Below are positions 1-43,058 of a DNA stretch of 43,058 bases, piece after piece. The position numbers and the translations under genes are program-made. The notes under the pieces were generated by a model that was not told the DNA's origin, did not search any database, and saw only the letters and a program-made list of their open reading frames with translations. Position 1 is the stretch's first letter, and each line of letters opens with the position of its first letter. The stretch comes from Aromatoleum evansii (GTDB lineage Bacteria > Pseudomonadota > Gammaproteobacteria > Burkholderiales > Rhodocyclaceae), in NCBI RefSeq assembly GCF_012910805.1, contig NZ_WTVK01000046.1, forward strand, positions 1 through 43,058, read 5' to 3'.

Positions 1-11
1 CGCCCAATCCC

Positions 12-848
12 ATGCCCCTCGCCCCCGACACGCCGCGCCGACCGCTGCTCAGCCACGCCAGCCACCCGCTGACGGTGACGATCCCGGCCGTCGACGAGAA
101 CGGCGACAACGTGCCGACGCAGATCGCCGGCGAGTTCCCGCTGACGATCTATGTGGACAAACGCGAGATCGTCACGCTGATGACCCTGGGTGCCGCACCC
201 GAGGCGCTGACGATAGGCTGGCTGCGCAATCAGCGCCTGGTCGCGAGCCTCGACGACATCGAGGCGGTACAGGTGGACTGGGAGGTCAGCGCCGTCGCGG
301 TGAAGACGCGCAACGGCCTCATCGACGTCGAAGAGCGCCTCGGCAGCCGCACCGTCACCACCGGCTGCGGCCAGGGCACGGTGTTCGGCGGCCTGATGGA
401 CGAGATCGAGGCGATCCATCTGCCGGCCGACCGCAGGCTCACGCAGGCGACCCTGTATGCGCTGATGGACGCGGTGCGCCACCACGAGTCGATCTACAAG
501 CAGGCCGGCGCCGTGCACGGCTGCGCGCTCGCGCGACCCACCGCCGACGGCTGCGAGATCCTGATGTTCGTCGAGGACGTCGGCCGCCACAACGCCGTCG
601 ACGCGATCGCCGGGCAGATGTGGCTGGACGGCCTCGACGGCGGCGACAAGATCTTCTACACGACCGGCCGCCTCACCTCCGAGATGGTCATCAAGACCGC
701 GCAGATGGGCATCCCCTTCCTCGTCTCGCGCTCCGGCCTCACGCAGATGGGCTGGGAGATCGCGCGCAAGATCGGCCTCACGATGATCGGGCGCGCCCAG
801 GGCAAGCACTACCTACTATTCACCGGCGAGGAGCGATTCACGCGATGA
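12..848 (+). CDS. fdhD: Formate dehydrogenase accessory sulfurtransferase FdhD
   Basis: FdhD passes sulfur from a cysteine desulfurase to the molybdenum (bis-MGD) cofactor, which activates formate dehydrogenases in the cytoplasm. The 278-residue length is normal for the family. Conserved segments are visible: TVTTGCGQGTVFG around residue 114-126, GAVHGCALA, EDVGRHNAVD and YTTGRLTSEMV. The Escherichia coli protein has a CxxC pair in the catalytic loop; here that loop has a single cysteine (Cys119, TGCGQG). The gene ends in an ATGA overlap with mobA, so the two are probably translationally coupled. The ATG at 12 lies at the window edge, so the upstream promoter and any formate dehydrogenase genes cannot be seen. 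Confidence 0.93.
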   Translation: MPLAPDTPRRPLLSHASHPLTVTIPAVDENGDNVPTQIAGEFPLTIYVDKREIVTLMTLGAAPEALTIGWLRNQRLVASLDDIEAVQVDWEVSAVAVKTRNGLIDVEERLGSRTVTTGCGQGTVFGGLMDEIEAIHLPADRRLTQATLYALMDAVRHHESIYKQAGAVHGCALARPTADGCEILMFVEDVGRHNAVDAIAGQMWLDGLDGGDKIFYTTGRLTSEMVIKTAQMGIPFLVSRSGLTQMGWEIARKIGLTMIGRAQGKHYLLFTGEERFTR

Positions 849-1429
849 GCACGCGCGAAAGCATCACCGGCGTCATCCTCGCCGGCGGGCAGGGACGGCG
901 CATGGGCAGCGTCGACAAGGGCCTGGTCGAGCTGCGCGGTCGGCCGATGGTCGCTCACGTGATCGAGCGCTTCGGCCCGCAGGTCGACGAGCTGATCATC
1001 AACGCCAACCAGAACGCCGGGCGCTACGCCGACTTCGGCTACCCCGTGTTCCCCGACGACATCGGCGGTTTCGCCGGGCCGCTCGCGGGGCTGCACGCGG
1101 CGCTCGCACGCGCGCAGCACCCGCTGGTCGCGACCGCGCCGTGCGATTCCCCCTTCCTCCCCGCCGACCTCGTCGCGCGCCTCCACGGCGGCCTCGCGGC
1201 AGCCGGCGCGCAGCTCGCCGTCGCACGCACCTTCGACCAGCCCCACCCGGTGTTCTGCCTGTGCCGGCGCGACGTGCTCCCGCACCTCGACGCCTTCCTC
1301 GCCGGCGGCGGGCGCAAGATCGACTTCTGGTACGCGACGCTGAAGATCGTCGAGGTGCGCTTCGACGACGAGGAAGACGCCTTCCGCAACATCAACACGC
1401 GCGACGAACTCGACGGCGTGCAGCAATGA
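845..1429 (+). CDS. mobA: Molybdenum cofactor guanylyltransferase MobA
   Basis: MobA transfers GMP from GTP to Mo-molybdopterin to make the guanine dinucleotide cofactor used by formate dehydrogenases and nitrate reductases. The 194-residue product opens with the nucleotidyltransferase signature ILAGGQGRRMGSVDKG (residues 11-26), followed by FAGPLAGLHAAL and APCDSPFLP, which carries the metal-binding aspartate. The ATG at 845 overlaps the fdhD stop. In-frame sequence further upstream lies inside fdhD and reads as non-protein, so this start is preferred. The stop overlaps the next gene's ATG. Its usual partner, mobB, is about 2.3 kb away on the opposite strand. Confidence 0.93.
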   Translation: MSTRESITGVILAGGQGRRMGSVDKGLVELRGRPMVAHVIERFGPQVDELIINANQNAGRYADFGYPVFPDDIGGFAGPLAGLHAALARAQHPLVATAPCDSPFLPADLVARLHGGLAAAGAQLAVARTFDQPHPVFCLCRRDVLPHLDAFLAGGGRKIDFWYATLKIVEVRFDDEEDAFRNINTRDELDGVQQ

Positions 1430-2337
1430 GCGCGTCCGCGCCGCCCGGCACGCCGCAGAGCCCCTGCCTCACCGCGAAGCAGGCGGCGGCCTACCTGCAC
1501 CTCAACGAGAAGAAACTGTACGAGCTCGCCAACAGCGGCGAGGTCCCGGCCGCGCGCGTCGGCGGCAAGTGGCTGTTCCCGCGCCGGCTGCTCGACGAGT
1601 GGCTGCTCGAACAGGCGCACGGCGGGGTGTTCACCGACCGCCTGCTGATCGCCGGGGGCGACGACGCGCTGCTCGCCGCCGCGGTGCGCCAGCTCGCCGC
1701 CGAACTCGGCGCCGAGGCCTTCGTCGCCTACAGCCCGACCGCGACCCTGCCCGGCCTCGAACAGCTCGCCCGCCGCCGCGCCGACCTCAGCGTGGTGCAC
1801 TGGGGCGACGTCGAGCACAGCGCCGCCCTGCACGCGACGCTGCTGCGCGCCCATCCCGGCCACACCCGCTGGACGCTGGTGCGCATCGGCCAGCGCGAGC
1901 AGGGCGTGCTGCTGCGCCCCGGCCTCGACATCGACCAGCTCGACACGCTGGCCGCCTTCGACGTGCGCTGGGCGATGCGCGAAGCAGGGTCGGGCGCCGC
2001 GCACTTCCTCGCCTCGTCACTCAAGGCCCGTGGCCTGCGCGCGGACGACTGCAGCGCCGTCGCGACCGTGCATGGCGAACGCGAAGCCGCCGCCTTGCTC
2101 GTGCGCGACGCCGCCGACTGCACCCCTGGCACGCGCGCGACCGCCACGGAATTCGGTCTCGACTTCCTGCCGCTCGGCTGGGAAGCGCTGGACCTCGCAC
2201 TGCCCAAGGAAATCTACTTCCGCCACCTCTTCCAGCGTCTGCTCGCGCGCCTCGGCAGCGCCGAGCTGCACGATCTCGCGCAGCAGCTCGGCGGCTACGA
2301 TCTCACGGCGCTGGGACGGTTACTACCGCTGGGTTGA
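1426..2337 (+). CDS. HTH regulator with C-terminal binding-protein-like domain
   Basis: This 303-residue protein has two parts. Residues about 12-65 form an excisionase/MerR-like winged helix-turn-helix (LTAKQAAAYLHLNEKKLYE, then VGGKWLFPRRLLDEWL). The rest resembles the substrate-binding-protein-like domain (PBP-like, ModA-related) found in one-component regulators of molybdenum and related genes. It has no signal peptide or membrane segment, so it should be cytoplasmic. It is the third gene of the fdhD-mobA operon, joined by an ATGA overlap. A role in sensing molybdate, tungstate or a cofactor intermediate and controlling this operon or a formate dehydrogenase is inference from the context. 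The ligand cannot be read from the sequence. Confidence 0.75.
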   Translation: MSASAPPGTPQSPCLTAKQAAAYLHLNEKKLYELANSGEVPAARVGGKWLFPRRLLDEWLLEQAHGGVFTDRLLIAGGDDALLAAAVRQLAAELGAEAFVAYSPTATLPGLEQLARRRADLSVVHWGDVEHSAALHATLLRAHPGHTRWTLVRIGQREQGVLLRPGLDIDQLDTLAAFDVRWAMREAGSGAAHFLASSLKARGLRADDCSAVATVHGEREAAALLVRDAADCTPGTRATATEFGLDFLPLGWEALDLALPKEIYFRHLFQRLLARLGSAELHDLAQQLGGYDLTALGRLLPLG

Positions 2338-2376
2338 GCACTGCCCCGCCTGCAATCGCCGGACGCCCACCACCGA

Positions 2377-2715
2377 TCATGTCGGTGTATGCGTCTCGAG
2401 CCAGTCGCGCAGCGCCGCATTCATGCGAGTCTGCCAGCCGGGCCCGCTGGCGCGGAACGCCGCGAGGATGTCGCGGTCGAGACGTATCGTCGTCGACTCC
2501 TTGTCGCTGCCCGCCGGCCGCCCGCGTCGTCTGCGGTCCGCCGCGATACCCGCCTGCATCTCTTCGCGCGTCAACGGCCTTTCGTCTTCGCTCTCGCCGT
2601 CCCACACGTAGGGCGCCACTGCGCGAACCTTCACCGCATCAGTCCTGCTCTCGCCCCGCGCGCGCGCAGCCCGCATCCGGTCGAGCGTCGTCGAAGTCGT
2701 TTTCGAGCCAGTCAT
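2377..2715 (-). CDS. brnA: BrnA-type antitoxin
   Basis: The 112-residue product has the BrnA (DUF4415) layout: a charged N-terminal part (about 1-70) that would wrap the toxin, with PLTREEMQAGIAADRRRRG, and a C-terminal ribbon-helix-helix DNA-binding part, STTIRLDRDILAAFRASG followed by GWQTRMNAALRDWLE. It lies downstream of brnT on the same strand, the usual toxin-first order. With the ATG at 2715 it overlaps brnT by 77 bases; an internal ATG at 2676 would cut the overlap to 38 bases. In the family, BrnA represses its own promoter, alone or with BrnT. Confidence 0.82.
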   Translation of the reverse strand: MTGSKTTSTTLDRMRAARARGESRTDAVKVRAVAPYVWDGESEDERPLTREEMQAGIAADRRRRGRPAGSDKESTTIRLDRDILAAFRASGPGWQTRMNAALRDWLETHTPT

Positions 2716-2980
2716 GATATGCGCTCCTTTCTACCTCACTTGCCGGGCGGAAACTGACGATCCGCCGGGCATCGTCGCGTTGCACATGCACCACCGTGAG
2801 AACCGCCAGGACATCGAATACATAGGCGAACGATTGTGTCCTGCTCTCGCCGCTGCGCACACATTCCACGTCCAGGCGATAGGGGCTGTCCAGCACCAGA
2901 ACCGCATCGAGGAAATCGAGGCCGTGCTTGTCGAGGTTGCCCTGCCGCTTGGCCTCGTCCCAGACGATGTGCGCTTTCAT
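2639..2980 (-). CDS. brnT: BrnT-type ribonuclease toxin
   Basis: BrnT toxins are small RelE-fold ribonucleases that stop translation when not bound by BrnA. The 113-residue product shows the family pattern: IVWDEAKRQGNLDKHGLDF at residues 4-22, a central beta sheet ending in VVHVQRDDARRIVSFRPAS, and the closing ERSAYHDWL helix. An upstream in-frame start exists at 3013, but the ATG at 2980 gives the family-type N-terminus MKAHIVWDEAK. The C-terminal tail (about residues 95-113) lies in the overlap with brnA and looks dispensable. The AT-rich upstream DNA and the position between two molybdenum-cofactor loci suggest a transferred islet. Confidence 0.82.
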   Translation of the reverse strand: MKAHIVWDEAKRQGNLDKHGLDFLDAVLVLDSPYRLDVECVRSGESRTQSFAYVFDVLAVLTVVHVQRDDARRIVSFRPASEVERSAYHDWLENDFDDARPDAGCARAGREQD

Positions 2981-2984
2981 GTTT

Positions 2985-3001
2985 ATTGTGGTAACAACAA
3001 T
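2985..3001. promoter_or_regulatory. Candidate operator upstream of brnT
   Basis: A 17-bp inverted repeat (ATTGT, 7-base spacer, ACAAT) sits 4 bases upstream of the brnT start in AT-rich DNA. Its place fits an autoregulatory BrnA operator. The function is inferred from family behaviour; the repeat itself is seen. Confidence 0.4.
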
Positions 3002-3035
3002 TCCCGGCGTCAAGATTTTTCGTTACTACGCAAAT

Positions 3036-3064
3036 TTGCTGTACTTCATGTCAAGCAAGATAAA
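3036..3064 (+). promoter_or_regulatory. Possible promoter for the LysE-type gene
   Basis: TTGCTG (3036-3041) and GATAAA (3059-3064) are 17 bases apart within the AT-rich divergent gap. A second AT-rich hexamer, TATAAA, follows at 3083-3088. The matches are partial, so this is only a candidate. Confidence 0.25.
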
Positions 3065-3111
3065 ACAATAATGCGTATAACATATAAATACTCATTCCGG
3101 CCGGAAAATCC

Positions 3112-3732
3112 ATGATGCTTTCCGCACTCGCCACCATCTGGATCCTGCACCTCGTCGCAACGGTGACGCCGGGCGCGAACACCGTCCTCGTGATGCAGGT
3201 CGCCGCCACCGGAATGCGCAGTGCCGCGGCGCGCGCTGCCGCAGGGATCGCCGCGGGTTCCACCCTCTGGGCGGCACTCGCGGTATCCGGTGTCGGTGCC
3301 TTGTTCGACGCATTTCCGGACGTGCGCACGGCGATACAGGCGGCGGGAGGTGCCTACCTGACATGGTTGGGCGGGAAGTTCTGCCTGTCCGCGCGCACGG
3401 CGCCGGATTGCGGCATCGGCCGGCACGACCGTGCCTTTCGCGTCGGCCTGCTGACCAATCTCACGAATCCGAAAGCCGTCGTATTCTTCGGCAGCATCTT
3501 CGCGGCGGCGTTTCCCGCCGATCCCCCGGACTGGCTGTCCGGCGCAGCGATCCTGATCGTCCTGCTGAACGCGCTGAGTTGGTACGGGCTGGTCGCCTAC
3601 CTGTTCTCGCGCGAGCCGGTGCGGAGCTGGTACTCCGCGCACTCGCACCGGCTGTCCGCCGCGGTCGGCGTGATCCTGGGCGGCGCGGGCCTGAAGCTCG
3701 TCCAGCAAGCCTGCAGCGAGATGCGGCCCTGA
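3112..3732 (+). CDS. LysE/RhtB-family amino-acid exporter
   Basis: This is a small inner-membrane exporter of 206 residues, the normal size for the family. It has about six hydrophobic segments and both family signatures: the N-terminal TPGANTVLVMQ (residues 19-29) and, after the third segment, LTNLTNPKAVVFFGS (about 115-129). Family members expel amino acids such as lysine, threonine or homoserine; the substrate here is unknown. Two adjacent ATGs (3112, 3115) are possible starts. No strong ribosome-binding site is visible. It is divergent from brnTA and convergent with mobB. Confidence 0.85.
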   Translation: MMLSALATIWILHLVATVTPGANTVLVMQVAATGMRSAAARAAAGIAAGSTLWAALAVSGVGALFDAFPDVRTAIQAAGGAYLTWLGGKFCLSARTAPDCGIGRHDRAFRVGLLTNLTNPKAVVFFGSIFAAAFPADPPDWLSGAAILIVLLNALSWYGLVAYLFSREPVRSWYSAHSHRLSAAVGVILGGAGLKLVQQACSEMRP

Positions 3733-3751
3733 CGGGCCGCCCGCGCCATGA

Positions 3752-4255
3752 CTAGGCCTGCGCCATCCTGAACGCGTAATCGACGACGAAGTCCGCGACC
3801 GCCTGCGGGTCGTTGATGTCGAGCTGCGGCAACGCGGTGTCGAGCTCGACGTCGGTCGCGACCGCGACGATGTGCGGGTCCTGCAGGTAGAACGGCGCCT
3901 CGCGCACCTCGGTGCGGCGCACCTCGATCTTGGGAATCTGCGCGCGCTTGAAGCCCTCGACCAGCACGAGGTCGCAGGGCGAGAGTTTCTGCAGCAGCTC
4001 GTCCAGCGGCAGCTCCGGATCGCCGCGCAGCTCGTGCATCAGCGACCAGCGCCGCCCCGAGCTGATCAGCACCTCGCGGCAACCGGCATTGCGGTGGCGC
4101 CACGAGTCCTTGCCCTCGTGGTCGATGTCGAAACTGTGGTGCGCGTGCTTGATCAGCGACACGTCGAGGCCGCGCCCGCACAGCACCGCGACGACCTTCT
4201 CGATCAGCGAAGTCTTGCCGCTGCCGGACCAGCCGGCAAATCCGATCACTTTCAA
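3752..4255 (-). CDS. mobB: Molybdopterin-guanine dinucleotide biosynthesis adaptor MobB
   Basis: MobB is a small P-loop GTPase-like protein that assists MobA in attaching GMP to the molybdenum cofactor. The 167-residue product begins VIGFAGWSGSGKTSLIEK, a clear Walker A near residues 7-15, then DVSLIKHAHHSFDIDHEGKD and DLVLVEGFK. There is no ATG near the domain start. A TTG at 4255 gives the family-type N-terminus MKVIGF; a GTG at 4273 is the alternative. It follows the response-regulator gene on the same strand by 34 bases. It completes the molybdenum-cofactor set begun by fdhD and mobA. Confidence 0.88.
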   Translation of the reverse strand: MKVIGFAGWSGSGKTSLIEKVVAVLCGRGLDVSLIKHAHHSFDIDHEGKDSWRHRNAGCREVLISSGRRWSLMHELRGDPELPLDELLQKLSPCDLVLVEGFKRAQIPKIEVRRTEVREAPFYLQDPHIVAVATDVELDTALPQLDINDPQAVADFVVDYAFRMAQA

Positions 4256-4289
4256 TGCTCTGTCCTGTCTCACAAGCGCCGGCGCGCAC

Positions 4290-5693
4290 TCACGCGACCG
4301 ACTCGCCCCACTCCGCGCACTTGCGCTCCAGCGTCTTGCGCGACACCCCCAGGCGCCGCGCCGCTTCCGACTTGTTCCCGCCACATGCATCCAGCATGCG
4401 CAGGATGTGGCGCTTCTCGACCTCGTCGAGCGGCAGGTCCGTCCCGCCCGCAAGCACGTCGCCACGCGCGCCCAGCGCCTCCACCGGGAAGCCGCCGAGG
4501 ATCAGCGAGCGCTCGATGAAGTTGCGCAGCTCCCTCACGTTGCCCGGCCAGCCGTAGGCCTCTAGGCGCGCGAACAGCGCGTTCGACAATGCCAGCGGCG
4601 GCACCCCCAGCTGCGCCGTCAGCTGCTGCATGAAATGGCGCACCAGGTCCGGGATGTCCTCGACACGCTCGCGCAGCGGCGGGATCACGACCTCGACCAC
4701 CGCCAGGCGGAAGTACAAATCCTGGCGGAAGCGCCCCGCGGCGACCTCCGCGGCGAGGTCGCGGTTCGATGCCGCGATGATGCGCACATCCACCGGCACC
4801 TCGCGCTCCGAGCCGACCGGGCGCAGCCTGCGCTCCTCCAGCACGCGCAGCAGGCGCGTCTGCAGCGCCAGCGGCAGCTCGCTGATCTCGTCGAGGAAGA
4901 GCGTGCCGCCGTGAGCATAGTAGAAAAGCCCGTTGCGCGTCTCGGTCGCGCCGGTGAAGGCGCCCTTCACGTGGCCGAAGAGTTCGCTCTCGATCAGCCC
5001 GGCGGCGATCGCCGGGCAATTCACCGGCACGAAGGGGCGCTGCGCGCGCGGACTCATGCGGTGCAGCGCGCGCGCCGCGACCTCCTTGCCGGTGCCCGAT
5101 TCGCCCAGCAGCAGCACCGTGCTGGGCATCTGCGCGACGCGCCGCAGCACCGTGCGCAGCTCCTCCATCGCCGTCGAGTGCCCGACCAGGCCTTCGACGT
5201 CGGCCGAAAGGCCCGCGAGCTCGCGCCGCAGGATGAAGTTTTCGCGCGCGAGGTGGGCGCGCTGGAAGCAGTTCTTGATCGAATTCAGGATCTGGTCGAC
5301 ACGGAAGGGCTTGAGGATGAAATCCGAAGCCCCACCGCGCAGCGCATTGATCGCGGTGTCGAGGTCGGCGAAGGCGGTGATCAGGATCACGTCGCCGACG
5401 AAGCCCGACTCGCGCAGCTCGTGCAGCCAGTCGAGACCGGACTTGCCCGGCAGCGCGATGTCGAGGATCAGCAGGTCGAAGTGCAGGCGCGCCATCAGGC
5501 GCATCGCGTGCTCGGCGTCCGGCGCGGTCTCCACCAGGCCGCAGCGCGGCTTGAGCGCACGCTCGAGGAAGCTGCGCATGCCCTCCTCGTCATCGACGAT
5601 AAGGATCGAATGCGCCTGCCAGTTGAATTCCGGAGTTCCGCCGTGGCCCGGCGCGCCCCCGTCCCGCTCATGCTGCATCGCTGTCCTTTTCAC
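4290..5693 (-). CDS. Sigma-54-dependent response regulator, NtrC family
   Basis: This 467-residue regulator has three domains. The receiver (about 28-145) has the acidic pair D34-D35, phosphoacceptor D78 (DLLILDIALPG) and K in FILKPF. The AAA+ domain (about 168-400) has Walker A GESGTGKE, the sigma-54 contact loop GAFTGA, Walker B GGTLFLDEI and WPGNVREL. The C-terminal Fis-type helix-turn-helix carries NKSEAARRLGVSRKTLERK. It should activate sigma-54 promoters when phosphorylated by the kinase encoded 84 bases upstream. An ATG at 5678 is a second possible start. The target genes cannot be told from the sequence. Confidence 0.92.
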   Translation of the reverse strand: MKRTAMQHERDGGAPGHGGTPEFNWQAHSILIVDDEEGMRSFLERALKPRCGLVETAPDAEHAMRLMARLHFDLLILDIALPGKSGLDWLHELRESGFVGDVILITAFADLDTAINALRGGASDFILKPFRVDQILNSIKNCFQRAHLARENFILRRELAGLSADVEGLVGHSTAMEELRTVLRRVAQMPSTVLLLGESGTGKEVAARALHRMSPRAQRPFVPVNCPAIAAGLIESELFGHVKGAFTGATETRNGLFYYAHGGTLFLDEISELPLALQTRLLRVLEERRLRPVGSEREVPVDVRIIAASNRDLAAEVAAGRFRQDLYFRLAVVEVVIPPLRERVEDIPDLVRHFMQQLTAQLGVPPLALSNALFARLEAYGWPGNVRELRNFIERSLILGGFPVEALGARGDVLAGGTDLPLDEVEKRHILRMLDACGGNKSEAARRLGVSRKTLERKCAEWGESVA

Positions 5694-5777
5694 GAGTCGC
5701 TCGTCTCTGCGAATGCCCGGCCTGCAGTTACATTTTGATAATAACCGAGCATCCGCCGCCTGCGCCCCAACTTCGGC

Positions 5778-7937
5778 TCACCAGCGCCGCAAAAACCCCG
5801 GAGCGCTCGGGGTTTCGTCATAGCGCGCGTCGCGCCGCAGCCACAGCGCGAACTCCGTGCCCTCGCCGGGCCGGCTGTCGACCTCGATGCGGCCGCCGTA
5901 GCGCTCGACGATCGTATAGCTGATCGACAGCCCCAGACCGGTGCCGCTGCCCTTCTTGGTCGTGAAGAAGGGGTCGAAGATGTGCGTCAGGTCCTCCGGC
6001 GCGATGCCCTGGCCGGTGTCGCGCACGCGGATCACCGCACCCACCGCCGTGCCGTCCTCGCGCCAGTCCGTCGTCGCGAGACTCAGGCGGCCGCCCTCGG
6101 GCATCGCCTGCACGGCGTTCACGATCAGGTTGATCAGCACCTGCTGCAGCTCGCTACGGTTGATCTCGATGCGCTCGCCGGCGCCGAAGTCGGTCGCGAC
6201 CTCGATCGCGCGGCGGTCGAAGTTGTGCTGCGTGAGGAACAGGCAGTCGGCCACGACCTCGTTCACATCCACCGCCTCCGCGTACCCCGCAAACTCGCCC
6301 GGGCGCGCGAACTGCAGCAGCTTGGTGACGATCTGGCGGATGCGGTCGGTCTGCTCGTGGATCAGGCGGATCTCCTGACGCACGGGCTCGGCGGCCGGCC
6401 CCAGCACATCGCGCATCACGTCCAGGTTGCCCTGGATCACCGCCACCGGATTGTTGATCTCGTGCGCGACACCCGCCGTCAATTCGCCGATCGCCGCCAG
6501 CTTCTCGCTCATCACCAGCTGCTGCTGCGCGCGCCGCAAGGTTTCGTTCGCCTCGCTCAGCTCCGCGGTGCGCTCGGCGACCTTGCAGTCGAGCTCCTCG
6601 GCCCAGCGCTGCAATTCCTCGCGCTTGGCCGACAGCGTGTCGAGCAGGTGGTCGAACTCGCCCGCCAGCCGCCCCAGCTCGTCGCGGCTCGCCACGGCGC
6701 CGACGCGCGCGTCCGCTTCACCCTGCTCGACGCGCTGGATCACCGCGTTCATGCGCTCGATCGGCCGGAACACGCTGCGCGCCCAGCGCAGGCTGAGCAC
6801 CGCGCCGGCCGCGCTGATGGCGATAAACAACGCGAACAGCGCCCCCATCGCCATGCGTCCCGCGCTGCGGAAAGGCTCCTCGAGAAAGCCCACGTACAGC
6901 ATCCCGACGCGCTCGCCGCGGCCGTCCGCGATCGGCTCGTAGCCCGAGACGTAATCGTCGTTCACAACGAAGGCCGTGCCCAGCCAGGTCTCGCCGCTCC
7001 CCAGCACGCGCTCGCGCACCGCCTGCGACACGCGCGTGCCGAGCGCCCGCGTGTCGCCGAACAGGCGCACGTTGGTGGCGATGCGCGTGTCGTCGAGGAA
7101 CAGGGTGGCGGTCCCGCGACTGCCGAGCGGCAGCGAGCCGTCGCGATAGACGATGGCGTTGATGCGGTCGACCATTTCCAGATTGCCGTTGAGCAGCACG
7201 CCGCCCTCGAGCACGCCCACGAGGTTGCGCTTTTCGTCATACACCGGTGCGGCGGCGTGAATCACCAGTCCCCGGTCCTCTGCGGTGCGCGCATCGGGTG
7301 CGGCCGCACGCGTTTCCACCAGCGGCAGCCACGCGCGCTCGCGCAGCGCCGGGGACAAATATTGGAGCGCCTCGGGCGCGAATCGTTCTACCGTCGTCAG
7401 CGCGGAGCCGTTGAGCGCCGACGCCACCGCCGGCCAGACGAGGCGCGGGGCGGCCGCGCCCGCGAGCGGCTGCGACGCCGCCAGCGGACGGCCCTCGCGG
7501 TCGAGCAGCAGCAGGAAGTCCAGGCGCCGCGCCGGGGCGAGCTCCGCGAGCAGTGCCGGCAGCGCGGACGGTTGCGCGGCGAGCAGCCCGACCAGGCGGT
7601 GCGACTCGGCGAGCGCCTGCACGTCGCTCCCGACGCCGATGCGCACGCGATCGAAATACTCGTGCGCGGTGACGAGGTCGGAACTGATCTTGAAGTTCAG
7701 CAGGCGCTCGTAGCCCTCGCTGCCCCAGGTCCATACCAACCCCAGCAGCACCGGCACCCCGACGACCAGCGGGGCGAGCACCAGCGCGAGCAGCTTGGCG
7801 CGGACCGAGCCGCGCAGCCGGTCGGTCCAGCGCGGACGCTGCGGCGCTTCACGATCCGCAGCGCGACCCGTCTGCGTGGGAGCGGCTTCAGCCGCGAACG
7901 GGACCGTTGCGCGGCTGAAGCCGCTCCCACCGGACAA
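5778..7937 (-). CDS. Membrane sensor histidine kinase, cache and HAMP type
   Basis: From a TTG at 7937 this is a 719-residue kinase. It has a first membrane segment (LLALVLAPLVVGVPVLLGL), a large periplasmic cache-like sensor, and a second membrane segment near residue 365-385. A HAMP domain from about 385 is followed by a coiled coil, a HisKA domain with phospho-His492 (GVAHEINNP) and an HATPase domain (DTGQGIAPEDL, GTGLGLSIS). It is DctB/NtrY-like and pairs with the downstream NtrC-type regulator. The start is uncertain. A REPIN covers codons about 3-21, there is no ATG or GTG between it and the htpX stop, and no clear ribosome-binding site precedes the TTG. Confidence 0.85.
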   Translation of the reverse strand: MSGGSGFSRATVPFAAEAAPTQTGRAADREAPQRPRWTDRLRGSVRAKLLALVLAPLVVGVPVLLGLVWTWGSEGYERLLNFKISSDLVTAHEYFDRVRIGVGSDVQALAESHRLVGLLAAQPSALPALLAELAPARRLDFLLLLDREGRPLAASQPLAGAAAPRLVWPAVASALNGSALTTVERFAPEALQYLSPALRERAWLPLVETRAAAPDARTAEDRGLVIHAAAPVYDEKRNLVGVLEGGVLLNGNLEMVDRINAIVYRDGSLPLGSRGTATLFLDDTRIATNVRLFGDTRALGTRVSQAVRERVLGSGETWLGTAFVVNDDYVSGYEPIADGRGERVGMLYVGFLEEPFRSAGRMAMGALFALFIAISAAGAVLSLRWARSVFRPIERMNAVIQRVEQGEADARVGAVASRDELGRLAGEFDHLLDTLSAKREELQRWAEELDCKVAERTAELSEANETLRRAQQQLVMSEKLAAIGELTAGVAHEINNPVAVIQGNLDVMRDVLGPAAEPVRQEIRLIHEQTDRIRQIVTKLLQFARPGEFAGYAEAVDVNEVVADCLFLTQHNFDRRAIEVATDFGAGERIEINRSELQQVLINLIVNAVQAMPEGGRLSLATTDWREDGTAVGAVIRVRDTGQGIAPEDLTHIFDPFFTTKKGSGTGLGLSISYTIVERYGGRIEVDSRPGEGTEFALWLRRDARYDETPSAPGFLRRW
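5793..5815 (-). terminator. Terminator-like hairpin inside the end of the kinase gene
   Basis: Read on the minus strand, AAACCCCG and CGGGGTTT form a perfect 8-bp stem around a 7-base loop (itself nearly self-complementary), followed by TTT and GC-rich DNA. It lies 13 bases before the kinase stop codon, so it could lower transcription into the regulator gene. Confidence 0.5.
7876..7930. repeat. REPIN (inverted REP pair), copy 1
   Basis: Two perfect 21-bp inverted arms (7876-7896 and 7910-7930), each beginning GTGGGAGCGGCTTCAGCC, surround a 13-base loop. This is the form of REP/REPIN elements mobilised by RAYT-type transposases. A second copy with near-identical arms lies at 34410-34484. This copy sits between the htpX stop and the kinase domain start and is translated if the kinase starts at 7937. 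Confidence 0.85.
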
Positions 7938-7948
7938 GGATGGGAAGC

Positions 7949-8797
7949 CTAGCGACGCACCATCATCTCGCGCAGGCGGGCGACACGCTCCTGCGTGGAC
8001 GGGTGGGTCGAGAACAGCCCGCGCAGGCCGCCGCCCGACAGCGGGTTCATGATCATCATCTGCGCGGTCTCGGGATGCGCCTCGGCGGCGTGCATCGGGA
8101 TGCCACGCGCGTAGGCGTCGATCTTCGCCAGCGCGCTCGCGAGCGCCTCGGGGTCGCCCGAGATTTCCGCGCCGCCGCGGTCCGCGCCGAACTCGCGGGT
8201 GCGCGAGATCGCCATCTGGATGATCATCGCCGCCAGCGGGGCGAGGATCATCACGAGGATGGACAGCACCGGGTTGGGCCGCTCGTCGTCGCGGCTGCCG
8301 CCGAAGAACATGCCGAACTGGGCCAGCATCGAGATCGCGCCCGCTACGGTGGCCGAGATCGTCGAGATCAGGATGTCGCGGTTCTTCACGTGCGCCAGCT
8401 CGTGCGCCATCACGCCGCGCAGCTCGCGCTCGGACAGCATGCGGATGATGCCGCTGGTCGCCGCGACCGCCGCGTGGTCCGGGTTGCGCCCGGTCGCGAA
8501 GGCGTTGGGCTGGTCCTCGTCGATGATGTACACCTTGGGCATCGGCAGGCCGCCGCGCTGCGCGAGCCCGCGCACCATGTTGTACAGGTAGGGCGAGCTG
8601 GTCTCGTCGACTTCGCGCGCGTTGTACATGCGCAGCACCATCTTGTCGGAGAACCAGTAGGCCCACACGTTCATCGCGCCGCCGAACAGCAGCGCGATCA
8701 GCATGCCCTGCTTGCCGCCGAGCATGCCACCCACGGCACCGAACAGGGCGACGATACCTGCCATCAGGATCGAGGTCTTGAGCCAGTTGCCGAACAT
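7949..8797 (-). CDS. htpX: Membrane zinc metalloprotease HtpX
   Basis: HtpX degrades misfolded inner-membrane proteins. The 282-residue product has two N-terminal membrane segments (about 7-25 and 31-49), the family motif NAFATGRNP, the zinc motif HELAH ([12 protein letters not shown]), two more hydrophobic stretches, and the third zinc ligand in [10 protein letters not shown]. The ATG at 8797 is preceded by the strong ribosome-binding site GAGGAAGGAAA; longer upstream frames are not protein-like. The REPIN and the kinase gene follow on the same strand. Regulation by envelope stress is usual for the family but is not visible here. Confidence 0.93.
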
Positions 8798-8871
8798 GTG
8801 CGTATTTCCTTCCTCAGTGATTGGGCTTGTATGACCCCATGTGGGGCCGAACGCCGCGGCTTCAATGCGGG

Positions 8872-8889
8872 GCGGGGATTTCTCCCCGC
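8872..8889 (-). terminator. Hairpin after fmt, possible terminator
   Basis: GCGGGGA and TCCCCGC form a perfect 7-bp stem with a 4-base loop, 7 bases beyond the fmt stop codon. No T-run follows, so it may only protect the transcript end or act weakly. Confidence 0.3.
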
Positions 8890-8895
8890 GCGCCC

Positions 8896-9846
8896 TCAGG
8901 CTCCGCTGCCGAAGCGTTCGCCTGCACTGACCGGGAATCCGCGCAGAAATTCCCCGACGGGCATGCGCCGGCTGCCCGGCTTCTGCAATTCGACGAGGCG
9001 CAGCGCGCCTTCGCCGCAGGCGACGACGACGCCGGAGTCGTCCGCCGACAGCACCGTACCCGGCTCGCCGGTTCCGGCGACGGGCTCCGCGCGCCAGACC
9101 TTCACGGCAACCTCGCGCAGCGTGCCGACCGCGCCCGGGAAGGGATTGAAAGCCCGCACCGCGCGGCCGATCTCGACCGCCGGACGGCACCAGTCGATCG
9201 CCGCCTCGGCCTTGCCGATCTTTGCCGCGTAGGTCACGCCGGCCTCGGGCTGGGGCTCGGCCTTGAGCGTGCCCTGCGGCAGCGCGCGCAACGCGTCCAC
9301 CACCATCTCGGCGCCCAGCGCGGCGAGGCGGTCGTGCAGCGTCGCCGTCGTCTCGTCGGGGCCGATCGCCAGCGCACGCCTCATCAGCATCGCGCCGGTA
9401 TCGAGGCCCTCGTCCATCTGCATGATCGTGATGCCCGTCTCGGCATCGCCCGCCTCGATCGCGCGATGGATCGGCGCCGCGCCGCGCCAGCGCGGCAGCA
9501 GCGAGGCGTGGATGTTGATGCAGCCCAGGCGCGGCAGCTCCAGCACCGCCGGCGGCAGCAACAGGCCGTAGGCCGCGACGACGAGGATGTCCGGCGCGCA
9601 GGCGGCGAGCGCCGCGCGCTGCTCCTCGGTGCGCAGCTTCTCGGGCTGGTCGACGGCGATGTCGTGCGCCAGCGCGACCTGCTTGACCGGGCTCGCGCTG
9701 AGTTTCATGCCGCGCCCGGCCGGGCGGTCCGGCTGGGTCAGCACCAGCGGCACCTCGAAACCCGCGGCGAGGATCGCCTCCAGCGCCGCGGCGGCGAATT
9801 CGGGCGTGCCCGCGAAGGCAACGCGCAGCGGAGCGGCCGCGCTCAC
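8896..9846 (-). CDS. fmt: Methionyl-tRNA formyltransferase
   Basis: Fmt formylates initiator Met-tRNA with 10-formyltetrahydrofolate. The 316-residue product begins [16 protein letters not shown] and has the formyl-transferase signature [19 protein letters not shown], with its Asn-His pair, then [10 protein letters not shown]. The C-terminal tRNA-binding domain contains [10 protein letters not shown]. The start is a GTG at 9846 that overlaps the def stop (GTGA); sequence upstream of it lies inside def. Def and Fmt perform the two opposite formyl steps at the N-terminus, and this def-fmt pairing is a common operon. Confidence 0.95.
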
Positions 9847-10346
9847 GCGGTGATCCGCGCTTTCTTCGCCAGCCGCGTCTTGATGCGGCCGAGCTTCAAC
9901 GGCGACAGGTATTCGACGAAGACCTTTCCTTCGAGGTGATCGAGCTCGTGCTGGATGCACACCGCCAGCAGGCCGTCGGCCTCCAGCTCGAAGGGCTTGC
10001 CGTCGGCGTCGAGCGCCTTCACGCGCACGCGCTCGGCGCGACGCACACTCTCGTAGATGCCGGGCACGGACAGGCAGCCTTCCTCGCCGATGTGCTCGCC
10101 GGATTTCTCGAGGATCTCGGCGTTGATGAACACGCGCAGGTCGGAGCGATCCTCGCTGACGTCGATCACCACCACCCGCTTGTGCACATCGACCTGGGTC
10201 GCCGCGAGCCCGATGCCGGGCGCCTCGTACATCGTCTCGGCCATGTCCTTGACGAGCTGACGGATCGAATCGTCCACCTGCGCGACCGGGGCGGCGCGCG
10301 TGTGCAAACGGGGGTCGGGATAGCGAAGGATCGGTAGTAGCGCCAT
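9843..10346 (-). CDS. def: Peptide deformylase
   Basis: Def removes the N-formyl group from nascent proteins. The 167-residue enzyme has all three family motifs: [17 protein letters not shown] with the cysteine metal ligand, and QHELDHLEG with the two histidine ligands and the catalytic glutamate. It is the first gene of the minus-strand def-fmt pair, with htpX following, and is divergent from the LysM gene across a 161-bp gap. Confidence 0.96.
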
Positions 10347-10507
10347 AAATGCTTGCCGGGTTAAGTCATTACGTGCAGAATTTCAAGTGCTTTGGCATGC
10401 TGTCGGGGTCGCCCCGGCATTCGAATCGAGTCTGCGGATTGGATCCTCGACCGGCGGAACGCGTTCCGGTAGCGGAAAATCCGGTCCGTTCCAATCGGAA
10501 GCGAGCG

Positions 10508-11533
10508 ATGACCCGCATTATATTCCCTCTCCTCTTCAGCGTAGCGACCCTTCTCGGCGCGCCCGCGCTCGCGGCACCGGCCACGATCGCCGACGACGCC
10601 CCCGACAGCCACACGGTCGTGCGCGGCGACACGCTGTGGGGAATCTCGGGCAAGTTCCTCAAGGAACCCTGGCGCTGGCCCGAAGTGTGGCGGCTCAACC
10701 GCGACCAGATCCGCAACCCGCACCTGATCTACCCCGGCCAGATCATCGTGCTCGACCGCAGCGGCCCCTACCTGTCGATCGGCCGTCGCGTCGGCGACCA
10801 GAAGCTGCAGCCGCAGGCCTATCACGAAGACCTCAGGGACGCCGTGGCCAGCATCCCGATGCAGGACATCGAGCCCTTCCTGACCAAGCCGCTGGTCGTT
10901 GACGAAGCACGCCTGGCCGACGCGGGCACCGTGGTCGCGACCGAGACGAGCCGCGTCTACATGGGCCCCGGCGACACGATCTTCGCCAAGAACATCAAGG
11001 AAGACCAGAAGGTCTGGCAGGTGCTGCGCCCGGCCAAGCCGCTCGTCGACCCGGTCACCAAGGAAGTCCTCGGTTACGAGGCCATGTACCTCGGCGCCGC
11101 GCGCGTCACCGAGAACGGCACGCCGGCCACGCTCGAGATCCTCAGCGCGGTCGAGGAGATCGGCACCGGCGACCGCCTGCTGGTCAGCGACAAGCCCGAG
11201 ATCTTCTCGTACATGCCGCACGCGCCCGAGAGCCAGGTTGCCGGCCGCCTGATCGGCATCTACCGCGGCGTCGCCGAAACCGGCCGCAATCATGTGGTGA
11301 CGCTCAACGTCGGCGCCCGCGAAGGCATCGAGCGTGGCCACGTGCTGGCACTGCACCGCAATCGCGGCTCGGTCGTGTACAAGGACGACGACGGCAACAA
11401 GGAAACCTACAACCTACCGGAGAAGCGCTACGGCCTCGCCTTCGTGTTCCGCGTGTTCGACCGCGTGTCCTACGCGCTGGTGATGGAAACCGACGGCCAG
11501 GTTTCGGTCGGCGACAGCGTGCGCAAGCCCTGA
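10508..11533 (+). CDS. LysM-domain periplasmic protein
   Basis: The 341-residue product has a Sec signal peptide (MTRIIFPLLFSVATLLG, cleavage near ALA-AP). A LysM peptidoglycan-binding domain follows at about residues 33-80: HTVVRGDTLWGISGKFL, with NPHLIYPGQIIVL. The remaining 260 residues form a conserved domain without catalytic residues that I recognise. Homologues commonly sit beside dprA in betaproteobacteria. The ATG at 10508 follows GGAAGCGA; upstream in-frame sequence is intergenic in character. A role in cell-wall maintenance is likely but not shown. dprA begins 10 bases after its stop. Confidence 0.85.
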   Translation: MTRIIFPLLFSVATLLGAPALAAPATIADDAPDSHTVVRGDTLWGISGKFLKEPWRWPEVWRLNRDQIRNPHLIYPGQIIVLDRSGPYLSIGRRVGDQKLQPQAYHEDLRDAVASIPMQDIEPFLTKPLVVDEARLADAGTVVATETSRVYMGPGDTIFAKNIKEDQKVWQVLRPAKPLVDPVTKEVLGYEAMYLGAARVTENGTPATLEILSAVEEIGTGDRLLVSDKPEIFSYMPHAPESQVAGRLIGIYRGVAETGRNHVVTLNVGAREGIERGHVLALHRNRGSVVYKDDDGNKETYNLPEKRYGLAFVFRVFDRVSYALVMETDGQVSVGDSVRKP

Positions 11534-11543
11534 CGCACCGGCG

Positions 11544-12701
11544 GTGGAGGACGATCTCGCCGCCTGGCTGCGGCTGACCCTCCTCCCCGGCATCGGCCCC
11601 GAACGCCAGCGCAGCCTGCTCGCGGCGTTCGGACTGCCCGCGCAGGTCTTCGCCGCCGGGCGCAGCGCGGTCGCCGCGGTGGCCGGCGCGGACACCGCCG
11701 ATCTCCTCCTCGCCGCGCCCGACGAGGCGCGCATCGCCGCGGCCCTCGCGTGGGCCGCGGAACCGGGCAACCACATCCTCACCCTCGGCGACACCGCCTA
11801 TCCGCGCGGCCTGCTCGAGATCCCCGACCCGCCGGTGCTGCTGTACGTGAAGGGCGATCCGGCCCTGCTGTCGTCGAACGCGCTCGCCATCGTCGGCGCC
11901 CGCTCGGCGACGCCGGGCGGCGTCGCGAACGCCCAGGCCTTTGCCCAACACCTCGCCGGCGCCGGCCTCACGATCGTCAGCGGCCTTGCGCTCGGCATCG
12001 ACGCCGCGGCCCACCGCGGGGCGCTCGAGCAGGCCGACGGCAAGACCGTCGCGGTCATCGGCACCGGTGCAGACCGCGTCTATCCCGCCCGCCACCAGGC
12101 GCTCGCGCGCGAAATCGCCCGGCGCGGCGCCATCGTCAGCGAACTGCCGCTCGGGACGCCCGCGCTGCCGCACAACTTCCCGCGCCGCAACCGCCTCATC
12201 GCCGGCCTCGCGCGCGGCGTGCTGGTCGTCGAGGCAGCTGTCGGCAGCGGCTCGCTGATCACCGCGCGGCTCGCATCCGAATGCGGGCGCGAGGTGCTCG
12301 CGATCCCCGGCTCGATCCATTCGCCGCTCGCGCGCGGCTGCCACCGCCTGATCCGCGACGGCGCCAAGCTGGTCGAGACGGCCGCCGACGTGCTCGACGA
12401 ACTCGCCTGGGGCGGGAGCGCCAGCCCACCCGTGCAGCCGTCCCCGCGCAGCGCGGCACGGGGACGCAAGCGCGCCGCGGAGGCCGCTTCGCAAGCCCTG
12501 TTCCCCCCGCCCGCGCCAGAGACAGGCCTGCCGCCGGAGCAGGCCGCGGTGCTCGACGCCCTGGGGCACGACCCGCTCGATGTCGACACCCTGGCCGCAC
12601 GCAGCGGCTTGACGCTCGATGCGCTCTACGCCATTCTGCTGTCACTGGAGCTCGACGGGCGGATCAGCCGACTCCCCGGCGGGCGCTTCCAGCGCCAATG
12701 A
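11544..12701 (+). CDS. dprA: DNA-processing protein DprA
   Basis: DprA binds incoming single-stranded DNA and loads RecA during natural transformation. The 385-residue protein has an N-terminal SAM-like region (WLRLTLLPGIGPERQRSLL) and the Rossmann-like core with the motifs LAIVGARSATPGG, VSGLALGIDAAAHRGAL and FPRRNRLIAGLA. A Pro/Ala-rich linker (about 295-330) leads to a C-terminal winged-helix domain (LDVDTLAARSGLTLDALYA). The start is a GTG at 11544, directly after the LysM gene, giving the usual N-terminus. Its presence suggests competence potential; no com genes are in the window. Confidence 0.94.
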   Translation: MEDDLAAWLRLTLLPGIGPERQRSLLAAFGLPAQVFAAGRSAVAAVAGADTADLLLAAPDEARIAAALAWAAEPGNHILTLGDTAYPRGLLEIPDPPVLLYVKGDPALLSSNALAIVGARSATPGGVANAQAFAQHLAGAGLTIVSGLALGIDAAAHRGALEQADGKTVAVIGTGADRVYPARHQALAREIARRGAIVSELPLGTPALPHNFPRRNRLIAGLARGVLVVEAAVGSGSLITARLASECGREVLAIPGSIHSPLARGCHRLIRDGAKLVETAADVLDELAWGGSASPPVQPSPRSAARGRKRAAEAASQALFPPPAPETGLPPEQAAVLDALGHDPLDVDTLAARSGLTLDALYAILLSLELDGRISRLPGGRFQRQ

Positions 12702-12717
12702 CTGACGGTGTGCCGCC

Positions 12718-13185
12718 ATGTTCGACATCCTTGTATACCTCTTCGAGAACTACGTTCACGCCGCCGCCTGCCCCGAAATCGACCAGCTCGCCCGCAAGCT
12801 TTCGGCGGCCGGTTTCGAGGAGGACGAGATCACCGAAGCCCTCGACTGGCTTTCGGGCCTGCGCAGCATCTCCGGTGCCTCGCCGCTCGCGACGACCCCC
12901 GCCGCGGGCGCCTTCCGCGTGTATGCGGCCGAGGAAGAGGCGCGGCTCGGCCCCGAGTGCCGCGGCTTCCTCGCCTTCCTGGAGAATGCCGGTGCCCTCG
13001 ACGCCGGAACGCGCGAGATCATCATCGAGCGTACCCTGGCGCTGAACGGTGTCACGGCCAGCCTCGCCCGCCTGAAGGTGATCGTGCTGATGGTGCTGTG
13101 GCAGCGCGAGCTGCCGCTCGACAGCCTGATCGTCGATGAATTGCTCGGCGAAGAAGCCGAAGAAGGCGGGCTGTTGCTGCACTGA
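12718..13185 (+). CDS. smg: Smg family protein (DUF494)
   Basis: This 155-residue protein has the Smg start MFDILVYLFENY and a helical, acidic sequence, with EEDEITEALDWLSGL in the middle and an ELLGEEAEEGGLLLH tail. The family's function is unknown. It is found between dprA and topA- or topB-type genes in many proteobacteria, as here. It begins 16 bases after dprA and is likely cotranscribed with it. No membrane segment or known catalytic motif is seen. Confidence 0.9.
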   Translation: MFDILVYLFENYVHAAACPEIDQLARKLSAAGFEEDEITEALDWLSGLRSISGASPLATTPAAGAFRVYAAEEEARLGPECRGFLAFLENAGALDAGTREIIIERTLALNGVTASLARLKVIVLMVLWQRELPLDSLIVDELLGEEAEEGGLLLH

Positions 13186-13290
13186 GCGAGCCGGCGGCGC
13201 TTGCACCCTTGACGGCGGCCTGCTTATCATGCGCCGCTCGATCACCCCATACATGAAAACCGGCAGGGTTTTCCAAGGCGGCCAAGCGGC

Positions 13291-15870
13291 ATGAGCAAGC
13301 AACTGATCATCGCGGAGAAACCTTCGGTCGCGCAGGACATCGCCCGCGCGCTGGGCGGCTTCACCAAGGAAAAGGACTACTTCGAGTCCGACGAGTACGT
13401 GCTCTCATCGGCCGTCGGCCACCTGCTGGAGCTGGTGGTGCCCGACGAGTACGAGGTCAAGCGCGGCAAATGGACCTTCGCCCACCTGCCGGTGATCCCG
13501 CCGCAGTTCGCGCTGAAACCCATCGAGAAGACCGACGACCGCCTCAAGCTGCTGACGCGGCTGATCAAGCGCAAGGACGTCACCGGCCTGATCAACGCCT
13601 GTGACGCGGGCCGCGAGGGCGAGCTGATCTTCAACTTCATCGTGCAGCACGCGAAGAGCGACAAGCCGGTGCGCCGCCTGTGGCTGCAGTCGATGACGGC
13701 GAACGCGATCCGCGACGGTTTCGCCCAGCTGCGCTCGGCGCAGGAGGTCGAGGGCCTGCGCCAGGCCGCGGTGTGCCGCGCCGAGAGCGACTGGCTGATC
13801 GGCATCAACGGCACGCGCGCAATGACCGCGTTCAACTCCAAGACCGGCGGCTTCCACCTCACCACGGTCGGGCGCGTGCAGACGCCGACGCTGGCGATCG
13901 TCGTCGAGCGCGAGCAGAAGATCCGCCAGTTCAAGCCGCGCGACTACTGGGAACTGGAGGCCTCCTTCGGCTGCCAGGCCGGCAGCTATGCGGGGCGCTG
14001 GTTCGACGAGAAGTTCAGGAAGCCCGAGGGCGACGAGCACGCGACCGCGTTCCGCCTGTGGGACAAGGCCCAGGCCGAGGCGATCAAGGCGAAGTGCGAC
14101 GGCAAGCCGGGCACGGTCACGGAGGAGTCCAAGCCCTCGACCCAGCTCTCGCCGCTGCTCTTCGACCTCACCAGCCTGCAGCGCGAGGCCAACGGCCGCT
14201 TCGGCTTCTCGGCGCGCGTGACGCTGCAGATCGCACAGGCGCTGTACGAGAAGCACAAGGTGCTGACCTACCCGCGTACCGATTCGCGCGCGCTGCCGGA
14301 GGACTACCTCGGCTCGGTCAAGGATGTGATGCGTGCGCTGCCGATCGAGTACGCGCCGTTCGCGAACGAGATCGCGAAGAAGGACTGGGTGAAGCCCAAC
14401 AAGCGCATCTTCAACAACGCCAAGATCTCCGACCACTTCGCGATCATCCCGACCGGCACCGTGCCGAAGAGCCTGTCGGAAGCCGAGCACAAGATCTACG
14501 ACCTGGTCACCCGCCGCTTCCTGTCGGTGTTCTACCCGGCGGCCGAGTACCGCGTGACGACGCGCATCACGCGCGTCGCAGGCGAGGCCTTCAAGACCGA
14601 GGGCAAGGTGCTGGTGAATGCGGGCTGGCTCGCGGTGTACGGCAAGGAAGGCGTCAAGGACGACGAGGACGGCGGCGGCGCGCAGCTGTGCGCGGTGCAG
14701 CCGAACGAGACGGTGTCGACCGACGACATCCTCGTGAAATCGCTCGTGACCAAGCCGCCCGCGCGCTACAACGAAGCGACCCTGCTCTCGGCGATGGAAG
14801 GCGCGGGCAAGATGGTCGACGACGAGGAACTGCGCGCAGCGATGGCCGAGCGCGGCCTCGGCACGCCGGCGACGCGCGCTCAGATCATCGAGGGCCTGAT
14901 CGCCGAACAGTACATCCATCGCGAAGGGCGCGAGCTGATCCCGAGCGCGAAGGCCTTCTCGCTGATCACGCTGCTGAAGGGCCTCGACGTGTCCGCGCTG
15001 ACCTCGCCGGAACTCACCGGCGAGTGGGAGCACAAGCTCGCACAGATGGAGCGCGGCCAGCTGTCGCGCCCCGAGTTCATGCGCGAGATCGCCGAGATGG
15101 CGCGCGAGGTTGTCGAGCGCGCGAAGCGCTACGAGTCGGACACGGTGCCGGGCGATTTCGTCACGCTGGCGACCCCCTGCCCGAAGTGCGGCGGCGTGGT
15201 GAAGGAGAACTACAAGAAGTTCGCCTGCCAGGGCTGCGAGTGGAGCGCGTGGAAGATCGTCGCGGGGCGGCAGTTCGAGATCGACGAGATCGAGACCCTG
15301 CTGCGCGAGGGCAAGGTCGGGCCGCTGATGGGCTTCCGCAGCAAGATGGGGCGGCTCTTCAACGCCGAGATCCGGCTCAACGACGACAAGCAGCCGGAGT
15401 TCGACTTCGGCCAGCCGAAGGACGACGGCGAGGGCGCCGAGCCGGTCGATTTCTCCGGCCAGGAGGCGCTGGGCGCGTGCCCGAAGTGCGCCTCGCCGGT
15501 GTACGAGCACGGCATGGCCTACGTGTGCGCGAAATCGGTGGGGCCGGACAAGGCCTGCGACTTTCGCTCGGGCAAGGTGATCCTGCAGCAACCGGTCGAG
15601 CGCGAGCAGATGACCAAGCTGCTCGCCGACGGCCGCACCGACCTGCTCAAGGGCTTCGTGTCGACGCGCACCAAGCGCAAGTTCTCGGCCTTCCTCGTGC
15701 GTGGAGCGGACGGCAAGGTGGGCTTCGAGTTCGAGCCGAAGACCCCCAAGGCCGGAGCGAAGGCCAAGGCGGGCGACGGAGCCGCCAAGGAAGGCGCAGG
15801 GGCCAATTCGGCCGAGAAGGCCAAGCCCGCCGCGCGCAAGGCCAGCCCGCGGGCCCGCAAGGAAGCCTGA
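13291..15870 (+). CDS. topB: DNA topoisomerase III
   Basis: This type IA topoisomerase cuts one strand and passes another, helping to resolve recombination and replication intermediates. The 859-residue protein has an N-terminal TOPRIM domain (IIAEKPSVAQDIA at 5-17; acidic DAGREGELIF at about 108) and the catalytic tyrosine Y327 in TYPRTDSRALP. Its C-terminal region has one complete Cys4 zinc finger (CPKCGG, then CQGC) and a second cysteine-bearing repeat (CPKCASP). The end, from about residue 815, is a Lys/Ala-rich basic tail that should bind DNA non-specifically. It is larger than E. coli TopB. It ends the LysM-dprA-smg-topB run. Confidence 0.92.
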   Translation: MSKQLIIAEKPSVAQDIARALGGFTKEKDYFESDEYVLSSAVGHLLELVVPDEYEVKRGKWTFAHLPVIPPQFALKPIEKTDDRLKLLTRLIKRKDVTGLINACDAGREGELIFNFIVQHAKSDKPVRRLWLQSMTANAIRDGFAQLRSAQEVEGLRQAAVCRAESDWLIGINGTRAMTAFNSKTGGFHLTTVGRVQTPTLAIVVEREQKIRQFKPRDYWELEASFGCQAGSYAGRWFDEKFRKPEGDEHATAFRLWDKAQAEAIKAKCDGKPGTVTEESKPSTQLSPLLFDLTSLQREANGRFGFSARVTLQIAQALYEKHKVLTYPRTDSRALPEDYLGSVKDVMRALPIEYAPFANEIAKKDWVKPNKRIFNNAKISDHFAIIPTGTVPKSLSEAEHKIYDLVTRRFLSVFYPAAEYRVTTRITRVAGEAFKTEGKVLVNAGWLAVYGKEGVKDDEDGGGAQLCAVQPNETVSTDDILVKSLVTKPPARYNEATLLSAMEGAGKMVDDEELRAAMAERGLGTPATRAQIIEGLIAEQYIHREGRELIPSAKAFSLITLLKGLDVSALTSPELTGEWEHKLAQMERGQLSRPEFMREIAEMAREVVERAKRYESDTVPGDFVTLATPCPKCGGVVKENYKKFACQGCEWSAWKIVAGRQFEIDEIETLLREGKVGPLMGFRSKMGRLFNAEIRLNDDKQPEFDFGQPKDDGEGAEPVDFSGQEALGACPKCASPVYEHGMAYVCAKSVGPDKACDFRSGKVILQQPVEREQMTKLLADGRTDLLKGFVSTRTKRKFSAFLVRGADGKVGFEFEPKTPKAGAKAKAGDGAAKEGAGANSAEKAKPAARKASPRARKEA

Positions 15871-15876
15871 ACGGGG

Positions 15877-15892
15877 GCGCGCTTCAGCGCGC
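15877..15892. terminator. Short hairpin between converging genes
   Basis: GCGCGCT and AGCGCGC form a perfect 7-bp stem with a 2-base centre. It overlaps the stop codon of the minus-strand oxidoreductase and lies just after the topB stop. There is no T-run; a role in termination is uncertain. Confidence 0.25.
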
Positions 15893-17032
15893 GACGCGGC
15901 CGAGCAGGCTGGCGCTTTCGCCGACCGGCTCCCCGACCAGCGCAAATCCGCGCAGCGCCCCTGTGCGGTCATGGAACAGCGCGCGCACGCCGCGGGCAGT
16001 GGCCGATTCGTGCCATTCGCCGGCCACCGGCGGCGGTTCGCACAGCGCCACCGGGCAGCATTCCAGGTTCAGGCGCCGCACGCGCGCCTTCCAGCGCATG
16101 CGCGCGGTGTGCCCCGCGAGCACGTCGGCGAGCACCTGCGCACCGGTTTCGATGTCCTCCCCGAGCTCGAACACGCGTCCCTCGAATTCCGCGCAGCCGC
16201 CCAGCGCGTGGATGCCCTCGGCCGAACTGCGCATGAGCGCATCGACGACGATTCCCGCGGCGACGTCCAGCCCCGCGGCCCGCGCGAGCTGCACGCGCGG
16301 GCGGGTGCCCAGCGCGGCGACGACGACGTCGACGGCGAGCGGCTGGCCGCCCAGGGTCGTGACCTCGAGCTCGTGCATGCCCTGGTCGATGCGCTGCACG
16401 CCGTCCTCGATGCGGATGCGGACGCCGGCCGCCGCGAGCGCGTCGGCGATGCGTTGCGCACACAGGGCGGGAACCCTGCCTGCGAGCAGGTTCGGGCCCG
16501 CGTCCAGCAGGCTCACGTCGCAGCCGCCGCGCTTGAGGCTTTCCGCCAGCTCGCAGCCGCGAATGCCGCCGCCGAGAACGGCGACGCGCCCGCGCCCGGC
16601 GAGTTCGGAGCGCAGGTAGGCGTACTCGGCGAGGCTGCCGACGGTGAGGACGGCCGCTGCGGCGCTGCCGCGCACGTTCGCCGGCCGCACCGATTCCGCG
16701 CCGGTCGCGAGCACCAGTTGCGACCAGGGCTGCTCCGGTTGCGCGGGGTTGTCGGTGCGCAGCACGCGGCCGGCGAGGTCGATCGCCAGCGCACGGCGGC
16801 GCGGGGTGATGGTGGCCTCGAAGCGGTAGGCCATCTGCTCCGCGGTGGCAATCACCAGCTCGTCGTCGTCGCGCCGATGCGCGAGTCCCGCGGGGAGCTG
16901 GTCCTTGGAGTAGGCCGAGGCGTCGTCGGCGCCGATCATGTGGATCGCGCAGTGGCGGTCGCGCTGGCGCAAGGCACGCAACAGCGCGTAGCCGGCGAAG
17001 CCGGTGCCGACGATCATGAGCGGTGCAGCCAC
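15884..17032 (-). CDS. FAD/NAD(P)-dependent oxidoreductase, rubredoxin-reductase-like
   Basis: The 382-residue flavoprotein resembles rubredoxin-NAD+ reductases and NorW. The FAD-binding motif is IVGTGFAGYAL near the start. SAYSKDQLPAGLA follows, then LVLATGAES, the second Rossmann motif VAVLGGGIRGCELAESL for NAD(P)H, and the FAD-pyrophosphate segment GIHALGGCAEF. The start is taken as the GTG at 17032, with GGGGAG 4 bases upstream; an ATG at 17017 is possible. No rubredoxin gene is nearby. It lies downstream of oxyR on the same strand, so a role in peroxide defence or electron supply is a fair guess. Confidence 0.82.
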   Translation of the reverse strand: MAAPLMIVGTGFAGYALLRALRQRDRHCAIHMIGADDASAYSKDQLPAGLAHRRDDDELVIATAEQMAYRFEATITPRRRALAIDLAGRVLRTDNPAQPEQPWSQLVLATGAESVRPANVRGSAAAAVLTVGSLAEYAYLRSELAGRGRVAVLGGGIRGCELAESLKRGGCDVSLLDAGPNLLAGRVPALCAQRIADALAAAGVRIRIEDGVQRIDQGMHELEVTTLGGQPLAVDVVVAALGTRPRVQLARAAGLDVAAGIVVDALMRSSAEGIHALGGCAEFEGRVFELGEDIETGAQVLADVLAGHTARMRWKARVRRLNLECCPVALCEPPPVAGEWHESATARGVRALFHDRTGALRGFALVGEPVGESASLLGRVAR

Positions 17033-17164
17033 GGCGCTCCCCCGGGGAAGGCATGGTTTCAACCTAGCCCCCAATGCGAGCGAGGGCGAGGCAATCGTTC
17101 ACGCCGGCCAGCGCCGGGGCTTGTGGCAGACACTTGTTCCGCAGGCGAATGCCTTTCTGGCCGA

Positions 17165-17191
17165 GCCCTTCGACAGGCTCAGGGCGAACGG
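17165..17191. repeat. Dispersed palindromic intergenic repeat
   Basis: The segment between oxyR and the oxidoreductase contains CCCTTCGACAGGCTCAGGG followed by CGAACGG. I recognise this as a short repeat widely scattered in intergenic DNA of many proteobacteria. GCCCT and AGGGC can pair around the centre. Only one copy was noticed in this window. Confidence 0.55.
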
Positions 17192-17219
17192 ATGGATCCG
17201 ACTTGCCGCGTCGCCAGCG

Positions 17220-18158
17220 TCAGGCGAGCTCCAGCGGCGCCGCACGCCCGATCGGGCGCACGCCGGGCAGCTCGCTCTCGCGGATGGCGGTGCGCAGGAC
17301 GTCGATCGCACCGCTGCGCGGGTAGGTGACGCGCCACGCGAGCACGACCCGTCGCGAGGGCTCGGGGTCGGAGAAGGGCCGCACGGCGACCAGTGCGTTC
17401 TGCGCCGGCAGGTCGTCGGCGGCGGTGCTGGGCAGCACGGTGACGCCGAGGCCGGTAGCGACCATGTGGCGGATCGTCTCCAGCGAGCTGCCTTCCAGCG
17501 TGCGCTGCAGACCGCTGACGCTGCGGCAGTGCGGGCACACTTCGAGCACCTGGTCGCGGAAGCAGTTGCCCGCCCCGAGCAGCAGCAGCTGGTCGTCGGC
17601 GAGCTTGTCGGGGTCGATGTGCTCCAGCGCCGTCCAGGGGTGGGTCGCGGGCATCAGCACGCGGAAGGGTTCGTCATACACCGGCTGGGCGACCACGCCC
17701 GCCTCGTCGAAGGGCAGCGACAGCACGATGACGTCGAGTTCGCCGCGCTTGAGCGCTTCGAGCAGGCGTGTGGTGTAATTTTCGTGGATGATCAGCGGCA
17801 TGCGCGGCGCGAGCTTGTGCACGCGCGGGATCAGCCGCGGCAGCAGGTAGGGCGCGATCGTGTAGATCACGCCGAGCCGCAGCGGCCCGGACAGCGGATC
17901 CTTGCCGGCGGCGGCGATCTCGGGGATCTGCGCCGCCTCCATCAGCACCTTCTCGGCCTGGGCGACGATGCGCTGGCCGGTGGAGGTGATCTTGACCTCG
18001 GTCGCGCTGCGCTCGAACAGCTGCACGCCGAGCTCGTCCTCGACTTTCTTGATCGCGACCGAGAGCGTGGGCTGGCTGACATGGCACTTCTCGGCGGCGC
18101 GGCCGAAGTGGCGCTCGTGGGCGAGGGCGATGAGATAGCGGAGATCGGTGAGGGTCAT
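17220..18158 (-). CDS. oxyR: Hydrogen-peroxide-sensing LysR-type regulator OxyR
   Basis: OxyR activates catalase, peroxidase and related genes when H2O2 forms a disulfide between two cysteines. The 312-residue protein has the LysR-type helix-turn-helix (residues about 3-60, HFGRAAEKCHVSQPTLSVA). In the sensor domain, GAGNCFRDQVLEVC places cysteines exactly at 199 and 208, the E. coli OxyR positions. Two more cysteines (C25, C211) are present. It is transcribed toward the flavoprotein gene 187 bases downstream and is divergent from the TonB-dependent receptor. Confidence 0.92.
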   Translation of the reverse strand: MTLTDLRYLIALAHERHFGRAAEKCHVSQPTLSVAIKKVEDELGVQLFERSATEVKITSTGQRIVAQAEKVLMEAAQIPEIAAAGKDPLSGPLRLGVIYTIAPYLLPRLIPRVHKLAPRMPLIIHENYTTRLLEALKRGELDVIVLSLPFDEAGVVAQPVYDEPFRVLMPATHPWTALEHIDPDKLADDQLLLLGAGNCFRDQVLEVCPHCRSVSGLQRTLEGSSLETIRHMVATGLGVTVLPSTAADDLPAQNALVAVRPFSDPEPSRRVVLAWRVTYPRSGAIDVLRTAIRESELPGVRPIGRAAPLELA

Positions 18159-18250
18159 GAGGGTGCGCTGGGCGTTGGCATGCGCCGAAGATGTTACTCC
18201 GCATGGGCAGATCGGGACACCTCCGGCAACCGCGACGACTCGCCGCAGCT

Positions 18251-18288
18251 TATACTCCGGTTTGCGTCAATGCCCCGCGCCGCGGGGC
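18251..18288 (+). promoter_or_regulatory. Possible promoter -10 and leader hairpin of the receptor gene
   Basis: TATACT (18251-18256) is a 5-of-6 match to a -10 box, without a convincing -35. A perfect 7-bp hairpin (GCCCCGC, 3-base loop, GCGGGGC; 18272-18288) follows, 18 bases before the receptor ATG. It could modulate translation or stabilise the leader. No Fur box was recognised. Confidence 0.3.
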
Positions 18289-18306
18289 TTCGAACAATAA
18301 CAATCT

Positions 18307-20391
18307 ATGTCTTTCTGCTTATATTCACGCGCCGTCGCTGCGGCTTCGATCGCCGCGTGCTCCTGCATCGCGGCCGCCCAGTCCGGCGTCGGGCCGGAAA
18401 CCTCGCCGGATCCGCTGATTCCGGAATCGAGCTATTTCGACTCGCTCCCGGTGGTGCTCACCGTGTCGCGCATGCCACGGCCGCAGAACGAGGTGCCCGC
18501 GGCACTGACCGTGCTCGACCGCGAGACGATCCGCGCGACCGGTTACCGCAGCCTGGACCGCCTGCTGCGCCTGGTGCCGGGCATGCTGGTGGCGAAGGAA
18601 CGCGGCAGCGAGCAGTGGGTGAGCTACCACGGGCCGAATCGTGACGTGCCGCAGGAGTTGCAGATCCTCATCGACGGACGCTCGGTGAGCGCGGCCTATT
18701 TCGGCAGCTTCGGGCGCAATTCCTTCCCGCTGGCGATCGAGGACATCGAGCGCATCGAGGTGGTGCGCGGCACCGATGCGGCCTCCTATGGCACCAACGC
18801 CTACATGGGGGTCGTGAACATCATCACGCGCCACACGGCGGAGGAGAGCGGCGCGACGGTTTCGGTCGCGGGCGGCACGGGGGAATATTCCGAACTCAGC
18901 GGCCGCGTGGTCACGCATTCGGGGCCCCTGGGCCTGCGCATCACGGCGCAGCACCTGCGCGACGAGGGCGTGCACGACCTCAACGACAGCCGTGACCGCC
19001 ACCGCGTGACCCTGCGCAGCGACCTGCAGCTGGGCGAACACGACGAGCTGAGCCTGCTCGCCGGCCTCACCGACATCGCGCGCGGAACGGGTTATCCGAA
19101 CACGCCGTTCAACTCCCACCCCGAGCGCGACATGGACACGCGCGAGCACTTCGGCCACCTGCGCTGGCGCCATGCCGTCAGCCCGGACGAGGAGTTCCTG
19201 CTGTCGGGTTACTACGCGTACGAGCACACCAGCAACGAGTGGGCGGTCAACACGGGACCGTTGCAGGCGATCCTTGGCCCCGCCTCGATTCCGGTGAACG
19301 ACAACTTCACGACACGGCGCCAGAACCTCGAATTCCAGCACAACCTCTCGCCCCTGCAGGGCTTGCGGCTGAGCTGGGGCGCGGAGTGGCGGCGCGACCA
19401 GGTCCATGCACCGTTCATCTTCTTCGGCCGCTCCGATCCGGCCGAGGAAAGCCGGCGCGTATACGCGAACCTCGAATGGCGGGCGGCACCGCAGTGGCAA
19501 TGGAACTTCGGCGCGATGGCGGAGCGCTTCCAACACGACCGGACCCGCCTGTCGCCGCGCGTGTTCCTCAACTGGCTGCCGAACGAAGCCGAAACCTGGC
19601 GCGCCGGATACGCGCGCGCGTGGCGCAACCCGGGGGTGTTCGGCCGCTATAGCGACGTGCGCATCTTCGCTCCGGCCGGCACGCCAATCGCCGGCCTGCT
19701 GTTGCAGCACCGCTTCGTACCCAACCCGGGAATCGACCCGGCGCGCCTCGACACCTTCGAGATCGGCCATGCGCGCCGCTTCCCCGCTGTGCAGGGCAGC
19801 CTCGACGTGCGCGTGTTCCAGGAGCGCATCCGCGATCAGCTCGTGCGCGAGCAGGCCGAGGTTCCGATCGAGAATCCGTTCCAGGGGCTCGTGCAGCGCT
19901 TCCTGCCGCCTTCGCAGTGGGGAAACAGCCATGGCACGGTGAAGATCGAAGGCATCGAGACGCAGTTCGACTTCAAGCCGTGGAACGACGGCACGCTGCT
20001 GCTGCGCCACACGATGATGCGCGTGCGCACCGACGACGACGGCACCGCCGACAGCGTCGCGCCGTATTCGGCGAGCATCACCTGGCTGCAGCGCATGGGT
20101 GCATGGCAGAGCGCGCTGACCCTGCTGCGCGTCGGGCCGGTGCGCGCCGGCAACGGGTTCACGCCGAGCTTCCATTACACCGTGCCGGACTACACGACGC
20201 TGGACGCCAGCATCGCGCGCGAGTTCCGTCTGGACGGCGGACAGACGCTGGAAGTGCGGCTGACCGGCCTCAACCTGCTCGGCCGCCACCAGGAACTGGC
20301 GAATTTCCCGGTGCAGCAGGCCTCCGGGGACGACGACCCGGTCAATCGCCTCGAACCGATCGTGATGTTGAGCGTCTCGGCGAGCTTCTGA
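18307..20391 (+). CDS. TonB-dependent outer-membrane receptor
   Basis: The 694-residue product has a Sec-type signal (about 1-25), a TonB-box-like PVVLTVSRM (about 48-56), the plug domain (ALTVLDRETIRATGYRSLDRLL, then IEVVRGTDAASYGTNAYMGVVNIIT) and a long beta-barrel. It ends in the barrel-type terminal phenylalanine (LSVSASF). It resembles the colicin-I receptor/BtuB group that takes up ferric chelates or cobalamin. No transporter or siderophore gene is near, so the ligand is unknown. It is divergent from oxyR, with a 148-bp gap. Confidence 0.88.
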   Translation: MSFCLYSRAVAAASIAACSCIAAAQSGVGPETSPDPLIPESSYFDSLPVVLTVSRMPRPQNEVPAALTVLDRETIRATGYRSLDRLLRLVPGMLVAKERGSEQWVSYHGPNRDVPQELQILIDGRSVSAAYFGSFGRNSFPLAIEDIERIEVVRGTDAASYGTNAYMGVVNIITRHTAEESGATVSVAGGTGEYSELSGRVVTHSGPLGLRITAQHLRDEGVHDLNDSRDRHRVTLRSDLQLGEHDELSLLAGLTDIARGTGYPNTPFNSHPERDMDTREHFGHLRWRHAVSPDEEFLLSGYYAYEHTSNEWAVNTGPLQAILGPASIPVNDNFTTRRQNLEFQHNLSPLQGLRLSWGAEWRRDQVHAPFIFFGRSDPAEESRRVYANLEWRAAPQWQWNFGAMAERFQHDRTRLSPRVFLNWLPNEAETWRAGYARAWRNPGVFGRYSDVRIFAPAGTPIAGLLLQHRFVPNPGIDPARLDTFEIGHARRFPAVQGSLDVRVFQERIRDQLVREQAEVPIENPFQGLVQRFLPPSQWGNSHGTVKIEGIETQFDFKPWNDGTLLLRHTMMRVRTDDDGTADSVAPYSASITWLQRMGAWQSALTLLRVGPVRAGNGFTPSFHYTVPDYTTLDASIAREFRLDGGQTLEVRLTGLNLLGRHQELANFPVQQASGDDDPVNRLEPIVMLSVSASF

Positions 20392-20407
20392 CGCATTTCG
20401 CTACACG

Positions 20408-20475
20408 CCGGACTTGAGTCCGGTGCGCTTCGCCCCCAATCTGTGTTGCATGCCGCGGCCGGGAACACCGGCCGC
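20408..20475 (+). other. Two hairpins between receptor and protease genes
   Basis: CCGGACT-TG-AGTCCGG (20408-20423) and GCGGCCGG-GAACA-CCGGCCGC (20455-20475) are perfect stems of 7 and 8 bp. Neither has a T-run. The first is placed to end the receptor transcript; the second overlaps the candidate degP promoter. Confidence 0.35.
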
Positions 20476-20490
20476 CGTGGTGCGTCTACG
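20462..20490 (+). promoter_or_regulatory. Possible RpoE/AlgU-type promoter of the Do protease
   Basis: GGAACAC (20462-20468) and TCTACG (20485-20490) are 16 bases apart. They resemble the extracytoplasmic sigma-E consensus (GGAACTT, about 16, TCTGA/TCAAA), which drives degP/mucD genes in other proteobacteria. The -10 match is partial. Confidence 0.3.
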
Positions 20491-20526
20491 CGACGGATTG
20501 ATGACAACTCAGGGGAAAAGCACAAC

Positions 20527-22014
20527 ATGCGCAAGACGATCCTTGTCACCGCCCTGGCGCTGGGCCTCGGCTCCGCCTTCATTGACGGCCTCGCGGTGCC
20601 GTCGGCGCTCGCCGCGAGCCCGGTGCCGACGGCCCAGGCGGCACAGCTCAACCGCTTCGGCCTGCCCGATTTCGGCGATCTGGTCGAGCAGGTCGGCCCC
20701 GCCGTGGTGAATATCGCGGTGACGCAGAAGGAAAAGGCGCGCCCGATGGGCGAGGACGTGCCGGGCCTGTCGCCCGACGACCCGTTCTACGACTTTCTAC
20801 GCCGCTTCGGCGTGCCGATGCCGGGCATGCCCGGGCAGCCGGGGCACGGCAACCGCGGGCCGCGCACCCAGCGCGGCGTGGGTTCGGGCTTCATCGTCAG
20901 CAGCGACGGCTACGTGCTGACGAACGCGCACGTGGTCGGCGAAGGCGAGTCGGAAGTGACGGTGAAGCTGATCGACAAGCGCGAGTTCAAGGCCAAGGTG
21001 GTGGGCACCGACAAGCGCACCGACATCGCGCTGCTGAAGATCGACGCGACCGGACTGCCGACCGTGCGCACGGGCGACGCCGAACGCGCGCGCGTGGGCG
21101 AGTGGGTGGTCGCCGTGGGTTCGCCCTTCGGTTTCGACAACACGGTGACGGCGGGCATCATCTCGGCCAAGGCACGACGCCTGCCCGACGAGAACTACGT
21201 CCCCTTCATCCAGACCGACGTCGCGATCAACCCCGGCAACTCGGGCGGGCCGCTGTTCAACCTCGGCGGCGAGGTGATCGGCATCAACTCGCAGATCTAT
21301 TCGCGCTCCGGCGGCTTCATGGGCATCTCGTTCGCGATCCCGATCGACGTCGCGCTGAAGGTCAAGGACCAGATCGTGAAGTACGGCCGCGTGCAGCGCG
21401 GCAAGCTCGGCATCGCGATCCAGGGGCTGGACAAGGAGCTTGCGCAGTCCTTCGGGCTGACCGAGCCGCGCGGCGCGCTGATCGCGAGCGTGGAGCCCGA
21501 CAGCGCCGGCGACAAGGCGGGCCTGAAGCCGGGCGACGTGGTACTGGGCGTGGACGGCACCAGCGTCGGCGAGTCGGCAGACCTGCCGCGCATCATCGGC
21601 GACAAGCGCCCCGGCACGAGCGTGAAGCTGGAGATCTGGCGCGAGGGCAAGAGCCGCACGGTGAGCGCGACCCTGGGCGAGATGAATCCGGAGACCCTGG
21701 CCGAGGTGCAGGGCGGTGGCGACAAGCCGCGCGGCGAGGATGCGGGCGGCAAGCTGGGTCTGGCGGGCCGGGCGCTGACCAACGAGGAGGCGGCGCAGCT
21801 GGGCGTGCGCGGCGGCCTGCTGGTCGAGCGCGTGAATGGTCCGGCGGCGCAGGCGGGCCTGCAGCAGGGCGACGTCGTGCTGGCCGTTAACAACCAGCCG
21901 GTGACCACGGTGCAGGCCTTCCGCCAGATGATGGAGAAGGTCGGCAACCGCTTCGCGCTGTTGGTGCAACGCGGCGGCACGCGCATCTTCGTGCCGATCC
22001 GCACGGGCAGCTGA
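20527..22014 (+). CDS. degP: Periplasmic Do-type serine protease (DegP/MucD)
   Basis: This 495-residue protein is a periplasmic quality-control protease/chaperone. It has a signal peptide (MRKTILVTALALGLGSAF, cleavage near residue 29), a trypsin-like domain with the triad H135 (TNAHVV), D166 (TDIALLK) and S239 (NPGNSGGPLF), and two PDZ domains (about 300-380 and 410-490). The second ends VQRGGTRIFVPI. A Gly/Pro-rich loop (residues about 95-115) follows the first strand region. The ATG at 20527 has AGGGGAAAA 8 bases upstream. In-frame sequence before it is not protein-like. Confidence 0.93.
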   Translation: MRKTILVTALALGLGSAFIDGLAVPSALAASPVPTAQAAQLNRFGLPDFGDLVEQVGPAVVNIAVTQKEKARPMGEDVPGLSPDDPFYDFLRRFGVPMPGMPGQPGHGNRGPRTQRGVGSGFIVSSDGYVLTNAHVVGEGESEVTVKLIDKREFKAKVVGTDKRTDIALLKIDATGLPTVRTGDAERARVGEWVVAVGSPFGFDNTVTAGIISAKARRLPDENYVPFIQTDVAINPGNSGGPLFNLGGEVIGINSQIYSRSGGFMGISFAIPIDVALKVKDQIVKYGRVQRGKLGIAIQGLDKELAQSFGLTEPRGALIASVEPDSAGDKAGLKPGDVVLGVDGTSVGESADLPRIIGDKRPGTSVKLEIWREGKSRTVSATLGEMNPETLAEVQGGGDKPRGEDAGGKLGLAGRALTNEEAAQLGVRGGLLVERVNGPAAQAGLQQGDVVLAVNNQPVTTVQAFRQMMEKVGNRFALLVQRGGTRIFVPIRTGS

Positions 22015-22090
22015 AGCCCGCCGCAGCGGGTCCGCGCCGCACACGTGGCGGCGGCGGACCCCGCTGCAGACGGCCCCGACAGCGGCCCTG

Positions 22091-22106
22091 TGTGACCTGG
22101 GTCACA
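22091..22106. promoter_or_regulatory. Perfect CRP-type binding site
   Basis: TGTGACCTGGGTCACA matches the CRP/Vfr consensus TGTGA-N6-TCACA at all ten fixed bases and forms an 18-bp palindrome with its flanks (22090-22107). It lies 6 bases before a candidate -35 and about 130 bases before the cytochrome c' start, the position of an activator. Confidence 0.65.
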
Positions 22107-22112
22107 CGCGTC

Positions 22113-22140
22113 TTGGCCGTGGAATAAATCCCGATAGACT
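22113..22140 (+). promoter_or_regulatory. Candidate promoter of the cytochrome c' gene
   Basis: TTGGCC (22113-22118) and TAGACT (22135-22140) with a 16-base spacer are partial matches to -35 and -10. The CRP-type palindrome would be centred near -48, close to an activating position. Confidence 0.4.
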
Positions 22141-22237
22141 GCTGTTCATATTCGCGCAGGATCATTGCGAGCCGGCACGCATGCGGCCGCTCGCGCCTTA
22201 CGGCTTTTTTCCAACCACCTGAATGAGAGAACGAACA

Positions 22238-22711
22238 ATGAAGAAGCTCCTCACCCATGCCGCCACCGGCCTCCTCGCCCTGTCCCTCGCCGGCCTCGCC
22301 GCCGCGCAGATGAAGCCCGAGGACGCGATCAAGAACCGCCAGTCCGGCTACACCTTCATGGCGTGGAACATGGGCAAGATCAAGGCGCAGGTCGTCGACG
22401 GCACGACGCCGTACAACAAGGACCAGGTCATCGCCGCCGCGAACGTGATCGCGGCGACGGCCAACTCCGGCATGGGCGCCCTGTACCTGCCCGGCACCGA
22501 CAAGGGCAAGGGCTGGAAGGACACGCGCGTGAAGGCGGAGTTCTTCAAGGAGCAGGAGGAAGTCGGCAAGATCGCGAAGAACTTCATCGAGCAGGCCAAC
22601 ACGCTGCAGAAGGTCGCGATGACCGGCGACCAGGCCGCGATCAAGGCCCAGTTCGGCGAGATGGGCAAGGCGTGCAAGGCCTGTCACGACAAGTACCGCG
22701 TCGAGGAGTGA
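22238..22711 (+). CDS. Cytochrome c' (class II c-type cytochrome)
   Basis: The 157-residue product has a Sec signal (MKKLLTHAATGLLALSLAG, cleavage after LAAA), a four-helix region and one heme-attachment motif near the C-terminus, CKACH (C146, C149, H150). This is the class II, cytochrome c' arrangement. Such proteins bind nitric oxide or carry electrons in the periplasm. The ATG at 22238 follows GAGAGA at a normal distance; the ATG five codons upstream lacks one. The upstream CRP-type site suggests control by carbon or respiratory state. A strong hairpin follows the gene. Confidence 0.88.
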   Translation: MKKLLTHAATGLLALSLAGLAAAQMKPEDAIKNRQSGYTFMAWNMGKIKAQVVDGTTPYNKDQVIAAANVIAATANSGMGALYLPGTDKGKGWKDTRVKAEFFKEQEEVGKIAKNFIEQANTLQKVAMTGDQAAIKAQFGEMGKACKACHDKYRVEE

Positions 22712-22748
22712 GGCGCGCCGCGCCGGTCCAGCGAATTCGGTGAACGGC

Positions 22749-22778
22749 AAGATGGCCACCCTGCGGGGTGGCCATCTT
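22749..22778. terminator. Bidirectional terminator
   Basis: A perfect 12-bp stem (AAGATGGCCACC / GGTGGCCATCTT) with a 6-base loop stands between the converging cytochrome c' and MFS genes. It is followed by CATTTC on the plus strand and by TTG on the minus strand. Confidence 0.75.
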
Positions 22779-22795
22779 CATTTCGGGGACGGCAT

Positions 22796-24016
22796 TCAGG
22801 CCGGCTGCGCCGCGGGCCGCAGCACCGGCGCCTCGCGGATGGGCAGGTTCACCACTGCTGCCATCGCGGCAAGCGCCATGTCCGCGTACCACATCCACGA
22901 GAAGTCGCCGAACTCGGTGATCGCGATGCCGCCCAGCCACGCGCCGAGGAAGCCGCCGATCTGGTGCGACAGCAGCGTGAGGCCGAACAGCGTGCCGAGG
23001 TAGCGGATGCCGAACAGCTTGCCGACGATGGCCGCGGTCGGCGGCACGGTCGCGAGCCACGTGAAACCGAGGCCGGCGGCGAAGAGGTAGAAGGTCAGCG
23101 CGGTCTTCGGGGCCATCAGGTAGATCGCGACGAGCAGCGCGCGCGAACCGTACATCGCCGCAAGGATGTGCTTGCTGCGGTAGCGCGACACGCAGGATCC
23201 CGCATACAGGCTACCGACGATGTTGGACAGGCCGATGATCGCCAGCGACCAGCTCGCGACCGTCGGCGGCAGGCCGCACAGGTCCACTTCGCCCGGCAGA
23301 TGGGTGACGAGGAAGGCGATATGGAAGCCGCAGGTGAAGAAGCCGGCGTGCAGCAGCAGGTAGCTGCGGTCGCCCATCGCCTGGCGCACCGTGCGCCACA
23401 GGCCCGCGTCCTCGTGCGCGCCGTGGTGGTGCGTCGCGTGCTTGGGATCGACGAGCACGCGCACCAGCGGCAGCGCGGCCAGCGTCATCAGCGCCATCGA
23501 CCACATCGCGCCCATCCAGCCGATCGACTGGATCAGCTTCTGCAGCACCGGCGCGAACACGAACTGGCCGAAGGAGCCGCCGGCGTTGATCACGCCCGAC
23601 GCGGTGCCGCGCGCCTCGAGCGGCAGGCGCTGTGCCGCCGCGCCGATCAGCACCGAGAAGCTGCCCGCACCCGCGCCCATTGCCGAGAGCAGGCCCAGCG
23701 ACACGACCAGGCCGAAGCCCGAGCCCATGAAGGGCGTGAGGGCGCTGCCGAACGCGAGGACGATCAGGCCGGCGACGAGTACTTTCGCGGCGCCGTAGCG
23801 GTCTGCGAAGGCGCCGGCGACCGGCTGGATCGCGCCCCACATGAACTGGCCGACCGCGAGCGCGAAGCTGATCGTCGCGATGCCCAGCCCGGTGGAGGTG
23901 TTGAGCGGGGACACGAACAGGCCCAGCGACTGGCGCGCGCCCATCGTCACCATGAGGATGCCGGCGGCGGAGAGGGTGACGATCAGCGCGGCGCGGCTGT
24001 TGAGGGATCGCAGCAT
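22796..24016 (-). CDS. MFS transporter, monocarboxylate/oxalate-like
   Basis: The 406-residue protein has about 12 membrane segments in the MFS pattern. SLGLFVSPLNTSTGLG follows the first segment, GAFADRYGAAKVL forms the loop after segment 2, and a His-rich central cytoplasmic loop (HATHHHGAHED) follows segment 6. It resembles bacterial relatives of the monocarboxylate/oxalate carriers. It follows the thioesterase on the same strand after 57 bases, so the pair may export or import an organic acid freed from CoA; this link is inference. The substrate is unknown. Confidence 0.82.
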   Translation of the reverse strand: MLRSLNSRAALIVTLSAAGILMVTMGARQSLGLFVSPLNTSTGLGIATISFALAVGQFMWGAIQPVAGAFADRYGAAKVLVAGLIVLAFGSALTPFMGSGFGLVVSLGLLSAMGAGAGSFSVLIGAAAQRLPLEARGTASGVINAGGSFGQFVFAPVLQKLIQSIGWMGAMWSMALMTLAALPLVRVLVDPKHATHHHGAHEDAGLWRTVRQAMGDRSYLLLHAGFFTCGFHIAFLVTHLPGEVDLCGLPPTVASWSLAIIGLSNIVGSLYAGSCVSRYRSKHILAAMYGSRALLVAIYLMAPKTALTFYLFAAGLGFTWLATVPPTAAIVGKLFGIRYLGTLFGLTLLSHQIGGFLGAWLGGIAITEFGDFSWMWYADMALAAMAAVVNLPIREAPVLRPAAQPA

Positions 24017-24073
24017 GGGGGCCTTCTTTCTTTATCGTTATGGTCGGATTGGGGTCGGGGGCGTGCTTCCCGG

Positions 24074-24871
24074 CTACTTCTTGCGCACGAACAGCGTGTG
24101 CAGGCTGCGGCCGAGCGCGCCGTCGCGGTCGAACACCGCCGTCGTCACGGTGCCGATGCCGCCCGGGTCGATGATGGTGCGCGCGGACATGCCGAACCAT
24201 TCGCCGGTCGGATGACGATGCATGTTGAGGGTGAGATCCACCGGCACGAAGGTCCAATGGCGGATGTCGAGTTCGGCGCTGATGCCGTTGGCGGAGTCGA
24301 GGATCAGCAGCAGGGCCTCGATGCCGTCGGTCGGCTGGCCGGCGACGAGCGGGATGCGCGGGCGTGCCCACACCGCCGCCGGGCCGGGTTCGCGGAAGCT
24401 GCCGTCGGCGAAGCGCCATTCGAGCGCGTCGGCATAGGGGAAGTAGTCGACGCCCTGAAAGAACACCTGCGCCTGCGCCTCGGGCAGCGGCGGCACCGCA
24501 AAGGGGTCGGCGACGGCGACGGCGCTCTCGGGCTTGCGCTCGACGCGCCAGGCGTGGGCGAGCAGGACCGGCTTGCCGCGGACGAGCATCTCGCCCTGGA
24601 TCAGCTCGATGCGCCGGCCCGGACGCAGCACGCGCACGCGGAGCTCGCACGGCTCGACCGGCACCGGGCCGAGGATCTCGAAGGTGATGCGCGCGATGTC
24701 GAGCCCGAACTCGGACGGAAAACGCCGCAGCGCCTGCGCCAGCAACGCGATCGGCGGCCCGCCGTGCTGGCTCTCCACCGACCACGGGCCGATCGTGGCC
24801 TCGGTGGGCTGGTAGGCGTCGTCGCCGAGCGGCAGGAAGAAGGCTTCGGGAAGTGTGATGCTCGTGTGCAT
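24074..24871 (-). CDS. TesB-like acyl-CoA thioesterase
   Basis: The 265-residue product matches the thioesterase-like (double hot-dog, TesB-related) family. Visible segments are QHGGPPIALLAQAL near the N-terminus, ITFEILGPVPVEP, and the C-terminal half with WTFVPVDLTLNMHR and GEWFGMSARTIIDPGGIG. It should hydrolyse acyl-CoA, with the chain type unknown. The ATG at 24871 is chosen: AGGG lies 9 bases upstream, and the GTG at 24895 has no site. It is the first gene of the thioesterase-MFS unit and divergent from the lysR gene, which probably controls it. Confidence 0.8.
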   Translation of the reverse strand: MHTSITLPEAFFLPLGDDAYQPTEATIGPWSVESQHGGPPIALLAQALRRFPSEFGLDIARITFEILGPVPVEPCELRVRVLRPGRRIELIQGEMLVRGKPVLLAHAWRVERKPESAVAVADPFAVPPLPEAQAQVFFQGVDYFPYADALEWRFADGSFREPGPAAVWARPRIPLVAGQPTDGIEALLLILDSANGISAELDIRHWTFVPVDLTLNMHRHPTGEWFGMSARTIIDPGGIGTVTTAVFDRDGALGRSLHTLFVRKK

Positions 24872-24949
24872 GTTCAATACCCTAGCGTATGTCACGGGAA
24901 ATTTAACCGACTATTACGGAAACAAAAAGCCGATAATAGTTGCCGTTAC

Positions 24950-24966
24950 GTCAACGATATGTTGAC
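24950..24966. promoter_or_regulatory. Candidate LysR operator in the divergent gap
   Basis: GTCAAC-GATAT-GTTGAC is a perfect inverted repeat 15 bases before the lysR start. A second, imperfect pair (CGACTATTA at 24908-24916 and TAATAGTTG at 24934-24942) lies nearby. Both are in the AT-rich gap between lysR and the thioesterase, where LysR proteins usually bind. Confidence 0.4.
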
Positions 24967-24981
24967 ACTAGAGATTGACAC

Positions 24982-25893
24982 ATGAGCTGGCTGGCAAGCT
25001 GGGACACCTTCGTGAAAGTCGTCGAGAGCGGCAGCATGGCGGGAGCAGCCCGCCGCCTGGACTGCACGCGCGCACAGGTCAGCAAGCAGATCGGCGAGCT
25101 CGAGCGACGCTTCGGCGTGCGCCTGTTCGACCGTTCGACGCGCAAGCTCTTCCTGACCCCGTCGGGCGAAGTGTTCTACCAGCATGCGCTGCGCGCGCTC
25201 GAGTCGGTGGAGCTGACGGAGGTCGCGGTGCGCAACCTCGGCGACGCGCCCAGCGGGCTGCTGCGCATCAGCGCGAGCGTGGTGTTCGGCCGCATCTGGG
25301 TCGCCCCGCTGCTGCCACGCCTGACCGCCCGCTACCCGGAGCTGGAGTGCGAGCTGATCCTCACCAACTCGCTCGTGGACCTCGCGGAGGACCGCATCGA
25401 CCTCGCGCTGCGCTTCTGCAAGACGCCGCCCGAGGACGTCGTCGCGAAGCGGATCTTCACGATGCAGACGGTGATCTGCGCGGCGCCCGCCTACCTTGCG
25501 CGGCACGGCATGCCGCGGCATCCGCGCGAGCTGGTCGATCACCAGTGCTTCAGCTTCCTGCTCTCCGACAAGCGCATCTGGCACCTGGTCGACCGCGCCG
25601 GCGCCGAAGTCGCGATCCCGGTGCGCGGCCGCGTCCAGTTCAACGAGCCGGCGAGCATCCTCGATGCGACGCTGGCCGGGCATGGGCTGGCGATCCTGCC
25701 GACCTACCTGTGCTGCAATGAGCTGGGCGACGGACGGCTCGTGCGCGTGCTGACGGATTACACGCCGCGCATCGACTTCGGTCGACACCTGTACGCGTGC
25801 TACATGCCGAGCCGGGCGCGCCTGCCGAAGGTGAAGGTGCTGATCGACGAGCTGGAGGCGATGCTGAAGCCGGTGCCGCCGTGGCAGGCCTAG
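24982..25893 (+). CDS. LysR-family transcriptional regulator
   Basis: The 303-residue regulator has an N-terminal winged helix (about 1-62: SWDTFVKVVESGSMAGAA, then RRLDCTRAQVSKQIGELE) and a substrate-binding domain of the LysR class (about 90-295). It is closest in style to the CrgA/AaeR-like group. It is divergently oriented to the thioesterase and MFS genes and is their likely regulator; the inducer is unknown. Its stop codon TAG lies inside the CTAG target duplication of an inserted repeat element, so its 3' end was at least touched by that insertion. The length is normal for the family. Confidence 0.9.
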   Translation: MSWLASWDTFVKVVESGSMAGAARRLDCTRAQVSKQIGELERRFGVRLFDRSTRKLFLTPSGEVFYQHALRALESVELTEVAVRNLGDAPSGLLRISASVVFGRIWVAPLLPRLTARYPELECELILTNSLVDLAEDRIDLALRFCKTPPEDVVAKRIFTMQTVICAAPAYLARHGMPRHPRELVDHQCFSFLLSDKRIWHLVDRAGAEVAIPVRGRVQFNEPASILDATLAGHGLAILPTYLCCNELGDGRLVRVLTDYTPRIDFGRHLYACYMPSRARLPKVKVLIDELEAMLKPVPPWQA

Positions 25894-26057
25894 GAGCCTG
25901 TCGGACTTGAAGAATCGAAGCGAAAATTCGGCTGTGCGAGGACAGATTTTGTCGATTTTGCAGGTCAATGGTCATTCTATTGACCAAATAAGCGGCGAAA
26001 TATGGACCGCCCAGGCGGATTTGCAGCCGATTTCCTTTAAGTCCGACAGGCTCCTAG
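25890..26057. mobile_element. MITE-like palindromic element with target duplication
   Basis: Terminal inverted repeats of 15 bp (GAGCCTGTCGGACTT at 25894-25908; its reverse complement at 26039-26053) are flanked on both sides by CTAG. The middle of the element coincides with a 7-bp hairpin (GGTCAAT 25963-25969, ATTGACC 25979-25985). The 160-bp body is richer in A+T than the genes around it and codes for nothing. A CTAG duplication fits the YTAR target of the IS5 group. It is therefore best called a non-autonomous element; its parent is not in the window. Confidence 0.75.
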
Positions 26058-26158
26058 ACACGCGCAGAAGGTAGTCGCCCGCCGGCATTTCCGCTACGCT
26101 GCCACACCTTTCCGCCTGGCCGGACCCGCAATCAGGACATGTTCGCCGCCGACTTGCG

Positions 26159-27487
26159 ATGAAATCCCTGCTCCATCCCACCCGCGCCGTGGCGCTGAGC
26201 TTCCTGTTCGCGATCCTCGCCGGGACCGCGCTGCTGATGCTGCCGGTCGCGCACGCGGAAGGCGTCGGCGCACCTTTCCTGCCCGCCTTCTTCACGGCGG
26301 TGTCGGCGGTGTGCGTGACCGGTCTCGTGATCGTGGACACCGGCACCTACTGGTCGGGCTTCGGCCAGTTCGTCGTGATGATGCTGTTCCAGTTCGGCGG
26401 CTTCGGCATGATGACCGCCGCGACCCTGCTGGGGCTGATGGTGAACCGCTCGCTGCGCCTGCGCACCAAGCTCATCACGCAGGTCGAGACCCATACGCTG
26501 GGCATCGGCGACGTGTCCGGCGTCGCACGCCTCGTGCTGCTCGTGACCTTCCTGTTCGAGAGCTCGATCGCGGCCGTGCTGACCCTGCGCCTGCACTACG
26601 CCTACGAGCTGCCGTGGGCCGAGGCGGCGTGGAGCGGGCTGTTTCACTCGGTGTCGGCGTTCAACAACGCGGGCTTCTCGATCCATGCCGACAGCCTGGT
26701 GCGCTATGCGTCGGACGCCGCGATGCTGCTGCCGGTGATGGTGGCGATCGTCGTCGGCGGGATCGGCTTCCCGGTGCTGCACGACCTGCGCATGCGCGTG
26801 CGCGATCCCCGCCACTGGTCGCTGCACACGAAGCTGACGCTGGTCGGCACGACGGTGCTGCTGGCCGGCGGCTTCCTGATGCTGCTCGCCGCCGAGTGGT
26901 CCAACCCGGGCACGCTGGGGCCGATGGCGATCCCGCACAAACTGCTCAACGCGGCCTTCGCGTCGGTGTCGGCGCGCACCGCCGGCTTCAACGCGCTCGA
27001 CATCGGCGCGATGACGCACGAGAGCTGGGCGCTGCATTACTTCCTGATGTTCGTCGGCGGCGGCAGCGCCGGCACCGCGGGCGGCGTGAAGGTCGGCACC
27101 GCGGCGATCCTCGTGCTGCTGGTGGTTGCCGAGGTGCGCGGCCATACGGACAGCGAGGCTTTCGGCCGCCGCGTCAGCAGCTCCGCGCAGCGCCAGGCGA
27201 TCACGGTGCTGGTGCTCGGGAGCGCGATGATCGTGCTCGGCACCCTGTTCCTGCTGCGCAGCACCCAGTTCGCGACCGACAAGATCATCTTCGAAGTCAT
27301 CTCGGCGTTCGGCACGGTGGGGCTGTCGACCGGGATCACGGCCGACCTGCCGCCGTCTAGCCAGCTGATGCTGACCGCGCTGATGTACGTCGGCCGCGTC
27401 GGCACGATCACGCTCGCAGCCTCGCTCGCACTGGGCGAGCGGCGCATGCCCTTCCGCTATCCTGAGGAGCATCCCATTGTTGGCTAG
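26159..27487 (+). CDS. ktrB: TrkH/KtrB-type potassium uptake channel subunit
   Basis: The 442-residue membrane protein belongs to the Trk/Ktr/HKT superfamily, with four pore repeats. Visible pore segments include FTAVSAVCVTGLVIVDTG, FHSVSAFNNAGFSIHADS, FASVSARTAGFNALDIG and ISAFGTVGLSTGITADL, each with the selectivity glycine. The MFVGGGSAGTAGGVKVG segment also fits. Its length and pairing with a single-domain RCK subunit favour the KtrB form over the longer TrkH. It overlaps the next gene by 11 bases, so the two are translationally coupled. A repeat element lies about 100 bases upstream. Confidence 0.9.
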   Translation: MKSLLHPTRAVALSFLFAILAGTALLMLPVAHAEGVGAPFLPAFFTAVSAVCVTGLVIVDTGTYWSGFGQFVVMMLFQFGGFGMMTAATLLGLMVNRSLRLRTKLITQVETHTLGIGDVSGVARLVLLVTFLFESSIAAVLTLRLHYAYELPWAEAAWSGLFHSVSAFNNAGFSIHADSLVRYASDAAMLLPVMVAIVVGGIGFPVLHDLRMRVRDPRHWSLHTKLTLVGTTVLLAGGFLMLLAAEWSNPGTLGPMAIPHKLLNAAFASVSARTAGFNALDIGAMTHESWALHYFLMFVGGGSAGTAGGVKVGTAAILVLLVVAEVRGHTDSEAFGRRVSSSAQRQAITVLVLGSAMIVLGTLFLLRSTQFATDKIIFEVISAFGTVGLSTGITADLPPSSQLMLTALMYVGRVGTITLAASLALGERRMPFRYPEEHPIVG

Positions 27488-28166
27488 GCTATTTACCGAA
27501 CAGTTCTCGTTCTCGAAGGGCGACAGCGTCGTCGTGATCGGCCTCGGGCGCTTCGGCGGCGCCGTCGCGCAGTCGCTGATGCGCCTCGGGCACGACGTGA
27601 TGGGCATAGACCGCGACGGCGAGCCGGTCCAGGCCTGGGCCGACCTGCTCACGCACACGGTGCAGGCCGATTCGACCAATGTCTCGGTGATGCGCCAGCT
27701 CGGCGTGGCCGACTTCGCGCACGGCATCGTCGGCATCGGCACCGACCTCGCGTCCAGCCTGATGACCGTGATGGCGCTCACCGAACTCGGCATCAAGGAC
27801 ATCTGGGTCAAGGCGATGACGCCCGAGCACGGCCAGATCGCGCAGCGCATCGGCGCGCACCACGTCGTGTATCCGGAAGCCGACATGGGTCAGCGCGTCG
27901 CGCACCTGATCTCGGGGCGGATGATCGACTACATCGAGTTCGACGACGGCTTCGCGATCGCGAAAGTGCATGCGCCCGCAGCGACCCACCAGCTCTCGCT
28001 GGCCGAATCCGGGGTGCGCGAGAAGTTCGGGGTCACGGTGGTCGGCATCAAGCGCGCCAACGAGGACTTCCAGCACGCCACCCCGCACTCGCGCGTCCTG
28101 GCCGACGACCTGCTGATCGTGTCGGGGCCGACGCGCAAGGTGGAGGCTTTCGCAAGCCAGAAGTGA
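27477..28166 (+). CDS. ktrA: KtrA-type RCK regulatory subunit
   Basis: The 229-residue cytoplasmic protein gates the KtrB channel. Its RCK_N domain has the nucleotide-binding Rossmann motif VVVIGLGRFGGAVAQSL (about 18-34) with the acidic ribose ligand in GIDRDGE. A TrkA_C domain follows (about 140-225). One RCK unit, not two as in TrkA, marks it as KtrA-like. The start is a TTG at 27477, inside the end of ktrB, with GAGGAG about 8 bases upstream; a second TTG follows directly. Confidence 0.9.
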   Translation: MLARLFTEQFSFSKGDSVVVIGLGRFGGAVAQSLMRLGHDVMGIDRDGEPVQAWADLLTHTVQADSTNVSVMRQLGVADFAHGIVGIGTDLASSLMTVMALTELGIKDIWVKAMTPEHGQIAQRIGAHHVVYPEADMGQRVAHLISGRMIDYIEFDDGFAIAKVHAPAATHQLSLAESGVREKFGVTVVGIKRANEDFQHATPHSRVLADDLLIVSGPTRKVEAFASQK

Positions 28167-28183
28167 GCGACGCGGGGTTCGGG

Positions 28184-28708
28184 TCAGTCGCCGCCCTGCG
28201 CAGCCTTCCCCAGCTCTTCCAGCAGGCGCAGCCGTAGCAGCCCGCCGCGAGCGGCAGCCACCTTGCCGTCACGGTCGATCGCGTAGGCAAGGGGCGTGTC
28301 GAACAGCAGGCGGCGGGTCGGCGCGTCGAGGACGTCCTCGACGACCGCGAGGTGCAGGACGATGCCGCGGTCCGCGAGCATCCACCGTGCCGCCTCGTAT
28401 TCGTCGGCGGGGACCAGGGTGCGCAGCACGACCCCTTCGCGCGTCGCGCCTGCGGCGAATCGCTCGAGCTCGCCCAGCGATTTCCGGCACGCGAGACAGC
28501 CGGGCGTCCACAGCACGACAACCGCAGGACGGGTGTCCGCGGCGCTCACCGCGGCCGGCGCGGCGGACAGGGCGGCGAGGTCCTCCGCGCGCGCAGACGC
28601 GGCCGCGAAGAGCGCGAGCGCAAGTGCCGGCCACGCGAGCCGGCGCACCCACGCGCGCGTGGCAATACCGAATCCCGCAGCGATCCCCGCTGCCGCCCGT
28701 CCTTTCAT
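28184..28708 (-). CDS. Thioredoxin-like periplasmic protein
   Basis: The 174-residue product has a long N-terminal signal/anchor region (Ala-rich, to about residue 42, ending SARA) and a thioredoxin-like fold with a CxxC site in VVLWTPGCLACRKSLGEL. The motif CLAC differs from the CPPC/CGPC of classical members. The later cis-proline segment appears as FDTPLAYAID. It may reduce or monitor disulfides in the periplasm. The ATG at 28708 has GGAG 8 bases upstream; an upstream in-frame start exists but adds non-signal sequence. It converges with ktrA. Confidence 0.75.
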   Translation of the reverse strand: MKGRAAAGIAAGFGIATRAWVRRLAWPALALALFAAASARAEDLAALSAAPAAVSAADTRPAVVVLWTPGCLACRKSLGELERFAAGATREGVVLRTLVPADEYEAARWMLADRGIVLHLAVVEDVLDAPTRRLLFDTPLAYAIDRDGKVAAARGGLLRLRLLEELGKAAQGGD

Positions 28709-28867
28709 GTCGTCCGCTCCATCGCCGTGCGCTCGTCGTACCAGTTGGAAAAGGATCGCCTGCCGCGCACCCGCGCTCATTGACAGGCGTCAAGCGCCCC
28801 CCCGCGCGTGGCTTGGACGCGCTCGCGCCCAGGGCTAAGATTCCACGCTTTGCGCCCCCGTACCGCC

Positions 28868-29350
28868 ATGAAACCCGCCCAGCATCCGACCGCCCTGCGC
28901 ACCGCACAACTCCTGGCTGAAGCCGGCGTCGACACGCGCGTCGTCGAGTTCGAACAGCCGACCCGCACCAGCGCGGAGGCGGCCGCGGCGATCGGCTGCA
29001 CCGTCGCCGAGATCGCGAAGTCCATCGTCTTCCGCGGCAAGGAAAGCGGACAGGCGGTCGTCGTCGTCGCGAGCGGGGACAACCGTGTCAGCGAGGCGAA
29101 GGTCGCCGCGCAGGTGGGCGAGGCGCTCGCGCGCGCAGACGCCGATTTCGTGCGCAGCGCGACCGGCTATGCGATCGGCGGCGTCGCCCCGCTCGGCCAT
29201 GCGCAGCCGGTGAAGCTGCTGCTGGACGAGGACCTGCGGCGCTTCGACACCCTGTGGGCCGCCGCGGGCACGCCGTTCTCGGTGTTCCCGCTGACGCCGG
29301 CGCAGTTGCAGGCGCTCACCGGCGCCGCATGGAGCGACGTGCGGCAGTAA
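28868..29350 (+). CDS. YbaK/EbsC-type aminoacyl-tRNA deacylase
   Basis: The 160-residue protein belongs to the YbaK/ProX family, which hydrolyses mischarged tRNAs (such as Cys-tRNA-Pro). Conserved parts are seen: EIAKSIVFRGKESGQAVVVVASGDNRV with the central lysine, GYAIGGVAPLGHAQPVKLLLDEDL, and a closing AGTPFSVFPLTPAQL. The ATG at 28868 gives the full domain; sequence before it is not conserved in style. It stands alone, convergent with the cytochrome b561 gene. The exact tRNA specificity cannot be read. Confidence 0.87.
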   Translation: MKPAQHPTALRTAQLLAEAGVDTRVVEFEQPTRTSAEAAAAIGCTVAEIAKSIVFRGKESGQAVVVVASGDNRVSEAKVAAQVGEALARADADFVRSATGYAIGGVAPLGHAQPVKLLLDEDLRRFDTLWAAAGTPFSVFPLTPAQLQALTGAAWSDVRQ

Positions 29351-29359
29351 AGGCCGCGC

Positions 29360-30052
29360 CTACCAGGCGGGCGTCGTCGCGGCGGGAACCGGGACCGGCG
29401 GCGGCAGCAGGCCGCCCGACACCGCCCACACCGCCAGTCCGGCAATCGCGAGGGCGAAAACCAGCGCCACCGGACCGCCGCCGCGCGCGGGCGGGATCGC
29501 GGGGTCGTCCACCGCCTTCACGCCGGTGATCATCGGGCGGATCAGGTTGTCCTTCTTCACGTGCGTGTGCCACATCACCGCACCGACGTGCAGCGCGACC
29601 AGGCCGTACACGATCCATTCGGCCTGGCGGTGCAGGCCGCTGATCCAGGTCGACAGCTCGCTCGAGATCGCCTGGTAGAGGGGACCATAGAAGGCGATGT
29701 CGTCATTGGAAAAGGCGCCCGCCAGCGCCTGTCCCGCCATCAGCGACAGCAGCGCGACCGTCGACAGCGCGCCGAGCGGGTTGTGCCCGACGCCGCGCCA
29801 GTGCCCCTTCAGGTAGGCGCCGATCGCGGCGGGCGTCGGCAGGAACTGGGTGAAGCGCGCATAGGTGGAGCCGACGACGCCCCAGACGACGCGGAACACG
29901 ACGACGCCGAGGATCGCCAGTCCGATGCGACCGTGCCATTCCATGGCGTTGCCGCCGATCTTCACGCTGAGGATCGCGCTCGCGACCAACGCAACGAGCA
30001 GCCAGTGCGCGAGACGGGTGGGGAGGTCCCACAGCAGGATGGGGTGCTTCAC
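29360..30052 (-). CDS. Cytochrome b561-type membrane protein
   Basis: The 230-residue inner-membrane protein has four main membrane segments and histidines placed as in the di-heme cytochrome b family of Ni/Fe-hydrogenase and cytochrome b561 subunits: WDLPTRLAHWLL (H16), MEWHGRIG (H40), LHRQAEW and LHVGAVMWHTHVKKDN. A short Pro/Ala-rich tail with a fifth hydrophobic stretch follows. It passes electrons between quinones and a periplasmic partner. The ATG overlaps the uvrA stop (ATGA), an unusual pairing. No partner gene is adjacent. Confidence 0.87.
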   Translation of the reverse strand: MKHPILLWDLPTRLAHWLLVALVASAILSVKIGGNAMEWHGRIGLAILGVVVFRVVWGVVGSTYARFTQFLPTPAAIGAYLKGHWRGVGHNPLGALSTVALLSLMAGQALAGAFSNDDIAFYGPLYQAISSELSTWISGLHRQAEWIVYGLVALHVGAVMWHTHVKKDNLIRPMITGVKAVDDPAIPPARGGGPVALVFALAIAGLAVWAVSGGLLPPPVPVPAATTPAW

Positions 30053-33000
30053 GATTTTCTTCCTTTCTTCGTCTTGCCCGAGGCGGGGATTACCGAGGCG
30101 GCAGCGCCCTCCCCGTTAACAGCGCGCGACGCGAGAAATTCCCCGAGGATGCGCGCGGTATGCGAGCCGCTGCCCGCGCACACGTCCGCAACCGGCCCCT
30201 GCGCGACGATCCTGCCGCCGCCGTCGCCCCCTTCGGGACCGAGGTCGATCAGCCAGTCGGCCTCGGCCATCACGTCGAGGTCGTGCTCGATCGCGAGCAC
30301 GGTGTGGCCGGCATCCGCGAGGCGGTGCAGCACGCGGATCAGCTTGTCGACGTCGGCCATGTGCAGGCCCACGGTCGGCTCGTCGAGCACGTAGAGGGTA
30401 TGTTTTTCGGCCGGCAGCGGACGGCCGCCGGTCTTGGCGCTCTCCCCTGCGCGGCCGCGCACTTTCGCGAGCTCGGTGACGAGTTTGATGCGCTGCGCCT
30501 CGCCGCCCGACAGCGTCGGGCTGGGCTGGCCCAGCGTGAGGTAGCCGAGACCGACGTCCTGCAGCAGCGCCAGGGGATGCGCTATCGACGGATGTGCAGC
30601 GAAGAAGTCGACCGCCTCGTCGACCGGCATCGCCAGCACCTCGGCGACCGTCCTTTCGCGCCAGCGCACGGTGAGCGTCTCGGGGTTGAAGCGCGCGCCG
30701 CCGCAGGCATCGCACGGCAGCTTCACGTCGGGCAGGAAGCTCATCTCGACGGTGGTCTGGCCCTGGCCTTCGCATACCGGGCAACGGCCGGCGCCGGTGT
30801 TGAACGAAAAGCGCGATGCGTTCCAGCCGCGCGTCTTCGCCTCGAAAGTCTCGGCGAAGAGCTTGCGGATCGCGTCCCAGAAACCGACATAGGTTGCGGG
30901 GCAGGAACGCGGCGTCTTGCCGATCGGGGTCTGGTCGACTTCGAGCACGCGGCCGACCGCCTGCCAGCCTTCGATGCGTTCGCAGCCGACCGGCTCAGCG
31001 GCGCTCGTCTGCGCCTCGCCGCGGCGGCGGGCGCGCTGCGCGTCGGGATCGCCGAGCAGCGCGTGCAGGGTGGCGTGGATCACGTCGCGCGCGAGCGTGG
31101 ATTTGCCCGAGCCGGACACGCCGGTCACCACCGTCAGCCGTCCGAGCGGCAGGCGCGCTTCGACGGAGCGCAGGTTGTGCAGCGTCGCGTTCTTCACGAC
31201 GAGGAAGGGGTGGTCGTCGCCGATCGCCAGCGGCGGGCGCATCGGGTGCTGCAGCGGCGCGCGGAAGCAGGCGCCGGTGGCCGATTGCGGGGCGGCCATC
31301 AAGTCGGCGAGTTTGCCTTCGGCGACGACTTCGCCGCCGCGCACGCCGGCGCCGGGGCCGAGGTCGATGACGTGGTCGGCACGCCGTATCGTGTCCTCGT
31401 CGTGCTCGACGACGAGCAACGTGTTGCCGCGGTCGCGCAAGGCTTCGAGGGTGTCGAGCAGCATGCGGTTGTCGCGCGGGTGCAGGCCGATGGTCGGTTC
31501 ATCGAGGATATAGCACACGCCACGCAGGTTGGAGCCAAGCTGGGCGGCCAGCCGGATGCGCTGCGCCTCGCCACCCGAGAGCGTCGGCGCGCCGCGATCG
31601 AGCGCGAGGTAGGCGAGGCCGACCTGCTGCAGGAAGTCGAGCCGGCCGCGGATCTCGGTGACCAGGTCGCGCGCGATGTCGGTCTCGCGGCCTTCCAGGC
31701 TGAGGGTCTCGAAGAAGCCGGCGACCTTGGCGACCGGCTGCGCGGAGAGTTCATGGATGCCGAGCTCGCGGAAGCGCACGGCGCGCGCGACCGGGTTCAG
31801 GCGCGCGCCGTCGCAGCTCGGGCAGACTTCTTCCGTGACCTGTTCGGTCTCGGCGAGATCCAGCTCGTTGGCGTCCTCGACGCGGCCGATGGTGCGCTGG
31901 CCGGTGCCGTAGCAGCTTTCGCACCAGCCATGCTTGGCGTTGTACGAGAACAGGCGCGGATCCGGCTCCGGGAAGCTGTCGCCGCAGGACGGGCAGGCGC
32001 GCAGCGTCGAGAAGGTGTGCGGCTGGGCGCCGACCTTGCCGAGCTGCAGCACCTTGACGACGCCCTTGCCGTGCTCGAGCACCTCGGCCAGTTGGGTGCG
32101 CAACGCCGCCTCGTGCTCGGGGCCGACGACGACGAGGCCGACTGGCAGCTCGATGGTGTGCTCGACGTAGCGGTCCAGTCTGGGCCATTTCGCCGTCGGC
32201 AGGTAGTCGCCATCGACGCGCAGTTGGGCGTAGCCCTTGCCCTTGGCCCATTTCGCGAGCGCGGTGTACAGGCCCTTGCGGTTCGTCACCAGGGGCGCGA
32301 GCAGTTCGACCGAGGCGCCGCGGTAGTCGCGCAGGATCTGCGCCGCGATCGCGTCGAAGCTCTGTGGCGACACCGGGACGTCGCACTTCGGGCAGAACTG
32401 GGTGCCGAGCTTGACGTACAGCAGGCGCAGGAAAGGCTGGATCTCGGTCAGCGTGCCGACCGTGCTCTTGCGGCCGCCACGGGAGACGCGCTGCTCGATC
32501 GCGACCGTCGGCGGGATGCCGAACAGCGCATCGACGTCGGGGCGCGCGGCGGGCTGCACGAACTGACGCGCGTAGGCGTTGAGCGATTCGAGGTAGCGGC
32601 GCTGGCCTTCGCCGAACACGATGTCGAAGGCGAGCGTGGACTTGCCGGAACCGGACAGGCCGGTGATGACGGTGAAACGGTCGCGCGGGATCGTCAGGCT
32701 GACGTTCTTCAGGTTGTGCTCGCGCGCATGGCGGATCTCGATCGCCGGCGCGGCGACCGGGCGGTAGCGCGCGACGGGCTCGGCCACCGCGGTCGTCGGC
32801 TTGCCCAGCGATTGGGCGTAGGCGCGCATCGCAACCCCGGTATGGGAGCTGGCGCAGGCCATGACCGTTTGCGGCGTGCCGGCGACGACCAGTTCGCCGC
32901 CGTCCTCGCCACCTTCGGGGCCGAGGTCGATGAGCCAGTCGGCGGCGAGCAGCACGTCGAGGTTGTGTTCGATGACGACCAGCGCGTGGCCGGCGTCGAG

Positions 33001-35730
33001 GAGCTTTTCGAAGGCGCGCAGCAGGGTCGCGACGTCCTCGAAGTGCAGGCCGGTCGTCGGTTCGTCGAAGAGGAAGAGCAGGCGACCGGGCTGCGATTTC
33101 GCCTTCGACTTCTTGCCGGATAGTTTCGCCGCTTCCGCGAGATGGCCGGCGAGCTTGAGGCGCTGCGCCTCGCCGCCGGACAGCGTCGGCACCGGCTGGC
33201 CGAGCTTCAGGTATTCGAGGCCGACGTCGGCGAGCGGCGCGAGCGCAGCCTGCACGGCAGGCTGGTCGGCGAAGAAGGCCAGCGCCTCCGACACGGTCAT
33301 GTCGAGCACGTCGGACACCGATTTGTCGCGCCACGTCAGCTCCAGCACTTCGGGCCGGTAGCGCTTGCCGTCGCAGTCCGGGCAGCGCAGGTAGACGTCG
33401 GACAGGAACTGCATCTCGACATGCTCGAAGCCCGAGCCGGTGCAGGTCGGGCAGCGGCCGGTGCCGGAGTTGAAGCTGAAGGTGCCCGGCGTGTAGCCGC
33501 GGCTCTTGGCTTCGGGCAGCGCCGCGAACTGCGCGCGGATCGCGTCCCACGCGCCGACGTAGCTGACCGGGTTGGAGCGCGCGCTCTTGCCGATCGCAGA
33601 CTGGTCGACCATCACGACACCGGCGAGCTGGTCCAGCCCTTCGAGGCGCTCGTAGGCGCCGGGCGCCTCGGTCGCCTGGCCGAAATGCTTCGCCAGCGCG
33701 GGGTGGAGCACGTCCTGGATCAGCGTGGACTTGCCCGAGCCCGACACGCCGGACACGCACACCAGCTTGCCGAGCGGAATCTCGATGTCGAGGCTGCGCA
33801 GGTTGTGCTCACGCGCGCCGACGAGGCGCAGCACGGGGTCGTGCTTGCCGACCGGGCGCAGCTTGCGGCCGGCATCGACGCGTTTCCGGCCGGCAAGGTA
33901 GGCGCCGGTGAGTGACGTGGGGTCGGCGGCGAGCTCGGCCGGCGGGGCGTAGGCGACGATCTCGCCACCGCGTTCGCCGGGGCCGGGGCCGATGTCGAGC
34001 AGGCGGTCGGCGGCGGACATCAGCTGCGGGTCGTGTTCGACGACGACCAGCGTGTTGCCGGCATCGCGCAATCTCGTCATCACCGCGAGGATGCGGTCGA
34101 TGTCGCGCGGATGCAGGCCGATCGAAGGTTCGTCGAGGACGAACAGGGTGTTCACGAGCGAGGTGCCGAGCGCGGTCGTGAGGTTGATGCGCTGCACTTC
34201 GCCGCCCGACAGCGTGCGCGACTGGCGGTCGAGCGTGAGGTAGGCGAGGCCGACGTTGGCGAGGTAGTCGAGGCGGCTGCGGATCTCGCCGAGCAGCAGT
34301 TCGGTGGCTTCGTCGAGGCCGGAGGGGAGTTCGACGCGGGCGATGAAGTCGCGCACGCGGCTCACCGGTTGGGCCATCAGCTCGTGGATGGCGAGGCCGT
34401 AGCGGTGCTGTGGGAGCGGCTTCAGCCGCGAATCGGCGTCAAACGGAGCCGAGCCGGTGGATTCGCGGCTAAAGCCGCTCCCACGAAAGTCGTTCAAGGG
34501 CTCCGTACCCAGCCGCCACAGCAGCGCCTCCGGCTTCAGCCTGGCCCCCTTGCACGCCGGGCATTCCGTGTAGCTGCGGTAGCGCGACAGCAGCACGCGG
34601 ATGTGCATCTTGTAGGCTTTTGTCTCCAGCCAGTCGAAGAAGTGGCGCACACCGTACCACTTGCGCGGCCACGAGGCCTCCCAGCTCTTCCATTCCGGGT
34701 CGCCTTCGAGCAGCCACGCGCGATGTTCCGGCGGCAGGTCGCGCACCGGCACGTCCATCGCCACGCCGTATTTCTTCGCCATCTTCGCGAGGTCGTCCTG
34801 GCATTCGCGGTAGCTCGCGGTCTGCCAGGGTTTCACGGCGCCTTCGGCGAGCGTCTTCGATTCGTCCGGGATCACCAGCGAGAAATCGACGCCGATCACG
34901 CGCCCGAAGCCGCGACAGGTGTCGCAGGCGCCGATCGGCGAGTTGAAGGAGAACAGGCCCGGGGTCGGATCTGAATAGTGGATGTCGCAGTCGGCGCAGT
35001 GCAGGTCGCGCGAGAAGCGCCACACCGTCTCGCCTTCGTCATGCTGCGCGCGCACCGCGAGGCGGCCATGGCCATGGGTCATCGCCGTCTCGATCGCTTC
35101 GCTGACGCGGCTGCGTTCGGCATTCGAGAAACGGAAGCGGTCCTGCACGACGTGCAGCAGGTCGCCACTATCCGTCGTTTCGCGCGCATGGATGCGCGTG
35201 TAGCCCTGCTGGTTCAGCAGCTGCGTGACTTCGTCTTCGCTGAAATTCTTCGGCACCGGCACCGCGAAGGTCAGCACCAAGCGCGGGTCCTCCGCCGCGC
35301 AGCGTTCGGCGAGCGCCGCATGCACGCTGTCGGGGTCGTCACGCCGCACCGGCTTGCCGCAGCCGCGGCAATACAACTTCGACGCGCGGGCGTACAGCAG
35401 CTTGAAGTGGTCGGTCAGCTCGGTCATCGTGCCGACCGTGGAGCGCGAGGTGCGCACCGGGTTGGTCTGGTCGATCGCGATCGCCGGCGGCACGCCCTCA
35501 ATGCGGTCGACCTGCGGCTTGTCCATGCGGTCGAGGAACTGCCGCGCGTAGGGCGAGAAGGTCTCGACGTAGCGGCGCTGGCCTTCGGCGTACAAGGTGT
35601 CGAAGACCAGCGAGGATTTGCCGGAGCCCGAGACTCCGGTAACGACCGTCAGCTCGTTCAGCGCGATATCGAGCGAGAGGTTCTTGAGGTTGTTCTGGCG
35701 CGCGCCGAAGATGCGGATGCGGTCGGACAT
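30049..35730 (-). CDS. uvrA: Tandem-fused UvrA excinuclease subunit with four ATPase cores
   Basis: This 1893-residue protein is two UvrA-like units in one chain; ordinary UvrA is about 940. P-loops lie near residues 35 ([10 protein letters not shown]), 663, 1025 ([10 protein letters not shown]) and 1539. [13 protein letters not shown] signatures lie near 507, 850, 1382 and 1740. Several CxxC zinc-binding pairs are present (CPTC/CPDC near 760; CPVC/CDAC near 1640). UvrA finds damaged DNA and loads UvrB. Long double UvrAs occur in other betaproteobacteria, usually beside a normal UvrA; whether one exists here is not visible. Residues 416-441 are encoded by a REPIN (34410-34484). Confidence 0.9.
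34410..34484. repeat. REPIN inserted in frame in uvrA, copy 2
   Basis: Two 25-bp inverted arms (34410-34434 and 34460-34484) differ at one pair and enclose a 25-base middle. They begin GTGGGAGCGGCTTCAGCC, as in the element at 7876-7930. The whole is 75 bp, a multiple of three, with no stop in the frame used. It encodes [19 protein letters not shown] and nearby residues, which are out of character with the flanking UvrA sequence. Confidence 0.85.
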
Positions 35731-35733
35731 CGT

Positions 35734-36144
35734 TTATTTTTCTTCCTTGCGCGTCGCATCCTTTGCGGCATCGACCGCTTCCTTGCCGGCCTCCTTGATT
35801 TTCGTCGCGGTGTCGCGCGCAAGCTCCGAGGCCTTCTGCGCAGCCTCGGTGGTCGCTTCCTTGACTTCGACGGCCTTCTCCTTCGCGGCCTCGCCGACTT
35901 CACCGGCGACTTCCTTGCCCTTCTCGACGCCCTCCTTCGCGGACTCGGTCACGGCCTGGGCTGCTGCCGTCGCCGCTTCGCCGGCTTTCTGGGCCGCCTC
36001 GCCGGCCTTGGCGGCGGACTCCTTCGCGGCCTCGATCGCCTGGCTGCCGGCGGTTTCGGCCTTCTCGGCGGGGGCTTCGCGGTTGCAGGCGGCCAGTCCG
36101 GCAGACAGGGCCGCGATCAGCACGACAAACAGGGTCTTCTTCAT
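35734..36144 (-). CDS. LEA-like amphipathic-helix lipoprotein
   Basis: The 136-residue product starts with a lipoprotein signal ([20 protein letters not shown]; lipobox LAAC, lipidated C20). The next residue is Asn rather than Asp, so it should go to the outer membrane. The rest is Ala/Lys/Glu-rich with degenerate 11-residue repeats ([36 protein letters not shown]), as in late-embryogenesis-abundant-type proteins that form amphipathic helices under stress. AAGGAG lies 8 bases before the ATG. The uvrA ATG begins 3 bases after its stop, so the two are cotranscribed. Function unknown; desiccation or osmotic protection is inference. Confidence 0.75.
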
Positions 36145-36174
36145 TCTTGTACTCCTTGCAGGCATGGTGCTCTC

Positions 36175-36202
36175 AAGATATCGCCGGATGCCGAAAGTTC
36201 AA
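36175..36202 (-). promoter_or_regulatory. Candidate promoter of the lipoprotein-uvrA unit
   Basis: On the minus strand TTGAAC (36197-36202) and TATCTT (36175-36180) are 16 bases apart, each a 4-of-6 match, 30 bases before the lipoprotein start and after the efp terminator. No LexA box was recognised. Confidence 0.4.
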
Positions 36203-36225
36203 GGCGAACGGGCGCCGCAAAAGAC

Positions 36226-36252
36226 GAAGGGCCCGCACTTGGCGGGCCCTTC
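36226..36252 (-). terminator. Intrinsic terminator of efp
   Basis: A perfect 11-bp stem (GAAGGGCCCGC / GCGGGCCCTTC) with a 5-base loop lies 24 bases after the efp stop. On the minus strand it is followed by GTCTTTTGC, a short T-run. Confidence 0.82.
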
Positions 36253-36276
36253 CTGTCGCGACGCGGAACGCGCGGA

Positions 36277-36834
36277 TTACTTCACGCGGTTCTTGTACTC
36301 GTCGGTGCGGGTGTCGATCTCGATCTTGTCACCGATTTCGACGAAGGCCGGCACCGGCAGTTCGAAGCCGGTCGCGAGCTTGGCGGGCTTCATGACCTTG
36401 CCCGAGGTATCGCCCTTCACGGCGGGTTCCGTGTAGACCACTTCACGCACCACCGAGTTCGGCAGTTCGACCGAGATCGCCTTGCCGTTGTAGAACACGA
36501 CTTCGCACTGCAGGCCGTCTTCGAGGTACTTCAGCGCGTCGGTCATGTTCTCGGATTCGACTTCGTACTGCTCGTAGTCGGCGTCCATGAACACGTACAT
36601 CGGATCGGCGAAGTAGGAGAAGGTCACTTCCTTGCGATCGAGCTGGACGACTTCGAACTTGTCGTCGGCCTTGTACACCGACTCCGAGGGAGCGCCGGTG
36701 AGCAGGTTCTTGAGCTTCATCTTCACGACCGCAGCGTTGCGGCCGGACTTGTTGTATTCGGCTTTCTGCACGACCAGCGGGTCGCTGCCAACCATGATGA
36801 CGTTGCCGGAGCGGAGTTCCTGTGCGGTTTTCAT
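36277..36834 (-). CDS. efp: Elongation factor P, EarP-modified type
   Basis: EF-P enters the ribosome and rescues stalling at polyproline. The 185-residue protein has the normal three beta-barrel layout. At the tip of the first barrel it has Arg32 ([10 protein letters not shown]) where E. coli has Lys34. Arg32 is the residue rhamnosylated by EarP, whose gene is 58 bases upstream on the same strand. The start at 36834 follows AGGAAAC; upstream in-frame sequence is leader DNA. earP-efp is thus an operon and ends at the terminator at 36226-36252. Confidence 0.96.
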
Positions 36835-36892
36835 GCTGTTTCCTGATGTAGATCGGGCGCGGACATTTTGGCCGCACAATGTAAAAAACCGG

Positions 36893-38056
36893 TTATTTTA
36901 CCGTGAGTTCGGAAAATTGCACCAGGGTCGACGCGAGATCCTGCAGCGCCGCGAGCCCGTCCGACCAGCGACGCGCGTGCGGCACAAGCTGCGGCAGCGC
37001 ATCGGCGAACGCGGGCCACGCGGCGGCAAGGCTGCCCTCGCCGTTCCACGCCTTCCAGAACGCATGGGTCGCGTCGGATGCAGCCTCGTCGAGTCCGGCC
37101 AGGTAACGCGCGAGGAAGGCGTCGAGCTTGTCGTGATGCACAGCCTCGTCCTGCTCGTAGATGTGCCACACGAAGGGCCGCGCGGCCCACTGCGCGCGCA
37201 CAAAGGAATCCTCGCCGCGCACGAAGTTGAGCTCGCAGGCCCACAGCAGGCGGTCGTAGTCGGCGGTGTCGAGGAAGGGCAGGACGACCGTGCTCAGAGC
37301 GCCCGCGGCAAGGATCTCGCCGGCCCGTGCTTCCGCGCGCCCGAAGAAGCGCAGCACGTCGCCCAGCACGCGGCCTTCCGGCACCAGCAGCAGGGTCGGG
37401 CGCGGGGCGCCGGCCCACAGGCGCAGGAGTTCAGGCAACTGCGGCTGCTCGTAGGCGAACAGCGACACGAGGCGAGCGCCCTCCGCGGGCACGGGAATGC
37501 CGCGGCCGGCGAGCCAGTCGCGCCGCGCTATCGCGTCGGCCTGGAAACGGTCACGCGCGTCGAGCAGCCCGCGTTCGCGCAGCAGACCACCGCTGCGCGC
37601 CGTGAAACCGGGGAAGCAGAACCGTTTCGCCAGCGGCAGGCGCGGATGCGGCGAGGCCAGCCCGTGGCAGCCCTCGACCCAGTCCTCGGCCGACAGGTAT
37701 TCGAGGTTGATCCAGTGCGGCCGCGGCGTCGCGGCGGCCATCGCCTCGACGTAGGAGGCGGGCGGCTCGCAGGCGAAGGCCTCGACGACCGCACGTGCCG
37801 GCAGCACCTCGGGAAAGGGCTCGCGCCAGCGACGCACCTCGACCCCCTCCACCCGCACTGCGTCACCCGCATCGGCCGCCGCCGGGCACAGGCGCGCGAA
37901 GGTCCCCCAGTCGTCCACCCACAACCTGACCGCGCACCCGTGATCGTGCGCCAATGCCTTGGCCAGCCGCCAGCAGACGCCGATATCCCCGAAGTTATCC
38001 ACAACGCGGCAGAAGATGTCCCAGTCGAAGGCGGGCGCGGCGTCGGCAAGGCTCAT
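36893..38056 (-). CDS. earP: EF-P arginine rhamnosyltransferase EarP
   Basis: EarP uses dTDP-rhamnose to modify Arg32 of EF-P. The 387-residue product begins near [22 protein letters not shown], the conserved N-terminal segment with the catalytic Asp. In the C-terminal half it has [19 protein letters not shown], followed by [19 protein letters not shown]. The ATG at 38056 is preferred over an in-frame start 90 bases upstream, which lies inside the DnaA-box-rich region and adds poorly conserved residues. The codons for VDN contain a perfect DnaA box on the opposite strand. Confidence 0.94.
37995..38003 (+). promoter_or_regulatory. Perfect DnaA box inside earP
   Basis: TTATCCACA occurs in the coding sequence for the conserved VDNF segment of earP, about 220 bases before the box of the first module. 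It may be accidental, since the codons are constrained, but it is in the same orientation as the other perfect boxes. Confidence 0.45.
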
Positions 38057-38059
38057 GGC

Positions 38060-38264
38060 GGTGGACAAGTGCGGGAAAAGGAGGGGAATGCTTTGTGGGA
38101 AAAGGGCTGGATCGGCATCGACCGGAAAACGGGCCACAATCGCCACACAGGTGAACCGGGGGTTTATCTACGGAGTTCTACCGTCCCGGAGTGCCTGCGG
38201 GCGCTGGCGAAGACGGACTTATCCACAGAAAACGCGACACTATATATATCTTTATCTTTTAAAT
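38060..38264 (+). other. Origin-like module A: DnaA boxes and AT-rich tract
   Basis: In order this gene-free module holds: TTGTCCACC on the minus strand (38060-38068, 7 of 9 to the DnaA box), TTTCCCACA on the minus strand (38094-38102), a 24-base block shared exactly with module B (38133-38156), TTATCTACG (38164-38172), the perfect box TTATCCACA (38219-38227) within an 18-base shared block, and an AT-rich tract (about 38239-38280) with CTTTATCTTTTAAAT (38250-38264). This is the make-up of a replication origin: initiator sites beside an unwinding element. Confidence 0.55.
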
Positions 38265-38290
38265 AAAACAAACTACTAAAAGGAAAACCT

Positions 38291-38584
38291 CCACGGCACG
38301 GCGCCAGGGGAATCGCACGCGCTCTCGCAGGGCGGGAGCAGCAAAGCGTCTCCCGCCAGAGGTCCGTGCAAGCAAGGCGCCTTCGGTGCAGTGGCGGTGA
38401 AGTCGCCCCATTCGGCCTTCGGCTACACCGTCCTATGGCCTTGCACACCTCGCAGCCGAATCGGTCGCAAGACCGGCGTCGGCCGCAGCTCGTGTTCGGG
38501 CTCGGCATCGCGATGCCGGACAGGTGTCCGATCTGGCGTCAACTGCATCGCACAGCGGCCTTCCCGTTCCTGAACGGCTCCTCC
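38291..38584. other. Gene-free spacer between the two origin-like modules
   Basis: No convincing coding sequence, RNA gene or known repeat is seen. The segment has a stem GGCGGGAG (38331-38338) / CTCCCGCC (38350-38357) with an 11-base loop. The open frames across it lack family motifs and read as chance frames in GC-rich DNA. Confidence 0.5.
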
Positions 38585-38796
38585 AGTGGATAAGTCGGTG
38601 GAGGAGCACAGGGAGACTTTGTGGGGAAGGAGCGGAAATTCGTGAACAGCCAAAACGAGCCACAATCGCCACACAGGTGAACGGGGCACTTGTCTACGGG
38701 GTTCTACCGCGACGAAAGGCTTGCAGGCATTGGTGGATCTGGACTTATCCACAGAAAATGGCCGCCTATATTCTTCTTTATCTTTTAAATTTAAAG
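38585..38796 (+). other. Origin-like module B: DnaA boxes and AT-rich tract
   Basis: The blocks of module A recur in the same order, mostly exactly 526 bases further on: TTATCCACT on the minus strand (38585-38593, 8 of 9), TTCCCCACA on the minus strand (38620-38628), the shared 24-base block (38659-38682), TTGTCTACG (38690-38698), the perfect box TTATCCACA (38745-38753) in an 18-base shared block, and an AT-rich tract with CTTTATCTTTTAAAT (38776-38790). Sequence between blocks has diverged, so the blocks look selected. Confidence 0.55.
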
Positions 38797-38812
38797 AAAT
38801 ACAGAAGAACAA

Positions 38813-39070
38813 AACCTGAAACTGCGGGAAGCGGCCGGGGCAAGCCCCGGAACGGGGACCTGCCCTCGTTCGAGGGGAGCGTGGTCTGCAGGGAGAGGCA
38901 GGAAGACACGGTCCGAAAGCCGGGTTGCGGACCATGCAGGCGGGGCGTTCAGGGACATCGGGCGGGAGGAGCCGAAGGCGGATCCCGCCGCTTCACGCTC
39001 CGTAAATCGCCCGCAGGAAGTCGTGGCGGGATTCGCTGCGCTGCGCCCGCCCGACGGGAAAACCGCGCGC
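38813..39070. other. Gene-free flank right of module B
   Basis: No gene recognised. It holds a tight stem CCGGGGC-AA-GCCCCGG (38835-38850) and a wider one GGCGGGA (38961-38967) / TCCCGCC (38983-38989), similar to the stem in the spacer between the modules. The end of rsuA follows, transcribed toward this region. Confidence 0.45.
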
Positions 39071-39787
39071 TCAGTCGGTCTCGTCGTAATCGGCGAGGCG
39101 TGCGAGATCGGCTTCCTCGAGCCAGCACCATTCGCCCGGTGCGAGGTCGTCGGGCAGGGACAGTCCGCCGACGACGCTGCGGTGCAAGGCCTCGACACGG
39201 TTGCCGGCTGCGGCGAGCATGCGCTTGACCTGATGGTACTTGCCTTCGGTGATCGTCAGCCGTAGACTCCGCTCCCCCGTTTTCAGGCAGGCTGCCGCGG
39301 CGATCGGTGCCGGTTCGTCGAGGAGTTCGACGCCCTCGAGCAAGACGGCGATCAAGGCGTCGTCCACCGGGTGCTTGGTCGTGACCTCATAGACCTTGGG
39401 CGTGCGCTTCTTGCCCGAGCTCCAGCGGTGGATGAACTGGCCGTCGTCGGAGAGCAGCAGCAGGCCGGTGGTGTCCTGGTCCAGCCGCCCGACGCACTGC
39501 ACGTCGCGGTTCGCCAGCATGTCGGGCAGCAGCGCGAACACCGAGGGGTGGAACTGCGGCCGGCGCGAGCACTCGTAGCCGGCGGGCTTGTGCAGCATCA
39601 GGTAGGCCTTTTCGCGATAGACCCAGGTTTCGTCGTCTACGCTGAATTCGAGGCCCTCGGGCGCGAAGTCTTCGGCTGGGTTGTCGAGGATCCGGCCTGC
39701 GACAGCGACCAGGCCGGCACGGATCAGGGCGCGGCATTCCTTGCGGCTGCCGAACCCCTGGGAATGGAGTAGTCGTTCGATGTGCAT
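39071..39787 (-). CDS. rsuA: 16S rRNA pseudouridine synthase RsuA
   Basis: RsuA converts U516 of 16S rRNA to pseudouridine during 30S assembly. The 238-residue protein has an N-terminal S4-like RNA-binding domain (MHIERLLHSQGFGSRKECRALI) and the catalytic domain with GRLDQDTTGLLLLS, in which Asp103 is the nucleophile, then KYHQVKRMLAA near the C-terminus. The length fits. It is divergent from the DUF1857 gene by 75 bases and is the first gene right of the origin-like region. A close relative such as RluE/RluF type is less likely given the sequence style. Confidence 0.9.
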   Translation of the reverse strand: MHIERLLHSQGFGSRKECRALIRAGLVAVAGRILDNPAEDFAPEGLEFSVDDETWVYREKAYLMLHKPAGYECSRRPQFHPSVFALLPDMLANRDVQCVGRLDQDTTGLLLLSDDGQFIHRWSSGKKRTPKVYEVTTKHPVDDALIAVLLEGVELLDEPAPIAAAACLKTGERSLRLTITEGKYHQVKRMLAAAGNRVEALHRSVVGGLSLPDDLAPGEWCWLEEADLARLADYDETD

Positions 39788-39862
39788 GGGCGGATGCTAA
39801 CCGAAACATGTGGGACACTATCGCCCCGCTACCATGGTCGAACCCGTACTTGGAGCCTGCTG

Positions 39863-40333
39863 GTGAATTTTGAACATCTGCTGGTCGTCAACGACCCGGA
39901 CAACCCGCTCGTGGCGCCGCTCACGCGTGAGGAGCTGTGGTTCGGCCTGCTGTGCCGCGCCGAGGATTCGCGCCCCTTCCTGCCCGGCCTGGAGGCGTGC
40001 ACGATCCTGTCGCGCAGCGACACCGAGCTGGTGCGCGAGCTCAGGTTCGGCAGTGCCGTGATCCGCGACCGCGTGACGTTGCAGCCGATGGAATGGGTGC
40101 GTTTCGACACCGAGCGCACCGCGGCGCATGCCGGCGGCAGCCTCACGATCGGCATCGAGGAGCCCGCCCGGGACACCATGGTGCTGCGCTTCCAGTACCG
40201 CACGACGCTGACCGAGCAGGGCATCGGCGACGATGTCGCCTATGTCGAATACATCAAGTCGGCCTACCATCAGTCGGATGTCGACACCCTGCGCGTGATC
40301 CGCATGATCGCCGAGTCGGGGCGCGTCCAGTAG
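39863..40333 (+). CDS. DUF1857 (SRPBCC-fold) protein
   Basis: The 156-residue protein fits the DUF1857/AtaL-like group of the START/SRPBCC fold. FEHLLVVNDPDNPLVAPLTRE opens the protein, followed by ELWFGLLCRAEDSRPFLPGL, CTILSRSD and a long final helix (DTLRVIRMIAESG). Members have a ligand-binding cavity; the role here is unknown. The start is a GTG at 39863, with GGAG 8 bases before it. In-frame sequence upstream is the divergent promoter region. It is followed by rdgC after 85 bases. Confidence 0.8.
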   Translation: MNFEHLLVVNDPDNPLVAPLTREELWFGLLCRAEDSRPFLPGLEACTILSRSDTELVRELRFGSAVIRDRVTLQPMEWVRFDTERTAAHAGGSLTIGIEEPARDTMVLRFQYRTTLTEQGIGDDVAYVEYIKSAYHQSDVDTLRVIRMIAESGRVQ

Positions 40334-40418
40334 CGCTGCGCCCGCATTTCTCGCGCATTTTCCGCGAGTTTTTCACGAGTTTTCCATTTAACCCCCCGCA
40401 ACACGGACGAATTTCCCC

Positions 40419-41387
40419 ATGTGGTTCAAGAACTTGCAGATCTATCGCGTTCCCGCCGGCTGGACGATGACGGCCGAGACGCTGGAGGAACAACTCGCGC
40501 GCAAGCGCTTCCAGCCCTGCGGCAGCCAGGACCAGGAAACCCGCGGCTGGCTCTCGCCCACCGGTGACGAATTCCTCGTGCATCAGGTCGGCGGCCAGTG
40601 GCTGATCGCGCTGGGCGTGGAGAACCGTCTGCTGCCCTCGTCGGTGGTCAAGCAGGAGGCCGAGGAACGCGCCGAGGCGCTGGCCGAGCAGCAGGGTTAC
40701 AAGCCCGGGCGCAAGCAGATGAAGGATCTGCGCGAGCAGGTTTTGCAGGAATTGCTGCCGCGCGCGTTTACACGGCGCAGGAAGGCCTTTGCATGGATCG
40801 ACCCGGTCGGGGGGTGGCTCGGCATCGATGCGCCCAGCCAGGCCCGTGCGGAGGACGTCCTGGAGGTATTGCGCCAGACGCTGGACACCCTGCCGCTCGC
40901 GCTCGTGCGCACGGAGCTGTCGCCGACCAGCGCGATGGCCGACTGGCTCGCGGGCAATGAGGCGCCCGCCGGCTTCACGATCGACCAGGATTGCGAACTG
41001 CGTTCGGTCAGCGAGGACAAGGCCGCGGTGCGCTACGTGCGCCATCCGCTCGAAGGCGACGAGGTGCGCGCTCACCTCACGGCGGGCAAGCTGCCGACCC
41101 GCCTCGCGCTGACCTTCGACGACCGCGTGAGCTTCGTGCTCACCGAGAAGTTCGAGATCAAGCGCCTCGACTTCCTCGACGTGGTGAAGGAAAACCTCGA
41201 CCAGGCCGGCGCCGAGGACGCGCGCGCGCTGTTCGACGCGGGCTTCGCGCTGATGACCGGCGAGCTGCAGCGCCTGCTGCCGGCCGTCGTCGCGGCGCTG
41301 GGCGGGGAACTGAAGGGCGGCGAGGTGCCGGCCGCAGCGGAGGGGGTCGCGTTCGCGACCGCGTCGGCGAGCGACGCGCCGTTCTGA
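40419..41387 (+). CDS. rdgC: Recombination-associated protein RdgC
   Basis: RdgC is a ring-forming DNA-binding protein that limits RecA activity and helps replication restart. The 322-residue product starts MWFKNLQIYRVPAGW and shows the family's central segment (GYKPGRKQMKDLREQVLQEL, then RRKAFAWIDPVGGWLGI) and a C-terminal RLDFLDVVKENL. The tail ends ASDAPF. This faintly recalls the acidic-hydrophobic tip of SSB but is too short to claim. It is probably cotranscribed with the DUF1857 gene. Confidence 0.94.
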   Translation: MWFKNLQIYRVPAGWTMTAETLEEQLARKRFQPCGSQDQETRGWLSPTGDEFLVHQVGGQWLIALGVENRLLPSSVVKQEAEERAEALAEQQGYKPGRKQMKDLREQVLQELLPRAFTRRRKAFAWIDPVGGWLGIDAPSQARAEDVLEVLRQTLDTLPLALVRTELSPTSAMADWLAGNEAPAGFTIDQDCELRSVSEDKAAVRYVRHPLEGDEVRAHLTAGKLPTRLALTFDDRVSFVLTEKFEIKRLDFLDVVKENLDQAGAEDARALFDAGFALMTGELQRLLPAVVAALGGELKGGEVPAAAEGVAFATASASDAPF

Positions 41388-41444
41388 GGCGGTGTGCCTG
41401 CAGGCCGCAAGCACCGGAGCCGCAGGCGGCCCCGGTGAGCGGCT

Positions 41445-42389
41445 TCAGGGCACCCACCAGTAGCGCACGATGTGAAAGAAGATCGGCGCCGAGAAGCTGA
41501 TCGAGTCGACGCGATCGAGCATGCCGCCGTGGCCCTCGATCAGGGTGCCCCAGTCCTTGATGCCGCGGTCGCGCTTGATCGCGGACAGCACGAAGCCGCC
41601 GAAGAAGCCCATCACATTCACGGTAAAGGCGATCAGGCCGGCCTGCAGCGGCGTGAATGGGGTGATCTGCCACAGCGCGGCGCCCACGGCGGTCGAGGTC
41701 AGCACGCCGCCGATCAGCCCCTCGACGGTTTTCGACGGCGAGATCGCCGGCGCGAGCTTGCGCCGGCCGAGCAGTTTTCCCCACACGTACTGGAACACGT
41801 CGCTCGACTGCACCGTGAGGATGAGGAACAGGATCAGCAGCGGGCTGCGTCCGGCGTGGCCGGGAATGTCCAGCGTCAGCAGCGCGGGCACGTGCGACAG
41901 GCAGTAGACGCAGATCATGAGCCCCCACTGCACCTTCGCCGCGCGCTCCAGGAAGCGCGTCGCGTCCTGGCCCAGCGAGGCCGAGATCGGCAGCAGCAGG
42001 AAGGCATAGACGGGGATCAGGATGGAGAACAGCCCGTACCAGTCGATCGCGACCAGGTAGTACTGCAGCGGCAGGAACAGGAAGAAACACCACAGCAGCG
42101 CGCGATGGTCGCCGCGGCGCGTCTGCGTGATCGACATGAACTCGCGCAGGCAGTGGAAGGAGATGAAGGCGAAGAGCAAGACGATGCCCGTGTCGCCGAC
42201 GAGGAAGGCGCCGGCGAGCACGCCGATCATCACCCACCACGCGTTGATGCGCGCGACGAGGTTGTCCACGAGCGCGTGCTGCCCTTCCGGCGCCAGGCGC
42301 AGGCGGAGGATGGCGGCGACGAGGCTGGCGACCAGCAGCAGCGCGAAGGCGCCGCCGAACACGGTCAGTTGCAGGTTTCCGGGTGTCAT
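41445..42389 (-). CDS. cdsA: Phosphatidate cytidylyltransferase
   Basis: CdsA makes CDP-diacylglycerol from phosphatidic acid and CTP, the branch point for phospholipids. The 314-residue membrane protein has about eight hydrophobic segments and the family signature. SPSKTVEGLIGG is followed near the end by KRDRGIKDWGTLIEGHGG and DRVDS, with the conserved Lys/Asp residues. The ATG at 42389 is preferred; the in-frame GTG at 42461 lies inside plsC. It follows plsC after 13 bases, so the two enzymes act in sequence: PlsC supplies phosphatidate for CdsA. Confidence 0.92.
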   Translation of the reverse strand: MTPGNLQLTVFGGAFALLLVASLVAAILRLRLAPEGQHALVDNLVARINAWWVMIGVLAGAFLVGDTGIVLLFAFISFHCLREFMSITQTRRGDHRALLWCFFLFLPLQYYLVAIDWYGLFSILIPVYAFLLLPISASLGQDATRFLERAAKVQWGLMICVYCLSHVPALLTLDIPGHAGRSPLLILFLILTVQSSDVFQYVWGKLLGRRKLAPAISPSKTVEGLIGGVLTSTAVGAALWQITPFTPLQAGLIAFTVNVMGFFGGFVLSAIKRDRGIKDWGTLIEGHGGMLDRVDSISFSAPIFFHIVRYWWVP

Positions 42390-42402
42390 CGTCGGGCGTC
42401 GG

Positions 42403-43023
42403 TCAGCAGTGGAGGGAGGCGGTGGCCTGCAGGGCCTTGCGCGAGCGGTGCAGGAAGGCATCCTTCGTCTCGCCCGGCTCGAGCCGCAGTGGCGTGCCGA
42501 AGGTCAGTGTGCATAGCAGCGGCACCGGGAGGTAACTGCCCTTGGGCATCACGCGGCCGAGGTTCTCGATCCAGACCGGCACCAGTTCGACCTCCGGGTG
42601 GCTGCGCGCGAGGTGGAACAGGCCGCTCTTGAAGGGCAGCAGCTCCTCGCCCGTGTTGCGGGTGCCCTCGGGAAAGAAGATCAGCGAGTCGCCCGCCGCG
42701 AGCGCTTCGCCGATCCGCGCCACGGCGTCGCCGCCAGCGCCGGGGCGGCGGTCGACCAGCACACTGCGGAACACGCGACAGGCAATGAAGCGCCGCAGCG
42801 GCGACGCCAGCCAGTAGTCGGACCCTGCTACGGGCCGGGTCACTGCGCGCACCACCGGCGGGAGCGCAGCCCAGGTGAGCAGGAAGTCGATGTGGCTGGA
42901 ATGGTTGGCGAAGTAGATCCGGCGGCGCATGTCGGGCGGGCAGCCTTGCCAGATCGCGCGGGCGCCGGTGATCGTGCGGGCCAGCGCGCACAGGATTGCG
43001 GCACAGAGTCGTTCGAGTTTCAT
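42403..43023 (-). CDS. plsC: 1-acyl-glycerol-3-phosphate acyltransferase (PlsC family)
   Basis: The 206-residue protein has both acyltransferase motifs: HX4D as NHSSHID (H41, D46) and FFPEGTRNTGEELLPFKSG, with the substrate-binding Glu-Gly-Thr-Arg. A hydrophobic N-terminal stretch anchors it. It acylates lysophosphatidate, feeding cdsA downstream. It is compact for the family. The ATG at 43023 lies 17 bases from the adapter-like contig end, so the ribosome-binding site and promoter are mostly out of view. Confidence 0.88.
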   Translation of the reverse strand: MKLERLCAAILCALARTITGARAIWQGCPPDMRRRIYFANHSSHIDFLLTWAALPPVVRAVTRPVAGSDYWLASPLRRFIACRVFRSVLVDRRPGAGGDAVARIGEALAAGDSLIFFPEGTRNTGEELLPFKSGLFHLARSHPEVELVPVWIENLGRVMPKGSYLPVPLLCTLTFGTPLRLEPGETKDAFLHRSRKALQATASLHC

Positions 43024-43040
43024 CGGGCGATGTGTCGGGG

Positions 43041-43058
43041 CTGTCTCTTATACAAATC
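43041..43058. other. Residual Tn5/Nextera adapter at the contig end
   Basis: CTGTCTCTTATACAAATC matches the first 18 bases of the 19-bp Tn5 mosaic end used in transposase-based sequencing libraries at 17 positions (one base, A for C). It sits exactly at the end of the window, so it is an assembly leftover and not genomic DNA. Confidence 0.85.

Follow-up and report, generated by a model that had tools for sequence, protein, structure and literature searches.

Gene context and layout of the earP-rsuA gap

The gap between earP and an rsuA-like gene in the A. evansii window (the whole stretch of 43,058 bp analysed here) holds two modules, A and B, each with the same order of blocks: an inverted DnaA-like box, TTTGTGGG, a 24-base block GCCACAATCGCCACACAGGTGAAC, two weak boxes (one of the (T/G)TCTACGG type and GTTCTACCG), the perfect box of the module (TTATCCACAGAAAA), a short spacer and an AT-rich tract that contains TCTTTATCTTTTAAAT. 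The features are as follows, with window positions and the basis of the assignment in brackets:

36893-38056, minus strand: earP, EF-P arginine rhamnosyltransferase (TIGR03837, PF10093)
37995-38003, plus strand: perfect DnaA box TTATCCACA in coding DNA at the 5' end of earP; box A is 224 bp away
38061-38069, minus strand: module A inverted DnaA-like box GTGGACAAG (block alignment)
38092-38105, minus strand: module A TTTGTGGGAAAAGG (block alignment)
38133-38156, plus strand: module A 24-base block GCCACAATCGCCACACAGGTGAAC, same in B, CACAGGTGAAC conserved
38164-38183, plus strand: module A weak boxes TTATCTACG and GTTCTACCG (block alignment)
38219-38227, plus strand: module A perfect DnaA box (box A), adjoining the putative unwinding element (box search)
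38239-38288, plus strand: module A AT-rich putative unwinding element with TCTTTATCTTTTAAAT at 38249-38264 (least stable 50-mer of the window, z 6.3)
38307-38422, no strand: inter-module spacer with pieces of a dispersed repeat (six further matches in the same genome)
38585-38593, minus strand: module B inverted DnaA box TTATCCACT (box search)
38618-38630, minus strand: module B TTTGTGGGGAAGG (block alignment)
38659-38682, plus strand: module B 24-base block (same as in A)
38690-38709, plus strand: module B weak boxes TTGTCTACG and GTTCTACCG (block alignment)
38745-38753, plus strand: module B perfect DnaA box (box B; box search)
38766-38815, plus strand: module B AT-rich putative unwinding element (second least stable 50-mer, z 6.0)
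39071-39787, minus strand: rsuA-like pseudouridine synthase gene on the opposite flank of the gap (TIGR00093 above cut-off)
40419-41387, plus strand: rdgC (PF04381, NF001463)

For the rsuA-like gene the RsuA model NF008097 is the best match, yet it scores below its own cut-off. The longest earP ORF, with a GTG at 38146, would run into module A; because the EarP models start matching at residue 12 counted from the ATG at 38056, module A probably starts upstream of earP, approximately 5 bp from its start. At the perfect box inside earP the codon choice for V-V-D-N is about 0.2% likely given the codon use of eight ORFs in the window. The pieces of dispersed repeat in the spacer match many places in relatives too. 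Elsewhere in the window, positions 30049-35730 hold an UvrA-like ORF of 1893 aa, apparently a double-length UvrA, the halves of which cross-match relatives at approximately 65% DNA identity.

The original prediction described two modules approximately 526 bases apart in which the spacing of the blocks is kept to within one base while the DNA between them differs, and the alignments agree with this. Modules A and B form a 151-bp repeat with 76% identity and a start-to-start distance of 526; the 24-base block is identical in the two, the GTGGA-type inverted box lies 158 and 159 bp, respectively, from TTATCCACA, and TTTGTGGG lies 127 bp from TTATCCACA in both. Among 32 aligned modules it is the blocks that are common and not the spacers, and the GTGGA of the inverted box is kept at a level of at least 85%.

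DnaA boxes, helix stability and regulatory signals

Perfect matches to TTATCCACA are present at 37995, 38219 and 38745 and TTATCCACT is on the minus strand at 38585; together they represent four of the five sites with at most one mismatch in the window. Shuffled windows had on average 1.1 such sites, and five were reached in one of 100 shuffles. The whole A. evansii genome has 14 perfect boxes in 5.94 Mb, and three of them lie within 759 bp (corrected chance approximately 2e-5; Poisson, assuming uniform placement).

The two AT-rich tracts rank first and second among the least stable 50-mers of the window, and within 400 kb of relatives the locus has stability rank 1 (G004 and G011), 1-2 (G012 and G014) and 2-3 (G009). 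Two features by which an oriC is recognised, a cluster of DnaA boxes and an AT-rich element adjoining a box, are hence present in the gap, the latter as judged from computed instability. Moreover, a conserved TCTTTATCTTT adjoins the perfect box in the modules. Module B has six DnaA-trio-like triplets whose central base is T (NAN when read on the opposite strand), the first of which is 14 bases past the box, and module A has four after a spacer of 20 bases. The basal unwinding rule, as given in PMC8287927, is at least three DnaA-trios no more than 16 bases from a box; the locus, and module B in particular, resembles such an oriC in that a perfect box is followed by an AT-rich element, whereas the triplets of module A begin beyond the limit. 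Unlike a basal unwinding oriC, the locus has two full modules in one gap and is not situated beside dnaA in relatives.

The same properties bear on the other option offered originally, a datA-like locus near the origin, which would titrate or inactivate DnaA and not itself be melted. The boxes are dense and of high affinity, the DNA is gene-free and dnaA is distant, and E. coli datA is likewise a DnaA-box cluster away from dnaA. The datA locus is not known to have an unwinding element, and a box cluster lacking such an element is not what is found in the gap: the most unstable DNA of the neighbourhood is at each module end, with the conserved motif beside the box, and these ends are strong putative unwinding elements. 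We therefore consider a datA-like role very unlikely.

Alternatively, the gap might contain a promoter, either for earP or for a duplicated small RNA, controlled by DnaA, which can also act as a transcription factor. Module A does abut the start of earP; module B is approximately 0.5 kb away from it and is also conserved. A search gave no promoter-like (sigma-70 consensus only) and no terminator-like site, and there was no Rfam match. The small-RNA/promoter reading, which had been named beforehand as an outcome that would speak against an origin, was rejected on these grounds and appears extremely unlikely.

Conservation within Aromatoleum and age of the duplication

Using blastn, the region was detected in all 17 Aromatoleum genomes (that of A. 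evansii included) and in none of 24 genomes from other genera of the order (one each). Box A and the earP box, the latter being the third perfect box that had been noted originally, are perfect in all 17 genomes; the distance between them is 224 bp, except for one genome with 225 bp. Module B is carried by 11 of the 17 (G000, G001, G002, G003, G005, G009, G012, G013, G014, G015 and G016) and absent from G004, G006, G007, G008, G010 and G011. Box B is perfect in ten of the 11 carriers, with TTTTCCACA instead in G014, and modules A and B of G001 are on two different contigs. Where the three perfect boxes are on a single contig (eight genomes), A and B are 410-629 bp apart. For G013 the distance is 618 bp and the earP box is duplicated as well (box distances 224, 394 and 224 bp); the duplicated unit (L013) also contains the region around the earP box, a vestige of the way in which a duplication came about.

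In a module tree (FastTree) the A and B copies of the nine closest carriers form separate clades with local support of 0.994 and 0.976; the branching of the G013 and G014 modules is less clear. Judging from the module sequences, these separate clades argue for an old duplication of which both copies have been retained without homogenising, and the suggestion that the repeat is not a recent duplication holds for the nine closest genomes.

In the eight relatives where dnaA and the locus are on one contig, they are 27-81 kb apart in all eight; the orientation of the locus relative to dnaA is flipped in G002, G009, G012 and G014 and not in G004, G006, G007 and G011. A position next to dnaA or another indicator gene, which is common for an oriC and not obligatory, is accordingly lacking. 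For the earlier description of an unlinked origin, "unlinked" is too strong a word at these distances. A fixed place in relatives, a further oriC feature, is seen throughout the genus and in the loci examined outside it, as follows.

Distribution in the family and second modules

A sequence-only profile of the module, run on 199 genomes of the family, matched in 72 of them, which represent 27 of 68 genera, while 127 genomes had no match to the profile. Outside the genus we examined the strongest 24 of 66 matching loci. earP is within the same 3.1 kb in all 24 and directly adjoins the module in 23; in L279 rsuA sits between the two. There is no RsuA match in four of the 24 (L278, L280, L283 and L284), where the other neighbour is rdgC or an AtaL-domain gene, and in further examined loci rsuA runs off the end of the locus. 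The comparison with relatives, proposed as a check, came out in favour of the locus: all 17 Aromatoleum genomes and part of the family keep this architecture at a common position next to earP.

Twelve longer loci were inspected (L249, L251 and L286-L295). Seven of these (L249, L251 and L286-L290) have a second module that points towards the first, the two being separated by 2.5-3.7 kb with rsuA, the AtaL-domain gene and rdgC. L293 has two modules of like orientation on either side of rsuA, L294 has an inward-facing pair, yet no EarP match, and L291, L292 and L295 have one module each. No rdgC-side second module was found in the A. evansii window, and we infer that Aromatoleum lost this module and that most of the species seen gained a tandem copy.

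Several of the inward-facing second modules share words of their own, e.g. CATCAACAA and TGTGTACACCC. Azoarcus indigens has a module that resembles this second type (L237, 61-176), with no EarP, RsuA, RdgC or DnaA match within 8 kb.

In 17 of 22 modules an inverted box (no more than one mismatch) precedes the melting-side box by 122-126 bp; the modules without it are one each of L287 and L290, L291 and both of L294. A good inverted box approximately 125 bp before TTATCCACA is frequent in other genera at the place of TTTGTGGGAAAAGG, and its Aromatoleum counterpart is degenerate (TTTGTGGG). The distance between the earP box and the module box outside the genus is 223-224 bp in nine of ten loci holding both, the exception being L251 (232 bp), and it is 233 bp in L245. 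Module and dnaA are 11-112 kb apart in nine genomes of other genera (a tenth, G091, had a weak match only and was left out).

Boxes were also searched from approximately 1.5 kb before to 0.1 kb inside earP, which was found in 20 of 24 genomes outside the genus (one per genus); two fragments of G027 were dropped and 19 loci were read. None of these has more than one near-perfect box: 14 have no box at one mismatch or less and five have one. The weak profile matches of G017, G019 and G023 are on contigs other than that of earP, and we do not claim these as origins.

A pattern drawn from the locus and run on genome contigs matched 29 stretches, 14 of them in this family. Four of the 15 outside the family are at canonical origin places, which from the translations we take to be the rnpA-dnaA gap (Pseudomonas abyssi), the region upstream of mnmG (Halopseudomonas) and a gyrB-adjacent position in the Nitrosomonas Nm166 dnaA region; the fourth is the dnaA region of an Acidaminococcus MAG. 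The remaining 11 have no DnaA, EarP, RsuA or RdgC match.

Strand skew

The A. evansii assembly is a draft of 330 contigs, in which the window is contig 271 and dnaA is on another, and the skew was computed instead in 400 kb each of five relatives (G004, G011, G009, G012 and G014; values below are in this order). In G004 and G011 the raw cumulative minimum is 9 kb away from the locus; for G009, G012 and G014 it is past the locus by 71, 63 and 33 kb. The interval from dnaA to the locus has negative skew in all five. With third-position skew corrected for gene strand, the switch is at -8, -8, +22, +21 and +33 kb from the locus. The 1.92-unit interval includes the locus in the first two genomes, is beyond it in the other three, with the switch 21-33 kb off, and leaves dnaA out in all five.

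Log-likelihood losses are 0.2, 0.4, 3.5, 3.4 and 11.6 at the locus, 6.0-20.6 at dnaA and 9.8-25.6 at the hemE-priA gap (gene names from TIGR01464 and TIGR00595); summed over the genomes they amount to 19.1, 54.5 and 71.8, respectively, compared with 4.9 for a point at approximately 14 kb of the window. The switch is tens of kb closer to the locus than to dnaA in four genomes and slightly closer in the fifth, and in a block bootstrap, the intervals of which are wide, it was closer to the locus in 73-95% of draws. Skewed 6-mers have their minima at -10, 0, +22, +21 and +24 kb from the locus and skewed 7-mers, a set that has some words in common with the 8-mer set, at -10, -2, -3, +21 and +24 kb.

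The 8-mer set itself was dropped, as it is dominated by a CRISPR-like array of G011. This array (contig C1, approximately 2068-2077 kb; L084-L085) has 98 GGCCTATCCCCG words, mostly 61 bases apart, and distorts local counts of skewed oligomers. Twenty further stretches of G004 are in rough agreement with switches at approximately 1.77 and 3.6-3.7 Mb, apart from some such as 2.04 Mb (slightly negative).

The switch is shifted toward the earP side in all five genomes. In the joint synteny-mapped fit the best point is near 14 kb of the window, approximately 24 kb from the modules and without a box cluster, close to an ORF (13291-15870) that we take to be topA-like. The five switches fit a fixed distance of 68 kb from dnaA slightly better than one of 24 kb from the locus, and the cumulative skew minimum of the window alone is near 13 kb, away from the modules. 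This best joint fit would be accounted for by an origin at another point of the conserved earP-side block, e.g. near 14 kb, that has no recognisable standard boxes and is assisted by the earP modules. The fit rests on few orthologous genes, however, so that the five genomes are not independent, and the first 37 kb of the window contain no more than three isolated matches to TTATNCACA at one mismatch or less (152, 3072 and 10180) and no element as unstable as the module ends; we regard such an origin as highly improbable. The skew favours an origin in this 40-kb block and speaks against dnaA and hemE-priA, and inside the block it is the boxes and melting elements, not the skew, that point to the modules.

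Alternative candidate origins at and beyond dnaA

An origin adjacent to dnaA was rejected: it is outside the skew interval in five of five genomes and its instability ranks are 11-42. One perfect box is present upstream of dnaA, and two in G014.

The main rival reading places the working origin in the hemE-priA gap, across dnaA from the earP-rsuA gap, and makes the earP locus a former or secondary origin or a DnaA-binding helper region. The hemE-priA gap has TTGTCCACA and TTATCCACA in all 17 members of the genus and TTATGCACA in 16, short DNA matches in nine of 24 other genomes and an unstable stretch (ranks 8, 9, 1, 3 and 5 in the five genomes). Its box cluster scores above the locus in G009 and G012 and is tied with it in G011 and G014. 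The parS-like sites, 4-6 kb from dnaA versus 33-89 kb from the locus, are closer to hemE-priA than to the locus in G004, G011, G012 and G014 and about equally close in G009, and PMC4403523 lists Ralstonia pickettii and Ochrobactrum with a predicted hemE-side origin. Against this, the gap is 66-99 kb from the locus, beyond dnaA, and its log-likelihood loss exceeds those of dnaA and the locus in each of the five genomes. We consider it unlikely that hemE-priA is the working origin. The conserved box cluster and AT-rich stretch there (G004, approximately 17990-18190 of L052; L187-L203 in the genus) constitute a second origin-like site in this part of the chromosome, which could be an older origin.

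Discussion

Our data suggest that the earP-rsuA gap is quite probably the chromosomal oriC of this Aromatoleum species, a soil bacterium, with a duplicated unwinding module. The proposal builds on the anatomy, conservation, gene context and helix instability of the locus and on the regional skew switch. Of the two options raised originally, the origin is supported over the datA-like locus because each module ends in a very unstable element beside a perfect DnaA box, because the architecture is conserved beside earP in the genus and part of the family, and because the skew switch is nearer to the locus than to dnaA, though not exactly on the locus.

From this arrangement we infer DnaA binding, melting, helicase loading and the use of both modules. 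DnaA would bind the perfect boxes, one in earP and one per module, and would then extend, by way of the weak and inverted sites, as far as the box next to each AT-rich element. A DnaA filament forming on one strand from this box would melt the element, and the helicase would be loaded. The ancestral state was probably a single module beside the earP box, and the second module an old duplication of the entire box-and-melting unit that has been kept since. More tentatively, and with considerable doubt, such origins might work with a pair of distinct unwinding modules, both of them melted by DnaA and used for helicase loading. The pair would be in tandem in most Aromatoleum genomes seen and convergent across rsuA-rdgC in relatives such as Thauera and Parazoarcus; sister genera would then differ in how many modules they have and which way these point, but not in the position next to earP.

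The Helicobacter pylori oriC has clusters that flank dnaA and an unwinding element in only one of them, whereas each Aromatoleum module has its own putative unwinding element. It is described as bipartite, two parts being treated as a single origin (PMC8235120), and is in this respect like the locus reported here. The hemE-linked origins of Caulobacter and, as predicted, R. pickettii (PMC4403523) are similarly box clusters among housekeeping genes off dnaA; they occupy another gene gap, and a hemE-priA cluster exists separately in Aromatoleum. That an oriC can be away from dnaA is known in principle (PMC10225481). Our literature search gave no account of an earP-rsuA origin or of a tandem duplicated unwinding module, and DoriC may list the region. 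The apparently new points are a location next to earP, shared by several genera of the family, and the gain or loss of full unwinding modules, tandem or convergent.

In one skew survey, that of Azoarcus sp. EbN1 is the sole chromosome of nine fully scored with a computed origin far from all five origin gene pairs, the published model placing it 5.1-6.0% of the chromosome from the origin genes (PMC2099444). An earP-rsuA origin bears on this anomaly, though the published distance is larger: if G004 is EbN1, the locus is 1.9% of the chromosome off. The likely origin of this aromatics-degrading group would sit where a search beside dnaA would miss it. Moreover, with natural genomes that have one or two modules, in tandem or convergent, the number of melting sites that an origin needs becomes directly testable.
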